From assembly GCA_020723085.1 (NCBI GenBank), contig DYJN01000010.1, positions 1-64,000 of the forward strand: DNA of 64,000 nt. The letters run 5' to 3'. The notes beneath the pieces were generated by a model. That model was given only the letters and a program-made list of their open reading frames with translations. It did not search any database and was not told the DNA's origin. Positions 1-64,000 of this stretch are shown piece by piece (the stretch's first letter is position 1; each line of letters opens with the position of its first letter). The position numbers were made by a program, and so were the translations under genes. Source of the stretch: Arcobacter sp. (GTDB lineage Bacteria > Acidobacteriota > Terriglobia > Bryobacterales > Bryobacteraceae).

Positions 1-50
1 TGCTGCCGGCACAGCCAGCCTATAAAGCACCTTTTCAGACGGTCTGAGAC

Positions 51-1397
51 CTAGCCTCGCGAGGCCAGTTCGATGCACTCCTCCAGCGTCTCCACGGCGA
101 AATCCGCCTGGTCTGCGGTGAGCACCAGCGGCGGGGCAAGGCGGATCGAGTTCGGGCCCGCGCCGAGCACCAGCAGCCCGCGTTGAAAGGCCAGATCCAC
201 AATGCGGTCGCGCAGAGCGGGAGCGCGCTCCTTCGTGGCCTGGTCCTTGACGAGTTCAAACCCGATCATCAGGCCGAGCCCGCGCACATCGCCGACATGG
301 CGGAACTTCTTTGGCCACTCGCGCATGCGCTCCATCATGCGCTTGCCGGTGCGTGCGGCGTTGTCCACGAGCTCCTGCTCGAGGAGTTCGATCGTTGCCA
401 GAGCGGCTTCCACCGCCACGGGATTGCCGCCGAACGTCGAGGCGTGTGCGCCGGGCTTCCAGGTCATCAGCTCCGCGCGCGCCACCGTCGCGCCCAGCGG
501 CAGCCCGCTGGCGATGCCCTTGGCGATCGTCATGATGTCTGGCGCGAGTCCGAAATGCTCGGAAGCGAACATCTTGCCGGTCCGCCCCATGCCGCTCTGC
601 ACCTCATCAGCCACAAGCAGGATCCCGTGCCGCCGGCACACGGCTTGCAATTCGTCAAAGAACTTTTGCGGCGGCACGACATAGCCGCCTTCCCCCTGCA
701 CCGGTTCGACAAACACCGCCGCCACCTCCGAAGGAGGCAGGATGGTACGGAACAGGTCCTCCTCGAGCACCCGGACGCATTCCACGTTGCAGGTGTCCGG
801 CGTGCGATTGTAGGCGCAACGGTAGCAGTAGGCGTACGGGATATGAGTGGCACCCGGAAACAGCGGGGCAAAACCTTCGCGCTGCGCCGCCTTCGATGCC
901 GTGAGCGACAGCGCGCCCATGGTGCGCCCGTGGAATGCGCCCAGAAACGCGATGGCCTTGTCCCGCCGCGTCGCGTAACGGGCCAGCTTGAGGGCGCCCT
1001 CAATGGCTTCCGTTCCCGAATTGCTCAGGAAAACGCGCCGTGGACCTCCTCCGGGAACCAGCTTCGCCAGCCGTTCCCCGAGCGCCACCATGTTCTCGTA
1101 GTAGAAGTCCGTGCCGGACATGTGCAGGAACTTCTCCGCCTGCCGGCGGATGGCTTCGACCACGCGCGGGTGGCAGTGCCCGGTGGCGACCACCGCGATG
1201 CCCGCGTTCAAATCGAGGAAGCGGTTGCCATCGACGTCGATGACAATGGCGCCTTCGCCGCGGTCGATCACGAACGGGTAACTGCGCGTATAGGAAGGGC
1301 TCATCACGGCGCGATCGCGCTCCACGATCGCCTTAGCGCGGGGACCGGGCAGCTCGGTCAGGATCTCGGGCAAATCGTGACGGGCAGCAGTGGACAT
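51..1397 (-). CDS. Class III PLP aminotransferase (acetylornithine/GABA aminotransferase family)
   Basis: A PLP-dependent aminotransferase of 448 residues, the usual length for fold-type I class III enzymes that move an omega-amino group to 2-oxoglutarate. Visible motifs are SNSGTEA near residue 127 (cofactor phosphate), DEVQSG near 264 (the Asp that binds the pyridine nitrogen) and IAKGIASG, whose Lys293 should form the Schiff base. A four-cysteine insert (C191, C194, C203, C207) resembles that in archaeal-type ornithine/GABA aminotransferases. I start at the ATG at 1397, not at the in-frame ATG nine codons upstream, because GGGAGA lies just before it. It is divergent from the rhodanese gene, and the 161 bp between them must hold both promoters. 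The exact substrate (GABA, ornithine, lysine) cannot be read from the sequence. Confidence 0.9.
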   Translation of the reverse strand: MSTAARHDLPEILTELPGPRAKAIVERDRAVMSPSYTRSYPFVIDRGEGAIVIDVDGNRFLDLNAGIAVVATGHCHPRVVEAIRRQAEKFLHMSGTDFYYENMVALGERLAKLVPGGGPRRVFLSNSGTEAIEGALKLARYATRRDKAIAFLGAFHGRTMGALSLTASKAAQREGFAPLFPGATHIPYAYCYRCAYNRTPDTCNVECVRVLEEDLFRTILPPSEVAAVFVEPVQGEGGYVVPPQKFFDELQAVCRRHGILLVADEVQSGMGRTGKMFASEHFGLAPDIMTIAKGIASGLPLGATVARAELMTWKPGAHASTFGGNPVAVEAALATIELLEQELVDNAARTGKRMMERMREWPKKFRHVGDVRGLGLMIGFELVKDQATKERAPALRDRIVDLAFQRGLLVLGAGPNSIRLAPPLVLTADQADFAVETLEECIELASRG

Positions 1398-1558
1398 AAA
1401 CGTATCTCCCTGAAAACAGATCAATTCCGGTGGCTTGTGGAAAAGGGCGCGGCGGGAGAGAGCCTAGTCGCAGGCAAACAGGAAGGGCCGCGCGGCGGCG
1501 GGCGTCCGCGTCACACTCTGATTTTACGCTAGAATCGGCCTCTTGAGAACCGCGCAGT

Positions 1559-1903
1559 ATGGCATGTGATCTCGTTCTCTCCCTCGAGATCATGCCCGAG
1601 GACGCCCGCCGCCTGCTCCACGAGGGCAAGGCTCGGCTCATCGACGTCCGCGAGCCTCACGAGTATCAGCTGGCGCGCATCGACGGCGCCCAGTTGATCC
1701 CCATGCATACGGTGCCTCACCGTTTGCACGAGCTCGAAGCGGCGTCCGACGAAAGCCTGCTGATCGTGTACTGCCATCACGGCGTGCGCAGCCTGAGCGT
1801 GGTGGAGTGGCTCCGCAGGCTGGGCGTCGAACAGTGCGTTTCCCTCATCGGCGGCATCGACCTCTGGCGCCGGCAGATCGATCCTCAGGTGCCCCGCTAC
1901 TGA
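1559..1903 (+). CDS. Single-domain rhodanese
   Basis: A 114-residue single rhodanese domain. The active-site loop CHHGVRS (Cys72) has the six-residue form of sulfurtransferase rhodaneses, and IDVREPHEYQLARIDGA near residue 28 is the conserved first half of the fold. Such enzymes pass a sulfane sulfur as a cysteine persulfide to thiols or protein acceptors; some bind selenium in the same way. No signal peptide, so cytoplasmic. A TAGAAT box at 1530-1535 could be its -10, without a good -35. Its stop is followed after 6 bp by the ArsC/Spx-like gene with the in-frame UGA, so the two are probably one transcript. The product class is clear; the acceptor is unknown. Confidence 0.88.
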   Translation: MACDLVLSLEIMPEDARRLLHEGKARLIDVREPHEYQLARIDGAQLIPMHTVPHRLHELEAASDESLLIVYCHHGVRSLSVVEWLRRLGVEQCVSLIGGIDLWRRQIDPQVPRY

Positions 1904-1909
1904 AGGCCG

Positions 1910-2251
1910 ATGACGCAGAAGCCGAGGCTCTACATCAAGCCCCCTTGAACCACCTGCCGCAAAGCCAGGAGTTTCCTGGCCCAGCAGGGAGAGGAAGCCG
2001 ATGCCGTGGATCTCTCGAAAGGCCTCAGCGTCGAGCAGCTCGACCGCCTGATCGGCAGCCGCGACTACCGCGAGTTCCTCAACCCGAAGAACGAACTGTA
2101 CCGCCGGATGGGCATGAAGACCAATCCTCCGCCGCGCGAGGAAGCGCTGCGTCTGATGAGCGGGAACCCGAACCTCATTCGCCGGCCGATGCTCGTGCGA
2201 GGCTCGAAGGTTCTGATCGGATTCCATGAACCCGATTGGCGCGAGGCGTAG
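1910..2251 (+). CDS. ArsC/Spx-family thioredoxin-fold protein, probable selenoprotein (in-frame UGA = Sec13)
   Basis: Read from the ATG at 1910 (GAAGG just upstream), the frame gives 12 codons, UGA at 1946-1948, then 100 further codons to the stop at 2249-2251: 113 residues, the normal size of an ArsC/Spx protein. The strand-helix entry reads LYIKPP-U-TTCRKARSFL, so the UGA takes the place of the first Cys of the family's CxxC redox motif and Cys16 is the resolving residue. The C-terminal half is intact, including NPNLIRRPMLV (Arg91, Arg92) and LIGFHEPDW, the usual end of the fold. A standard caller would report only the 81-residue piece from the GTG at 2006, which lacks the active site. A SECIS-like hairpin follows the UGA. 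The likely role is a thiol/selenol redox reaction, such as arsenate or disulfide reduction; the substrate is not determined. The alternative is a pseudogene with a Cys-to-stop mutation. Confidence 0.72.
1953..1988 (+). promoter_or_regulatory. SECIS-like hairpin downstream of the in-frame UGA
   Basis: The lower stem is CCTGC (1953-1957) with GCAGG (1984-1988). An internal loop of 6 and 3 bases follows. The upper stem is a perfect 7-bp GCCAGGA (1964-1970) with TCCTGGC (1974-1980), closing a GTT loop (1971-1973). The lower stem begins 4 bases after the UGA, and 22 bases separate the UGA from the apical loop. Known bacterial SECIS elements lie within the coding region right after the UGA, with the loop roughly 16-37 bases away and a G at the start of a small loop; this hairpin meets all of these. 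Binding of SelB is inferred, not shown. Confidence 0.65.
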
Positions 2252-2293
2252 GGGGCCCTGCCGTCTGCCTGCGGAAGTGATATTTCTGTTCCT

Positions 2294-3442
2294 GTGATCA
2301 CCCGCAGGGACTTGGCCATGGCGGCAGCCGCCGTCACTACCGCGAAGCGCGCCCGCGCACAGCAACAGCCCGTTTACCGGGGCGCACTGCAAAAATTCGA
2401 AGGACGCTACCAGCCGGACTCGTTTGATTCGCTCGCCTGGACGCGCAGGCGTTACGAGGAGATGCCGCGCAGGCTCGGTTTCCGCGCCCGCAACCTGCGC
2501 GAGGCGCAAGCCTGGCAGCGGCGTCTGCGCGCGAAGCTCGTCGAGCTGCTCGGCGGCTTCCCGCCGCGCACGCCGTTGCGCGCCGAAGTTCTCGAGACCC
2601 GGGACTTCCCCGCTTACAGGCGTGAGAGCGTGATCTTCGAGTCGCGCCCCGGGTTGGGCGTATTCGGCTATTTTCTGATCCCCAGAAATCTCCCGCAGCC
2701 CCGCCCGGCGCTCATCTGCGTACCGGGTCATGGGCGCGGCGCGGACGACATCGCCGGCATCGACGAGAAAGGCCAGGATCGCAGGGAGAAAGGCCCCTAC
2801 CAGTTCGACTTCGCCGTGCAGGCGGCCGAGCGCGGCTTCGCCGCCTTCGCCATCGAGCCGCTCGGCTTTGGCTGCCGCCGTGATCCAGCCAGCCGGCGCC
2901 GCGGGCTCGGACAGTCCTCCTGCCAGCCGGCCGCCGGCGCAGCGCTGCTGATGGGCGAAACGATGATCGGCTGGCGCGTGTACGACGTCATGCGCGCGGT
3001 GGATTACCTCGAGACCCGCTCCGAAGTCGATGCGCGGCGCATCGGGCTGATGGGCATCAGCGGCGGCGGCACGATCACCACCTTCGGCGCCGCGCTCGAG
3101 CCGCGCATCTCGGCGGCGCTTGTCAGCGGCTATCTGAACACCTTCCGCGATTCGATCTTCAGCCTCTCCCACTGCATCGACAACTACGTGCCCGGCATTC
3201 TCCACTGGTGCGAAATGTACGACATCGCGGGGCTGATCGCGCCGCGGCCGCTGTTCTGCGAGTCCGGCGCCAAAGACGACATCTTTCCGGTCGACGCTTT
3301 CCGTTTCTCGTTCGCCGAAGTGCAGAAGGTGTACCGCATTTTCGGCGCCGAAGACCGGATCGGCCATGAAATCTTCGAAGCGGGCCATCAGTTTTCGGGC
3401 AAGCTCGGATTCCCGTTCCTCGAGAAGCATCTCGGCGTGTAG
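2294..3442 (+). CDS. Exported alpha/beta hydrolase (acetylxylan-esterase/dienelactone-hydrolase-like)
   Basis: A 382-residue alpha/beta hydrolase with an N-terminal Tat-like signal (ITRRDLAMAAAA, residues 2-13). The nucleophile elbow is GISGGG with Ser256; the acid is probably Asp328 or Asp329 in GAKDDIFPVD, and the catalytic His is His365 in EAGHQFSG. The oxyanion-side motif PGHGRG lies near 144. The layout matches the large-lid hydrolases annotated as acetyl xylan esterase or abhydrolase_7, common in Acidobacteria and Planctomycetes, which act on acetylated or other esterified carbohydrates in the periplasm. The start is GTG at 2294; no ATG in frame keeps the signal peptide. Archease follows 6 bp after its stop. 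The true ester substrate is unknown. Confidence 0.82.
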   Translation: MITRRDLAMAAAAVTTAKRARAQQQPVYRGALQKFEGRYQPDSFDSLAWTRRRYEEMPRRLGFRARNLREAQAWQRRLRAKLVELLGGFPPRTPLRAEVLETRDFPAYRRESVIFESRPGLGVFGYFLIPRNLPQPRPALICVPGHGRGADDIAGIDEKGQDRREKGPYQFDFAVQAAERGFAAFAIEPLGFGCRRDPASRRRGLGQSSCQPAAGAALLMGETMIGWRVYDVMRAVDYLETRSEVDARRIGLMGISGGGTITTFGAALEPRISAALVSGYLNTFRDSIFSLSHCIDNYVPGILHWCEMYDIAGLIAPRPLFCESGAKDDIFPVDAFRFSFAEVQKVYRIFGAEDRIGHEIFEAGHQFSGKLGFPFLEKHLGV

Positions 3443-3448
3443 CAGGCC

Positions 3449-3865
3449 ATGGCGGAATACGAGCTGCTCGATCACACGGCGGACACGGGGTTCCGCGTCT
3501 GCGGGGCGAGCCTGGAGCAGCTCTTCATCCGTGCCGCCGAGGCGCTGGTGGACATCGCCGTCGATTCCAGCCGTGGGCAGGCGCGCGAGCGGCGCACGGT
3601 CCGCTGCTCGGGTCCCACGGTCGAAGACCGCCTGGTGAACTGGCTCAACGAAGTCCTGTGGCTTCTCGATGGGGAGCGGTTCCTGCCGGCGGTCATCGAA
3701 GAGCTGGCGTTGGAGGGGGAGTCCGTGCGGGCTATTGTGTGCGGGGAGCCCCGGGACGACGCGCGCCACCGTCCCCGGATTGTCGTCAAGGCGGCCACCT
3801 TCCACCAGCTCGTCATCCGTGAGCACAATGGCATGTGGGAGGCGGAGGTCTTCCTCGACATCTGA
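3449..3865 (+). CDS. Archease, activator of RtcB RNA ligase
   Basis: A 138-residue archease. The opening YELLDHTADTGFRVCG and the end EAEVFLDI are the family signatures that carry the metal-binding acidic residues. In archaea and bacteria archease speeds guanylylation of RtcB and widens its nucleotide use. The gene ends one base before the ATG of rtcB at 3867, so the two are almost certainly co-translated, as in many other genomes. No signal peptide or membrane segment. The length and both ends fit the family, so the start at ATG 3449 is secure. Confidence 0.93.
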   Translation: MAEYELLDHTADTGFRVCGASLEQLFIRAAEALVDIAVDSSRGQARERRTVRCSGPTVEDRLVNWLNEVLWLLDGERFLPAVIEELALEGESVRAIVCGEPRDDARHRPRIVVKAATFHQLVIREHNGMWEAEVFLDI

Positions 3866-3866
3866 C

Positions 3867-5297
3867 ATGCCGATCGAACACGTCGACGAAGTCCGCCACC
3901 GGATTCCGAAGGGCGCCCGTCACGGCATGCGCACCGATGTGCTGTTTTACGCGAGCGGCTCGATTCTTGAACAGGTGGAGAAAGACCGCGCGCTCGAGCA
4001 GGCGATGAACGTGGCCTGCCTGCCGGGCATCGTCGGACCGTCGCTCGCCATGCCGGACATCCACCAGGGGTACGGCTTCCCCATTGGCGGCGTGGCGGCG
4101 ATGGATTGGGACAGCGGCGTGGTGAGCCCCGGCGGCGTCGGTTACGACATCAACTGCGGCGTCCGGCTGATCCGCACGAATCTTGAGCAGGACGAGGTCC
4201 GCGCGCGGCTGAAAGAGCTCGTCGATCAGGTCTTCCGCGACGTGCCCTGCGGCGTCGGCGGGAAGGGTCATCTCGACATCACGGAAAAGCAGCTCAACCA
4301 GGTTCTCGAGCAGGGCGCCGGATGGATGGTGGAGCATGGCTACGGCGAGCCTTCCGACATCGAGCACTGCGAGGAGCACGGATGCCTGGCCGCAGCCAGC
4401 GCCGGGGAAGTGAGCGCGCGCGCGAAAGAGCGTGGCCGTCCGCAGATTGGTACGCTCGGCAGCGGCAATCACTTTCTCGAGATCCAGTTCGTGCACCGCG
4501 TGTATGACGAAGAGGCCGCGCGCTGTTTCGGGCTCCACGAAGGCCAGGTCGTGGTGCTGATCCATAGCGGATCGCGCGGCCTCGGCCATCAGGTCTGCAC
4601 CGATTTTCTGGCGCAGATGGGGGCGGCCATGAAGAAATACGGCATCACGCTGCCGGACCGGCAACTGGCCTGCGTGCCGATTCAGAGCCCCGAGGGGCAA
4701 TCGTATCTGAAGGCCATGCGCGCGGCGGCGAATTTCGCCTGGGCCAACCGCCAGGCCATGCTGCACTTCGTGCGAGGATCGTTCCAGAAGGTCTTCGGCA
4801 GGCGCGCGCAGCTCGCTCTCATCTACGACGTCTGCCACAACATCGCCAAGCGCGAGAAGTACGAATACCAGGGGCGCACGGTAGATGTGCTGGTGCACCG
4901 CAAAGGCGCCACACGCGCCTTCCCGCCCCGTCATCCCGAGATCCCCGCCGGCTACCGCGCCGTAGGCCAGCCGGTGCTGATCCCCGGCAGCATGGGCACC
5001 GCGTCGTGGGTGCTGGCTGGATGCGAGGGCGCGATCGAGGAGAGCTTCGGCAGCGTCTGCCACGGCGCCGGGCGCCTGCTGAGCCGCCATGCGGCCAAGC
5101 ACGGGCGCGATGCACGAGCCGTGCAGCGCGAACTCGAGCAGCATGGCATTCTCGTCCGCAGCGAAACGCGCGACGGCATCATTGAAGAGGTCCCCGAAGC
5201 ATACAAGGACGTGGACGAGGTCATCGAGGTGGTGCACCAGGCGGGGCTGGCGCGCAAGGTGGCGCGGCTCCGTCCGATGGGCGTGATCAAAGGCTGA
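3867..5297 (+). CDS. rtcB: RtcB RNA-splicing ligase
   Basis: A 476-residue RtcB, which joins RNA 2',3'-cyclic phosphate or 3'-phosphate ends to 5'-OH ends through an RtcB-GMP intermediate, with two Mn ions. Motifs seen are GVGYDINCGVRL (metal-binding Cys), GSGNHFLEIQ and HSGSRGLGHQV (metal-binding His), and SFGSVCHGAGR, whose His is very likely the one that carries GMP. A longer open frame runs upstream to 3669, but that part overlaps archease and is not RtcB-like; the ATG at 3867 gives the normal N-terminus PIEHVDEVRHRIPKG. Paired with archease, it points to repair of cut tRNA or other RNAs. Confidence 0.96.
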   Translation: MPIEHVDEVRHRIPKGARHGMRTDVLFYASGSILEQVEKDRALEQAMNVACLPGIVGPSLAMPDIHQGYGFPIGGVAAMDWDSGVVSPGGVGYDINCGVRLIRTNLEQDEVRARLKELVDQVFRDVPCGVGGKGHLDITEKQLNQVLEQGAGWMVEHGYGEPSDIEHCEEHGCLAAASAGEVSARAKERGRPQIGTLGSGNHFLEIQFVHRVYDEEAARCFGLHEGQVVVLIHSGSRGLGHQVCTDFLAQMGAAMKKYGITLPDRQLACVPIQSPEGQSYLKAMRAAANFAWANRQAMLHFVRGSFQKVFGRRAQLALIYDVCHNIAKREKYEYQGRTVDVLVHRKGATRAFPPRHPEIPAGYRAVGQPVLIPGSMGTASWVLAGCEGAIEESFGSVCHGAGRLLSRHAAKHGRDARAVQRELEQHGILVRSETRDGIIEEVPEAYKDVDEVIEVVHQAGLARKVARLRPMGVIKG

Positions 5298-5333
5298 GAA
5301 TCAGGCGGCCGGACGGCTACACTGGGGATCAAG

Positions 5334-5810
5334 ATGCCCGAAGTCCGCCGCGCGCGCCCCGACGAGGCGCCGGTCCTGCTCCAGTTGATCCTCGGCCTTG
5401 CCGAATACGAAAAGCTCGAGCCGCCCGATGAAGCCGCGCAGCAGCGGCTGGTGCGCGACATCTTCGGCTCGAAGCCGCGGCTGGAAGCGTGGCTTGCCTT
5501 CGTGGACGGAGAGGCAGCAGGCTACGCGCTTGTGCTGGAGACCTACTCGAGTTTCCTCGCCCTGCCCACGCTGTATCTCGAGGACATCTTCGTGAAGCCA
5601 GAGTTTCGCGGACGGGGTGCGGGGAAGGCGCTGTTCCGCCGCATGGTGGAGGAGGCGGACCGGCGCGGCTGCGGGCGGATGGAGTGGGTGGTGCTCGACT
5701 GGAACCGGCCCGCGCTCGAGTTCTACGAGCGCTTCGGCGCGCGCCGCCTGAACGAGTGGATCGCCATGCGGCTGACGCAAGCGGACTTCGGCAGGATTTT
5801 GAAACAATAG
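5334..5810 (+). CDS. GNAT N-acetyltransferase (diamine acetyltransferase-like)
   Basis: A 158-residue GCN5-type acetyltransferase. The acetyl-CoA pyrophosphate loop is FRGRGAGKAL (91-100), preceded by YLEDIFVKPE. The segment LDWNRPALEFYERFGA (121-136) is typical of the spermidine/diamine acetyltransferase branch. The likely reaction is transfer of acetyl from acetyl-CoA to a small amine or thialysine-like substrate in the cytoplasm. It follows rtcB by 36 bp and comes just before a membrane protein gene. The fold is certain; the substrate is only inferred from the branch. Confidence 0.88.
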   Translation: MPEVRRARPDEAPVLLQLILGLAEYEKLEPPDEAAQQRLVRDIFGSKPRLEAWLAFVDGEAAGYALVLETYSSFLALPTLYLEDIFVKPEFRGRGAGKALFRRMVEEADRRGCGRMEWVVLDWNRPALEFYERFGARRLNEWIAMRLTQADFGRILKQ

Positions 5811-5816
5811 GCTCGC

Positions 5817-6707
5817 ATGCGGCGCCCGGGAGTCCTCTGGCTTCTCGCCTTGCTCATCACCATCGGGTCCGCCGTCTATCAGCGGCTGACAGGCCCCACC
5901 CATCCCAGGCGCGGCAAAGCCGCGCTCGCCGGGCAGGAGTTCCGCTACCGCCTTCCGCGCGCCATGGCGGGCGGGGATGCCGGGATCCGCGTGCCGGCGG
6001 TCTCCGCCCAGACGAAGGGCACGCTGGCGTGGAAACGCCACAGGACGCGTGATGACTGGACTTATCAAGAGATGACACGCGAGGGCGATGAACTTGTGGG
6101 GAGACTTCCTCAACAGCCTCCCGCGGGCAAGCTGGCCTATCGCGTCATCCTCCAGGACGGCGATGAGCGCGTCACGCTGGGAGGAGAGCCGGTTGTCATC
6201 CGCTTCCGTGGCGAGGTGCCCCTGCCGGTGCTTGTCTTGCACGTGGCGGCGATGTTCGCGGCGATGCTGGCAGGAACGCGCGCCGGGCTTGAGTTCTTCG
6301 CTCCGCATCCGGACTACCGCCGCCTGGTGCTGTGGACGCTCGGCCTGCTGGCTATCGGCGGGCTCGTGCTCGGGCCCATCGTGCAGAAGTACGCATTCGG
6401 CGCCTATTGGACAGGCTGGCCGCTTGGCAAGGATCTGACGGACAACAAGACGGCGGTGGCATGGCTCGCGTGGCTGATCGCGTGGCTGAGGCTGCGGCGC
6501 ACGCCGGAGCGCGCCGGCGCCTGGGTGCTCGCCGCAGCCATTGCAATGATGACGGTCTTCGCCATCCCTCACAGCCTGCTGGGCAGCGAGCTCAAGTATG
6601 AGCCGCAGCGGAACTGCCGTAGGGGAATTCCCGCAACGGCCGTCTCACGGCTTCTTCAGTGTCGGGTACGCCACGCCGAGCTGCTCCAGGTACGTCGCAT
6701 AGCGTGA
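5817..6707 (+). CDS. Membrane protein of unknown function with an extracytoplasmic domain
   Basis: I do not recognise a named family. The 296-residue product has an N-terminal hydrophobic segment (about 5-20), then a soluble domain (25-130) rich in beta-strand patterns such as GKLAYRVILQDG, then about five hydrophobic segments (roughly 132-155, 168-190, 212-225, 235-255). The soluble part is probably outside the membrane. The last 35 residues, after GSELKYEP, lose this character and overlap the 3' end of the convergent M20 gene by 63 bp, so the original stop may have been lost or shifted. The ATG at 5817 follows the GNAT stop by 6 bp, suggesting one transcript. Confidence 0.6.
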   Translation: MRRPGVLWLLALLITIGSAVYQRLTGPTHPRRGKAALAGQEFRYRLPRAMAGGDAGIRVPAVSAQTKGTLAWKRHRTRDDWTYQEMTREGDELVGRLPQQPPAGKLAYRVILQDGDERVTLGGEPVVIRFRGEVPLPVLVLHVAAMFAAMLAGTRAGLEFFAPHPDYRRLVLWTLGLLAIGGLVLGPIVQKYAFGAYWTGWPLGKDLTDNKTAVAWLAWLIAWLRLRRTPERAGAWVLAAAIAMMTVFAIPHSLLGSELKYEPQRNCRRGIPATAVSRLLQCRVRHAELLQVRRIA

Positions 6708-8176
6708 AGGATCGTAATAGAACTTCCGCATCTGCGGGCGGAACCGCTCCATCCGCTCGCGGTTCAGATCCGTTGGCGGCTTCTGTTCCACCGGGATCAA
6801 CGACTTCCATTTCGTCTCTCTGGTCTGCTCGGCGAAGTACTGTTTGGCTGCTTCGAGCAGCGCCGGGTTGAGCAACAGATCCAGAGCTGTCATGGCGTGC
6901 GCTTTGGCGCCTGCAGCCGAGCCTTTGTGCGCGATGGGCGTCGCCATGGCGATGCCACTCGACCAGTGGCGGCCGATCATGCCAGGGATGTTGCCGGGGT
7001 AGCGGAGCACCACGGTGGGCACGTTCCAGCCCACTTCGGCGATGTCGTCCGAACCGTAACTGCGGCGCGACGGATCGGGCGGGCGCAGTTCGGTGACTTC
7101 TGTCTTCAGCCCGTCCTCCTTGACCCTCAGCTCGCGCTGAGCGGCACCAGCCAGCGCGAGATCCGCTGCGGACCACTGCGGCATTCCGGCTCTTCTGATG
7201 TTGGCATGCAGCGCCTCTGCCGGCGGCTTGTTGAAGTGTCCCGGCCACGCTGCGCCCAGCGTGCGCTCGCTCATCTCCGTATCGGTCATCATCGCCGCCG
7301 CCCGGGCGATGCGCGTGCCGATCTCTTGCAGTTCGTTGATCCGCTGATAGTCCCACTCGCGGAAGTAGTACCAGACCTTGGCCACCGGCGGCACGACGTT
7401 GGGCTGGTCTCCGCCCTGCGTGATCACGTAGTGTGAACGATGTTCGGGCCTCAGATGCTCGCAGCGGTAGATCCAGCCGATGTTCATCAGTTCGACGGCG
7501 TCCAGCGCGCTGCGTCCGCGGAACGTGTACTCGACGCTGACCAGCCCCGTGCCCACGGGGCCGTAGCTCGTGCCGAACTCGGACGAGATGTGCGAGCTGA
7601 GCATCACGTCCAGGTCGCGGAACAGTCCGGCGTTGACCATGTACGTCCGGCTGCCGATCAGTTCCTCGGCCACGCCGGGATAGACGCGCAGCGTGCCGCG
7701 GATTCCGTGCCGCCGCATCAGCTCCTGCACCACCAGCGCCGCAGTCACATTCACGGCCTGCCCGGCGTTGTGTCCTTCGCCGTGGCCCGGACCGCCCTCC
7801 GCCTGCGGCTGATGCCACGGGATGCCGGGCGTCTGCGAAGTCTCCGGCAAGCCATCGATGTCGGCCATGAAGCCGATCGCCGGGCTCCCCTGTCCCCACT
7901 CGGCCACCCTGACGCCGGCAGCCCGGCCACACCGTGCCCGACCCGGAAGCCGTGCCTGGCCAGGATCGACGTCACGTACTTTGACGTCGCGAACTCCTGA
8001 TAACCCAGCTCGCCGAACGCGTAGATCGAGTCCACCATTTCTTGCGTCAGCTTGCGCCGTCCCCCGGTCATCTCCGCCGCAGCCTGCTTCAGTTGGTCCG
8101 GATCCGGCGCCTCGGCGCCCGTTGCAGCCGCAATGCCCGCTGCCCCCAGAAACGTCCTGCGTAACATGCGTCTCAT
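6645..8176 (-). pseudogene. M20-family amidohydrolase (AbgB-like), broken by one frameshift
   Basis: Two frames together make a peptidase M20 / aminobenzoyl-glutamate-utilization-B-like hydrolase of about 510 residues. The N-terminal part, from the ATG at 8176, has a Tat-like signal (MLRRTFLGAAGIAAA) and continues through FGELGYQEF to HGVAGLP. The rest, ending at 6645, resumes with VRVAEWGQGSPAIGF. The switch falls near 7908-7925, where a single missing base would restore the frame. The C-terminal part keeps the metal-site motifs DIDGLPE and GHGEGHNAGQ, and its codon use looks intact. Known relatives cleave amide bonds of acylated amino acids or similar compounds. Either a recent mutation or a sequencing error explains the break; the intact flanks favour a very recent event or an error. 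Confidence 0.78.
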
Positions 8177-8269
8177 CACGTGCGACGCGGGCTCCGCCCG
8201 GGAAGGCATTTCCGGCGGAACATTTCCGGGAGCCGTGCGTATGAAGCAAATGAACGGAGCTCTTTCCTT

Positions 8270-9478
8270 ATGGCGAACAATGGCAGGCGGAAGTCGAGAA
8301 AGATCTGGATCTGGGTGATGGTCGCTGTGGCGGTGCTTGCCGGCGCCGGCGTCGCTGTCCGGGCGGCGCTCAAGCCAGACAACAAGATCGATCCGTCGAA
8401 GATCGCCAAGGTGGAGCGGGGCGACATCGCCCGCGTCGTCGTGGCAACCGGCAAGATCGAGCCGCGGGCCATTGTAGAAGTCAAATCCAAGGCGAGCGGC
8501 ATTGTCAAGAACATCTACGTCAATTACGGCGACACCGTGCGCGCCGGGCAGGTGCTGGCCGAACTCGACAAGGAAGAGCTGGAGGCCCGCGTCCGCGAGG
8601 CTCGCGCCAACCTTCAGGCCGCGCAGGCGCTGGAAGAGAGCGCCGCCGCCACGCTGGAGCGCAACAAAGTGGAGGCTGAGGGTCCTGACCTTCCCTTTCT
8701 GAGGTCCGCCATGGAGCGCGCCCAGCGGATGCTGAACGAGAAGCTTGTGGCCAAAAACACCGTGGAAGAGGCGGAGAAGGCCTATCAGCTTGCTCTGAAC
8801 CGCCAGAGCGCCGCCATCCGGGCGCTCGCCGTCAGCCGTGCTGAAATCACCCGCGCCCGCGCCCAGGTGGCGCAGGCGAAGGCCGTCCTCGAGCGTGCTG
8901 AAGAGGATCTGCGCAACTCGACCATCGTGAGCCCTATCGACGGACTCGTGCTGTCGCGCAATGTCGAGGTGGGCAACGCCGTCAGCTCGATCCTGGTGTT
9001 GGGGTCACAGGCCACGCCGCTGTTCATCCTCGGCGACATCAGCGACGTTTTCGTGCGCGGGAAGGTCGATCAGGCTGACATTGGCAAGGTCTATCTGGGC
9101 CAGCCGGCGCGCATCGTAGTGGAGAGCTTCCGCGACCGCAAGTTCGAGGGCAAGGTCTACCGCATCTCGCCCTATGGCGTCGAGAAAGAAAACGTCACCA
9201 CGTTCGAAGTGCAGGTGTCCATCCATAACCCTGGGCGGGAGCTCAAGGCCAACATGAGCGCGAACGCCGAGATCATCCTCGAGGAAAAGAAAAACGTGCT
9301 GCTGGTGCCCGAAGCCGCCGTGGTTTACGATCGCGACCGCAAGCCGGCTGTCGAGATCCCCGACCCCGCGCAGGAGAAGGGCAGGCGCAAGGCCGCCGTC
9401 AAGCTCGGCATCTCCAACGGCATCAAGACCGAGCTGCTGAACGGGCTGGAGGAAGGCTCCCAGGTGATTCTGCAATAG
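8270..9478 (+). CDS. MacA-like periplasmic adaptor (HlyD / RND membrane-fusion family)
   Basis: A 402-residue membrane-fusion protein. A single N-terminal transmembrane anchor (about 10-28, KIWIWVMVAVAVLAG) is followed by the split lipoyl domain (KSKASGIVKNIYVNYGDTV and the matching half STIVSPIDGLVLSR), an alpha-hairpin coiled coil rich in Glu, Arg and Ala (about 105-215), and the beta-barrel region. Such adaptors link inner-membrane pumps to an outer-membrane channel. I use the ATG at 8270, the first that precedes the anchor; the open frame further upstream overlaps the divergent M20 gene. The two permease genes follow directly, so this should be the adaptor of a MacAB-like exporter. Confidence 0.9.
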   Translation: MANNGRRKSRKIWIWVMVAVAVLAGAGVAVRAALKPDNKIDPSKIAKVERGDIARVVVATGKIEPRAIVEVKSKASGIVKNIYVNYGDTVRAGQVLAELDKEELEARVREARANLQAAQALEESAAATLERNKVEAEGPDLPFLRSAMERAQRMLNEKLVAKNTVEEAEKAYQLALNRQSAAIRALAVSRAEITRARAQVAQAKAVLERAEEDLRNSTIVSPIDGLVLSRNVEVGNAVSSILVLGSQATPLFILGDISDVFVRGKVDQADIGKVYLGQPARIVVESFRDRKFEGKVYRISPYGVEKENVTTFEVQVSIHNPGRELKANMSANAEIILEEKKNVLLVPEAAVVYDRDRKPAVEIPDPAQEKGRRKAAVKLGISNGIKTELLNGLEEGSQVILQ

Positions 9479-9496
9479 CGGGAGGACAGCGGATCC

Positions 9497-10756
9497 TTGA
9501 GCCTCGCCGACCTGGTCCGGGACACGCTGCGGACCCTGCTCGCCCACAAGCTGCGCGCCGGGCTCACCATGTTCGGCCTCACCTGGGGCATCGTCTCCAT
9601 CGTGCTGATGACCGCCGCCGGAGACGGCTTCCGCGAGGGGCAGCGCCAGGTGGCGGCCAACTTCGGCGAGAACATCTTCATCGTCTTTCCCGGCCGCACG
9701 TCGATGCAGGCGGGCGGCGAACGCGCCGGGCGGCGCGTGATGTGGTCGATCCGCGACCACGAGCTGCTGAAGCCTTACGCGCCTTCCTGCGAGCACATTC
9801 TGCCGGAGCTCACCCGCGGCGCGGTTGCCGTCCGCAGCGACTATAACGCCGGTTCGCTCATGGTGAGCGGCAGCCTGCCGCCTTATCAGCGCCTGCGCGC
9901 GCTTCCGGTGGCCGAAGGCCGGTTCTTCAACCGGGAGGACGAGGCGCAGGGCCGCCGCGTCGCGTTTCTGGGCGCGGACGCGAAGAAGCAGCTCTTCGGC
10001 GCCCGCAACGCGATCGGCGAGACCATCTCCATCGCGGGGTTCCCGTATCTCGTCATCGGCGTGATGCGGTTCAAGGATCAGGACTCGAGTTACGACGGGC
10101 GCGACGTGAACAAGGTCTTCGTGCCGTTTTCCGCCATGGCCCGCGACCTGCCTCAGCCGCCCCCCTGGCCGCCGGACACGGTGGATCAATTGATCGTGAA
10201 GGCGAAGACCCTCGGCGGGCATGAAGCCTGCGTCGCCGAGGTGCGCCGCGGGCTCGCCGCGCTGCACCGGTTCGACCCGGAAGACACCATGGCCGCATCC
10301 ATCTGGGACACGGTTCGGGAGTCGCGCGCCTTCCGGACGATGACCGACGGGATGAAGTACTTCCTCGGCGCGATGGGCGTGGTGACGCTCCTGCTCGGCG
10401 GGATCGGCACGATGAACGTCATGCTGGTGGCCGTGCGCGAGCGCACCCGCGAGATCGGCCTGCGCATGTCGGTGGGCGCGACGCGGCGGCAGATCCAGAT
10501 GATGTTCTTTCTGGAAACAGCGCTCATCGTGTTTTCGAGCGGCGCGCTTGGGATGGGCTTCGCCCTCGCCGTCTGCCACTTCGTCAACCAGCTGCCGATG
10601 CCGCAGTATTTCGCCGGGCTGATGCCGTCCTGGGAGGTCGGCGCGGCGTGCGTGGCGCTGCTGGGGCTGGTGGCGTTTCTCAGCGCCCTCTATCCGGCGT
10701 CGCGCGCGGCGGGCATCGATCCGGTCCAGGCGCTGCACTTCGAGGCGGGAGGCTGA
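9497..10756 (+). CDS. MacB-like ABC transporter permease (FtsX domain), copy 1
   Basis: A 419-residue permease with the type VII ABC layout: an N-terminal transmembrane helix (about 17-40), a large periplasmic core, then three C-terminal helices in the FtsX domain that starts at MTDGMKYFLGAMGVVTLLLGG. RTREIGLRMSVGATRR is the typical cytoplasmic loop. There is no nucleotide-binding domain, unlike E. coli MacB, so an ATPase must come from elsewhere. The start is a TTG at 9497 with GGAGG 5'-adjacent in the 18-bp gap after the adaptor. It is a paralogue of the next gene; both share the segment TSMQAGGERAGRR. Confidence 0.88.
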   Translation: MSLADLVRDTLRTLLAHKLRAGLTMFGLTWGIVSIVLMTAAGDGFREGQRQVAANFGENIFIVFPGRTSMQAGGERAGRRVMWSIRDHELLKPYAPSCEHILPELTRGAVAVRSDYNAGSLMVSGSLPPYQRLRALPVAEGRFFNREDEAQGRRVAFLGADAKKQLFGARNAIGETISIAGFPYLVIGVMRFKDQDSSYDGRDVNKVFVPFSAMARDLPQPPPWPPDTVDQLIVKAKTLGGHEACVAEVRRGLAALHRFDPEDTMAASIWDTVRESRAFRTMTDGMKYFLGAMGVVTLLLGGIGTMNVMLVAVRERTREIGLRMSVGATRRQIQMMFFLETALIVFSSGALGMGFALAVCHFVNQLPMPQYFAGLMPSWEVGAACVALLGLVAFLSALYPASRAAGIDPVQALHFEAGG

Positions 10757-10760
10757 AGCC

Positions 10761-12023
10761 ATGTTCGCCATGCTGGCCGAGATCGCGCTGCAAGCCTGGG
10801 ATTCGCTCCGCCGCAATCCCACCCGCAGCATCCTCACCATGCTGGGCATCGTCTGGGGCATCGCGTCGGTGACGTTGCTGATGGCCTATGGAGACGGCTT
10901 CCGGTCGCTGATGGTGGGGACCTTTCAGAACTTCTCGAAATCGGCCGTCATCGTGTTCCCGGGGCAGACCAGCATGCAGGCAGGCGGCGAACGCGCCGGG
11001 CGGCGCATCCGGTTCGAGTTCGCCGATCTCGATGCCGTGCGGATGGAGTGCACGCTCGTGCGGCAGATCTGCCCGGAAACGATCCGGCGCGTGAATCTCT
11101 CCTATGGCGGCCGGCTGGCGAGCCTGAACGTGCGCGGCGTCTGCGCCGAGTACGGGCAGATCCGCAGCGAGTTTCCATCCGAAGGCCGCTGGCTCACGCG
11201 CGAGGATCAGGCAGACCGGCGCCGTGTCGCGTTCTTGGGCCGGTGGGCCAAGGACAAGCTGTTTTCCGGCCGTCCTGCCGTCGGCGAGACGATCACGATC
11301 CAGGGGATGCGGTTCACGGTTGTCGGCGTCATGGACAGGAAGCTCGCGTTCGGCAATTACTACGGTCCCGATGACCGCTCCGTGTTCATCCCGTATGAGG
11401 CCGCGTCGGAACTGTGGGACGCGCGCTATCCAACCAACGCGGTCCTGCAACCGGTGGCGCCCGTCTTCGAAGCGCAGGCCGAGAGGCAGTTCCGCGCCGC
11501 GATGGCCAAGCGGCTGCGCTTCGATCCGCGCGACGAGCGCGCGTTGACGACGTTCGGCACTTCGACGATCCGCCCCATCATCGACGGCTTGACCATCGGG
11601 CTTCAGGTCCTGCTGCTGTTCATCGGCGGACTGACGCTCGCCATCGGCGGCATCGGCCTGATGAACATCCTGCTGGTGAGCGTGACGGAACGGACGCGCG
11701 AGATTGGATTGCGGCGCGCGCTCGGAGCGCGGCGCTGGCACGTCGCCGGGCAGTTCCTTGCGGAGGCGCTGTTCCTGACCTTCGCCGGAGGCGTGCTCGG
11801 CGTGCTGCTCTCGTACGCGATCACGTGGATCCTTCCGCCGCTGCCGATGCTGAGCGGGCTGTTCGAGGACGAGTCGGGCAAGGGCGACCTTGTTCTGCGC
11901 GTGCAAGCGGGCATCGTGCTTGTCTCGGCAGCCGCGCTTGTTCTGGTGGGAGTGGCCAGCGGAATGGCCCCCGCGCTCCGCGCCGCGCGGATGGATCCCG
12001 GCGAAGCGCTGCGCGTGGAGTGA
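10761..12023 (+). CDS. MacB-like ABC transporter permease (FtsX domain), copy 2
   Basis: A 420-residue paralogue of the preceding permease, 4 bp after its stop. Same plan: N-terminal helix (MLGIVWGIASVTLLMAYGDGF region), periplasmic core with VIVFPGQTSMQAGGERAGRR, and a C-terminal FtsX domain with IGGIGLMNILLVSVTERTREIG. MacB works as a homodimer; two different permeases side by side suggest a heterodimer. Again no ATPase domain. The likely role is mechanotransmission-driven export of a periplasmic substrate such as a peptide, siderophore, lipid or drug; the cargo cannot be told. Confidence 0.88.
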   Translation: MFAMLAEIALQAWDSLRRNPTRSILTMLGIVWGIASVTLLMAYGDGFRSLMVGTFQNFSKSAVIVFPGQTSMQAGGERAGRRIRFEFADLDAVRMECTLVRQICPETIRRVNLSYGGRLASLNVRGVCAEYGQIRSEFPSEGRWLTREDQADRRRVAFLGRWAKDKLFSGRPAVGETITIQGMRFTVVGVMDRKLAFGNYYGPDDRSVFIPYEAASELWDARYPTNAVLQPVAPVFEAQAERQFRAAMAKRLRFDPRDERALTTFGTSTIRPIIDGLTIGLQVLLLFIGGLTLAIGGIGLMNILLVSVTERTREIGLRRALGARRWHVAGQFLAEALFLTFAGGVLGVLLSYAITWILPPLPMLSGLFEDESGKGDLVLRVQAGIVLVSAAALVLVGVASGMAPALRAARMDPGEALRVE

Positions 12024-12080
12024 CCGCGGCAGAGCTTCGCTGGCGCGCCCCGGCCGTTCCGGGTATGCTGTCTGTTTCGC

Positions 12081-13241
12081 ATGAAACGCGCCTTCCCCGT
12101 CTTCCTCGCCTTCCTCGCTATGGGTTTCGCCGACGCTGCCGGGCCCTTTGTCAGCCTGGCGCGCGAGCAGTTCCAGCTGTCCTACTTCGCCGCGCAATGG
12201 ATCACCTTCTCCGGCTTCATCATGTTCGGGCTGCTGTCGATCCCGATGGGGCTTGTGCAGGACCGCACGGGCAAGAAGACTGTTTTGCTCGCCGGGCTTG
12301 TCATTATGCTCGCCGGGCTGCTGGTCCCCGCCATTGCAGGATTCACCACCTTCCCGGTCTTCCTGGTTACGGTCGTGCTGCTGGGCGCGGGCGCGACCAC
12401 GTTGCAGGTGGCGGGCAATCCCATCATGCGCGACGTCTCCCCGCCCGGCCTGTACTCGCGCAACCTTTCGCTGGCGCAGTTCGTCAAGGCCATCGGGTCG
12501 CTCTCGGGTCCGCTGCTGCCTGTGCTGGCGGCGCGGTGGTACGGCGCTTCCTGGCAGGTGGTCTTCCCGATCTATTCCGCCGCCGTCATCATCACGATCC
12601 TCGCCACGCTACCGCTGCGGGTCGATGAAGTGCGTGCGCCGGATCAGCAGCCCGCCACGCTCGCCTCCTGTCTCGCGCTGCTGAGGAACGGCTACGTCGC
12701 CATGATGGTGCTGGCCATCTTCCTGTATGTAGGCGCTGAAGTGAGCGTCAGCGCCGGCATTCCGCTCTATCTCAAAGACCGCTTCGGCATCGACATCAGC
12801 CGTACCGGTCTGCTCGGCACGGGCCTGTTTTTCCTGGCGCTCACCATCGGGCGCTTCTCCGGCGGCGTCATCCTGAACTGGATGAAGCCCAGGACATTCT
12901 TGCTCATCACCTGCCTGGTGTCGATCCTGGGCCTGCTCGGTATTTTTGTTCCGTCGCCGGGCGTTTCCGCCGTCTGCTTTTTCATCACGGGCCTGGGCTT
13001 CGCCAATATCTTCCCGCTCGTGTTCTCGATCACGGTGGATGCGATGCCCGAGCACACGAACGCCCTCAGCGGCCTCATGGTCACGGCCATTGTCGGAGCT
13101 GCGTTCGTGCCGCCATTGATGGGCTATTTGTCAGACCTCTTCGCTTCGGCGCAGGCGGGCTTCTTTGTGCCTCTCGCCTGCATCCTGTACATCACCGCCG
13201 CGGCGTTGCTGAATCAGCGCCGCGCTCATGCGGGAAAATGA
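12081..13241 (+). CDS. MFS transporter, probably for a sugar
   Basis: A 386-residue major facilitator with about 12 hydrophobic segments. The loop between helices 2 and 3 reads GLVQDRTGKKTVLLAG, a variant of the MFS signature. The overall pattern resembles the FucP-like sugar:H+ symporters. The stop TGA at 13239 is immediately followed by the GTG start of a ROK-family kinase, so uptake and phosphorylation of the same sugar are likely coupled. Starts at ATG 12081. The transported sugar is inferred from context only. Confidence 0.82.
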   Translation: MKRAFPVFLAFLAMGFADAAGPFVSLAREQFQLSYFAAQWITFSGFIMFGLLSIPMGLVQDRTGKKTVLLAGLVIMLAGLLVPAIAGFTTFPVFLVTVVLLGAGATTLQVAGNPIMRDVSPPGLYSRNLSLAQFVKAIGSLSGPLLPVLAARWYGASWQVVFPIYSAAVIITILATLPLRVDEVRAPDQQPATLASCLALLRNGYVAMMVLAIFLYVGAEVSVSAGIPLYLKDRFGIDISRTGLLGTGLFFLALTIGRFSGGVILNWMKPRTFLLITCLVSILGLLGIFVPSPGVSAVCFFITGLGFANIFPLVFSITVDAMPEHTNALSGLMVTAIVGAAFVPPLMGYLSDLFASAQAGFFVPLACILYITAAALLNQRRAHAGK

Positions 13242-14366
13242 GTGCGAACCGCCATGTCCATCGACGCCTCTTCCGACCCGCGCATCGTCATGACCCTCGA
13301 CGCGGGGGGCACGAATCTCAAGTTTTCCGCCATCCGGTCGAACAGACTTCTCCTCGACCCGATCTTTCTGCCCGCAGCTCCCGCGGATCTCGATGCCAGC
13401 CTCGACAACATCATTGAGGGCTTCCGCCGCGTCCGTGCGCTTCTGCCCGATCCGCCGGCGGCGGTCAGTTTCGCCTTTCCGGGTCCAGCCGATTATCCTT
13501 CGGGAGTCGTCTTCAACGAAAACAATCTGCCCGCATTTCGTGGCGGAGTCGCTCTGGGACCCATGCTCGAGGATGTCTTCGGCATCCCGGTGTTTCTGAA
13601 CAACGACGGCGACCTGTTCGCGTATGGAGAAGCGATCAGCGGCTTTCTGCCCGAGGTCAACCGCAGGCTGGCCGAAGCGGGAAGTCCGAAGCGCTACGCG
13701 AACCTGCTCGGCATCACGCTGGGCACGGGGTTGGGCGGCGGCATTGTGCGCAACGGCGAACTCTTCATCGGCGACAATTCCATGGCTGGGGAGGTCTGGC
13801 TGCTGCGCAACAAGCTGGCGCCGGACTGGAACGCCGAGGAGGGCGCTTCGATCCGCGCCGTGCGCCGCGTGTACGGTGAAGTCGCCGGCGCCGCCTTCGA
13901 AGAGACGCCCGAGCCGAAGGAGATCTTCGAGATCGGGATGGGACGCGCGCCGGGCAACGCGGAAGCCGCCCGTGAGGCGTTCCGGCGCATGGGCGAAGTG
14001 GCGGGCGACGCCATCGCGCAGGCGCTGACTCTGGTGGACGCGCTCGTCGTCATTGGCGGCGGGCTCTCGGGTGCGGCGCCGCTGTTCTTTCCTGCCCTGC
14101 TCGACGCCGTAAACGGCGTCTTCGCGCGCGACGGAAGCCCGTTGCGGCGCGTCGTCTTCCAGGCCTTTCACTTCGACGATCCGTCGCAGCAGGCGGCGTT
14201 TCTGCGCGGCGAGCCGCGCGAGCTGCCCGTGCCGCGTTCGAACCGCAAGGTCCGCTATGACGCGCTCCAGCGAACCGCCATCGGGCTGACAAGGCTTGGG
14301 ACCAGCGAGGCGGTCTCGCTCGGCGCGTACGCATTTGCCCTCAGCCGGCTTGGTCCAATTGCCTGA
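13242..14366 (+). CDS. ROK-family sugar kinase
   Basis: A ROK protein of up to 374 residues. The ATP phosphate-1 motif VMTLDAGGTNLKF lies near residues 16-28, the sugar-binding region includes FLNNDGDLFAYGE, and LGITLGTGLGGGIVRNGELF is the classic glycine-rich phosphate-2 block. The zinc cluster CxCGxxGCxE of most ROK repressors and glucokinases is absent, and there is no DNA-binding domain, so it should be a kinase and not a regulator. GTG at 13242 abuts the transporter's stop; the ATG at 13254 is the alternative start. The probable substrate is glucose, fructose or an N-acetylated hexose taken up by the neighbouring MFS protein. Confidence 0.82.
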   Translation: MRTAMSIDASSDPRIVMTLDAGGTNLKFSAIRSNRLLLDPIFLPAAPADLDASLDNIIEGFRRVRALLPDPPAAVSFAFPGPADYPSGVVFNENNLPAFRGGVALGPMLEDVFGIPVFLNNDGDLFAYGEAISGFLPEVNRRLAEAGSPKRYANLLGITLGTGLGGGIVRNGELFIGDNSMAGEVWLLRNKLAPDWNAEEGASIRAVRRVYGEVAGAAFEETPEPKEIFEIGMGRAPGNAEAAREAFRRMGEVAGDAIAQALTLVDALVVIGGGLSGAAPLFFPALLDAVNGVFARDGSPLRRVVFQAFHFDDPSQQAAFLRGEPRELPVPRSNRKVRYDALQRTAIGLTRLGTSEAVSLGAYAFALSRLGPIA

Positions 14367-14474
14367 GCCATCGCCTCGGTCAGGCGGGCGCCGTAGTACT
14401 CATGTGCCCGCGAACCACTCAGGGTAAGGAATCCTCTCCATTCAGTCAGCGCCGCACCGCGCCGATGAAGGAGC

Positions 14475-16628
14475 ATGCGCGCAATTCTGGGCTTGGTGGT
14501 CCTCCTTGCCTGCCCGCCGTCCGTATCCGCGACTATACGCAGCGTGGGTCCCGGACAGCCGTATGCGAAGCCCTGCCAGGCGTTCGCCGCCGCGCAGGAC
14601 GGCGATGTCGTCGAGATCGACGCCGCCGGCAACTATGACGGGGATGTGTGCGTGATCTACCGGAACAACCTGACCATTCGCGGCGTGAATGGCCGCGCCC
14701 GGATCGACGCTGCGGGCCATTTTGCCCAGGGCAAAGGCATCTGGGTGGTCGCGGGGGATAACGTTACCGTCGAAAACATCGAGTTCTCGGGCGCCCGGGT
14801 GCCTGACCGCAACGGCGCCGGCATCCGGCTCGACTCGGGCAACCTGACGGTGCGGAACTGCGTCTTCCACGACAACGAAATGGGCATTCTGGGCGGCTTC
14901 TACGGAAGCGTCCTGATCGAGCACTCCGAGTTCTACGACAACGGCTACGGCGACGGTCAGAGCCACAACATCTACATCAACTCCGGCGTGGCCGAGTTCA
15001 CCTTGCGCTATTCCGCCTCGCGCCGCTCGAAGGTCGGCCATCTGGTGAAATCCCGGGCGGCTGTCAACCGCATCCTGTACAACCGCCTCACGCAGGAGAG
15101 CGGCTCGGGCAGCTACGAGATCGACCTTCCCAACGGCGGACAGGCGTACGTGATCGGCAACATCATCCAGCAGGGCGACACGACGCAGAACCGCGGCATG
15201 CTGGCGTTCGGGATGGAAGGGCTGCGCACCGGAACGCCAAACGAGCTGTGCGCCGTCAACAACACCTTTGTCAGCACCCGCTCCGCCGGCGCCACGTTCG
15301 TGCAGGTGTCGAGCAGCCTGGCAACACCCGCGGTGCTGCGCAACAACATCTTCTCCGGCAGCGGCATCATCACAACCCAGACCTCGGCGCTGATGGCGGG
15401 CAATGTGACCAGCGGCGAGATGGGGTTCCTGAATCCTTCCCAGTATGATTACCGCATCTCCAACACGTCGGCGGCTCTGAACGCAGGGGTCGAGCCGGGC
15501 ACCGGAGGCGGCATGCCGCTGCGCCCCGCCATGCAATACCATCACCCCTTGTGCGCCGTGCCGCGCTCAGACGTGGGCGCCATCGACGCCGGCGCATTCG
15601 AGTACGGCTTGCCGGACAACGCTCCCGTTTGCGCTCCGGGCGCGGACCCGCCGCCGGATGCGCCCGATCCGCGGCTTGCGTCCTTCACGGTTGGATCGTT
15701 GGTGACCGCCGGCTCCAGTGTGACCGCCACGATCCAGCTCACCGCGCCGGCGCCGCAAGGCGGCGCGGTGGTGTCGCTGGCGAGCTCCGCGCCTCAGGCG
15801 CTTCCCGTGCCGCCCAGCGTCACCGTCTCCGCCGGCCTAAAGACGGCGTCGCTCTCCCTCAATGTCGGACAGGTGACGGCGGCGACCACGGTTGTTCTGA
15901 CCGCCTCCTTCGGCGGCAGTTCTCTCCAGAGCACTGTCACGGTGCAGCCGCCCGCTCCGCAGTTGGCCTCCTTCACAGCCGGTTCGCTGGTGACCGCAGG
16001 CGATACCGTGACCGCCACTGTGCAACTCGCCGCGCCTGCGCCGCAGGGCGGCGCGGTGGTGTCGCTGACAAGCTCCGCGCCTCAGGCGCTTCCCGTGCCG
16101 CCCAGCGTCACCGTGTCCGCCGGATTGAAGACAGCCGCGATCTCCCTCGCCGCCGGACAGGTGACTGCGGCGACCACGGTGGTTCTGACAGCCTCCCTCG
16201 GCGGCAGTTCTCTCCAAAGCACCGTCACGGTGCAGCCCGCTCAAACCGGGCAGAATCCGGGTCAGTTGGACAAGCTCCTGCCATCACGGCATCTCCTCTA
16301 TCCGGGCGAGTCGTTCCTGCTCGCCATTTACCTGAAAGCCCCGGCGCCTGCCGGGGGAGTTCTGGTGAACCTGACCAGCAGCGAGCCCTCGGTGATGATG
16401 CCGCCCGCGGTTCTGATCCCTGCCGGAACTCAGTCCTTCCAGGTCTTGGGTACGGTCGACCGGCTGGCAGAGAGAGCATCCGTGAAGCTTTTCGCATCTT
16501 CCTCCAATGAGGTTCATGCCAGCATTGCGATCGGCGCACGAAGAGGACAACCGGTGCGGAGAGGATTCCTGACGCCGCAGTCCGGACCAGAAGCTGCCCG
16601 CGGCTACCGGAGCAGGCGCGACCCGTGA
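14475..16628 (+). CDS. Secreted parallel beta-helix protein with tandem C-terminal repeats
   Basis: A 717-residue exported protein. A signal peptide (1-19, ending PSVSA) precedes a right-handed parallel beta-helix of about 350 residues, with repeated N and G turns such as RNCVFHDNEMGILGG and LIEHSEFYDNGYGDGQSHNIYINSG, the pattern of polysaccharide lyases and surface-binding proteins. From residue 401 come two nearly identical 96-residue beta-sandwich units (LASFTVGSLVTAGSSVTA and LASFTAGSLVTAGDTVTA), then a third diverged unit (about 598-690). The tail after IAIGARRG is basic and looks unlike a domain. It probably sits outside the cell and binds or cleaves a glycan; no catalytic residues can be assigned. 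Confidence 0.72.
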   Translation: MRAILGLVVLLACPPSVSATIRSVGPGQPYAKPCQAFAAAQDGDVVEIDAAGNYDGDVCVIYRNNLTIRGVNGRARIDAAGHFAQGKGIWVVAGDNVTVENIEFSGARVPDRNGAGIRLDSGNLTVRNCVFHDNEMGILGGFYGSVLIEHSEFYDNGYGDGQSHNIYINSGVAEFTLRYSASRRSKVGHLVKSRAAVNRILYNRLTQESGSGSYEIDLPNGGQAYVIGNIIQQGDTTQNRGMLAFGMEGLRTGTPNELCAVNNTFVSTRSAGATFVQVSSSLATPAVLRNNIFSGSGIITTQTSALMAGNVTSGEMGFLNPSQYDYRISNTSAALNAGVEPGTGGGMPLRPAMQYHHPLCAVPRSDVGAIDAGAFEYGLPDNAPVCAPGADPPPDAPDPRLASFTVGSLVTAGSSVTATIQLTAPAPQGGAVVSLASSAPQALPVPPSVTVSAGLKTASLSLNVGQVTAATTVVLTASFGGSSLQSTVTVQPPAPQLASFTAGSLVTAGDTVTATVQLAAPAPQGGAVVSLTSSAPQALPVPPSVTVSAGLKTAAISLAAGQVTAATTVVLTASLGGSSLQSTVTVQPAQTGQNPGQLDKLLPSRHLLYPGESFLLAIYLKAPAPAGGVLVNLTSSEPSVMMPPAVLIPAGTQSFQVLGTVDRLAERASVKLFASSSNEVHASIAIGARRGQPVRRGFLTPQSGPEAARGYRSRRDP
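15675..16250 (+). repeat. Two tandem 288-bp coding repeats
   Basis: Two units, 15675-15962 and 15963-16250, lie head to tail in frame within the beta-helix protein gene. They are close copies at the DNA level, including a long shared stretch through GTGGTGTCGCTG and CAGGCGCTTCCCGTGCCGCC, and each codes for a 96-residue sandwich domain. A third, much diverged unit follows from about 16266. The high DNA similarity points to a recent duplication or gene conversion. Confidence 0.85.
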
Positions 16629-16762
16629 CGCTGGCGCCGCGGTTCGGATGGGACCAGGCGCAGCGGCGCGCCAGACGATGCGCAACGCGCGATGCGGAGC
16701 GCAGCCGGAGGGAAAGCCCGCGACCGCCGGCTCGCGCCTGAATTGGCTTGCCGCACGCTCGA

Positions 16763-17326
16763 TCACGCGGCGGCAACTTCCTGAAGAAGCCCGCTGCGCA
16801 CGTCGTAGATGTAGCCGTACACTGGGATATCCGGCGGCGCCAGCGGGTGGCGCCGGATGCGCGCGACGTCGTCACGCACGCTCTGGGCGAGGTCGCGGAT
16901 GGTCAGCCAGTCGATGTAGCCGCCTTCGCGCGAGCCCTGCAGAGCAGTGTCCAGGTTCTTCCACTGGCCGTCCACGAGCCCGGCTGGGCCGATGGATTCC
17001 GCCAGGAGCCCGCGCATGATTTCATCCGTGAAAAACTCCATCCCGCAATTCGTGTGGTGGATCACGAACCACTCGCGCGTGCCCAACAGCTTGGCGGAGA
17101 TGACCAGCGAGCGGATGGCGTCATCGCTGGCGCGCCCGCCCGCATTGCGGATCACGTGCGCGTCGCCTTCGGCGAGTCCTGCGAACTTCGCCGGATCGAG
17201 CCGTGCGTCCATGCACGTCAGCACGGCGAACCGCCTCGCCGGCGGCATCGCCAGCCTGCCCTTGTCGCCGAACTCTGCCGCGTAGCGGCGGTTGGCCTCG
17301 AGAACTTCAGTCAAGATCCGTGACAT
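16763..17326 (-). CDS. Beta-class carbonic anhydrase
   Basis: A 187-residue beta-carbonic anhydrase, which interconverts CO2 and bicarbonate. The zinc ligands are Cys38 in the CMDARLD motif, His91 and Cys94 in HHTNCG; the Asp40-Arg42 pair of CxDxR is present. [15 protein letters not shown] matches the family substrate-side segment. The size is that of the small type II bacterial enzymes. Its Shine-Dalgarno AGGAGGGG, ending about 6 bases before the ATG, lies in a strong hairpin (see 17332-17370). Downstream on the same strand is a non-coding gap; the oxidoreductase gene lies upstream on the same strand. Confidence 0.92.
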
Positions 17327-17331
17327 GAAAA

Positions 17332-17370
17332 GCCCCTCCTGCCGCCGTTATACAACGCCGCAGGAGGGGG
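17332..17370 (-). promoter_or_regulatory. Hairpin sequestering the carbonic anhydrase Shine-Dalgarno
   Basis: On the minus strand CCCCTCCTGC and GCAGGAGGGG form a perfect 10-bp stem around a 17-base loop that holds a small GTT/AAC pairing. The 3' arm contains the ribosome-binding site of the carbonic anhydrase, and the ATG follows 6 bases later. The element also lies 34-72 bases after the oxidoreductase stop and is followed by TTTT, so it could act partly as a terminator. Switching of translation is inferred. Confidence 0.55.
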
Positions 17371-17404
17371 CAATCCCGGTCTCAGAAGAGAGATTCGCGC
17401 CCGG

Positions 17405-18733
17405 CTACACTTCCAGCTTCCACGGCGAACGGTACCGCGCCTTCAGATACGGCTTCGCCTCGCTCTGCTTCACGGTCCAGCGCCGCTCGTCCCAGTCGAC
17501 GCGCACGCCGGCGCGCATGGAGACGTTGGCCAGGATGCAGGTCACGGAAGAGCGCACGCAGTTTTCGATGTCGGAGATCGGCTTCTCGCGCGAGCGGATG
17601 CACGCCAGGAAGTTCTCCCAATGCGGCACGTTGAGCTGCGCCATCTTCGAGTCCTTCTCCCACACCGCCGGCTCGACCTCGGATCCGCGGTTGGGGATCA
17701 GCCAGCAGCCGCCGCGGTTGACCACCACCGTGGCTTCCGTGCCGTGAATCGCCGTGCCTGCGCCCCAGTTGCCGAGCAGCGGCATCGGGTTGCAGGTGCG
17801 CGATTCATAGCTCGACAGGAACTTCGGATAGAAGAACGTGGCGAGCATCGTGTCCGGCGTCTCGCAGTTGTCGGTGACGTAGAACTTGGAACCCATCGCC
17901 GTCACCGCCGTGGGCATGGGGTCGTCGAACGCCTGATGGATGGGATCGATCAGGTGGATGCCCCAGTCCGTCATCGCGCCGCCGGCATAATCCCAGAAGT
18001 AACGGAACGTCGACCAGCGCTTCGGCGCCACTCCAAAGCGGTTCAGGTTGTACGGGCGCTTCGGCGCGGGACCGAGCCACAGATCCCAGTCCAGCCCCGC
18101 GGGCGGCTGCTCGTCGGGCGGGTTGCCCCAGCGCTCCTTCCGTTCGCGCCCCGCCTGCCAGGTATGGCAGAAGGTGATGTCTCCGAGGACTCCGCTTTTC
18201 ACCAGTTCGGCGGCTTTCTGGAAATAGCCGCCGGAGCGCTGCATCGTGCCTCCCTGCACGACGCGCTTGTACTTGCGCGCCGCCTGGACCATGAGCTGGC
18301 CTTCCTCGACGTAGACGCAGGCGGGCTTCTCGACGAAGACGTCCTTGCCCGCTTTGCAGGCCTCGATCATCATGTAGGCGTGCCAGTGGTCGGGCGTGGA
18401 GATGCAGACCGCGTCCACGCTCTTGTCGGCGATGATCTCGCGGAAGTCGTGAACGGCCTTCACGTTGTGGCCGAGCTTTTCCGCCCGGGCCTTCGCCATC
18501 TCCAGATGCGGCTGGTAAACGTCGCAGACGGCGACGGGTTCAAAACCGGGCACCTTGGAGGCGTAGTCGAGATTGCCTCGCCCCATCTGGCCCACGCCGA
18601 TAAAGGCCACCGTGACGCGGTCATTGGCGCCCCGGACGGATCCTGTGAACAGGTTCGTGGTGAGGCCGGCGGCTGCGGCGGAAGAGAGGAAGCTGCGCCG
18701 ATCAGCGGAAACGGGTTTGCTTGCGTGTTTCAT
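17405..18733 (-). CDS. Gfo/Idh/MocA-family oxidoreductase, Tat-exported
   Basis: A 442-residue NAD(P)-dependent oxidoreductase with a Tat signal (DRRSFLSSAAAAGLTT, residues 11-26). The Rossmann entry is VAFIGVGQMGRGNLDYA, and DVFVEKPAC carries the conserved catalytic-site Lys of the EKP motif. The C-terminal half has the usual open sheet with STFRYFWDYAGGAMTDWGIHLID. Relatives oxidise sugars, inositols or their glycosides, and Tat-exported versions are very abundant in Solibacter-like genomes. I use the ATG at 18733; an open frame runs upstream but overlaps the divergent CMD gene and has no signal. The substrate is unknown. Confidence 0.88.
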   Translation of the reverse strand: MKHASKPVSADRRSFLSSAAAAGLTTNLFTGSVRGANDRVTVAFIGVGQMGRGNLDYASKVPGFEPVAVCDVYQPHLEMAKARAEKLGHNVKAVHDFREIIADKSVDAVCISTPDHWHAYMMIEACKAGKDVFVEKPACVYVEEGQLMVQAARKYKRVVQGGTMQRSGGYFQKAAELVKSGVLGDITFCHTWQAGRERKERWGNPPDEQPPAGLDWDLWLGPAPKRPYNLNRFGVAPKRWSTFRYFWDYAGGAMTDWGIHLIDPIHQAFDDPMPTAVTAMGSKFYVTDNCETPDTMLATFFYPKFLSSYESRTCNPMPLLGNWGAGTAIHGTEATVVVNRGGCWLIPNRGSEVEPAVWEKDSKMAQLNVPHWENFLACIRSREKPISDIENCVRSSVTCILANVSMRAGVRVDWDERRWTVKQSEAKPYLKARYRSPWKLEV

Positions 18734-18838
18734 AAGACTTGTTCTGTTTATATCGCGAACCGTGTGCCGCCGTGGGGGTCCCCTGCCGCGGGGCGCGCCG
18801 ATGGACGCCCGGAGAAGTCCGGGTGTACTCTTCAGGGT

Positions 18839-19162
18839 ATGGCCAAGCAGACAGCAGTTCCCAAGAAGCTGAGGAAATTCGAGAAAAGGTATCCGGAAGT
18901 CTGGGCCTCGTTCCAGGCGCTGGGCGCAGCCTGCCATGAAAAGGGCGGCCCGCTGAACGAGAAGACCCGCCGCCTCGTGAAGCTCGGCATCGCCATCGGT
19001 TCGCAGCACCAGGGCGCGGTGCATTCCGCTGCGCGGCAGGCGCTCGAATCGGGCGCGAAGAAGGAAGAGATCCTTCAGGCGGCCATTCTGGCCATCACCA
19101 CGTTGGGCTGGCCCGCAGCCTATGCCGCGATGACCTGGATCGAGGAGGAGATCGGCGGCTGA
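18839..19162 (+). CDS. Carboxymuconolactone decarboxylase/AhpD-like protein without redox cysteines
   Basis: A 107-residue alpha-helical protein of the CMD/AhpD family, from the ATG at 18839. The core TRRLVKLGIAIGSQHQGAVHSAARQALESGAKKEEILQA segment (split here by its turns) matches the family helix pair. Where AhpD has CxxC followed by HxxxA, this protein reads SQHQGAVHSA: both cysteines are replaced, while the two His remain. It therefore cannot be a disulfide peroxidase of the AhpD kind and may instead be a decarboxylase-like or cofactor-free enzyme. It is divergent from the oxidoreductase; ridA follows 75 bp downstream. Confidence 0.8.
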   Translation: MAKQTAVPKKLRKFEKRYPEVWASFQALGAACHEKGGPLNEKTRRLVKLGIAIGSQHQGAVHSAARQALESGAKKEEILQAAILAITTLGWPAAYAAMTWIEEEIGG

Positions 19163-19237
19163 CCCGCCTTGCGCCGGCCGCGCAGCGGCTCAAGCCCGGC
19201 GGCTGCCGGCGCCCGAGACGCACAAGGAACTGCGACC

Positions 19238-19624
19238 ATGCCAGAGAAAGAGATCATCCACACTCCCAATGCGCCCGCGGCCATCGGGCCGTACTCGCAA
19301 GCCGTCCGCTGGAACGGACTGGTCTATTTGAGCGGGCAGATCCCGCTGGATCCGGCCACAGGCCGGCTCGTCGACGGAGGAATCGAAGAGCAGACCGTGC
19401 GCGTGCTTGAAAATCTGAAAGCCGTGCTCGAAGCCGCCGGCGCGCGCCTCGATACCGTGCTCAAAACGACGATCTACCTCAAGGACCTCGGCGATTTCGC
19501 CAAAGTGAACGAGATCTACGGGCGCTACTTCGGCCAGAATTCTCCGGCCCGGGCCACTGTGGAGGCTGCGCGGCTGCCCCGCGACGTGCGCGTGGAGATC
19601 GAGGCCGTGGCGTTCGTGGCCTGA
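19238..19624 (+). CDS. ridA: RidA-family enamine/imine deaminase
   Basis: A 128-residue RidA (YjgF/YER057c/UK114) protein, which hydrolyses reactive 2-aminoacrylate and similar enamines to keto acids and ammonia, protecting PLP enzymes. Motifs seen are NAPAAIGPYSQAV at the N-terminus, YLSGQIPLDPATG, and the C-terminal PARATVEAARLPRDVRVEIEAVA, whose Arg in PARATVEA is the substrate-carboxylate binder. I start at the ATG at 19238, the family N-terminus, not at the upstream in-frame codon at 19169. Cytoplasmic, usually a trimer. Confidence 0.95.
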   Translation: MPEKEIIHTPNAPAAIGPYSQAVRWNGLVYLSGQIPLDPATGRLVDGGIEEQTVRVLENLKAVLEAAGARLDTVLKTTIYLKDLGDFAKVNEIYGRYFGQNSPARATVEAARLPRDVRVEIEAVAFVA

Positions 19625-19640
19625 GGGAGGATCGGGCCTT

Positions 19641-21176
19641 TTATGCCCAGTCGGGCCGCAGACGTGGCGTGAATGCCACTTGCCGGAACTTCCGCGCGTC
19701 CTCGGGATTCATGGATGGATTGCGGAAGCGGATGCCCGCCAGCTCAGCGAGAGTGCTGAACACCGACGTGTTGCGGATGAAGCCCGCGAAGCGGTCCGCG
19801 CCCGGACCGAGCGCCGTCACCAGCGTGTAATCCGACGTGTGCGTCGTGCCTGTCCAGTGAATCCCGGTGTGGTTGCCTACGACCTGGCCGAGGATTCCCG
19901 CCGCCGAGTCCAACTGGCGGTTGACGCATAGCCCGCGTTCGCCGGAGGCGCAGCGGCGGAGGATCTCCACCTCATCCTGCGCGAAGCGGAAACCGAAGTA
20001 TTGCTCGGCGAGTTCCTGAATGCGCGCGACGCTTGGCGGACCGCCCGCTACGCCGGAAGATTGCTGCGGGTTCATCGAGTATTCCGCTGTTCCGGCGAGC
20101 CGCGGACTGATGGCGTTGAAGCTCGCTTTGATCCTGGCCAGACGCTCAAAGCAGGCGTTGCTCTGGCGGTATTCGAGACCCATGCCGACCAGACCGGGAT
20201 TGGAGTTGCCGTGATCGCTGGTGATGACCACCAGCGTGCCGGACCGTCCTTCGGCGAAGCGCAGAACCATCTCGATGGCTTCGTCGAAGGCGATCTGATC
20301 CCACAGAAGCCCGGCGGCGTCGTTGGCGTGCGCAGCGTGATCCACGCGCGCCCCTTCGATCTGAATCAGAAATGGCTTGTTCTGTCTTTCCAGGATCGCC
20401 AGGGCGGCGTCGGTCATCTCCGCCAGCGTGGGCGCCAGCTTCAGCGCCGTATCGCTGTGGCGATGATCGACCGTGTAAGGCATGTGCGACCCGCTGAACA
20501 GGCCAAGCATCCGCTTCGCCGCGGGCGCCTGCGCCTGCAGTTGTTCGCGGTTCTCCGCGTGCGCATAGCCTGCCGCCCGGAAAGCGGCGGTCAAATCCTT
20601 GCCGTCCTTGCGCGAATCCGGCGAGAAGAACCGCCGCCCGCCGCCGAGGATCACGTCCACTTTGCCGAGATATTGCTCCGCGATCAGGTGCTCGTTGTCC
20701 CGGCGGCGGACGCTCGCCGCGAAACCGGCGGGCGTGGCGTGGGTCACCGTGGCGGTGGTCACCAGCGCCGTCAGATAGCCCTTGTCCCGCACGAGATCGC
20801 AGATGGGCGTGAGGCGCGTGCCGTCGGGCAGCATATTCACCCAGCCGTTGAAGATGCGCGAACCGGAACCCCATGAAGAAGACGCCGAGGACGAATCCGT
20901 CACCAGCGAGTCCAGCGACGCCATGTCCATCCAGCCGCGCCGCGCTCCTGGGTGGTTCAGCAGCGCCTGCCACAGCAGCCCCTTGCCGCGCACGCGCAAC
21001 GAGAACTGTTCCGCCAGCGGCAGCACCGACGGGCTCATCCCGTCGGCCACCATGAAGATGATCCGCTTCGGCCGCGCGCCCGGCTTCTGCGCCGCCGCTT
21101 CGAGTGTTTCCAGCCCCCCGGCAACTCCGGCCAGCACGCCCGCGCCTCGGAAGAAATACCGCCTGTTCATCGCCAT
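19641..21176 (-). CDS. Alkaline phosphatase (PhoA-type), Tat-exported
   Basis: A 511-residue alkaline phosphatase with an RR signal (MNRRYFFRGAGVLAG). The metal site starts with FMVADGMS (Asp45), the nucleophile is probably Ser95 in TDSSSAS (DSAAS in E. coli), and the remaining ligands are in ARVDHAAHAND, ITSDHG and TTHTSDY. It hydrolyses phosphomonoesters in the periplasm. The N-terminal part includes GGGRRFF, frequent in this family. It ends 17 bp from the stop of the convergent ridA gene. No Pho-box could be confirmed upstream. Assignment to the superfamily is firm; preference for mono- over diesters is inferred from the close PhoA motifs. Confidence 0.92.
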   Translation of the reverse strand: MAMNRRYFFRGAGVLAGVAGGLETLEAAAQKPGARPKRIIFMVADGMSPSVLPLAEQFSLRVRGKGLLWQALLNHPGARRGWMDMASLDSLVTDSSSASSSWGSGSRIFNGWVNMLPDGTRLTPICDLVRDKGYLTALVTTATVTHATPAGFAASVRRRDNEHLIAEQYLGKVDVILGGGRRFFSPDSRKDGKDLTAAFRAAGYAHAENREQLQAQAPAAKRMLGLFSGSHMPYTVDHRHSDTALKLAPTLAEMTDAALAILERQNKPFLIQIEGARVDHAAHANDAAGLLWDQIAFDEAIEMVLRFAEGRSGTLVVITSDHGNSNPGLVGMGLEYRQSNACFERLARIKASFNAISPRLAGTAEYSMNPQQSSGVAGGPPSVARIQELAEQYFGFRFAQDEVEILRRCASGERGLCVNRQLDSAAGILGQVVGNHTGIHWTGTTHTSDYTLVTALGPGADRFAGFIRNTSVFSTLAELAGIRFRNPSMNPEDARKFRQVAFTPRLRPDWA

Positions 21177-21209
21177 CGTTTTCCTTCCTCCATCTTTCCA
21201 GATCCGATG

Positions 21210-22196
21210 TTACGTTTGCATCAAGGCCTTTTGAAATACCGCTGACACGGCCTGGGGCGCGTCCAGTTGCACCCAGTGCCCGCTGCCTGGCACGATCTCG
21301 TGCGAGCCGCCGCGCGACTGCGCCGCCCAGCGCCGGTGGGCTTCGGCCACCGGCGGCGGCGTAGTTCCGGCCGAGAGCACATGAACGGGGATCCGCCGCA
21401 GGGGCTCTTCGTCGAGCGGTGCGCGGCAGTACTCGGGCAGCCGCTCCAAATATTCGGCCATCGTCGAGAAGCTGCGCGGCAGGCACCAGTGCGCCTTCAC
21501 GCGCGGCCACACCTCGGGCGGCAGCTTCTGAATTTCGCCGGCCAGCCGTTTGGTGACCTCGCTGCCCTTGCCGCTGGCGGCGACGGCGAGCATTGCGGGC
21601 AGGCGGCGCGAGCCGAGCAGCAGCAGATCCAGCCCCAGCCGGACCACTCCCCACCGCGCCAGCGCGGCGCCGCGCCGCGAGAGCCGGACGCCGCGGCCCA
21701 GCATGCGGCCTCGCGCGCCGGACAGCGGCGACCACTCGAACGGCTCCAGCGGGTCCAGCAGCACCAGCGCCCGCGCCTTCTCCGGGCGCCGCGCCGCATA
21801 GTGGCGCGCGAGCAGCCCGCCGAAAGAATGCCCCGCCAGCACGAACGGCTTCTCCACCCCAGCCGCCTCCACGACATAATCCAGTTCTTCGACCAGGTTC
21901 TCCAGCGTGCGGGGAGACGAGGCGGGATCACTGTATCCGAGCCCCCGCCGATCGTAGCTGATCACACGGAACCTGCCAGCCAGTTCATCCTGCACCAGTT
22001 TCCAGCTCGCGCTCGTAGCGGCGATGCCCGCTTCCAGCACGACGGGCGGTCCCGAGCCGCCCGAGTCGAGCACGTGGAAGCCGGAAATCATCCTGCCCGG
22101 AGGCGGCCAGCGGCGCGCGTCGCGCCGTTCGCCCCACGCCTGATACAGGCGTCCTGCGGCAGGCAGGGCGAGAAGCGCGGCGAGCCAGAGCCACAT
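21210..22196 (-). CDS. Alpha/beta hydrolase, membrane-anchored or exported
   Basis: A 328-residue alpha/beta hydrolase fold protein. A hydrophobic N-terminus (WLWLAALLALPAAG) could be an anchor or signal. The nucleophile elbow is LAGHSFGG, the HG-type oxyanion region is replaced by VVLEAGIAAT, and the catalytic His is near the end in PGSGHWVQLDAPQAV. SYDRRGLGYSD is the typical strand-4 region. Relatives include esterases and haloalkane or epoxide-acting enzymes; the reaction is not clear here. It begins 3 bp after the stop of the upstream minus-strand gene, so it belongs to the 23.8-21.2 kb operon. Confidence 0.85.
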   Translation of the reverse strand: MWLWLAALLALPAAGRLYQAWGERRDARRWPPPGRMISGFHVLDSGGSGPPVVLEAGIAATSASWKLVQDELAGRFRVISYDRRGLGYSDPASSPRTLENLVEELDYVVEAAGVEKPFVLAGHSFGGLLARHYAARRPEKARALVLLDPLEPFEWSPLSGARGRMLGRGVRLSRRGAALARWGVVRLGLDLLLLGSRRLPAMLAVAASGKGSEVTKRLAGEIQKLPPEVWPRVKAHWCLPRSFSTMAEYLERLPEYCRAPLDEEPLRRIPVHVLSAGTTPPPVAEAHRRWAAQSRGGSHEIVPGSGHWVQLDAPQAVSAVFQKALMQT

Positions 22197-22199
22197 GAA

Positions 22200-22832
22200 T
22201 CAGTGATCGGAGCGCCCGTAAACGATCAGCGCCACAGGGGCGCCGCCGATGGTGGCGCGCAACACCTGATCGGATTCGCCTTCGGCTGTAATGCCCGTCT
22301 CGACGGCGCCGGACTCTTTCCACAGGCTCAGCACCAGCGGATGCGGCGTGCGGGAAGCCTTGCGGCTCATGTCCATCAGCGCGTCGAAGGCGGGCTTGGC
22401 AGAGGCGTCTTTGTCGATCTCAACAGGGGAGAGGATGGCGAAGTCGCGCTGCGGCGCCACGCCCTGATGATCGCCGTCCATCGGGAAGAAGCTGAGGCGC
22501 AGCGTGTAGACGCCGGGACGGATGGGCTGTCCGCGGCGGTCGCTCCAGCGGCTCTCCACCTTCACGACCCCCAGAAGCGTCCCGTGCGCGATGCCCCAAG
22601 TTGCGTTCTGCTCCGGCTCGCCCTCCTTCCCGACCTCGCGGACAAACCAGAACTCGCACAATGCGCCTCCGTCCGGCTTCAGGACGCGAACGCCCTGCGC
22701 GGTCAGAGCCGGAGCCAGAGCCGCCGCTTCGGCTGGCGGAGGGCCTCCTGGTTCAGTGCGGTAGCCGGCTGCTGCTGCTATGCCCGCCAGCAGGAAGATC
22801 GTCGTGCCTATGCGAAAAAGACTCATGGTCAT
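22200..22832 (-). CDS. Exported protein of unknown function
   Basis: A 210-residue product with a signal peptide (residues 3-22, FRIGTTIFLLAGIAAAAG). I do not recognise a domain with certainty; the middle part (VKVESRWSDRRGQPIRPGVYTLRLSFFPM) reads like a beta-sandwich, and such proteins occur near mutarotase-like genes in Acidobacteria. The ATG at 22832 overlaps the stop of the upstream gene as ATGA, so it is translationally coupled to the DUF4380-like gene; an in-frame ATG two codons later is the alternative. Probably a periplasmic partner protein; no function can be assigned. Confidence 0.68.
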   Translation of the reverse strand: MTMSLFRIGTTIFLLAGIAAAAGYRTEPGGPPPAEAAALAPALTAQGVRVLKPDGGALCEFWFVREVGKEGEPEQNATWGIAHGTLLGVVKVESRWSDRRGQPIRPGVYTLRLSFFPMDGDHQGVAPQRDFAILSPVEIDKDASAKPAFDALMDMSRKASRTPHPLVLSLWKESGAVETGITAEGESDQVLRATIGGAPVALIVYGRSDH

Positions 22833-23794
22833 TTGGATGCAAGAACGGGCGCGAGGATGCGGTCCAGTTCGGCGTCCGTCCACTCCGCCGGGCGCGCGTT
22901 CCGGTGCAGGCTCCAGCGCTCGACGTGTTCCGCAACGCCGCCGGGCGCGACCTTCGTCATGGGACCCAGCGTCTCCAGCTCGAGGAAGTCGGCGTTGGTG
23001 AAGGTCTCAAAAGAGCAGCCGAAGTCCGGATACGTCTTCGACGGGTCGGCGTCGTAGCGCTTGAGGAACATCTCGCCATTCAGGAAATACGCGCCCCACG
23101 TCTTCGGGTTGAAATGGCCGATCTTCATCGGCACGGGGTTTTTCGGATCCTGCCGGAGCACGAAGTACTTCTTGAGCCATGTCCAGCGCGGATCGGAGAG
23201 ATCCGTGAAAGCCCACATGACCAGCGGATTGGTGGGCGCCAGAACCTCCGGGTGCGTGCCGCGCGGCGGGAAGCCGCTGACGCCGTGTCCGCCCGGGGCC
23301 ATCATGGTGAGCGCCCACGGCGCGAACTCCAGCGGCATGATGCCGCGGTTGAACAGGCGGTGGATCACCGTCACCTCCGTGCCCCGCGGCGCCATGCGGA
23401 TCTCAAGCTGCTTCTGGATGCCCGTCTCTTTCTCTACCGGCTGCGTGGCCACCAGCGCGCCGCTGCGGATTTCCACCGGCACGGGGCCGTTGTCCGGCGG
23501 GTAAGTATAGCGCACGTCCTCGGGCGCGATCCAGATGCGGTGCCCGCCCCGAGCCACCCACTGCGGCTCTCCGCGCTTGCCCGCCGTTTCTTTCTGCACC
23601 CAGAAGAAGTTCTGCCCGCCGCGGAATCCGTAATACATGACGCGAGGACCGATGTCGGAGGTGACGATCAACTCCGCCTCCCCGTTCGTCATCCGGTAGC
23701 AGTCTGGCCAGCCGCTGAATGCCGTCTTGTCGATCCGTACTTGCGCTTCCATCAGGCACCCCGTCATCAGAGCAGAAAACAGGAGGAACCTCAT
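22829..23794 (-). CDS. DUF4380-like exported protein (galactose-mutarotase-like fold)
   Basis: A 321-residue protein with a short signal peptide (MRFLLFSALMTGCLMEAQ; the Cys13 context is a weak lipobox). The segment ELIVTSDIGPRVMYYGFRGGQNFFWV and the later TNPLVMWAFTDLSDPRWTW fit the DUF4380 family, which has a mutarotase-like beta-sandwich and probably binds carbohydrate. It begins 5 bp after the methyltransferase gene and is coupled to the following gene by ATGA. Catalytic residues are not assignable. Periplasmic carbohydrate handling is a guess from the fold. Confidence 0.7.
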   Translation of the reverse strand: MRFLLFSALMTGCLMEAQVRIDKTAFSGWPDCYRMTNGEAELIVTSDIGPRVMYYGFRGGQNFFWVQKETAGKRGEPQWVARGGHRIWIAPEDVRYTYPPDNGPVPVEIRSGALVATQPVEKETGIQKQLEIRMAPRGTEVTVIHRLFNRGIMPLEFAPWALTMMAPGGHGVSGFPPRGTHPEVLAPTNPLVMWAFTDLSDPRWTWLKKYFVLRQDPKNPVPMKIGHFNPKTWGAYFLNGEMFLKRYDADPSKTYPDFGCSFETFTNADFLELETLGPMTKVAPGGVAEHVERWSLHRNARPAEWTDAELDRILAPVLASK

Positions 23795-23799
23795 CGCCG

Positions 23800-24816
23800 C
23801 TATTCTTTCCTGTGCGCCAGAATGGCGTCAAGCGGCGCGCCGGTGCGGCGCGCTTCGACATCGACAAAGCCGGCGGCCTCAAGCAGCGCGCGGTACTCGC
23901 TCTCCGTCCTCTCCCGGCCTTCGGTGCAGACCAGCATGTTGAGCGATTGCATTGCGGCGCTCGCCGGTCCGCAACGGTCTTCGTCGAGAAGCATCTCGGC
24001 GATGAGCACCGCCCCGCCGGGTTCGAGCGCCGCATGAACGCGCCGGAGCAGTCCGGCGCACCGGGCATCGTCCCAATCGTGCAGGATCCTGCCCATCGCA
24101 TACAGAGAGGCGCGGGGCAACGGATCCTGGAAGAAGTCGCCCGCCACGCAGGCGATGCGCTCCCGCGCCGGCGAAGCGCTGATCCGGCGGCGCGCGGGCT
24201 CAATGACGTCCTTCCGGTCGAAGACCGTGGCGCGCATCCGCCCGTAGCGCTCGCAGGCGGCGACGGCCAGATGTCCGGTGCCGCCGCCCAAGTCGACGAG
24301 CGTTTCATAGGCGCTCAGGTTGAACACACGCACCACGGCAGGCGAACTGAGCAGCCCCAGCCCGTGCATCCCGCCGAGGAAATCGGCGCGGGCTTCCTCC
24401 GTCCGGTAGAAGTGGTCGAACAGCGAACCGCGCGCGCCGAAGACCTGCTGCCAGCGCGGCCCTCCCTGGCGGACTGCATCCTGCAGCCGGCCCCAGAGGG
24501 GATACAGCGCCTCATCGGAGTAACGGATGTAGCCGGCCAGCGAGCGGGGGCTGCTGCGAGTCAGATAGGCGCGCGCCAGATCCGTATTGGAAAACACGCC
24601 GTCCCGCCTGTTGAGCAGCCCCAGCGCGGCGCAGCCCTCCAGCAGCCGCTCGAGGGGCTCCGGCTGCGTGCCGCTCCGCGCGGCGAGCTGCTCCGCGGTG
24701 GCGGGCGCCTCGTCCAGCAGATCGAACAGGCCCAGGCGCACCGCCGTGAACATCGTCTTGGAGCGGCGGAAGGCCTCGATGAGATCGAGCACAGAGGAGG
24801 GGTCTGGAGCCTGCAT
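23800..24816 (-). CDS. SAM-dependent O-methyltransferase (plant-type / acetylserotonin family)
   Basis: A 338-residue class I methyltransferase with the N-terminal winged-helix dimerisation domain (about 10-100, FRRSKTMFTAVRLGLFDLLDE). The SAM site is TLVDLGGGTGHLAVA, followed by RATVFDRKDVIEPARR. The motif GRILHDWDDARCAGLLRRVHAAL with its HDWD is diagnostic for the O-methyltransferases of natural-product and bacteriochlorophyll/carotenoid pathways. The substrate is probably a hydroxylated aromatic or polyketide. It is the first gene of a minus-strand run of four. No other secondary-metabolite genes are nearby. Confidence 0.88.
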   Translation of the reverse strand: MQAPDPSSVLDLIEAFRRSKTMFTAVRLGLFDLLDEAPATAEQLAARSGTQPEPLERLLEGCAALGLLNRRDGVFSNTDLARAYLTRSSPRSLAGYIRYSDEALYPLWGRLQDAVRQGGPRWQQVFGARGSLFDHFYRTEEARADFLGGMHGLGLLSSPAVVRVFNLSAYETLVDLGGGTGHLAVAACERYGRMRATVFDRKDVIEPARRRISASPARERIACVAGDFFQDPLPRASLYAMGRILHDWDDARCAGLLRRVHAALEPGGAVLIAEMLLDEDRCGPASAAMQSLNMLVCTEGRERTESEYRALLEAAGFVDVEARRTGAPLDAILAHRKE

Positions 24817-24987
24817 CCCATCTCATTGTGAGACAGGGCGGCTGTCCGGCGCGAGAAATATCCTCAAGCAGGCCGCCCGGCGACCGATAAGGCGACATGG
24901 GCTGACGCAGGTCCTCACGAACCGAGGCCGGATCGCGGAGCGGGTCGAGTTGTCCCAAATCCCGCCGGCCGGGATGGAGGTCTTTTC

Positions 24988-25479
24988 ATGCTGCTGGAAT
25001 GGATCGGTTCACGCTCGCAAGACACAGGCGCCGGTGCGGCGGAAGATGCGGCGCCCGGGCGTGACCAGGCTGCCGCCGGAGTTCAGGATGTTGCAGCGCC
25101 CGAACGGCGTCCGGCGCCCATCCTGGTGGTGGAAGACAACCCCATCAACCAGAAGGTCCTGGCGACCCTGTTGCGCAAGCGCGGCTACGAAGTGGACGTG
25201 GCCAACGACGGCGTCCAAGCCGTGCAGCGCGTGGCGGAGAAGACCTACGGGCTGATCTTCATGGATCTCCAAATGCCCGTCCTCGACGGGCTCGATGCGG
25301 CGCGGTTGATCCGCAGCTTTTCGGGATGCTCCCAGCCGCCCATCATCGCTGTTACCGCCTACACCCTGAACGGAGAAAAGGAGCGCTGCCTCGAGGCAGG
25401 CATGAACGGATACCTGCCGAAACCCGTCGAAACGCAGGAACTCTTCCACTGCGTCGAGAAGTACCTGCGGAGCGCCTGA
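24988..25479 (+). CDS. Stand-alone response regulator (CheY-like receiver)
   Basis: A 163-residue protein consisting of a 40-residue Ala/Gly-rich N-terminal extension and one receiver domain. The acidic pocket is Glu49-Asp50 (VVEDNPINQKV), the phospho-acceptor is Asp93 (FMDLQMPVLDG), the conserved Thr is in VTAYT and the Lys in YLPKPVE. PINQKVL is the form seen in receivers that end hybrid kinases, so this may be a split-off phosphorelay receiver. No output domain. GGAGG lies 8 bases before the ATG at 24988, directly after a small hairpin (24959-24975). No kinase gene is nearby. Confidence 0.85.
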   Translation: MLLEWIGSRSQDTGAGAAEDAAPGRDQAAAGVQDVAAPERRPAPILVVEDNPINQKVLATLLRKRGYEVDVANDGVQAVQRVAEKTYGLIFMDLQMPVLDGLDAARLIRSFSGCSQPPIIAVTAYTLNGEKERCLEAGMNGYLPKPVETQELFHCVEKYLRSA

Positions 25480-25611
25480 GTCCTTCCCGCCTCTCCTGGG
25501 GTCCGGCTCGCTGCGCGGTTCAGCCCGTTCCCTGCGCCCGCTTCGGATCTGCAGCCGCGCCGCAATGCTCTGCACGGATGGATGCTCCCGGCGCAGCGAG
25601 CCGCGCGCCGG

Positions 25612-27048
25612 CTACTGCTTCCCCTGTGGCGCGGTGCGGCGCACCTGCTCGTAATACCGCTGCACGTATTCCTGCAGGTGCAGCGGCACCTCGTCGCGTC
25701 CGAGTTCGGAGCCCGCGTCCATGCGCGCGCCCATCCTGCCGGTGTAGGGGGTCCGCAACTGCTGGTTCTTCGAGTTGGTGACCTCCACCATCGCCTCGCC
25801 CTGCACGTTCTGCGAGCGCTTGCCCAGCAGTTCATCCAGCTTGCCCATGGCTTCGAGTTCCTCCGCCGCCTGCAACTCCTTGCGCCCCTCTTCTTTGCCA
25901 ATGCCGCTCTTCTCATTCGAAGACGCCGCGTCGGGGCTGCCCGCCTGCTCCGACTTCGCCTGCTGCGAGGCGTCCGATTGCGCCTGTTGCCGGCCGGAAA
26001 GCATGTCGCCTTCCTGTCCCTGCTCACCCTTCTTGCCGGGCTGCGGGCGGCCCTTTTCACGGCGCGCCGCATCCTGTTTGGCGTTCTGCCTGGCCGGGCG
26101 CGAGCTTTCGCCCGGAGGCATCTCGAGCTTGAATTTGTCCATGAGATTGGCGAGCGCGTCGCGCATCTTGTCGAGCAGCGAGTCCTGCGGCTGCCCGCGC
26201 GGCGGGTTCTCCCTGCCATTCTGCTGCTCGCCGGAATCCTGCGTTGCATTGACGCCTTCGTCCGCGGGCTCCTCGCCCGGCTGCTCCTGCCCGGGTTCAG
26301 CAGTCCGCCCCGCCTGCTGCGTGCTTCCCTTGGAGGCGCGGCTGCCCTGCGGAGAGGGCAGGGAAGAATCGCTGCTCTCGGCGGCGCGCAGGGCTTCCGC
26401 GGGCAATTGTTCCTCGCCGGGTGCGCCCGCCTGCGCCTCTTCCAATGTGAAGCCAGGCAGGTCAGGCATTCTGGCGGGAGGCCGGCGCGGAGGAGAAGGA
26501 GGGACCGGCGCTCCGGTGAGGGTGTCAAAATGCACAGTCACCAGCGGCGGGCGCAAATCGAAGCTGCGCAGCAGTCCCACACGAAGCATAAAAAGCGCCA
26601 GCAGAATCGAAAAGGCGCCCAGAGCGATGGTGGAAGCCCGGGACCACCGCAGCGGAAGCGCCTGGCGTACATCCGCGCCGGCGCAGGCGGCGGAGGCCTT
26701 CTCCTCGATCAACGGGGCAAGCGCGCTGCCGTTCATGCGCCCGCTGTGGCGCAGGTGCCAGGCCGTGGCCAGCAGATCCTTCAGCCGCAGTCCGGCGTCC
26801 GCCTTTTGCGCCGCCGAGTAGCCGTCCGGCGCGCGGCGCCTCGCGCGCCATGCGGTCCACGCCAAGGACGCAGCGGCGCAGCCCAGGGGCCATGCGGGAT
26901 GAAAGACGCCGGCGCCGGCCACCAGCATCGCCCCCATCAGCAGGCAGACGATCGCCGCGGCGCGGCAGAACTCCTCCAGTGCGATGAGCGCCGTCAGGCG
27001 GCGCCGCGCCCGGTCCACGACACGGTCGATCGGAGAAGCCTCGTGCAC
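25612..27048 (-). CDS. Large Q/G/E-rich membrane protein of unknown function
   Basis: A 478-residue protein with two or three transmembrane segments in the N-terminal third (about 30-65 and 145-165) and a long C-terminal region (about 200-400) of very low complexity, rich in Gln, Glu, Gly, Ser and Lys, with strings such as GEQQNGRENPPRGQ. The final 80 residues regain order (ELEAMGKLDELLGKRSQNVQGEA and the end EVPLHLQEYVQRYYEQV). This is the arrangement of the DUF4175-like proteins found next to von Willebrand or MoxR operons, although none is present here. It starts at a GTG behind GGAGG. The function is unknown. Confidence 0.6.
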   Translation of the reverse strand: MHEASPIDRVVDRARRRLTALIALEEFCRAAAIVCLLMGAMLVAGAGVFHPAWPLGCAAASLAWTAWRARRRAPDGYSAAQKADAGLRLKDLLATAWHLRHSGRMNGSALAPLIEEKASAACAGADVRQALPLRWSRASTIALGAFSILLALFMLRVGLLRSFDLRPPLVTVHFDTLTGAPVPPSPPRRPPARMPDLPGFTLEEAQAGAPGEEQLPAEALRAAESSDSSLPSPQGSRASKGSTQQAGRTAEPGQEQPGEEPADEGVNATQDSGEQQNGRENPPRGQPQDSLLDKMRDALANLMDKFKLEMPPGESSRPARQNAKQDAARREKGRPQPGKKGEQGQEGDMLSGRQQAQSDASQQAKSEQAGSPDAASSNEKSGIGKEEGRKELQAAEELEAMGKLDELLGKRSQNVQGEAMVEVTNSKNQQLRTPYTGRMGARMDAGSELGRDEVPLHLQEYVQRYYEQVRRTAPQGKQ

Positions 27049-27062
27049 CTGCCTCCATTATG

Positions 27063-27101
27063 GCAGCGGGGGCGCGCCTGCCCGAGGCGCGCCCCCGCTG
27101 C
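27063..27101 (-). terminator. Perfect 16-bp hairpin between TonB receptor and downstream gene
   Basis: GCAGCGGGGGCGCGCC (27063-27078) pairs over all 16 bases with GGCGCGCCCCCGCTGC (27086-27101), around a 7-base loop. It sits 23 bases after the stop of the TonB receptor gene and about 15 bases before the GTG of the next minus-strand gene. There is no U-tract, so it is not a textbook intrinsic terminator; it could block read-through partly or protect the receptor mRNA's 3' end. Confidence 0.55.
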
Positions 27102-27123
27102 GGTTCCACGGCGTTTGTCCGGA

Positions 27124-30100
27124 TCAGAAGAAGAAGCGGATGCCGAACTGCGCCTGGAACGGGTTGCCGACCTGCGAAGTGGTGGCCTGATTGTAGTCGC
27201 CCGCGGAGTTGCGCAGCAGCATGAAACGCGAATCGACGGGCATGGCGGCGCCGGTGGTGGCGTTGATGCCGAGACCGTAGATGCCGGCTTGGCCGGCGTA
27301 GACGACATTGTCCAGGTCGAACAGGTTGAAGAACTCGGCCGAGAGCTGGACACGGTAGCGTTCGCGGAAGCTGAAGTTCTTCAGAATCCGGAGATCGTTG
27401 CTGTTGACGATGCCGCGGTTGCGGAAGGCGTTGCGCTTGAACGGCACCCCCGCCGCCTGGTACGGCCGGTCGTTGTTGGTGGCGTTGCCGTCGGTGTCGC
27501 TGCCCACTCTGGGATTCAGAGGCAGGCCGCTGCGCACGCGCAGGGTGCCGGACAGCTCGATGCCCCAGGGCAGCGTGTAGACGGCGTAGGACGACAGCAA
27601 GTGGCGGGCATCGAGGTCGGAGTAATTGTACTCGCTGCTCATGTCATAAGGATTCATGGGCCCCATGCCGGTCGCGTTTCGCTCGTTATCGTCGTCGGAG
27701 TAGTTGGTGGAGAGGGTGTAGAACACGCCGCCGGTCAACTTCCGGCTCCGGTACTGCGTCTGGAGCACCAGCGCGCGGTAGAGCGACTTGGCGTTGCTCT
27801 CACGGGTGTTGAACTGGCCCTGCTGGGGGACAGGGCGCAGAGCGCGGCTGAATACCGGGCGTCCGTCGCCGGCGCGCACCGCCGGCACGGGCAGGTTCCA
27901 GTCGCGGTTGCGCTGCAGATGCACCGCTTTCACATGCTGGTACTGCGCGCCCGCGATCCAGTTGCCGGTGAGCTGGTGTTCGAAACCGATGCCCCAGTGA
28001 TAGGAGCGCGGATTCTGAAAGCCGGGCGCCAGCATCGTGAGCGACGCACCGGTGAGCGGATCCGGCGCCGTGCCGCCGGCGGCGAGGGCCGCCGCCTGCT
28101 GCACCTTCTCGACAGGAAGCACCGGAAGAGCGTCGAGCTTGGACGCGTTCAGGTCGACGCCCACCTGCTGGAACAGCTTGTACACGCTCTGCCCGCTGGC
28201 GGCGCTGAAGGGCCCGAGCTGGATGCTGACGTCGCCCGGAGGCGTGCGGAAGTTGTTGGTCGGACCCGAGAACAGCAGCAGCGGCGTGGCCGCATAGAAG
28301 ATGCCGCCGTGACCGCGGACCACGGTGCGCTTGTTGCTGAACGGAGTCCAGGCGAAGCCGCCGCGCGGCATGATCTGGTCGAGATTGTCCTCGATCCGCG
28401 TGACGTCGAGCCTGCCGAGCGGGTAGTCGATGTTCACGCGGTTCACGAGAGCCGTGTTGTTCGCCTCGACCTTTGGATTCCACTGCCCTTCCCAGCGCAG
28501 GCCGAGGTCGAGCGTCAGGTTGTCGGTGGCGCGCCAGGTGTCCTGCGCGAACAGCGCCATCTGTTTGGCGTCGTAGTCGGCGATCAGGTTGCCGATCTGG
28601 CGGCGGTAGATCACGCCGGGGATGTCGAAGCGGTTGGCCACGTTGCCTCCCGTGCCCAGGACGTCGAGGATGCCTGCGATGTCGGCGGAGTTCTGGAAGG
28701 AGAACGCGCCGAACTGGTTGAATCCGAATAGCTGCGCCGTGCTCAGGAAGCTCAGGTCCAGGCCGAACTTGAAGCTGTGGCGTCCCGCGAGCACGGTCGT
28801 GGAGTTCGTGATCTGCGTGCGGTAGTCGTCCTGCGTGGTGGGCAGGAAGCTGCGCGCGCCATAGGTGCCGATGAAGCCGGCCGACACCGCGGGAAGCGCG
28901 GAGTTCGACAGGCGCGGGCGGATCTCATACGACTGGCTGAACTTCAGATCGTTCACCACGCTCGGCGAAAACAGGTGCGTGTACTGCACCGTGCCGAAGT
29001 GCGTGCGGTCGATCTCCTTGCCTTCGTTCGACAGCGCCTGGCTTGTGAAGGGGTTCAGCGCGCCGCCTACGGTGACGGAGTTCGGCTCGTCCGACCGCGA
29101 ATGGTTGTAGCGCAGGGTCAGCCGGTGGCCTTCGGTGAAGGCATAGTCCATCTTGCCGGTGACGGCGGTTGCGCGGTTCTCGCGCTGGAAATCCTGCTCG
29201 AGCCCCTTGAAGAAGCTGTATGCCTCCTGCGTGGCCGCGTTCGGCGTGATGCCCTGCAAGGCGGTGAAAATGACCTGCGCGGGCGTGTCGGCGCGCTGAT
29301 GCTCCACCGCGCCGAAGAAGAACATGCGGTCGCGGATCACCGGTCCGCCGGCGTTGCCTCCGAGTTGCTGGAGCGATTCCGAGGGCTGGCGATTGAAGAT
29401 CGGATTGTCCGCGCTGAGGTTGCGGTCGCGGTTCTGGTAGAAGGCGCCGCCGTGGAATTCATTGGATCCGCTTCGCGTGATCACGTTGAGCACGCCGCCC
29501 GTCGAGCGTCCGTATTCAGCGGCATATCCGGTGCTGACCGCCTGAAACTCCTGGACCGCGCTCTGGGGGATCGTGAAATTGAAGTTGGAACGCTCGCCGC
29601 CGCGGATGCCGCCGAAGAACGGCTGGTTGAAATCGGCGCCGTCCACCATGATGTTGCCGTTGATGCCGCGCTGTCCGGCGAAGGAAAGCTGCCCGCGCGC
29701 CGGCTCGACCTGCACGGTCGGGGTCAGGGACGCGAAATCCTGGAATCGCCGCCCGTTGATCGGCATATTCTCAATCGCCCGGTCCGTGATCATGGCGGTG
29801 GGCGCCGGCAACGCCACGTTGATCATCGTGTCGGCGACTTCGATGGTCTGCGTGGTCGCCTGAAGTTGCAGCGTCACGTCCAGGTTCACCGAGGCGCCCA
29901 CGGTGAGTTCGATGCCCGCCAGTGTGGTTGGAGCGAATCCGGCGCTCTGGGCGACCAGTTCATACTGTCCGGGATCGAGCTGCACGGCACGGAATTGCCC
30001 CACTTCGTTCGAACGCAGCTCGCGCAGCAATCCCGTGCCGATGTTTCGGATCTTGACTGAGGCATTCGGCACGACCGCCCCTTTGGGATCCAGAACCGTG

Positions 30101-30192
30101 CCCGACAACTGCGCCTTGTTTGCGTCTGCTTGCCCCCACGCTCCCAGGGCGCAGAGCAGCAGAAAGACTCCCATCCAGAGGTATCGCTTCAT
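27124..30192 (-). CDS. TonB-dependent receptor, Oar-like, with carboxypeptidase-regulatory domain
   Basis: A 1022-residue outer-membrane receptor. It has a signal peptide (1-22, ending GAWGQ), a carboxypeptidase-regulatory-like beta-sandwich (about 25-110, SGTVLDPKGAVVPNASVKIRNIGTG), a plug domain with RRFQDFASLTPTV and VMVDGADFNQPFF-type strands (115-230), and a 22-strand barrel ending in an aromatic residue (RFFF). It has the size of the Oar-like receptors that are expanded in Acidobacteria and import oligosaccharides or other large nutrients using TonB energy. No SusD-like partner is adjacent. A small hairpin (30235-30249, stem ACGGCC) lies upstream in its likely leader. Confidence 0.92.
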   Translation of the reverse strand: MKRYLWMGVFLLLCALGAWGQADANKAQLSGTVLDPKGAVVPNASVKIRNIGTGLLRELRSNEVGQFRAVQLDPGQYELVAQSAGFAPTTLAGIELTVGASVNLDVTLQLQATTQTIEVADTMINVALPAPTAMITDRAIENMPINGRRFQDFASLTPTVQVEPARGQLSFAGQRGINGNIMVDGADFNQPFFGGIRGGERSNFNFTIPQSAVQEFQAVSTGYAAEYGRSTGGVLNVITRSGSNEFHGGAFYQNRDRNLSADNPIFNRQPSESLQQLGGNAGGPVIRDRMFFFGAVEHQRADTPAQVIFTALQGITPNAATQEAYSFFKGLEQDFQRENRATAVTGKMDYAFTEGHRLTLRYNHSRSDEPNSVTVGGALNPFTSQALSNEGKEIDRTHFGTVQYTHLFSPSVVNDLKFSQSYEIRPRLSNSALPAVSAGFIGTYGARSFLPTTQDDYRTQITNSTTVLAGRHSFKFGLDLSFLSTAQLFGFNQFGAFSFQNSADIAGILDVLGTGGNVANRFDIPGVIYRRQIGNLIADYDAKQMALFAQDTWRATDNLTLDLGLRWEGQWNPKVEANNTALVNRVNIDYPLGRLDVTRIEDNLDQIMPRGGFAWTPFSNKRTVVRGHGGIFYAATPLLLFSGPTNNFRTPPGDVSIQLGPFSAASGQSVYKLFQQVGVDLNASKLDALPVLPVEKVQQAAALAAGGTAPDPLTGASLTMLAPGFQNPRSYHWGIGFEHQLTGNWIAGAQYQHVKAVHLQRNRDWNLPVPAVRAGDGRPVFSRALRPVPQQGQFNTRESNAKSLYRALVLQTQYRSRKLTGGVFYTLSTNYSDDDNERNATGMGPMNPYDMSSEYNYSDLDARHLLSSYAVYTLPWGIELSGTLRVRSGLPLNPRVGSDTDGNATNNDRPYQAAGVPFKRNAFRNRGIVNSNDLRILKNFSFRERYRVQLSAEFFNLFDLDNVVYAGQAGIYGLGINATTGAAMPVDSRFMLLRNSAGDYNQATTSQVGNPFQAQFGIRFFF

Positions 30193-30377
30193 AGAGTGAC
30201 TTGTCCTCGATCTTCTGTTTTGAGACAGGATTGAACGGCCGAAGGCCGTATACAGCCCCAGATTAGCGCACGGAGATGAAAATTCTGTTACTTTTGCGCC
30301 TCGATCCGGTCACCGGCACGCACACTTCCTGCGTTTTTGTGCGAAGATATGGCGAAAACAGCGCTGCGGAGCAAGGT

Positions 30378-31601
30378 TCAATCCACCAGAGCCTGATATA
30401 CCAGCGTCTCGTAGAGGCTCAAAGCCGGCTGGTCGAATGGCATCCATTGCAGGAACAGCAGCAGCGCCAGCTTCTCTTTCCGGTCGACGCGGAAATAAGT
30501 CGACGCCGCGCCGTCCCATCCGAACAGCCCCGCCGATGCCGGACGGCCGGATTTCGCCACATCAATCCGCACCGCGCCGCCGAGTCCGAATCCATTGGCG
30601 TCATCGCCGCCGATGGTCGGTTTGGCCAGCCCGCCCAGATGGTTCATCATCATCAGGTCCACCGTCTTGCGTCCCAGCAGGCGCACGCCGTCGAGCTGAC
30701 CGCCGTTGAGCAGCATCTGCGCGAAACGCGCATAGTCGCCGATGGTGGAATACAGCCCCATGCCGCCGTATGGCACGCCGCCCGTCTGCAAGCCGCGCTC
30801 CGTCACCAGCTTCCCCTCGCGCCGCGAGTAGATCTTCGCCAGCCGCGCGCGCTTCGCCTCCGGCAGTTTGAAATGTGTGTCCACCATCTTCAGCGGCCCG
30901 GTGATCCGCTTCCCGACGAACTGATCGAACGGTTCCCCCGAAACCACTTCCACCAGATACCCAAGCACGTCAATCGCCATCGAATACTCGTATCGCTCGC
31001 CCGGCTGGAACGCCAGCGGCAGCTTCACGAGCCTGGCGATGAACTCCTTGAGGCTTGGCGCGCCCAGCGGATCCGCCTTGCGGTACAAAGCCGAGACGTT
31101 GTCGTTGCCCCAGCCGTAAACCAGCCCGCTCGTGTGGGTGAGCAGATGCTTCACGGTGATCGGGCGAGCGGCGTCTTCCAGTTCCGGCCTGTCCACGGTG
31201 CCCCCCTTGTAGACCTTCAGGCCCTTGAACTCGGGGATGTGCTTCTCCACCCGGTCATCGAGCGCGAGCTTGCCCTCCTCCACAAGCATCATCACCGCCA
31301 CGGTGGTGATGGGCTTCGTCATGGAGTAGATGTGAACGATCGTGTCTTTCTCCATGGGTAGCTTGTTTTCCACGTCCCGCAGCCCGTATGTGCGCCAGTC
31401 GACGATGCGGCCGTTGCGCACGATCAGCGTGATGGCGCCGGGCCGCTCACCCGATTGGGTCAGCTTCTCGAAATGGCTGTGGAGACGCTCCAGGCGCTGC
31501 GGGGAGAAGCCCTCTTTCTCCGGCGTGGAGAGAGGCAGCGGCTGGGCGGCGGCGGGGACGGCGAGCAGCACGGCCAACAACAGGCGTTGCATGGCCTGCA
31601 T
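30378..31601 (-). CDS. Serine hydrolase (class C beta-lactamase / esterase family)
   Basis: A 407-residue protein with a signal peptide (1-20, VLLAVPAAAQ). The SxxK motif is SMTK (Ser93, Lys96) in HIYSMTKPITT, and the YxN-type motif is YSM in ERYEYSMAID; the C-terminal HLGG takes the place of the KTG triad. Such proteins are usually esterases or peptidases, and few are true beta-lactamases. Its ATG at 31601 overlaps the stop of the upstream GH10 gene as TAATG, so the two are translationally coupled. This suggests it could remove ester groups from the same plant polysaccharide, which is an inference. Confidence 0.88.
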   Translation of the reverse strand: MQAMQRLLLAVLLAVPAAAQPLPLSTPEKEGFSPQRLERLHSHFEKLTQSGERPGAITLIVRNGRIVDWRTYGLRDVENKLPMEKDTIVHIYSMTKPITTVAVMMLVEEGKLALDDRVEKHIPEFKGLKVYKGGTVDRPELEDAARPITVKHLLTHTSGLVYGWGNDNVSALYRKADPLGAPSLKEFIARLVKLPLAFQPGERYEYSMAIDVLGYLVEVVSGEPFDQFVGKRITGPLKMVDTHFKLPEAKRARLAKIYSRREGKLVTERGLQTGGVPYGGMGLYSTIGDYARFAQMLLNGGQLDGVRLLGRKTVDLMMMNHLGGLAKPTIGGDDANGFGLGGAVRIDVAKSGRPASAGLFGWDGAASTYFRVDRKEKLALLLFLQWMPFDQPALSLYETLVYQALVD

Positions 31602-33460
31602 TATATCGGCCGTGGACGCCTCGTTGAAGGAGACTCGCGGCGTCCGGGCGAAGGCGGCGGATTTCCGCCTCCCGCGCCGCTCACGGATATGCGCACGACC
31701 TGCCCGTTTCTGGCGATCTGCGCAGTCTTCTGAACGGCGGTCCCGCCCGCCTTCACCGTGATTTCGTATTCGCCTTTGAAGCCCCGGAATGCGAACGCGC
31801 CGTCACTGCCCGTGGCGCCGCTCGTGTCTGTCTGCCACCGCTCAAAGATCAGCTCGCGCCAGACGCGGTAATTCGGCTTCTCGGTCCAGTCGCGGCGGAT
31901 CATGGCGGCCTGCGGCTTCCAGTGGCTGCCCTCCCAGAAGCCCCACATCAGGAAGTCGGTCACCGCCGGGTGGCTGAAGGCCGCCGTCATCAGATCGCGC
32001 GTGAACTGCGCCTGCAACTCCTCGTCCGCCGTGGCGAAATCGAACTCCGTGATTACGACAGGCAGGCCGAGCCGGGCGAAGCGGTCGAGAATCTCCAGCA
32101 TCCGCTCCGGCGGCGTGGCGGAGTCGAAGTGTCCCTGCATGCCGATGCCCTCTACCGGCGCGCCCAGCGCGAGCAGCGACTCGATCATGCGGTAGTAGGC
32201 GTTCTGTTTTCTCAGGTCCGCGCCGTTGGAGGCGAGGATGGCGAACTCATTGATGAAGAGCCTGGCTTCGGGATCGCATTCCTTCGCCGCCCGGAACCAG
32301 TCCGCCATCGCCGCCTCGCCCAGAATGTCAAGCACTTCGCGGTTGGCCACCGGCTCGTTCACGACGTCCCAGTCCACCACCAGCCCGCGCACCGCTGTGG
32401 CCGCGTCGCGGATGCGGTCGAGAATCCGCTGCCGCAGCGCTTCCGGATTGCCCGCCAGATTCCGCACGTCTGCCGGCGTGTACTGCCACCCAGGCCATAC
32501 CAGGTTGTGGCCGCGGACGCGCCCGATTCCGTTGTCCCGCAACCAGTGCAGCGCATCGAGCGCGCGGTTGCGGTTCGCTTCCCAGGGACCCCACTTCAGA
32601 TCGTTTTCGAGCACCGCCATGTTGAAGTTCCCGGAGATGAACCTGCGGTAGCGCTCGCTGTCGTCGCCAGCGCCGAGCAGCCGTTCCGCCGCCACGGCTG
32701 TGCCCCAACCGAAGGCGTGGCGCTTCAGCCGCGCGCGCACTTCGGCGCCGCGGACAGGCAAGCCGTCCGGAGCGGCGACGACGACCGATACGCTGGCCTT
32801 TCGGATCTCTTCGATCCGCTGTTCCGCCGCCGCGCGCCAGGCGGCGTCGGGGGCGGCGCCTTCATAGAAGCGGTCCAGTCCCAGATCCTCGGGCGTGACG
32901 TTCGGACCATGATTGAGAAGCGAAATCCCGCCCAGCTCCGCCACCTGCACCTGCTGCCCCATCCAGAAGTCGATCCAGTAGCCGCCCGCCGGGTAGGTCT
33001 CGCGCATCTCGAACAGCACGCGGAACCGGCGCCACTCGTGGCCCACCGGATAGGGCGTGCTGATCGACTTTGTGTACGGCGAGCCGTCGCGCTCGACGTT
33101 CAGCCGCAGGATGCAATCGCCGTCTGCCGGTTCAATGCAGCGCATCCAGAACTCGGCCAGGATCTTGTCGCCCTGAGCCACGGGCGCCGTTCCGCGGGCG
33201 CGGATGCGCAGATCCCACTCGTTGAAGCCGCTCTCCGGCAGCGAGAGGGTCCGCAGCCGCCATGCGGAGGAGAACGGCATCCCCTGCACCGGCACGAGTT
33301 CCGCCGCTCCGCTGGGAGAGCCTGCCGTGGAGCCGTAATAGAGGAAGGCCGCCGCCGGGTCTCCCTGCAGCAAAGGCGCAGGCGCGCCCGGCGATTGGGC
33401 GGAACAAATGGAAGCGGAAAGCAGCAAAAGGATGAAAACGATCATGGCTGTCAACTTCAC
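31601..33460 (-). CDS. Secreted GH10 endo-beta-1,4-xylanase
   Basis: A 619-residue modular xylanase. A signal peptide (1-21) is followed by a carbohydrate-binding-like beta-sandwich (about 25-195), the GH10 catalytic barrel (about 245-540) and a small C-terminal sandwich (545-595). The catalytic acid/base is Glu369 in WDVVNEP and the nucleophile Glu472 in VVITEFD; HAFGWGTAV and RGHNLVWPGW are other GH10 motifs. I choose the GTG at 33460 because GAGG lies 6 bases before it; ATG at 33445 is the alternative. The longer frame upstream overlaps the divergent yihY gene. It hydrolyses internal xylan bonds outside the cell. Confidence 0.92.
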   Translation of the reverse strand: MKLTAMIVFILLLLSASICSAQSPGAPAPLLQGDPAAAFLYYGSTAGSPSGAAELVPVQGMPFSSAWRLRTLSLPESGFNEWDLRIRARGTAPVAQGDKILAEFWMRCIEPADGDCILRLNVERDGSPYTKSISTPYPVGHEWRRFRVLFEMRETYPAGGYWIDFWMGQQVQVAELGGISLLNHGPNVTPEDLGLDRFYEGAAPDAAWRAAAEQRIEEIRKASVSVVVAAPDGLPVRGAEVRARLKRHAFGWGTAVAAERLLGAGDDSERYRRFISGNFNMAVLENDLKWGPWEANRNRALDALHWLRDNGIGRVRGHNLVWPGWQYTPADVRNLAGNPEALRQRILDRIRDAATAVRGLVVDWDVVNEPVANREVLDILGEAAMADWFRAAKECDPEARLFINEFAILASNGADLRKQNAYYRMIESLLALGAPVEGIGMQGHFDSATPPERMLEILDRFARLGLPVVITEFDFATADEELQAQFTRDLMTAAFSHPAVTDFLMWGFWEGSHWKPQAAMIRRDWTEKPNYRVWRELIFERWQTDTSGATGSDGAFAFRGFKGEYEITVKAGGTAVQKTAQIARNGQVVRISVSGAGGGNPPPSPGRRESPSTRRPRPI

Positions 33461-33538
33461 ATTTATCCTCGCGTACTTGCATCTGGAAGCCAAGCGGCCA
33501 CGGTCTGCCCGCCGTTCTGGGATAATCAGTAGCGCGCC

Positions 33539-34369
33539 ATGGGCCGCATGTTTGCCAGGTTGTGGCGCGCGATGGCGGGCGCTTACCGGCATGGGGCTCT
33601 GGGCTATGCCAAGGGCGCCGCGTATTCCGCGCTGCTGGCCTTCTTTCCCGTTTTGACCACGACCACTGCCCTGCTCGTGCATATGAATGCGGCGGCGGTG
33701 AGCCGGCGGATCACGGCGATGCTGTTCCGGGTGGCGCCGCCGGGCGTGGAAGAATTGATCCGCTATTATGTGGCGCAACGGGGCGCGCGCCCGCTCGCTC
33801 TTCCGATTGCCGCCGGCGTGCTGGCTCTGTGGGCGGCATCCGGCGTGATGGTCAGCCTCATGGAAGGATTCAACGCCGCCTGCGGCAGGCAGGGGAACCG
33901 TGGAGTCGTCATGACGCGGCTGGTGGCGTTCTGGCTCGTGCTGGTTTCGTTGCTGCCCGTCGTCGGAGCCGCGGCGCTGATGATTTTCGGCGACCGTGCG
34001 GAGAACCAGATTCTGCACTGGATGGGAGTGCTGGAGGCGGGCGAGACCTTGCAGGGCGGGGTCCGCGTTCTGGGAATGATTCTGCGTTACGCGCTGGCTT
34101 CCGGCGCCATGGTGGTTGTGGCGGCGCTTCTGTATTACTTCGGTCCCGAGGGCGGGCGCCGGCGCCGCATCTGGCCCGGCGCGCTGCTGGTCACGGTGCT
34201 GTGGTTCACCCTTACCGCCGCGTTCGCATGGTACGTGCGCAACATGGCCGGATACAATGTGATGTACGGCAGCATCGGCGCCGTAATCGCCCTCTGCGTC
34301 TGGATGTATCTTCTCGCCCTGACGGCCATCCTCGGCTGCGAATTCAACGCGATTTCGGGCAAACGATGA
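33539..34369 (+). CDS. YihY/BrkB-family inner-membrane protein
   Basis: A 276-residue membrane protein with about six hydrophobic segments. [22 protein letters not shown] is close to the family's first helix (given here without its first residues), and the end [28 protein letters not shown] (residues near 230-260) is the most conserved part. Function of the family is not settled; an early claim of RNase BN activity was withdrawn. Its stop overlaps the start of uvrB (ATGA at 34366), so the two genes are co-translated. Start at ATG 33539. Confidence 0.88.
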
Positions 34370-36399
34370 GCGCATACCGCCTTGGCATCGACTACCGGCC
34401 GCGCGGAGACCAGGGCGAGGCCATCCGCCAGCTCGTGCGCGGCGTGGAATACGGCGAGCAGCACCAGGTGCTGCTCGGCGTCACCGGCAGCGGCAAGACC
34501 TTCACCATCGCCAAGGTGATCGAGGAAACCGGCAGGCCCGCCCTGGTCATGGCGCATAACAAGATCCTGGCCGCGCAGCTTTACCAGGAATTCAAAACGT
34601 TTTTTCCGCATAACGCGGTGGAATATTTCGTCAGTTATTACGACTATTACCAGCCGGAAGCATACATCGCCTCCACCGACACCTACATCGAGAAGGAGGC
34701 CACCATCAATGAGGAGCTCGACAAGCTGCGCCTCTCGGCCACGCGCAGCCTGTTCGAGCGGCGCGACTGCATTATCGTGGCCAGCGTGAGCTGCATCTAC
34801 GGCCTGGGTTCGCCGGAGGCCTATTACGGGATGCTGTTGATGCTCGAGAAGGGCCAGCGGATCGCCCGCGAGAAGATCCTTGGGAAGCTGGTGGAGATCC
34901 TCTATGAGCGGAATGACGCGGACTTCCGCCGCGGGACATTCCGCGTGAGAGGCGACGTGATCGAAGTCTGGCCGCCCTACGACGACGATGCGTTCCGCAT
35001 CGAGATGTGGGGCGACGAGATCGAAAACCTCAGCCGCATCGATCCGCTGCTGGGCCAGGTGAAGGAGCGGTTGCTCCGGCTGCCCGTCTATCCGAAAACC
35101 CACTACGTGATGAGCCCGGAGACGAAGGAGCAGGCGCTCGCGGGCATCGAGGAAGAGCTGGTCTGGTGGAAGAGAGAACTGGAGAAGCAGGGCAGGCTCG
35201 TCGAGGCTCAGCGCGTGTGGCAGCGCACGATGTTCGATCTGGAGATGATCCGCCAAGTGGGCTACTGCCATGGCATCGAGAATTACTCGCGCCATTTCAG
35301 CGGGCGGCTGCCCGGGGAGCCGCCGCCGACGCTGCTCGACTACCTGCCTTCCGACGCGCTGATGATCATCGACGAAAGCCACCAGACGGTGCCGCAGATC
35401 GGCGGGATGTATCACGGCGACCGCTCGCGGAAGGAGAACCTGGTGAAGTACGGTTTCCGGCTGCCGAGCGCGCTCGACAACCGCCCGCTGACGTTCGAGG
35501 AGTTCGAGCACCGCGTGCATCAGACGATTTACGTCTCCGCCACGCCCGGTCCGTATGAACTGACAAAGTCCGGTGGCGTGGTGGTGGAACAGATCATCCG
35601 CCCCACGGGGCTGGTGGATCCGGCTGTCGAGGTGCGCCCCATCCGCGGGCAGGTGGACGACCTGCTGGGGGAGATCCGCGCGCGCGCTGATAGAGGGCAG
35701 CGCGTGCTGGTGACCACGCTCACCAAGCGGATGGCCGAGGACCTGCGCGAGTATTACGCCGAACTCGGCATCCGCTGCGCTTACATGCACAGCGAGGTCT
35801 CGACGCTCGACCGGGTGAAGATCCTGCGCGACCTGCGGCGCGGCGATATCGACGTTCTGATCGGCGTCAACCTGCTGCGCGAAGGGCTGGACCTGCCCGA
35901 GGTTTCGCTCGTGGCGATTCTGGATGCCGACAAGGAGGGTTTCCTGCGCTCGACCGGCTCCCTGATCCAGACGATCGGCCGCGCCGCGCGCAACGTCGAG
36001 GGCAAGGCGATCCTGTATGCCGACGTGATGACCGACAGCATGCGCCGCGCCATCGACGAAACCGAGCGCCGCCGCCGCATCCAGACGGAGTACAACGAGC
36101 GGCACGGCATCACGCCGGAGACGATCGTCAAGCCGATCGACATGACGCTGGCCATGATCGCCGAAGCCGACTATGTGACGCCGCCGCTCGAGGAGGAGGC
36201 CGGTGCTCCGGCGCTGATGACGCCGGAAGAGCGCGAGCGGCTGATCGCCGAACTGGAGGCGAAGATGCGCGAGGCGGCCAGGGCGTTTGAATTCGAGAAA
36301 GCGGCGCAGTATCGTGACCGTATCAAGGAATTGCGGACGCCCAAGCCTTATGAACTCCTGGAAACCGCTGGGACTGATCGCGGCGGGGAGGATGAGTGA
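34366..36399 (+). CDS. uvrB: Excinuclease ABC subunit B
   Basis: A 677-residue UvrB, the DNA helicase-like subunit that verifies damage and loads UvrC in nucleotide excision repair. Walker A is [10 protein letters not shown] (38-47), the damage-probing beta-hairpin region reads [11 protein letters not shown], and helicase motifs follow ([13 protein letters not shown]). The C-terminal UVR domain that binds UvrC is present ([23 protein letters not shown]). The start is the ATG overlapping the yihY stop; the much longer open frame to 33562 is a shadow. The next gene overlaps its 3' end. Confidence 0.97.
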
Positions 36400-37192
36400 C
36401 TCGCTGCTGCTGCGCCGTCCGGCCCTGTCGCGCCACCTCGGCCCCGTGGCTGCTCCGGACCGCCGGCTGGCCTCGCGTTACTCGAACTCCCTGCGCGCCG
36501 GTTCGCCCGCGCCGGTGGAGGACCTGCATGCCTGCGGGCTGGTGCTGATCCACGCGTCCGGCGACGGGCTGGACCGGCTGCTGCCCCTGCTGCGGGCCGC
36601 CGGGCCATGGAAGGGATCGCGCTTTGCCCTGATGAGCCCGGATCTGGATGCGTCCGCCCTGTCCTGCCTCGGTGAACTGGGCGCCCGGGTGTGCTCGCTC
36701 GCGGCGGCGCCCTCCGCAGGCCGCGATCTCGCCGTGGCCGAGGGCGACCGCCAGGCTGTTCAGTTGGCCAGGCAGTGGCTGGCGGAAGGCAGGATGCGGT
36801 GCCTGGAGCTCCAGCCGGGGCGCAAGGCGCTGTTTCAGCTTGGGCTCCTGGCTTCCAGAGGGTTGCTCGCGCCGCTGCTCGACGCGGCCCTGATGTCGCT
36901 TCGCGCCTCCGGATTGAGTGCGGGCGAGGCGCGGCGCATGCTGCATGATGCGGCCGGCGCTTCCATCCGTGCGTTCGCCGCCCGGGGCCGCAAGGTGATG
37001 GAAGATCCCGCAGCGCGCGGGCGCGCCGCCCTTCTGGAACTCGGACTGGAACAGGCAGAGCGGTGCAGTCCGCGCCTGGCTGAGTTTTTCGCAGCCGTGC
37101 TGGAAGCTGCGGGCCGCCTCTACGCGCCCCCGCAGGCAGACGGAGGCGCGGAAGATTCCCGCGTCCCCGGCCGTGCCGCCGGCATCCCGTAA
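36350..37192 (+). CDS. Rossmann-like protein resembling DUF2520 family, degenerate N-terminus
   Basis: A 280-residue protein from the ATG at 36350, which overlaps uvrB by 50 bp. The opening [19 protein letters not shown] looks like a worn nucleotide-binding turn, with one glycine lost, and the C-terminal helical half ([25 protein letters not shown] onward) resembles the second domain of DUF2520 proteins, a 6-phosphogluconate-dehydrogenase-like fold. The alternative start, ATG at 36392 with GGGGAGG just upstream, would drop the nucleotide turn. Such proteins are usually placed near pantothenate or folate genes, which is not so here. Assignment is tentative; the reaction is unknown. Confidence 0.5.
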
Positions 37193-37252
37193 GTGTAGGC
37201 GATTTCTGCCCGGTCAGGGTAGAATCGGGATTGTAGTTCCTCCACTGGTCTC

Positions 37253-39946
<2,694 letters not shown>

Positions 39947-39965
39947 CGGCCGCCCCGCCGGCGAT

Positions 39966-39995
39966 TTGTCACAGGGCTGCCGCTGCCTGTATACT
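39966..39995 (+). promoter_or_regulatory. Sigma-70-type promoter for rpmB-rpmG
   Basis: TTGTCA (39966-39971) and TATACT (39990-39995) are separated by 18 bases, a good match to the housekeeping consensus. The ATG of rpmB lies 56 bases downstream, leaving a leader of about 48 bases. It lies just after the stop of aceE, so rpmB has its own start of transcription. Confidence 0.6.
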
Positions 39996-40050
39996 GAGTG
40001 GAAGGGATCGTCTGCTCCCCCACTCCCGACGGAATCATCTGGAGAATCGC

Positions 40051-40287
40051 ATGTCGAAGTATTGCCCTGTGACTGGAAAGAAGCCCGTGAGCGGCAACAG
40101 GGTTTCGCACGCCAACAACCGCGCGAAGCGCGTTTTTGAGCCGAACCTGCACACAAAGCGGCTCTGGTCGCCCCAGTTGAAGCGCTTCGTCCGCCTCCGC
40201 CTCAGCGCACGCGCCCTCCGGATCATTGACAAGAAGGGAATCGACGCGGTGCTGGCGGAGCTGAAGCAGAAGGGTGTCAAGTTCTAG
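40051..40287 (+). CDS. rpmB: 50S ribosomal protein L28
   Basis: A 78-residue L28, a component of the large ribosomal subunit. The family signature [20 protein letters not shown] and the basic middle part ([13 protein letters not shown]) are clear. One Cys (Cys5) near the N-terminus remains of the zinc-binding CxxC form, so this looks like the zinc-free type. rpmG follows 9 bp later. Preceded by a good promoter at 39966-39995. Confidence 0.96.
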
Positions 40288-40296
40288 GAGGATTAC

Positions 40297-40452
40297 ATGC
40301 CGCGCATCACCGTCAAACTGGTTTCCTCAGCGGGCACGGGCCATTTCTACACCACCACCAAGAATCCCAAGGCGAAGACCGAAAAGATGGTGGTGAGGAA
40401 GTACGACCCAAAGATCCGCAAGCATGTGGAATACAAAGAAGCCAAGATCTGA
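40297..40452 (+). CDS. rpmG: 50S ribosomal protein L33
   Basis: A 51-residue L33, read from the ATG at 40297 with AGGAGG 5 bases upstream, to TGA at 40450-40452. The sequence begins [20 protein letters not shown] and continues [17 protein letters not shown], the L33 signature. There are no cysteines, so it is the zinc-free form, in keeping with its L28 partner. The rpmB-rpmG pair is a common bacterial arrangement. Confidence 0.95.
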
Positions 40453-40581
40453 TTCAGACGGCATCTCCACAGCATTCCATGGCCGCCCGCCCGCGCGGGC
40501 GGCCATTCATTTTCCAGCCCCCTGCCCGGCAGGCGAAGCCCGCGGGCTTGCTTCCTGGCGCCAATCCCATATAGTGGAACC

Positions 40582-41502
40582 ATGGACCGGCGAACCTTTG
40601 TGGCTGCCACCGCTGCAACCTCTCTTTCGGGCTCTTCCGCGCCGTTGCCCCGGCGCGCGTACCGCGATGGAGTCGAGCTGTCCATCATCGGCTTCGGCGG
40701 CATCGTCGTGATGGGCTACGAACAGAAGGAGGCCAACCGCATCGTGGCTTCCGCCTGGGAGCGCGGCGTGAATTACTTTGACGTGGCCCCGTCTTACGGA
40801 GACGGGGAAGCGGAAATCAAGCTTGGCCCGGCGTTGGAACCGTACCGCAAGAACGCGTTTCTCGCCTGCAAGACGACCCGCCGGGACGCGAACGGAGCGC
40901 GCCAGGAGTTCGAGCAGTCGCTGCGGCGCCTCCGCACGGATTTCTTCGACCTCTACCAGTTCCATGCTGTCTCTTCCTTGGCGGACGTGGAGAAGATCCT
41001 CTCGCCCGGGGGCGCCGGCGAGTTCTTCCTCCGCATGAAGCAGGAAGGGAAAGTGCGCTTCCTCGGCTTCTCCGCGCATCATGCCGAAGCGGCTCTGGCG
41101 CTGATGGACAAGTTTCCGGTCGACTCCATCCTCTTCCCCGTGAATTTTGTCTGCTGGCACGAGGGGCGGTTCGGTCCGCAGATGCTGGAACGGGCGAAGG
41201 AGAAGAAGATCGCCCGGCTGGCGCTGAAAGGCATGGCGCACACGACATGGCCGAAAGACCTGCCCCGCGAGCGGCGCAAGTATTCCAAATGCTGGTACGA
41301 GCCGCTCGACGAACCGGAGAAGGCCCGCCTTGCGCTTGGATGGACCCTTTCTCAGGAGATCACGGCGGCGATTCCGCCCGGCGAGAAGAGCCTGTTCGAT
41401 CTCGCCCTGTCGATCGGCGCCTCGTTCAGCCCGCTGAACCGCGCGCAGACGGAACAGGTTGCTTCGCTGGCCAAGGGCAAGGAGCCGATCTTCCGCGCCT
41501 GA
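40582..41502 (+). CDS. Aldo/keto reductase, exported
   Basis: A 306-residue aldo/keto reductase with an RR-type signal (DRRTFVAATAATS). The active site tetrad is recognisable: Asp and Tyr in FDVAPSYGDGE, Lys in CKTTRR, and His in YQFHAVS. Relatives reduce carbonyls with NADPH through a TIM barrel. The C-terminal barrel part is short compared with standard members and ends with KGKEPIFRA. It lies 129 bp after rpmG, and 146 bp before the convergent pntB stop. The physiological substrate is unknown; Tat export of such enzymes with bound cofactor is common in this group. Confidence 0.87.
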   Translation: MDRRTFVAATAATSLSGSSAPLPRRAYRDGVELSIIGFGGIVVMGYEQKEANRIVASAWERGVNYFDVAPSYGDGEAEIKLGPALEPYRKNAFLACKTTRRDANGARQEFEQSLRRLRTDFFDLYQFHAVSSLADVEKILSPGGAGEFFLRMKQEGKVRFLGFSAHHAEAALALMDKFPVDSILFPVNFVCWHEGRFGPQMLERAKEKKIARLALKGMAHTTWPKDLPRERRKYSKCWYEPLDEPEKARLALGWTLSQEITAAIPPGEKSLFDLALSIGASFSPLNRAQTEQVASLAKGKEPIFRA

Positions 41503-41648
41503 GCGCGGACCCGTGCGCGGGAAGGCAGGGCCGTTCTTCCTCCTGGCCATCGCCGCCGGCGGGTTTGCACACGCTTCAGGTTCCCGGATCGTCAGCCTGC
41601 CGGGTGAAGCCCGGCCTCAAGAGCCGCTGCCGTCCCCTTCCCCGGGGC

Positions 41649-43034
41649 TCAGCCCTCCCGCAGCGCGGCGATGATGTCGTTGACAGCCTTCTGTCCGTCG
41701 GAGAAAAACATCAGCGTGTTGTCGGCGGCGAAAAGCGGGTTGGGGATGCCGGCGAAGCCGGGGCTGAGGCTGCGCTTGATGACGACCACGGTGCGCGACT
41801 TGTCCACGTCGAGAATCGGCATGCCCGCGATGGGCGACTTCGGATCGGTGCGCGCCAGCGGATTGACCACATCGTTGGCGCCGATGACGATGGAGACGTC
41901 GGTTTGAGGGAACAGCGGATTGGCCTGCTCCATTTCCTTCAGCGCTTCGTAAGGGACGTCGGCTTCCGCGAGCAGCACATTCATGTGGCCGGGCATGCGC
42001 CCGGCGACGGGATGGATGGCGAAAAAGACCTCCGTCCCGCGCTCTTCGAGCAGGCCGGCCAGCGTCCGCACCGCATGCTGCGCCTGGCTCACCGCCATGC
42101 CGTAGCCGGGCACGAAGGCGACGCGCTGCGCGTCTTCCAGCAGCATGGCGATCTCTTCGGACGATGCCGCTTTCACCTTGCCCTTGTAAACGTCCTCGCC
42201 CTTCGCCGCAGCCTGCGCGCCGAAGCCTCCGAACAGCACGTTGGCCAGCGAACGGTTCATCGCCCTGCACATGATCTCGGTGAGGATGATGCCCGAGGCG
42301 CCCACCAGCGAGCCGGCGATGATGAGCATGTTGTTCTGGAGCACGAAGCCGGTGGCGCACGCGGCGAGGCCGGAATACGAATTCAGCAGCGAAATCACCA
42401 CAGGCATGTCCGCGCCGCCGATGCCGATGGTGGCGAGCACGCCGAGGACGCAGGACGCCCCGAGCAGCAGCCAGTACCAGAGGAGCTGCTCCGGCTGCAC
42501 CACCACCAAAACGCACAATGAGATGTTGAGCAGGAGGCAGATCACGTTGACGGCATGGCGCCCGGGGAACACCACGGCGGCGCCGCCGATCAGTTCCTGA
42601 AGCTTCGCGAAGGCGACGAGACTTCCCAGAAAAGTGACCCCGCCGATCAATCCGGACAGCGCCGTGGCGATCGTGAATTGCAGATCGAACGCGCCGCCCG
42701 CATGGATCGTCTCTCCGAGGGCTGCGCCCGCCACCAGCGCGGAAGCGGCGCCGCCGAAGCCGTTCAGCAGCGCCACCATCTGCGGCATGGCGGTCATCCG
42801 GATCTTCAGCGCCAGCACGGCGCCGATGCCGGAGCCGGCAATGAGCCCCGCCAGGATGATCTCGTAGCTGACAATGCGGCGGTCGAGAACCGTGACCAGC
42901 ACGGCGATGAACATGCCGAGCGCGCCCACCAGATTCGCCCGCACCGCCGTGCGCGGATGCGACATCCCTTTCAGGGCGAAGATGAACAGGACGCTAGCCA
43001 GCAGATAGGCGAAGTTGATGACGGCGGAGGGCAT
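41649..43034 (-). CDS. pntB: NAD(P) transhydrogenase subunit beta
   Basis: A 461-residue PntB. The N-terminal half has about eight or nine transmembrane segments that carry protons; the C-terminal half is the NADP(H)-binding domain III, with VPGYGMAVSQAQ, INVLLAEADVPYEALKEMEQ-like segments (in part: NVLLAEADVPYE) and GANDVVNP. The complex couples hydride transfer from NADH to NADP+ to proton entry, giving NADPH. It starts 3 bp after the stop of pntA2 and is the last gene of the three-gene operon. Confidence 0.96.
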   Translation of the reverse strand: MPSAVINFAYLLASVLFIFALKGMSHPRTAVRANLVGALGMFIAVLVTVLDRRIVSYEIILAGLIAGSGIGAVLALKIRMTAMPQMVALLNGFGGAASALVAGAALGETIHAGGAFDLQFTIATALSGLIGGVTFLGSLVAFAKLQELIGGAAVVFPGRHAVNVICLLLNISLCVLVVVQPEQLLWYWLLLGASCVLGVLATIGIGGADMPVVISLLNSYSGLAACATGFVLQNNMLIIAGSLVGASGIILTEIMCRAMNRSLANVLFGGFGAQAAAKGEDVYKGKVKAASSEEIAMLLEDAQRVAFVPGYGMAVSQAQHAVRTLAGLLEERGTEVFFAIHPVAGRMPGHMNVLLAEADVPYEALKEMEQANPLFPQTDVSIVIGANDVVNPLARTDPKSPIAGMPILDVDKSRTVVVIKRSLSPGFAGIPNPLFAADNTLMFFSDGQKAVNDIIAALREG

Positions 43035-43037
43035 CGG

Positions 43038-43315
<278 letters not shown>

Positions 43316-43316
<1 letters not shown>

Positions 43317-44440
43317 CAGGCTTCTCCCAGCAGTTCTTTCACGCGCGGGTGGACGATCCTGCCCTCGTGAGCGACGAGCGTTTCCCGCAGGATCTCGTCA
43401 TCGCTCGAAAAATCGATCGCGCCCTTGCCCGCGATGTGGTGCAGGAAATTCGCCACGTTCCGGGCATACAGCTGGCTTGCGTGGTAAGGCGCGGTGGACG
43501 GCAGATTCAGCAGACCAATGACGGTCACGCCGTGGCGTTCCACGATGGCGCCGGACTCGGTGAGCTCGCAATTGCCGCCGCGTTCCGCCGCCAGATCGAC
43601 GATCACGGAGCCTGGCGCCATGCCCCGCACCATGTCTCCGGTCACCAGCACCGGGGCTTTCCTGCCGGGCACGGCGGCGGTGGTGATCACCACGTCGCTC
43701 TCGGCCACCACGCGCTTCATCAGTTCGCGCTGCCGCCGATAGAACGTTTCGTCCATCGCCCGCGCGTAGCCGCCCTTGTCCTCGGCTTGGCCGGCTTCCA
43801 GCGGCAGTTCGACGAACTTCGCTCCCAGGCTCAGCACCTGTTCCTTCACCGCCGGACGCACGTCATAGGCGTGGACCACGGCGCCGAGCCGGCGCGCGGT
43901 GGCGATCGCCTGAAGCCCGGCAACACCCACGCCCACGACGAAGACCTTGGCGGGGGCGACGGTGCCGGCGGCCGTCATCAGCATCGGAAAGAGGCGGGGC
44001 AGGTGATAGGCCGCCAGGATCACGGCCTTGTATCCGGCCACAGTAGCCATCGAAGACAGCGCATCCATGCTCTGGGCGCGCGTGATGCGCGGCATGAGTT
44101 CCATGGCGAAGGCCGACAGGCCCGCGGCTGCAAACTCGCGCGCCCGCCCAGGGTCCGACAAGGGATCGAAAAAGCCGATCACCGCCTGCCCGGCGCGCAG
44201 CCCCCCGGCGCCGGCGCGGACGCAAACGATCACATCGGCCGCCCGGATGACCTCTTCGCGCCCGGCAGCGACCTTCGCGCCTCTCGCCGCGAACTCCCCG
44301 TCCGTGAATCCGGCTGCCGCGCCCGCGCCCGCCTCCACGAGCACCTCGAAGCCCTTGGACACGAGCGATGGCAAGGCGGCCGGAACCAGCGCCACGCGGC
44401 GCTCGCCCGGCAGCGTTTCTTTCAGTACGCCGACGATCAT
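43316..44440 (-). CDS. pntA1: NAD(P) transhydrogenase subunit alpha, NAD-binding part
   Basis: A 374-residue soluble protein of the alanine-dehydrogenase/PNT type. The N-terminal domain opens MIVGVLKETLPGERRVALVP, and the NAD-binding Rossmann motif is VFVVGVGVAGLQAIATA followed by VHAYDVRPAVKEQV. DKGGYARAMDETFYRRQ is the mobile loop region typical of transhydrogenases and distinguishes it from alanine dehydrogenase. First gene of the pntA1-pntA2-pntB operon. Confidence 0.95.
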
Positions 44441-44498
44441 CCAATAGTCCTCATCATTGTGGACTCCACGCAGGCCGGAAGTCCGCCCGGTATCCGCC

Positions 44499-45359
44499 TC
44501 AGCCGCGGCGGCCCGCCGCGGCGATGCGCCGGATCGTGTCGTTCAGCTCGCCGATGCTCTCGTGACCGATGGTGAAGCAGTCAATCACGTCATGGGCCAG
44601 GGCATGCCGGAGGCACTCGTCGGCGCGGCGGCGCAACGCGCCCGCCCCGTAAATCTTCATGCCGATGATGCCCTTGCCGGCGGCTTTCATCTGCTTCAAC
44701 ACCGGCAGCACTTCGGCCGGCGATGCGTCCATCTGGACGCCTGCCGGATTGAACCTCGCCAGGTCCACCTCCACCCACGGGCTGGCAGCGGCCGCGCGCA
44801 GCGCAGCCATGGTATGGCAGCTTACGCCCTTGGTCCTCACGATCCCTTTCGACTGCAGTTCCGAAATGGCCTCCATCGCGCCGCGCTTGCGCTGCGGCCA
44901 GCCGCCGTCCATCATGCAGTGCAGCAGCAGGATGTCGATGTAGTCCGTGCCCAGCTCCCTGCGGAAGCGGTCGATGTCGGCGCGCATCTCCTTTTCGGTT
45001 GAGGCGTGCGTCTTGGTCAGGATCACGGCCTTTTCCCGGGGGACGCGCTTCAGCGCCTCCTTCACATGCGGGTGAGTGCCATACTGGTCGGCCGAATCCC
45101 AGAAAAAGACGCCCTGATCATAGGCGGCGCGAAACAGGTCCGACAGGCCGCCGAGGCCGAGCTTGCGCGTCTGGTTGGACGCGCCGCCGACGCCATTCGT
45201 GCCCGAGCCCGCCGCCAGCCGGCTGACGCGGATCTTCTTTGGGCCGAGTTCCACGACGTCAGAAGCGCGTTTTTCCACGGCCGAAGCGAAGAGCGAATGA
45301 GGGAAAGAGCCGAAAACCGCCAGCCCCGCTCCAGTCTGCAAAACGGTTCGTCGATTCAT
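44499..45359 (-). CDS. Aldo/keto reductase, exported
   Basis: A 286-residue aldo/keto reductase with a Tat-like signal (NRRTVLQTGAGLAVFGSF). The catalytic residues appear in FWDSADQYGTH (Asp, Tyr), LTKTHAS (Lys) and ILLLHCM (His). It differs clearly from the other aldo/keto reductase of this window, being closer to the family members that end in a helical HALAHDVIDCFTIGHES segment. The substrate is unknown. It starts 58 bp upstream of pntA1 on the same strand in transcription order after the peptidase gene, with a separate short gap on each side. Confidence 0.87.
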   Translation of the reverse strand: MNRRTVLQTGAGLAVFGSFPHSLFASAVEKRASDVVELGPKKIRVSRLAAGSGTNGVGGASNQTRKLGLGGLSDLFRAAYDQGVFFWDSADQYGTHPHVKEALKRVPREKAVILTKTHASTEKEMRADIDRFRRELGTDYIDILLLHCMMDGGWPQRKRGAMEAISELQSKGIVRTKGVSCHTMAALRAAAASPWVEVDLARFNPAGVQMDASPAEVLPVLKQMKAAGKGIIGMKIYGAGALRRRADECLRHALAHDVIDCFTIGHESIGELNDTIRRIAAAGRRG

Positions 45360-45402
45360 GGGGTGCGTCCCAGTTTTCTACGAAACTACCACATCCGGGC
45401 CG

Positions 45403-47499
45403 CTATCTGTCCTGCACGCCGAGCTCGCGCAGCAGGCTGCCGGCGTGGTCCACGTGCTCGAGCAGCCACAGGAAGAAGCGGATGTCGGCGTTGACATTGC
45501 GCGCGATGGCGGGATTGTAGCCGAAATCGTTGGCCACGTTTTCCCACACGCGGTCGAAATTCAGGCCGACGAGCTCGCCGCGCCCGTTCACCGTGGGGCT
45601 GCCAGAGTTGCCTCCCGTCGTGTCGGCGTCGGCGAGGAAGTTGAGCGGCACTTTCACAGGTTCGGTTTTCGCGGCGGCCTCCAGCAGCGCCTTGGGCAGC
45701 GCGAAAGGTTCTTCGCCCGTGTGTTTCTCGATCATGCCCGCCAGCGTCGTCTGAGGCAGATACTCGACGGCTTCGCGCGGCGAGTAGCCTTTTACATGAG
45801 CGAAGGACACGCGCAGCGTGCCGTTGGCGTCGGGTGCGACAGGCTTTCCCGCATGCGCCGCAACGGCGCGGCGCCACACGGGACGCAGGCGGCTGATGGC
45901 GCCTTCGTGCTCGCGCCCGGCGCGGTCGAAGGCGCGCAGCTCCGGCTCAAGCGCCAGCGCCAGGTCCAGCATCGAATCCCGGCGCGCGCGGAGCTGATCG
46001 AGCGTTTCGCCGAACATCTTCATCCGCTCGGCCAGATCAGTCACGCGCGTGCCCGCGTACAGCCGGGCCACCGCATCGTCGAGCGAGCCGGAACGGAACC
46101 GCTCGTCCACGGCGCGGATGCGGGCGCCCGCAGGAAGCGAGAGCGCGTGGCGCAGCCAGCTCCTGAGCAGCGCCTCGTCAGCCGGGCGGTAGAAGCTCTT
46201 CTGGTCGCGTTCGAGCCGCGCTTTCAGTTGCGGCAGCCGCCGCTCCATGTACTGGGCCTCGCGCTCCATGTCGGGCTTGGCGCGCTCGGCGGCCAGGCGG
46301 ACCAGTTGCGCAGCGTGGCGCAGCGCCACGGGGCCGCTGGCCACCGACTGGAGCAGGAAATCCCGCAGCGCGGTGGCGCGGCGGCGCGCCGCGAGCTCGA
46401 CAAGCTCCCGCCGGGCGTCGATGGCCGGCTTCCACTCCGGGCGTTGCGCGGCCCAGGCAAGCACCTCGTTCTCCTGCTGCTCCTGCCGTTCGATGATGCG
46501 GCCGCGGGCGAGCCCCGCCATCTGCCCCTGCGCGTTCTTCACCACGTTGTTCAGGCTTTTCAGTGTTCCGGCCACCGCGATCGAGCCGTCCCGTGAATCC
46601 TTCGTGGACTCCTCCAGCAGCCGGATCCACTCGCCATAGATGCGGGCGCGCAGGGCGAAGAAGCCGTCCCGTTGCAGGGCCATTTCCGCCGCGGTGAGCG
46701 AGCGCACGGTGCGGCCCGGGTAGCCGAGGACCATGACGAAATCGCCCGGCTTCACTCCGGCGCGCGAGATCGGGAACCAGAACTCGGGACGGTAGGGCTT
46801 GCCGTCCTTGTAGGCGCGGGCGACGGCGAAATCGCCTGTGTGGCGCGGCCACATCCAGTTGTCGACTTCGCCCCCATACTCGCCGATGGCGCGCGGCGGA
46901 GCGTACACAAGGCGCACGTCGTCCAGCTCGAAGCTTTCGATCAGGACGTACTCGACGCCGCCGTCGAACGCGGCGACGCGGCACCGCGCGCCCGGCTTCT
47001 TCTCGCACTCCGCCACCAGCTCCTTCTGCTTTTTCTCGATCGCCTCCCAGCGGGCCAGGTCCGCCGCGCCCGCCGGCACGGCTGACAGCACCGCCTTCGT
47101 CACGTCGGTGAACCGGCGGGGCACGGTGACGCGCGTCGTGCGCCCGCGCAGCTCCTCCTGAGGCGAGCGCGCGAGAAATCCGTGCGTCATCAGATCGCGT
47201 TGCGCCGTGCTGTGCTCCTGGAGCACGCCGAACAGGCAGTGGTGGTTGGTCAGGATCAGGCCTGTCTCGGACACGAAGCCCGCCGAACAGCCGCCGATGT
47301 TGACGGCTGCGGAGAGAAGCCCTGTGCCGCGGTTCGGATCCCAAAGCTTCTCCGGAGGCATTTGCAGGCCCAGTTCCTTCAACCACGCGGGATCGAGCTC
47401 GAGCACCTGCCGGGGCGTCCACTTTCCTTCGACGCCGGCCAGGGGAGCGGCCATGAGAAGCGAAGCAGCGAAAAATGCAGTCAGGGATTGCCGCAACAT
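45403..47499 (-). CDS. S46-family dipeptidyl peptidase, predicted Asp/Glu-specific (DPP11-like)
   Basis: A 698-residue exported S46 peptidase that removes dipeptides from peptide N-termini in the periplasm. The signal peptide is at 1-22. The catalytic His is in ILTNHHC (86-87), the Asp in the block DNWMWPRHTGDF, and the nucleophile is Ser632 in GGNSGSP. Eighteen residues after that Ser is Arg650 in LNFDRVW; in DPP11 an Arg at this place binds acidic P1 side chains, while DPP7 has Gly. I start at the ATG at 47499, behind GAGGTG; the upstream open frame has no signal. S46 peptidases are typical of Bacteroidota, some Proteobacteria and Acidobacteriota. Fits a peptide-scavenging lifestyle. Confidence 0.92.
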   Translation of the reverse strand: MLRQSLTAFFAASLLMAAPLAGVEGKWTPRQVLELDPAWLKELGLQMPPEKLWDPNRGTGLLSAAVNIGGCSAGFVSETGLILTNHHCLFGVLQEHSTAQRDLMTHGFLARSPQEELRGRTTRVTVPRRFTDVTKAVLSAVPAGAADLARWEAIEKKQKELVAECEKKPGARCRVAAFDGGVEYVLIESFELDDVRLVYAPPRAIGEYGGEVDNWMWPRHTGDFAVARAYKDGKPYRPEFWFPISRAGVKPGDFVMVLGYPGRTVRSLTAAEMALQRDGFFALRARIYGEWIRLLEESTKDSRDGSIAVAGTLKSLNNVVKNAQGQMAGLARGRIIERQEQQENEVLAWAAQRPEWKPAIDARRELVELAARRRATALRDFLLQSVASGPVALRHAAQLVRLAAERAKPDMEREAQYMERRLPQLKARLERDQKSFYRPADEALLRSWLRHALSLPAGARIRAVDERFRSGSLDDAVARLYAGTRVTDLAERMKMFGETLDQLRARRDSMLDLALALEPELRAFDRAGREHEGAISRLRPVWRRAVAAHAGKPVAPDANGTLRVSFAHVKGYSPREAVEYLPQTTLAGMIEKHTGEEPFALPKALLEAAAKTEPVKVPLNFLADADTTGGNSGSPTVNGRGELVGLNFDRVWENVANDFGYNPAIARNVNADIRFFLWLLEHVDHAGSLLRELGVQDR

Positions 47500-48012
47500 G
47501 AAATCACCTCGGCCTCCGGCTGTACAAAGCCGTGCTTTCAGCATATAGTGAAGGCGCCCCAAGGAGGGTTTGGGAGAACATGACGACTGCAATGCGCGCG
47601 TGCGCCGAAGAGATCCGCCAGTGCTGGATCCGCTGCGACTCCGCCTTGGCCGCGGGCGATGCCGGCGGAGCCAATGACGCCTTCGGCCGCGTCTTCGAGA
47701 TCGTGGACGGATTCCCGGTGGAGGACGAGGACGTGCGGGCGCTGGCGCTGCTCTGCATTCTGACATGGGTGAAGGTGGCGCTGGCGCTGGAAGCGGCGGG
47801 ACAGAACGATCCGGCGCTGGAGGCGCAGGCGCACATCTTCGAGCTGCTGGACGCGTACTGGCTGCTCGAGGAAGAGGAGAAGGCGCCGCCGGCGCCGGGC
47901 GCGAAGGAGTTTGAAGGGCTGGAGACGGCGGAGTCGGCCGAGCTGCTCGGACGCCTGTACCTGCTGTGCAGCCGTTATGGGCGGAAGGACACCTTGTACT
48001 GGGGCCGGTGCT

Positions 48013-50022
<2,010 letters not shown>

Positions 50023-50100
50023 GACATGATTTCATCACACTGGCGCCTTCGGCCGGCTCTGGCGGAAATCCCGCGCATCGGATAGAGTGGGAATTTCCTT

Positions 50101-50517
50101 ATGAGCCTTCAAGTGACTGAACGGACCCACGGCGATGTTGTTGTGCTGGAACTCAAAGGGAGCCTGGTGATCGGCGAGCCGGTGGAGGAGTTCCGCCGCA
50201 AGATCGATGAGGCCATCAAAGGCGGGCGCACGCGCCTGGCGCTCGACATGCGCGGCACGGACTACATCGACTCGAGCGGCATGGGCTTTCTCGTGGTGGC
50301 TCACAAGGTGGCTCGCGATGCGGGCGGCATGCTGGCGCTGTTCAACCTCACCGACCGCGTCGTGGATCTGATGCTGCTGACGAAGCTGAGCGGCGTCTTC
50401 CACCTGTACGCGAACGAGCAGGACGCCGTGGATGCCATCCACGGGAAGGACGTGAAGCCGTTCGATCCCGTGGAATACGTGCAGAACCGGGGCGAGGACG
50501 CGCCTGGAGGCGAATGA
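50101..50517 (+). CDS. STAS-domain anti-sigma factor antagonist
   Basis: A 138-residue STAS protein of the SpoIIAA/RsbV type. The phosphorylation motif is DSSGMGFLVV, in which the second Ser (Ser59) should be the target of a partner kinase/anti-sigma factor; unphosphorylated protein would bind that kinase and free a sigma factor. The last 30 residues (FDPVEYVQNRGEDAPGGE) are an extra tail. No anti-sigma factor or phosphatase gene is nearby, so it is a stand-alone switch. rpiB follows 34 bp downstream. Confidence 0.9.
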   Translation: MSLQVTERTHGDVVVLELKGSLVIGEPVEEFRRKIDEAIKGGRTRLALDMRGTDYIDSSGMGFLVVAHKVARDAGGMLALFNLTDRVVDLMLLTKLSGVFHLYANEQDAVDAIHGKDVKPFDPVEYVQNRGEDAPGGE

Positions 50518-50551
50518 GCGGCAGGGGATGCTACACTCGTAGCTTCCCCCC

Positions 50552-50998
50552 ATGAAGATTGCACTTGGAGCGGATCACGCCGGCTTTTCTCTGAAAGAAT
50601 TCCTATGCCGCGAACTGGAAGCCGGCGGGCACGAAGTGACCGATTTCGGCACGCATTCGACCGATTCCACCGACTATCCCGACTACGCCCACAAGGTGGC
50701 GTCCGCCGTGGCGGAAGGCCGCTGCGAGCGGGGCATCCTGGTCTGTTTCACGGGCGTGGGCATGTCGATCTCCGCCAACCGGCACAGGGGCGTGCGCGCC
50801 GCGCTGGCCTACAACGCCGACGTCGTGGAGCTGCTCCGGCGGCACAATGACGCCAACGTGCTGGCGCTTGGGGCCAAGTACGTGAGCCCGGCTCAGGCGC
50901 GGCAATGGGTGAAGACGTTTCTCGAAACTCCATTCGACGGCGGGCGCCACGAACGGCGCGTAAAGAAGATGGAACCAGGAGAGCAGAGCAGCCAATGA
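50552..50998 (+). CDS. rpiB: Ribose-5-phosphate isomerase B
   Basis: A 148-residue RpiB/LacAB-family isomerase, which interconverts ribose 5-phosphate and ribulose 5-phosphate. [11 protein letters not shown] is the N-terminal signature, the catalytic Cys65 is in [15 protein letters not shown], and [13 protein letters not shown] is conserved. Residue 66 is Phe where most members have Gly, a minor variation next to the active site. Its stop overlaps the ATG of glyA by ATGA, so the two are coupled. Confidence 0.93.
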
Positions 50999-52275
50999 CG
51001 GAACAGGAGCGCATGGCCCGGCCGCTGGCCGAAGTGGATCCGGAGATCGCGCAGGCGATCCTGGAGGAAGCCGGGAGGCAGCACTCGCGGCTGGAACTGA
51101 TCGCCAGCGAGAATTTCACCTCCGAGGCCGTGCTGGAAGCCACCGGCAGCGTGTTCACGAACAAGTACGCCGAAGGCTACCCTGGCAGGCGCTACTACGG
51201 GGGCTGCGAGTTTACCGACATCGTGGAGAACCTGGCGCGGGAGCGGGCGAAGAAGCTGTTCGGCGCCGAACACGCCAACGTGCAGCCGCACTCAGGCTCG
51301 CAGGCCAACGAGGCGGCCTATGCCGCGGTGCTGTCGCCGGGCGACACGATTCTCGGCATGAACCTCGCTCACGGCGGGCACCTGACGCACGGCCATCCGC
51401 TGAACTTTTCGGGCAAGACGTACAAGGTGGTCCCATACGGGGTGCGGCGCGAAGACGAGCGGATCGACTATGACGAAGTGGCGCGCCTGGCCCGCGAGCA
51501 CCGGCCGAAGATGGTGGTGGCGGGCGCCAGCGCCTACTCGCGCATCATCGATTTCGCCCGGCTGCGCGAGATCTGCGGCGAGACCGGGGCGCTCCTGATG
51601 GTCGATATGGCGCATTTCAGCGGGATGGTGGCGGCCGGCCTGTATCCGAACCCGTGCCGGTGGGCCGACATCGTCACGACGACCACCCACAAGACTTTGC
51701 GCGGTCCGCGGTCCGGGCTGATCCTGTGCCGGGCGCAATACGCGCAGGCCATCGACAAGACCGTTTTCCCCGGCGTGCAGGGCGGGCCCCTGGTGCATGT
51801 GATCGCCGCCAAGGCTGTCTGTCTCCTCGAAGCCATGCAGCCCGAATTCATCGAATACCAGCGGCGCGTCGTGGCCAACGCCCAGGCGCTGGCAGCCAGC
51901 CTGAGCGCCGCCGGCTACCGCGTGGTGAGCGGCGGCACGGACACGCACGTCATGCTGGTGGACGTCTTCTCCAAAGGGCTGCGCGGCAGGGAGGCGGAGA
52001 AGGCGCTGGACGAGGCGTGGATCACCGTGAACAAGAATTCGATCCCGTTCGACCAGAACCCGCCGCTGAATCCGAGCGGCATCCGGCTGGGCAGCCCGGC
52101 GGTGACGACGCGCGGGTTCAGCGAAGCCGAAATGCGGCTGGTGGGCGAGCTGATCGCCCGGGTGCTCGAGGCGCCTGCCGATCCGGACAACCTCAAGGCC
52201 GTGCGGCGCCGCGTGGAAGAACTCACCGGGCGATTCCCCCTGTATGCCTGGAGGCGCGCCGCTGTGCGGGCGTGA
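50995..52275 (+). CDS. glyA: Serine hydroxymethyltransferase
   Basis: A 426-residue SHMT, which moves the serine C3 to tetrahydrofolate, giving glycine and 5,10-methylene-THF. The PLP Lys233 is in [32 protein letters not shown] and PHSGSQAN are other signatures. Start at the ATG overlapping the rpiB stop. Co-translation with rpiB links one-carbon and pentose phosphate supply for nucleotide synthesis, as in many bacteria. The glycosyltransferase follows 15 bp later. Confidence 0.97.
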
Positions 52276-52290
52276 GCCTGGGAGAAGGAC

Positions 52291-53469
52291 GTGCCGTTGC
52301 GGATCCTGATCGACGCCCGCCACGTCAGGGATTTCGGCTACGGCACTTACATCCGCAACCTGCTGCGGGGGCTGGCGGCGATCGGCGCGCCGCATGAGTT
52401 CCTGCTGACAGTGCGCGGCGCGGACCGGGAAGAACTCGAGGGGCTGCCGGAGAATTTCCACCCGGTGCCCTACGAGCGTCCGGACTCGGAGCCTCGCGAC
52501 CGGATCCTGTTCTCCGTGTTCGCACGCAAGCAGATTCCCTCGCTCGTGCACATTCCGCTGGCGCGCGTGCCGTTGCTTCTTCCGCGCCCTTACGTCGTCA
52601 CCATACATGACATCTCCAGCCTGGTGCTCGAGCAGGCGTCCGGCTGGAGAGGCGAGATCGAGCAGGCGCTGCTGCGGCGCGCGTTGCTGGGAGCGGCCTG
52701 TGTGATCGCCGTCAGCGAGTGGACGCGCAACGACCTGATCTCCCTCATGGGGCTCCCGCCAGGCAAGATCCGCCGCATTTACGGCGCCGTCGATCCCAGC
52801 TTCCTCGATCCGCGCCCGGCGCGCTGGGCGCGCGCGGCGGGTCCGGAGGCGCGCGAGCAGGAGCGGAGACGGGAGCTCGAACGCTACCAGGTTCATTACC
52901 CGTACCTGCTCTACGCCGGCACCATCCGGTCGCAGAAGAACATCCCGAGGCTGGTGGAAGCGTTCGCCCTCGTGCGGGGCAAGCTTCAGGATCATCCGCG
53001 CTGGAAAGAGCTGCGCCTGATCATCATCGGCGACGTGATCTCCCGTTGCTCGGCCGTGCGGCAGGCCGTGATTCAATCCCGCGTGGAGCCCTACGTGCGC
53101 TTCCTGGGCTTCGTGCCCAAAGAGACGCTGCGGGTCTTTTATGAATCGGCGGCGGCGTTTGTCTTTCCCTCCCTGTACGAAGGCTTCGGCCTGCCGCCGC
53201 TGGAAGCGATGGCCTGCGGGACGCCCGTGGTGTGCTCGTCCGCGACCTCGCTGCCGGAAGCCGTGGGCGACGCGGCTGAGATGGTGAGCCCGGACAACGT
53301 GTTCGACCTCTCCCGCGGAATCCTGGAAGTGCTGTTGAACGATGAGAGACGGAAGCAGCTGATCGAGCGCGGCGGACGGCGTGTGCGCGAGTTCCGCTGG
53401 GAGTCAACGGCGGCGCAGGTGCTCGCCATCTACGAGGCGGTGGCGATGGGCAAGCCGCTGCCGGAGTGA
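52291..53469 (+). CDS. GT4-family glycosyltransferase
   Basis: A 392-residue GT-B glycosyltransferase. The N-terminal domain begins LRILIDARHVRDFGYGTYIRNLLRGL, which is the acceptor-side signature of GT4; the donor-side domain has YAGTIRSQKNIPRLVEAFA and the EX7E motif SLYEGFGLPPLEAMACGTP. It transfers a sugar from a nucleotide-sugar donor, possibly for cell-surface glycan or glycolipid. Starts at a GTG with GGAGAAGG upstream. Its end overlaps that of the convergent XRE gene by 40 bp. Confidence 0.9.
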   Translation: MPLRILIDARHVRDFGYGTYIRNLLRGLAAIGAPHEFLLTVRGADREELEGLPENFHPVPYERPDSEPRDRILFSVFARKQIPSLVHIPLARVPLLLPRPYVVTIHDISSLVLEQASGWRGEIEQALLRRALLGAACVIAVSEWTRNDLISLMGLPPGKIRRIYGAVDPSFLDPRPARWARAAGPEAREQERRRELERYQVHYPYLLYAGTIRSQKNIPRLVEAFALVRGKLQDHPRWKELRLIIIGDVISRCSAVRQAVIQSRVEPYVRFLGFVPKETLRVFYESAAAFVFPSLYEGFGLPPLEAMACGTPVVCSSATSLPEAVGDAAEMVSPDNVFDLSRGILEVLLNDERRKQLIERGGRRVREFRWESTAAQVLAIYEAVAMGKPLPE

Positions 53470-54182
53470 GAGAAGGGGTCGAACGGCCGCGGATCCGGAC
53501 CGGCCCAGATCAGACTTCCCCGCACGACGGACAGCAGCGATTGCCCCTCCAGCGGAATGCACGCCGGGCCGCCGCCGTCTTCGAGCGCCTTCTGGCCGAG
53601 CAGAACCAGCGTTCCCGCCTCCGCCCGGATGCGCCGCACGAGCCCCGCGCCGCCCCAGCGCAACACGTACCAGAGATCCGGCAGGCACCGCAGCCGCCAT
53701 TCTTCGTCTTCGGCCACCAGCGCAAAAACCCCCGGACACCGGGCGAAAGGCACGCCGGGATCCGGCTCCAGCGGCGCCAGAAACAGCCGGCGCATTCCCT
53801 CGCAGATTGGCGATCCCGTGAGAATCCATTCCGCCACCTGAGAGGTGTCCGGGAAGGGAAATGAAGGGCCAATGTAGCCCGTCAATACGGGTACCCGCGT
53901 CTTTTTTCTGCCCTGTCCGCGCCGCGTCAGAAGAATCTCATCCAGCTCTTCAGGCGCAATCAGATCGCCGAGCCCCCAGCCCAGGCTCGCCAGAATGGCG
54001 TCCGCGACGTGCGGAGTCAGGGTCCGCTTTCCGGACAGAATATGGTGCAGATGGGGCTGTGAAATTCCCGTCAGGCGGGCGAGTCCGCGCTCCGTGTATT
54101 CGCCATTGACCAGCAGCGCCGCCGCGCGCCGGACCAGACGCTGAAGGAGCTTTTCGAACCCAGGCCCAGGGGGCGAGTCCAC
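53430..54182 (-). CDS. XRE-type transcriptional regulator
   Basis: A 250-residue protein with a helix-turn-helix domain at about 27-78 (TERGLARLTGISQPHLHHILSGKRTLTPHVADAIL, turn at TGISQPHLHHILSG). The C-terminal 170 residues have two conserved-looking halves (TRVPVLTGYIGPSFPFPD and RIRAEAGTLVLLGQKALED) and a general likeness to CI-type repressors, but I see no Ser-Lys dyad of the S24 peptidase fold. It starts at a GTG behind AGGAGA. Its promoter contains a palindromic operator, so it is likely autoregulated. It may control the divergent zinc-finger gene as well. Confidence 0.78.
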   Translation of the reverse strand: MDSPPGPGFEKLLQRLVRRAAALLVNGEYTERGLARLTGISQPHLHHILSGKRTLTPHVADAILASLGWGLGDLIAPEELDEILLTRRGQGRKKTRVPVLTGYIGPSFPFPDTSQVAEWILTGSPICEGMRRLFLAPLEPDPGVPFARCPGVFALVAEDEEWRLRCLPDLWYVLRWGGAGLVRRIRAEAGTLVLLGQKALEDGGGPACIPLEGQSLLSVVRGSLIWAGPDPRPFDPFSHSGSGLPIATAS

Positions 54183-54200
54183 CTGATTTCTCCTTGAAAT

Positions 54201-54229
54201 AGGATAGTACTAGTACGACTGGTACTCAA
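54201..54229 (-). promoter_or_regulatory. Promoter of the XRE gene with operator in the spacer
   Basis: On the minus strand TTGAGT (54229-54224) and TATCCT (54206-54201) lie 17 bases apart, a plausible sigma-70 promoter. The spacer holds the perfect palindrome GTACTAGTAC (54207-54216), and AGTAC (54212-54216) with GTACT (54222-54226) form a second inverted repeat. A repressor bound here would block RNA polymerase. The transcript would start near 54194, only about 12 bases before the GTG. Confidence 0.55.
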
Positions 54230-54454
54230 CTGTGCGCCAAAAGATTGACTGGATTTAATCTAATAGCGGGGGTTCGCCTAACGCCTTGTGTTTACATCAG
54301 ATCGCGTCAGGGTTGCGGGTTCGGGCCGGAATTGCCGGAAGGCGGCAGGGACTATCCCGTTGACCGAATGGGCTGTCCGCCCAAGCTTGGAGGCAGGGAA
54401 GAACGGACCCGCGCAACGAAGCCGTGGGCCCGATAACACGAGGAAAGAACCAAA
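54230..54454. other. Intergenic region between XRE promoter and zinc-finger gene
   Basis: Non-coding remainder of the divergent region. It is less GC-rich close to the XRE operator (TTGACTGGATTTAATCTAAT) and should hold the promoter of the zinc-finger gene, but I find no well-spaced -35/-10 pair. No riboswitch or RNA gene is seen. Confidence 0.4.
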
Positions 54455-55027
54455 ATGGAGTGGACCCGTTCCGAAACCATTGGCTTGGCATCGATGAAAT
54501 GCGTGCACTGTCACGGCCTGGGCTTGAGAGAGGCCCGCGGCAAGATGGTGCCCTGCGCCTGCGTGTACCGCAGCATTTTCCGCGCCTGCCACGCGCGGTT
54601 CAGGAAATGCGTCGAGCAGGAAAAGCGCTACAGCCGTGTTTCCATCGAGTATTCGCCGCGCGGCGGCCGGCGCATCACGTGGGGTATGAAGAACGAGGAA
54701 TACATTGCGGACTTTTATCTGGTGAGCCGGCGTCATCTGACGCCGCAAGAGTGGCTGCTGTTCCGGTATCATTTCCTGCTCGGGGCTGACGCCAAGCTCT
54801 GCATCCGGAAGCTGAAACTCGACCGCGGCCAGTTCTTTCATGCGGTGTACCGAATTGAGGCGAAATTGGGGAAGGTGTTCCGCGAACTTCAGCCCTATTC
54901 TCTCTACCCGCTGGACGAGTATTTCCATGGGCGCACGGAAAATCCCTGGCGGAGCATGGATGCTGAAGAACGGCCGCGGCAGCCCGCGGGGGGCAAGCGC
55001 GCGGCGCCTGTGAGAAGAGTGGCCTAA
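54455..55027 (+). CDS. Zinc-finger protein with sigma-region-4-like helices, function unknown
   Basis: A 190-residue protein. The N-terminal part has a four-cysteine cluster CVHCHGLG...CAC (Cys16, Cys19, Cys34, Cys36), similar to a half DnaJ zinc finger. Residues 95-155 (LTPQEWLLFRYHFLLGADAK, then KLDRGQFFHAVYRIEAKLGK) look like a sigma-70 region 4-type helix-turn-helix. The tail is basic and rich in Pro and Ala. No known family is recognised; a DNA-binding accessory factor is a reasonable guess. GAGGAAAG lies 8 bases before the ATG at 54455. It is divergent from the XRE gene across a 272-bp region. Confidence 0.7.
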   Translation: MEWTRSETIGLASMKCVHCHGLGLREARGKMVPCACVYRSIFRACHARFRKCVEQEKRYSRVSIEYSPRGGRRITWGMKNEEYIADFYLVSRRHLTPQEWLLFRYHFLLGADAKLCIRKLKLDRGQFFHAVYRIEAKLGKVFRELQPYSLYPLDEYFHGRTENPWRSMDAEERPRQPAGGKRAAPVRRVA

Positions 55028-55066
55028 GGCCGGAGGCGCGGGCGCGGCGGGCGGCCGGGAAGCGGA

Positions 55067-56395
55067 TCAGAGAAGCTGAGCGCCCAGGGTGCGGAGCTTC
55101 CCGGCGATGTCCTCGTAACCCCGCTCGATCAGGTTCATGTTGGAGATGCGGGACTCGCCCTCGGCGGCGAGGGCCGCGATGAGGTAGCTGAATCCGGCGC
55201 GCAGGTCCGGGATCTCGATGTCGGCTCCGTGCAGGGGCGTGGGGCCGACGATGACAGCCGAATGGCGGTAATTGCGCTGTCCGAAGCGGCAGCGCAGGCC
55301 TCCGAGGCACTCGCGGTAGAGCTGGATCTGCGCGCCCATCCGGCGCAGGGCCTCGACGTAGCCGAAGCGGTCCTCGTAGACGGTCTCATGGACGATGGAC
55401 ACGCCGTCGGCCTGCGTCAGCGCGATGACGAAGGGCTGCTGGTAATCGGTGGAGAAGCCGGGGTAGACATCGGTCTCGACCGCCGTGGACCGCAGGCGAT
55501 CTCCTGCGCGCCAGAATTCGATGCCCTCGCCGGTGACGCGGAAGTCGCCGCCGATCTGGCGGAGCCGGTTGAGAAACGTCATCATGGGCGCCTGTTGGGC
55601 GTGGCGCACGAAGATGCGGCCGTGCGTGGCCACGGCCGCGCAGGCCCAGGAGGCGGCCTCGAGGCGGTCCGGGATGGCCTCGTGTTCGAAGCCGCGCAGC
55701 TGTTTCACGCCGAGGATCTTGATCACCCGGTCGACGTCGACGCTGATGACGGCGCCCATCTTCTGGAGCACCATGATCAGGTCCATGATCTCCGGCTCGA
55801 CGGCGGCGTTGGACAGCTCGGTGACGCCCTCGGCGAGCACGGCGGACAGGATCACCTGTTCGGTGGCGCCGACGCTTGGGTAATCCAGCCGGATCTTGTT
55901 GCCCTGAAGCCGCGTGGCCGTCAGGTGGGCGTCATGGGCCTCCTCATGCAGGACGGCGCCGAGATCCTGCAGGGCGCGCAGATGGAAATCCACCGGACGC
56001 GAGCCGATGCGGCAGCCGCCCAGCGAAGGCACGGGCGCGGTGCCGCAGCGGGCCAGCAGCGGGCCGCAGGTAAGAATCGGGATCCGGCTGCGCCCGGAGA
56101 AATCGCGCAGGACCGAACGCTCCATGGGCCGCAGGTTGGCCGCGCGGATCTCCAGGACGCCGGACTCGATTTCGCGGACCTCGCCGCCCAATGCGTGGAT
56201 CAGTTCCGCCGTGATGCTGACGTCGAGAATGCGCGCCACGTTGCGCAGCACGCACTTCTCGTGCGTGAGCAGCGCGGCGACCATGATCTTCGGCAGGGCG
56301 TTCTTGGCGCCGCGCAGGGCGACCTCGCCCGCCAGCGGCCTGCCGCCGCGCAGGACCATCGTGTCGGACTTGAGGGCGGGACCGGGAAGAGTCAT
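55067..56395 (-). CDS. murA: UDP-N-acetylglucosamine 1-carboxyvinyltransferase
   Basis: A 442-residue MurA, the first committed enzyme of peptidoglycan synthesis, which adds enolpyruvate to UDP-GlcNAc. The catalytic Cys is Cys128 in LGGCRIGSRPVDFH, so it should be fosfomycin-sensitive. LRGAKNALPKIM near residue 28 carries the Lys-Asn pair. Its ATG directly abuts the TAG stop of ftsZ, so it is the last gene of the division cluster; in most bacteria murA lies elsewhere. Confidence 0.95.
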   Translation of the reverse strand: MTLPGPALKSDTMVLRGGRPLAGEVALRGAKNALPKIMVAALLTHEKCVLRNVARILDVSITAELIHALGGEVREIESGVLEIRAANLRPMERSVLRDFSGRSRIPILTCGPLLARCGTAPVPSLGGCRIGSRPVDFHLRALQDLGAVLHEEAHDAHLTATRLQGNKIRLDYPSVGATEQVILSAVLAEGVTELSNAAVEPEIMDLIMVLQKMGAVISVDVDRVIKILGVKQLRGFEHEAIPDRLEAASWACAAVATHGRIFVRHAQQAPMMTFLNRLRQIGGDFRVTGEGIEFWRAGDRLRSTAVETDVYPGFSTDYQQPFVIALTQADGVSIVHETVYEDRFGYVEALRRMGAQIQLYRECLGGLRCRFGQRNYRHSAVIVGPTPLHGADIEIPDLRAGFSYLIAALAAEGESRISNMNLIERGYEDIAGKLRTLGAQLL

Positions 56396-57706
56396 CTACT
56401 GGAACAATTTTCGCTCACGCCGGAGCACCGGCGGCGTCTCGAGGTCATCGAAGGGCAAAATCTCGTCCGGGGAACCGGCGGGCGGCGGGGCGGCCTGCGG
56501 AGGCGGTCCGGAGACGGGCAAGGTCTCATCCGGCTCGGACTCGAGGTCGAAGACCGTTTCTTCCACAGGTGCGGCGTCTTCGTCCTGCGCCTCTTCCTCC
56601 GCCACATGGCGGGCCTCGGGCGCCGGCGTTTCGACGATCATGGGTTCGGAGACGGGCTCCGCCGGGGCCGGCGGGGCGGGACGGCGCAGCGCGGCGATCT
56701 GCGGGGGTTCCACTTCCGGCAGTCCCTCGCGGAGGAAGCCGGTGGCGATGACCGTGATCCGCACTTCGTCCTGAAGCGAGGGGTCAGGCACAAGGCCGAA
56801 ATTGATCTGGACGTCGGGGTTGCCGGTCGCCTCGCGGATCAGGCGGCAGGCCTCGTGCATTTCGTGGAGGCTGAGGCTGGGCGGGGCCGTGATGTTGAGC
56901 AGGATGGCGCGCGCGCCCTGCAGGCCGCCCTCTTCAAGCAACGGGCAGGCGATGGCGCCGCGGGCTGCCTCCACGGCGGCCTCCGGTCCTTTGGCCGTGG
57001 CCGTGCCCATGATGGCGAAGCCCATGCCGAGCATGATGGCGCGGACGTCGGCGAAGTCGCGGTTGATCAGTCCCGGCGTGGTGATGATGTCGCTGATGCC
57101 CTGCACGCCCTGCCGCAGCACGTCGTCGGCGAGGCGGAAGGCTTCGAAGAACGAGGTGCCGGGCGGCACGAGCTCAATGAGCCGGTCGTTGGGAATCGAG
57201 ATGACGCAGTCGACGGTAGCGTGCAGTTCGGCCAGGCCGCGCTCGGCCTGTTTCATGCGGCGGGGCCCCTCAAAGGCGAATGGCTTGGTGACCACGGCAA
57301 CGGTCAGCGCGCCGAGTTCCTTGGCCAGCGCGGCCACCACGGGCGCCGCGCCCGTGCCGGTTCCGCCTCCGAGTCCGGCGGCGATGAACACCATGTCGGC
57401 GCCTTCCAGCACCTCGATGATCCTGTCGGTATCCTCGAGCGCCGCCTTGCGGCCGACTTCCGGGTCCGACCCGGCGCCGAGCCCGTGCGTGATGCGCGCG
57501 CCCAGCGCGATCTTGTTGAGCACGGGAGAGGACCGCAGGGCCTGCGCGTCGGTGTTCATCACGAAGAACTCGACGCCGCGCACGCCCGCATCGACCATGC
57601 GGCCGACGGCGTTCGAGCCGCCTCCGCCAATGCCCGCCACTTTGATCCGCGTGCCGCCGAGCACCTCGTCCTGTATCTCGAATTTCAACGGTTCCAGTTC
57701 TGCCAT
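56396..57706 (-). CDS. ftsZ: Cell division GTPase FtsZ
   Basis: A 436-residue FtsZ. The GTP-binding signature is GLGGGTGTGAAPV (112-124), the T7 loop NRDFADVRAIM, and the tubulin-like fold runs to about 320. A variable acidic linker (about 325-420, rich in Pro, Glu, Ala) ends in the conserved C-terminal peptide LETPPVLRRERKLFQ, which binds FtsA. I start at the ATG at 57706; an open frame upstream overlaps ftsA. It forms the Z ring at midcell. Confidence 0.96.
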   Translation of the reverse strand: MAELEPLKFEIQDEVLGGTRIKVAGIGGGGSNAVGRMVDAGVRGVEFFVMNTDAQALRSSPVLNKIALGARITHGLGAGSDPEVGRKAALEDTDRIIEVLEGADMVFIAAGLGGGTGTGAAPVVAALAKELGALTVAVVTKPFAFEGPRRMKQAERGLAELHATVDCVISIPNDRLIELVPPGTSFFEAFRLADDVLRQGVQGISDIITTPGLINRDFADVRAIMLGMGFAIMGTATAKGPEAAVEAARGAIACPLLEEGGLQGARAILLNITAPPSLSLHEMHEACRLIREATGNPDVQINFGLVPDPSLQDEVRITVIATGFLREGLPEVEPPQIAALRRPAPPAPAEPVSEPMIVETPAPEARHVAEEEAQDEDAAPVEETVFDLESEPDETLPVSGPPPQAAPPPAGSPDEILPFDDLETPPVLRRERKLFQ

Positions 57707-57747
57707 GGCAACCTCGTCCCTTGGCGCGCCCGGAGCGCGCATTTTCC

Positions 57748-58947
57748 CTATTTTCCCCGAAACAGGCCTAACAGTCCCGGACCGCCGGAGCCGTCCCTGC
57801 GATATTGCAGGCGCGCGGAGTACATGGCCAGTCCGGCGGCGGTGGTCCAGACCGGCGAGCACAGCTCCTCCGGCCAGTCCAGGATGCCCTGCGCCAGGCC
57901 CAGCCGCGCCGGGCAGCCCAGGATCCGTTCCGCTTCCTGCACCATGCCGTCCAGCAGCGCGCCGCCGCCGCACAATACCAGGCCCTCCCCGAGAGACAGG
58001 TCGCGCGCGTGCTGCCGCCGGCACTTTTCGATGATCTCGAACAGCTGGTCGGCGCGCGCCTCCAGAGTCTCCACCAGCGAGCGGCGGCTGATCTCCTTGC
58101 CCGTGCGCCCGCCCTCCCCGGGCAGCCCGATCACAATGTTGTCGCCCGAAGCCGATGCATGCGCGCAGCCATAGCCTAGCTTCAGTCTTTCCGCCTCCTC
58201 GTAAGACACGCCGTGCACTACAAAAATGTCGTGCGTGAAGTGGTCGCCCGACACTGGAAGCCCGGCGGCGAACAGCATCGAGTCGCCGTCGTAGATCACC
58301 GTGTTGGAAGCGTGCGCGCCGATGTCGAGCAGCGCCACGCCTCCGGCGCGCTCCTCGGGAAGGATCGAAGCGTAGGCGGCGGCCATGGCTTCGAACACGG
58401 TCTCTTCCACCTGCAGGTCAGCCTGCTGCACGGCGCTCACCAGAGCCTGATGCTCCTGCCGCGAGGCGGTGATGAGCAGGGCATGCGCCTCCAGCCGCTC
58501 GCACTCGACGTTGATCGGGTGCGGCATGGGCGGACGCCCGTCGAGCGTGAAGTCCTGCGGCAGCACCTGGAGCAGCAGCCGGTCCTGCTCCAGCGGAGTC
58601 TTGGCGGCGAATTTCAGCGCCTGCGCGAGATCCTCCGCCTGCACGCGGCGGCGCGGGCCGAATTCATAGACGCCGCGCCCCTGGCGGCAGCGCACGCCCG
58701 GCCCGCCCGCGCCGACGACGGCGGAGACCACGGGCTGGCCCGTCCGGCGCGAGCAGGCTTCGGCCACCTGCCGAACCGAGGAGGCCACCGCGTTCTGGTC
58801 GGCGATCTGGCCCCGGTGCCATCCGCGCGAGAGCGCGGCGGCGTGCGCGACGTACCGGACAAGCCCGTTTTCCAGTGATACGACGACCAAGCGCGTCCAG
58901 TTGCTGCCCAGGTCGAGTCCGGCTGCGAGTTCGACTCGTTTTGCCAC
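57748..58947 (-). CDS. ftsA: Cell division protein FtsA
   Basis: A 399-residue FtsA, the actin-like protein that anchors FtsZ to the membrane. The N-terminal phosphate loop is ELAAGLDLGSNWTRLVVV, the second ATP motif GVALLDIGAHASNTVIYDG, and LVLCGGGALLDGMV near the C-terminus is the adenosine motif. The last residues (GLLGLFRGK) form a short amphipathic helix that would bind the membrane. It starts 4 bp after the ftsQ stop. Confidence 0.93.
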   Translation of the reverse strand: MAKRVELAAGLDLGSNWTRLVVVSLENGLVRYVAHAAALSRGWHRGQIADQNAVASSVRQVAEACSRRTGQPVVSAVVGAGGPGVRCRQGRGVYEFGPRRRVQAEDLAQALKFAAKTPLEQDRLLLQVLPQDFTLDGRPPMPHPINVECERLEAHALLITASRQEHQALVSAVQQADLQVEETVFEAMAAAYASILPEERAGGVALLDIGAHASNTVIYDGDSMLFAAGLPVSGDHFTHDIFVVHGVSYEEAERLKLGYGCAHASASGDNIVIGLPGEGGRTGKEISRRSLVETLEARADQLFEIIEKCRRQHARDLSLGEGLVLCGGGALLDGMVQEAERILGCPARLGLAQGILDWPEELCSPVWTTAAGLAMYSARLQYRRDGSGGPGLLGLFRGK

Positions 58948-58951
58948 GGTT

Positions 58952-59812
58952 TTACCGGCTGTCCTCCGAGGAAGCTTCCACCAGTGTAATGCGCCCTTCG
59001 GTGGTCAGGTCGAGCACGGCCCGGTGCGAAAGGCGGTCGCGGATCGATTCGTAATGGCTGAGAAACACGTTCAGCCTTTCCAGATACCGCTCGTTGCCCA
59101 GCGCCAGCACCACGATGTGTTGCGGCGTCTGGTAGGAGATGCGCACGTTGTCCGGATCGGTGAGATCGACCTCCGGGATGCGCGAGGCCGCCGGCGCCAG
59201 CTCGCGCAGGATCCGCAGCATCAGCCGCACGCGCCGGCCGCGCTCTTCGACGTCCTGCTCGCGGCGCACCCCCAGCAGCAGCGGCGGCGAGCCCTGCACG
59301 GGGCCGTTCACCGGCAGGATGACGCCCTCTTCGTCGATCAGCGCCGGTTGCATCCGCAGCGGCTCGCCGAACCGGCCGCTGATGCCGGCCGGCACCTGGA
59401 TCAGGGCGACGGGCTTGCGTTCCTCGATCCGCACCAGAATGCGGCCGGGCCAGATGCGCCGCACCGTGGCGTCGCGCACCCAGTCCAGGCGGCGCAGCTC
59501 CTGGCGGCGGCGCTCCAGGCCGATGTCGGCCACGCTGCGGCCGCGGTCGGGCGCGAAAACGCGCAGCACCGCCGCGCGCGGAACATGACGCGCGCCTTCG
59601 ATGACGAGGCTCCCATCCGGGCCGTCCTCAGCCGGCAGGACAAAGCGCGGATCGTGCGACAGGAAGCGGTTCCACTCGAACACGAAGAACGCCGCCCCGC
59701 CTGCCGCGCCGGCAAGGGCGAGGAGCCAGCCCGCCAGCCGGAGCCCGCGGAGGATGGCGGCAGAGCGTCCGGGCGATTCAGTTTCGTTCTCTTTCCGCCT
59801 CTTGCGAGACAT
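58952..59812 (-). CDS. ftsQ: Cell division protein FtsQ/DivIB
   Basis: A 286-residue bitopic membrane protein. A basic cytoplasmic N-terminus (RKRRKENE) is followed by one transmembrane helix (about 26-47, LAGWLLALAGAAGGAAFFVF), then a POTRA domain (about 70-140, DRGRSVADIGLERRRQELRRL) and the beta domain. It links early and late divisome parts. Its start overlaps the 3' end of murC by 35 bp. Confidence 0.88.
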   Translation of the reverse strand: MSRKRRKENETESPGRSAAILRGLRLAGWLLALAGAAGGAAFFVFEWNRFLSHDPRFVLPAEDGPDGSLVIEGARHVPRAAVLRVFAPDRGRSVADIGLERRRQELRRLDWVRDATVRRIWPGRILVRIEERKPVALIQVPAGISGRFGEPLRMQPALIDEEGVILPVNGPVQGSPPLLLGVRREQDVEERGRRVRLMLRILRELAPAASRIPEVDLTDPDNVRISYQTPQHIVVLALGNERYLERLNVFLSHYESIRDRLSHRAVLDLTTEGRITLVEASSEDSR

Positions 59813-61190
59813 CGCTCGCCTCCTTCAACAGGGCCAGGACCGCCGGTCCGGCGCTGGTGACGTCGCCCGCGCCGAGCGTGAGCAGAAGATCGCCTTCGCG
59901 CAGCTCCCCGGCGGCCAGCCGGATGGCGTCCCGCAGCGGGCCTGCATAGCGGACTCCGGGGTGGCCGGCGGCGGCGATGGCATCGGCCAGCGCGGCTGCC
60001 GTGACGCCCTCCAGCGGCGGCTCCGAGGCCGCGTAGATATCCGTGATCAGCACCCGGTCCGCGTCTCCGAACGCGCGCAGGAATTCGTCGAACAGCAGCC
60101 GCGTGCGCGTGTAGCGGTGCGGCTGGAAGAGCACCACCAGGCGGCGCGGAGCGCGCAGCCGCAGCGCGGCCAGCGTGGCGCGGATCTCCGCCGGATGATG
60201 GCCGTAATCGTCGATCACCGTGACGCCCGCGGCGCTGCCCCTGCATTCCATGCGCCGCCCTGCCCCGCGGTACGCCGCCAGCCCCGCGCGCACAGCTTCC
60301 GGGCTCAGTCCCAGATGAAGCAGGATGGCGGCGCAGGAGGCGGCGTTCAGCACGTTATGCGCGCCGGGCACGCGCAGCGCGAATTCTCCCAGGGCACGGC
60401 CGTCCAGAACGAGCTCGAAGCGGCTGCCATCTCCGGAAAGCTCCTCCCGCACGATGCGCAGCCGCGCGTCCTCCGAGCGGCCGTATGTGACAGCGGTGCG
60501 GCGCAGGCGCGGCAGCAGCCCGCGCGCGTGCCCGTCATCGGCGCACAGCGCCACGATGCCGCCGATGGAAACGCGGTTGGCGAAGCGCAGGAACCCTTCG
60601 CGCGCGGCGTCGAACGATTTCCAGTAATCGAGGTGTTCTCGGTCGATGTTCGTGATGACAGCGCAGTGCGGCGCCAGCTCCAGGAACGAACCGTCGCTTT
60701 CGTCGGTTTCGGCGATGAACAGCTCGCCGCCCAGCCGCGCGTTCCAGCCGCCGAGGAACGGCGCCAGCGTGCCGACGTAGACCGTGGGATCGAGTCCCGC
60801 CTCGAGCGCCGCGCATCCAAGCATGGAAGCCGTGGTGGTCTTGCCATGGCTGCCGGCGACGGCGATGCCGCGCGAGCCCCGCATCAGTTCGGCCAGCAGC
60901 TCGCCGCGCGTGGCGATGGGAATGCCGCGGCGGCGCGCTTCGGCCACCTCGGGATTGTCCGCCGTGACAGCCGATGTGACGATGAGGGCGCGCGCTTCCG
61001 CCGGCACGTTCTCCGCCGCGTGGCCCTGCGCCACGGGGATGCCGAGCGAGGCCAGGCGCGCGGTCAGGGCGGTGGAGCGGAGGTCCGACCCGGAGACCGC
61101 GCATCCGAGGCCGCGGCACAGCAGGGCGAGCCCGCTCATGCCGATCCCTCCGATGCCGGTGAAATGAAGCGGTTGGGCCGGGAAAAACAT
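59778..61190 (-). CDS. murC: UDP-N-acetylmuramate--L-alanine ligase
   Basis: A 470-residue MurC that adds L-Ala to UDP-MurNAc with ATP. The opening HFTGIGGIGMSGLALL is the UDP-binding Rossmann part, the P-loop is AGSHGKTTTASML, and VIDDYGHHPAEI is the C-terminal domain signature. Lies between murG and ftsQ in a cluster without murB or ddl. Confidence 0.96.
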   Translation of the reverse strand: MFFPAQPLHFTGIGGIGMSGLALLCRGLGCAVSGSDLRSTALTARLASLGIPVAQGHAAENVPAEARALIVTSAVTADNPEVAEARRRGIPIATRGELLAELMRGSRGIAVAGSHGKTTTASMLGCAALEAGLDPTVYVGTLAPFLGGWNARLGGELFIAETDESDGSFLELAPHCAVITNIDREHLDYWKSFDAAREGFLRFANRVSIGGIVALCADDGHARGLLPRLRRTAVTYGRSEDARLRIVREELSGDGSRFELVLDGRALGEFALRVPGAHNVLNAASCAAILLHLGLSPEAVRAGLAAYRGAGRRMECRGSAAGVTVIDDYGHHPAEIRATLAALRLRAPRRLVVLFQPHRYTRTRLLFDEFLRAFGDADRVLITDIYAASEPPLEGVTAAALADAIAAAGHPGVRYAGPLRDAIRLAAGELREGDLLLTLGAGDVTSAGPAVLALLKEASDVSQEAERERN

Positions 61191-61206
61191 TCTGCCTCTT
61201 TATTGT

Positions 61207-62316
61207 TCAGGCCTGTCCGTCCTGTGTCAATGAAACCGGCCTGCGGGCGCGCCGCCGGGCGGCCTCGAGCAGCGCTTCCGCGGCGCGGCCCGCGGCGCCG
61301 GGCCGGGCCAGCCTGCGCGCCGCGCGGCTCATGCCTTCCATCTCTTCCGGCGCGGACGCGAGCCGGGCCAGCGTCTCGAACAGCGCCCGGCCGCTGAAAT
61401 CGCGCTCCTCAATCAGGAGGGCGGCGCCGGCGCGCCGCATCGCTTCCGCGTTGCGGAGCTGATGGTCGTCGGCGGCATACGGGAAGGGCACCAGCACCGA
61501 CGGCATGCCGGCGGCGGCGAGTTCCGCCACCGCTCCCGCGCCGGCGCGGCTCACCACCAGATGCGACTGCGCGTAGGCTGCGGGCATGTCGTCGAGAAAC
61601 GCCACGGCGCGGGCCCGGGCGCCGGCGCGGGCGAACTCCCGCTCCAGGGCCCCGGCCTCCGCCGCGCCCGCCTGAAGCGTGATCTCGACCGGCAGCCCGG
61701 AGTCCTTCAGGTGCGGCAGGCATTCCCGCGCCGCGCGGTTCAGCGCCCGCGCCCCGCGGCTGCCGCCGGTGACCAGCACGCGCAACAGGCCGCGCGGCGG
61801 CTGCCACTCGATGTGAAAGAACGCCTCGCGCACCGGCACGCCGGAGACTTCCGCCCGCCCCGGCGGGAACCAGCCCGCGGTGTCTTCAAAGGCCACCAGC
61901 GCCTTCTCCACGAAGCGGGCCGCCAGCCGGTTGGCCAGTCCCGGCACGGCGTTGGGTTCCATCACGACCACCGGAAGGCGCCGCATCACCGCCGCCGCCA
62001 CCGGAGCGAAGGCCACATACCCGCCCATGGAGAAGAGAGCCGCGGGCCGCAGTTCGCGCATCAGCCGCAGGCACCGCGCCAGGGCGCGCGGCAGGCGGGC
62101 GAGGGCGGCGGCGCGCCCGCGCAGCCCGGCGCGCTGGAAACCCGCCGCGGGGATCCATTCCAGCGGGAAACCCGCCTGCGGCACGAGCTGCGACTCCAGT
62201 CCTTCGCGCGTGCCTACAAACAGGCACGAGTGCCCCAGGCGGCGGAGCTCCTGCGCCACGGCGATGGCAGGCATCACATGCCCTCCCGTGCCCCCGCCGG
62301 CCATGAGGAACAGCAT
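61207..62316 (-). CDS. murG: Lipid II synthase MurG
   Basis: A 369-residue GT28 glycosyltransferase that adds GlcNAc to lipid I at the inner face of the membrane. The N-terminal glycine loop is MAGGGTGGHVMPAIAVA, the second LVTGGSRGARALN, and the donor-side motif HLVVSRAGAGAVAELAAAG. Starts 11 bp after the ftsW stop. The C-terminal tail of about 20 residues is Arg/Ala-rich. Confidence 0.95.
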   Translation of the reverse strand: MLFLMAGGGTGGHVMPAIAVAQELRRLGHSCLFVGTREGLESQLVPQAGFPLEWIPAAGFQRAGLRGRAAALARLPRALARCLRLMRELRPAALFSMGGYVAFAPVAAAVMRRLPVVVMEPNAVPGLANRLAARFVEKALVAFEDTAGWFPPGRAEVSGVPVREAFFHIEWQPPRGLLRVLVTGGSRGARALNRAARECLPHLKDSGLPVEITLQAGAAEAGALEREFARAGARARAVAFLDDMPAAYAQSHLVVSRAGAGAVAELAAAGMPSVLVPFPYAADDHQLRNAEAMRRAGAALLIEERDFSGRALFETLARLASAPEEMEGMSRAARRLARPGAAGRAAEALLEAARRRARRPVSLTQDGQA

Positions 62317-62326
62317 CTCCGCCTCC

Positions 62327-63484
62327 TCACGGTTCCGGCACCCGGTCGGCGACGCTCATCAGGAGCCCCAGCGTAATCAGCGTGCCCACCATGGCGCTGC
62401 CCCCGTAGCTGACCAGCGGCAGCGGGATCCCTTTCGTGGGAACCGCATTCAGCGCCACGAGCATGTTGCCCAGAGCCTGCGTGACGACAACCGTGGCGGC
62501 CCCCAGCGCCAGATAGCGGCCGAAGGTGTCTTCGGTGAGAAACCAGGCGCGCCACCCGCGCACGAAAATCACCAGGTACGCGCCCAGCAGCGCCAGACAC
62601 CCCAGCAGTCCTGTCTCTTCCCCGATGACGCCGAAGATGAAGTCCGTGTGCGCCTCGGGCAGAAAGCCGAGCTTCTGGTTCGACTGGCCCAGGCCGACTC
62701 CGGTGAGTCCGCCGCTGCCGATGGCGATGCGCGACTGCCGCGCCTGATAATCGCTGTCCCGCGCCGCTCCCGACGAAGCCATGCGCACCGCCAGCCAGCG
62801 CAGCGACGGATCCGATGCGATCTTTTCTTCCGTGAGCCCGAGGAAGGAAGTGATCCTCAGCATCCGGTACGGCTTCTGCGCAATGAAGCCGGCCATCACC
62901 AGCACGGCGCAGAACAGGGCGACGAGAAAGTGCCGGCGGTGAATGCCGGCTACGGAATAGACCACCAGCGCCGGCGCCAGCAGCACCATCGCCGTGCCGA
63001 GATCGCCGAAGCCGATCACCAGCGTCGTCAGTCCGACCACGGCCACCGTAGGGATGATCGAATACCGGCTGTTGATGTCCTTGCCGCGCCAGGCCACGAA
63101 CCACGCCAGGTAGAGCACAATGACAGGCTTGGCGAACTCGCTCGGCTGGAGCTGTCCCAGTCCGGGCACCCGGATCCAGCGGTGGGCGCGGCTGTCGGCG
63201 GCCGCCGCCACCAGCAGCAGCACCAGCACGACACACCAGGGAAGGATCACTGCCGGACCGCGGCGCAGCCTCCGGAAATCGGAGACCTTCAGCCACAGCA
63301 TCAGCGCAAGCCCCGCCACCGCCGCCGCGAGCTGGCGCGCGGCGAACTCCCAGGAAGCCTTGCCGTAATAGACCTCCGCCGACACCGCCGAAGCGCTGTA
63401 CACCATGACCAGGCCGAAAGACACCAGGGCCAGCGCCGCCGACAGCAGCCACCAGTCCGTGCGCACCCGGATCGTGTTATTCAT
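62327..63484 (-). CDS. ftsW: Lipid II polymerase FtsW (SEDS family)
   Basis: A 385-residue SEDS protein with about ten transmembrane helices. The opening TDWWLLSAALALVSFGLVMVYSAS, in part, is the FtsW N-terminus, and the end GIPLPLVSYGGSAMVGTLI is the most conserved family block. It polymerises septal glycan with a class B PBP. The start is the ATG overlapping the murD stop (ATGA at 63481-63484). Confidence 0.95.
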   Translation of the reverse strand: MNNTIRVRTDWWLLSAALALVSFGLVMVYSASAVSAEVYYGKASWEFAARQLAAAVAGLALMLWLKVSDFRRLRRGPAVILPWCVVLVLLLVAAAADSRAHRWIRVPGLGQLQPSEFAKPVIVLYLAWFVAWRGKDINSRYSIIPTVAVVGLTTLVIGFGDLGTAMVLLAPALVVYSVAGIHRRHFLVALFCAVLVMAGFIAQKPYRMLRITSFLGLTEEKIASDPSLRWLAVRMASSGAARDSDYQARQSRIAIGSGGLTGVGLGQSNQKLGFLPEAHTDFIFGVIGEETGLLGCLALLGAYLVIFVRGWRAWFLTEDTFGRYLALGAATVVVTQALGNMLVALNAVPTKGIPLPLVSYGGSAMVGTLITLGLLMSVADRVPEP

Positions 63485-64000
63485 CTCCGGCTCTCCAGAG
63501 ACTGCACCAGCGACTTGAACATCCGGCCCCGCTCTTCGTAGCTGCTGAACTGGTCGAAGCTCGCGCACGCCGGCGCCAGCAGGACCGTGTCGCCCGGCTC
63601 AGCCCGCCGCCACGCCGCCTCCACCGCCGTGCGGAGATCCCCGCAGGGAATCATCGGCAATGCGCCCTCCAGATGCGAGGCGATGATGGGCGCGGCGGCG
63701 CCGATGAGCAGCACGGCCCGGGCGCGCTGCGTCAGAAGATCGCGCAGTTCGCGGTAATCGCTGCCTTTGTCCTTGCCGCCGAGGATCACCCACAGGTTTC
63801 CCTCGAACGATTCCAGCGCCTTCCGCGTGGCATCGACGCTGGTCGCCTTCGAGTCGTTGTAAAAGCGCACGCCGTCGAGCTCGCGCACGAACTCGATGCG
63901 GTGCTCGACGCCCTGGAACGACCGCACGCCGCTGCGGATGGCTTCCAGCGGCGCGCCCGCCAGGCGGGCGCAGCAGGCGGCCGCGAGCACGTTTTCCAGG
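63481..64000 (-). CDS. murD: UDP-N-acetylmuramoylalanine--D-glutamate ligase, C-terminal part
   Basis: The C-terminal 170 or so residues of MurD; the gene continues past the right edge of the window. NVLAAACCARLAG and the later FYNDSKATSVDATRKALESF, with the conserved Asp-Ser-Lys, are the Mur ligase C-terminal signature; VILGGKDKGSDY and LLAPACASFDQFSSYEERG follow. It adds D-Glu to UDP-MurNAc-L-Ala. First visible gene of the division cluster, coupled to ftsW by ATGA. Confidence 0.94.
   Translation of the reverse strand, partial: LENVLAAACCARLAGAPLEAIRSGVRSFQGVEHRIEFVRELDGVRFYNDSKATSVDATRKALESFEGNLWVILGGKDKGSDYRELRDLLTQRARAVLLIGAAAPIIASHLEGALPMIPCGDLRTAVEAAWRRAEPGDTVLLAPACASFDQFSSYEERGRMFKSLVQSLESRR

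Follow-up and report, generated by a model that had tools for sequence, protein, structure and literature searches.

The stretch of DNA under study (hereafter the window; 64,000 nucleotides) is the start of contig C53 in an assembly of 4.19 Mb that is 100% complete, and its host is a Bryobacteraceae-type member of the Acidobacteriota. Near the beginning of its forward strand, a rhodanese gene is followed by a predicted selenoprotein gene, and the following features can be placed:

1559..1903, + strand: gene for a single-domain rhodanese with the motif CHHGVRS (PF00581, 62 bits), lying 6 nt upstream of the ATG of the next gene and probably co-transcribed with it
1910..2251, + strand: predicted selenoprotein gene, 113 aa, ArsC/Spx-like, with U13-T-T-C16 (from Pfam, orthologues, and predicted fold)
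1946..1948, + strand: in-frame TGA, by all indications read as selenocysteine (Sec, residue 13) in place of the attacking redox Cys (from 44 readable orthologues)
1955..1957, + strand: TGC codon of Cys16, which is likely the resolving residue of UxxC and is the same in every orthologue read
1964..1980, + strand: bacterial SECIS hairpin with stem 1964-1969 / 1975-1980 and loop 1970-1974 (AGUUU) (from hairpin analyses and the bSECIS model)

The frame of the second gene opens with ATG at 1910, runs through a TGA at 1946-1948, and closes with TAG at 2249-2251; with TGA translated as U, it gives MTQKPRLYIKPPUTTCRKARSFL...DWREA. An earlier, sequence-only reading had held that a full-length ArsC/Spx protein is obtained here through that single UGA, that the UGA falls at the first redox Cys of the family, and that the 113 residues form a clean frame on both sides. 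All of this was borne out, i.e., the read-through product scores 61.3 bits against Pfam ArsC (PF03960; cut-off 24) over residues 8-112, the TGA sits at the family's first redox Cys (UTTC), where 8 of 44 orthologues carry a Cys codon, and the frame on both sides of the TGA is preserved in relatives down to ~50% identity. The same reading had expected such genes to be missed by gene callers, and standard-code ORF calling indeed returned just an 81-aa downstream ORF (GTG 2006) in this frame. As the product is the sole PF03960 match in the whole genome, gene calling that stops at the UGA loses the whole family from the annotation. Both strands of the window were also scanned mechanically for TGA codons followed by a SECIS-like hairpin and a long open frame; of the seven matches, the TGA at 1946-1948 had the top hairpin score and was the sole one with a recognisable redox motif at that place; the other six were dropped for want of such a motif.

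The hairpin downstream of the TGA (GCCAGG-AGUUU-CCUGGC), for which the sequence-only reading had not looked, combines a 6-bp stem with a loop of 5 nt whose second base is G; the distance from UGA to loop is 21 nt and the energy -13.8 kcal/mol. In the bSECIS model (PMC13188914), the loop measures 3-9 nt, has a G within its first two positions, and lies 16-37 nt from the UGA, the upper stem has 4-16 bp, and the MFE is <= -7.5; the hairpin at 1964-1980 lies within all of these published constraints. Within a set of 61 relatives' genomes, a hairpin with G in the first two loop positions was present in 29/29 TGA forms and, at that place, in 0/7 Cys forms; an eighth Cys form (L069) retains, on visual inspection, a short stem whose loop consists of A alone, without a G. 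The stem has undergone compensatory changes (one pair occurs as C-G, U-A, and G-C, another as G-C and A-U), 95% of the cells are paired in the in-register set with every slid control far lower, and the covariation amounts to 0.279 vs 0.152 +/- 0.023 in shuffles and <=0.08 in slid controls. The Ser codon in the loop is AGT in 26 of the 29 TGA forms, AGT making up 3.9% of the Ser codons in twelve window genes, and random synonymous recoding reached the observed hairpin score in 2.5% of trials and the observed energy in 0.9%. Deeper TGA forms have a GGUCU-type loop, and the single-sequence fold of the region is only modestly unusual (z -2.05). RNAalifold predicted no structure on all 23 SECIS rows, because loops of differing length shift the arms out of register, and the support for structure was taken from per-sequence hairpins and the in-register subset instead of the full 23-row alignment.

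Orthologues were found in 36 of the 61 genomes at E ~1e-30 or better, with TGA at the site in 29 and TGC/TGT in seven, and a draw of 396 phylum genomes plus one genome-contig scan contributed a further seven TGA forms and one TGT form. Alignment over the codon, which the sequence-only reading had named as a check, thus covers 44 readable orthologues with conserved flanks, 36 with TGA and eight with TGC/TGT, and none of the 44 has any other codon there; one further sequence (L076 in G188), whose N-terminal part is out of frame, was left out of the codon count. A Bryobacteraceae MAG congener (JANWVO010000032.1) carries an orthologue with 72% identity. Decay of the downstream frame, which the same reading had raised as a sign against it, was not seen: compared with four congeners, dS downstream of the TGA is 0.45-1.1 and dN 0.10-0.19 (dN/dS ~0.17-0.25), and, judged from these rates, the codons there are under purifying selection. 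With the frame kept on both sides in relatives and dS exceeding dN, the open frame is not due to chance. On the 44-row tree, Sec and Cys forms are intermixed; the best tree requires five or more switches of the label, and well supported branches force two of them. This mix of orthologues, with the SECIS gained or lost together with the codon, offers a clean natural series for the study of Sec/Cys exchange. Two scans of viral contigs gave no relative of the protein, and plasmids gave distant relatives only, at most 35% identical among the matches listed.

A search of the genome for the sel genes and tRNA-Sec, likewise proposed beforehand, found them all, namely, selA (490 bits), selB (306 bits), selD (357 bits), and a tRNA-Sec with anticodon TCA (74 bits; ARAGORN call tRNA-SeC(tca)). 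In the selB gene (L003, G000:C72), the reading frame shifts within a run of five G, after IGGG; as selB is whole in four congeners (G001-G004), an error in sequence or assembly is probably the reason for the frame change. In every TGA genome among the 61, selA exceeds the cut-off and tRNA-Sec is matched at >66 bits. The two orthologue-bearing genomes that are devoid of a selA over the cut-off (G053 and G034) both have the Cys form; G053 also shows no strong tRNA-Sec match, and one is present in G034, whose assembly is 10% contaminated. Five Cys-form genomes (G006, G044, G048, G049, and G050) retain selA and tRNA-Sec, therefore codon and machinery are not strictly coupled, and loss of Sec without loss of the system is possible. 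The SelD of the host genome (L048, G000:C3:26081-26986, - strand) is a selenoprotein too, with a UGA codon of its own (KAAGUASKLS) and, downstream, a GTCCAA-AGGTT-TTGGAC repeat; an MFE fold of this short region favours a different pairing. A rhodanese encoded elsewhere in the genome, not in the window (L090, G000:C131:4523-4756, + strand), has a TGA at its catalytic Cys (VIVTL-U-TQGGRA) and then a strong hairpin; it scores below the NF041203 cut-off, and its sequence makes it a probable second selenoprotein of the genome.

Were the TGA at 1946-1948 a true stop, the locus would be a pseudogene or the result of a sequencing error, or else would encode a short peptide ahead of an independent ORF, which agrees with the 81-aa ORF being all that standard-code calling finds in frame. 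However, the TGA recurs across several families, in genomes whose assemblies are independent of one another, and the frame downstream is under purifying selection. Moreover, the TGA is replaced by Cys codons only, and the 81-aa ORF would lack strand 1 and helix 1 of the fold. A true stop is thus highly implausible. Decoding of the TGA as Trp or another ordinary amino acid, via a changed code or a suppressor, has the open frame past the TGA as its sole support and a negligible chance of being right, given that the upstream rhodanese gene itself terminates in TGA (1901-1903), that relatives replace the codon by Cys and in no case by Trp, and that a tRNA-Sec and a SECIS hairpin are present. From codon, hairpin, and gene content, it is almost certain that the TGA is read as Sec.

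The predicted fold of the 113-aa product has a mean pLDDT of 92.9; among solved structures, it comes closest to an ArsC-related protein, YffB, Spx, and ArsC (Z 14-17.5). The product stays below the cut-offs of all NCBIfam models compared, with 58.3 vs 75.05 bits for TIGR01617 (Spx/MgsR), 34.6 vs 85 bits for NF041106 (ArsC_rel_Se_1), and 33.4 vs 106 bits for TIGR00014. Two known functions within this fold have to be considered. A redox-sensing RNA polymerase regulator of Spx/MgsR type, with Sec in the switch, is suggested by the best solved-sequence matches, which are Spx, by the CxxC switch and shared fold of Spx, and by TIGR01617 being the top NCBIfam match. Nevertheless, this match falls short of its cut-off and the Spx equivalog models score lower still, while Gly52 of Spx, the RNA polymerase contact, has no clear counterpart in the aligned product, and such a regulator is improbable. 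A Sec form of a true arsenate reductase of the glutaredoxin-type ArsC appears very improbable. The arginine test for arsenate reductase concerns Arg60, Arg94, and Arg107 of E. coli ArsC; in the alignment, Arg60 is Asn, Arg107 is without counterpart, and Arg94 alone is kept, so that, with two of the three arginines missing, arsenate reduction is not supported. Membership of the Pfam ArsC family, a fold match of Z 14 to E. coli ArsC, and the occurrence of a UxxS Sec-ArsC (TIGR00014) in metagenomes (PMC13188914) speak for this function, and the low TIGR00014 score and the lack of any ars gene among the neighbouring genes examined speak against it. The only correction to the sequence-only reading concerns its name for the gene, ArsC/Spx-like: the product is kin to both proteins, yet there is no support for its acting as an arsenate reductase or as a regulator of Spx type.

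The most economical role for the product is that of a thiol-disulfide (selenol) oxidoreductase rather than an arsenate reductase, and this role is likely. Judged from the sequence, its TGA is read as Sec with the help of the directly downstream SECIS hairpin, in a genome equipped with the Sec machinery, giving a thioredoxin-like protein of the ArsC/Spx/YffB fold with U13-x-x-C16 at the start of helix 1. The selenolate of Sec13 may then attack a disulfide, a persulfide, or another oxidised sulfur substrate, upon which a selenenyl-sulfide would form between Sec13 and Cys16 and be re-reduced by a cellular thiol system. Taken as a whole, an intact selenoprotein gene at 1910-2251 that encodes a Sec13 oxidoreductase of the ArsC/Spx/YffB fold is very probably the best explanation of the locus.

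The rhodanese encoded by the adjoining upstream gene may act together with the selenoprotein, and this neighbour is a first testable hint of function. A rhodanese gene with the motif CHHGxRS lies upstream on the same strand in 12 orthologous loci from families f1, f3, and f7, among both Sec and Cys forms, and since the whole genome has just five PF00581 matches, the repeated adjacency is unlikely to arise by chance. No rhodanese neighbour turned up in the majority of orthologous loci, and the loci without it share, by eye, no neighbour gene. A functional partnership between the two proteins is conceivable on this evidence, with the balance slightly against it. That they form a dedicated system of the Acidobacteriota, in which the selenol would resolve a persulfide, or else a form carrying selenium, at the Cys of the rhodanese, is doubtful; if true, it would give the transfer of sulfur or selenium a selenoprotein partner. 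Genes for a class-III aminotransferase, an alpha/beta hydrolase, archease, and RtcB are also found around the gene, and the aminotransferase and hydrolase genes travel with the rhodanese/selenoprotein pair in some relatives. The archease and RtcB RNA ligase genes are adjacent to each other downstream (window 3449-5297, + strand).

ArsC-like selenoproteins, UxxC forms among them, were reported between 2005 and 2008 (PMC1088965, PMC1794560, PMC2398784), and a 2026 review lists both UxxS (TIGR00014) and UxxC (NF041106) ArsC forms (PMC13188914). The statement in the sequence-only reading that Sec forms of ArsC-like proteins are known from marine metagenomes was correct: 'Arsenate reductase 2' of the GOS ocean metagenomes is listed as a selenoprotein with cd03032 and UxxC (PMC2398784). 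It resembles the protein described here as a bacterial Sec form of an ArsC/Spx-type family with UxxC, and, being set beside it by description only, may or may not belong to the same subfamily. NF041106 proteins share the Pfam family, the UxxC motif, and a similar SECIS hairpin, but have ~30% identity to the product, which with its 34.6 bits is outside that model; true members in G007, G008, and G017, genomes of the same family, score 121-132. NF041106-type ArsC-like selenoproteins with an RPGU or RRGU motif and a GCAAGAGTTTCTTGC-type hairpin were observed at L059, L060, and L061 in three same-family genomes. TIGR01617 (arsC_related, Spx/MgsR) matches the product over its full length and has the same fold, but with CxxC in place of UxxC, and the product is under its curated cut-off with no sign of a regulatory role. 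YffB (PA3664, 1rw1) is similar in fold (Z 15.9) and 28% identical, with the LLN..GTTWRK and FLN..NELYRR regions aligned, but E. coli YffB has CxxI, no resolving Cys, and no Sec. E. coli K-12 ArsC shares the fold, the position of the catalytic Cys12, and Arg94-Pro; it differs in having Arg60 and Arg107, and the product instead has Sec and a resolving Cys. UxxC ArsC-like selenoproteins are thus already known, and what is new here, as delimited by sequence comparison, is an acidobacterial subfamily under the cut-off of the NCBI seleno-ArsC model, which is hereby added to the ArsC-like selenoproteins.
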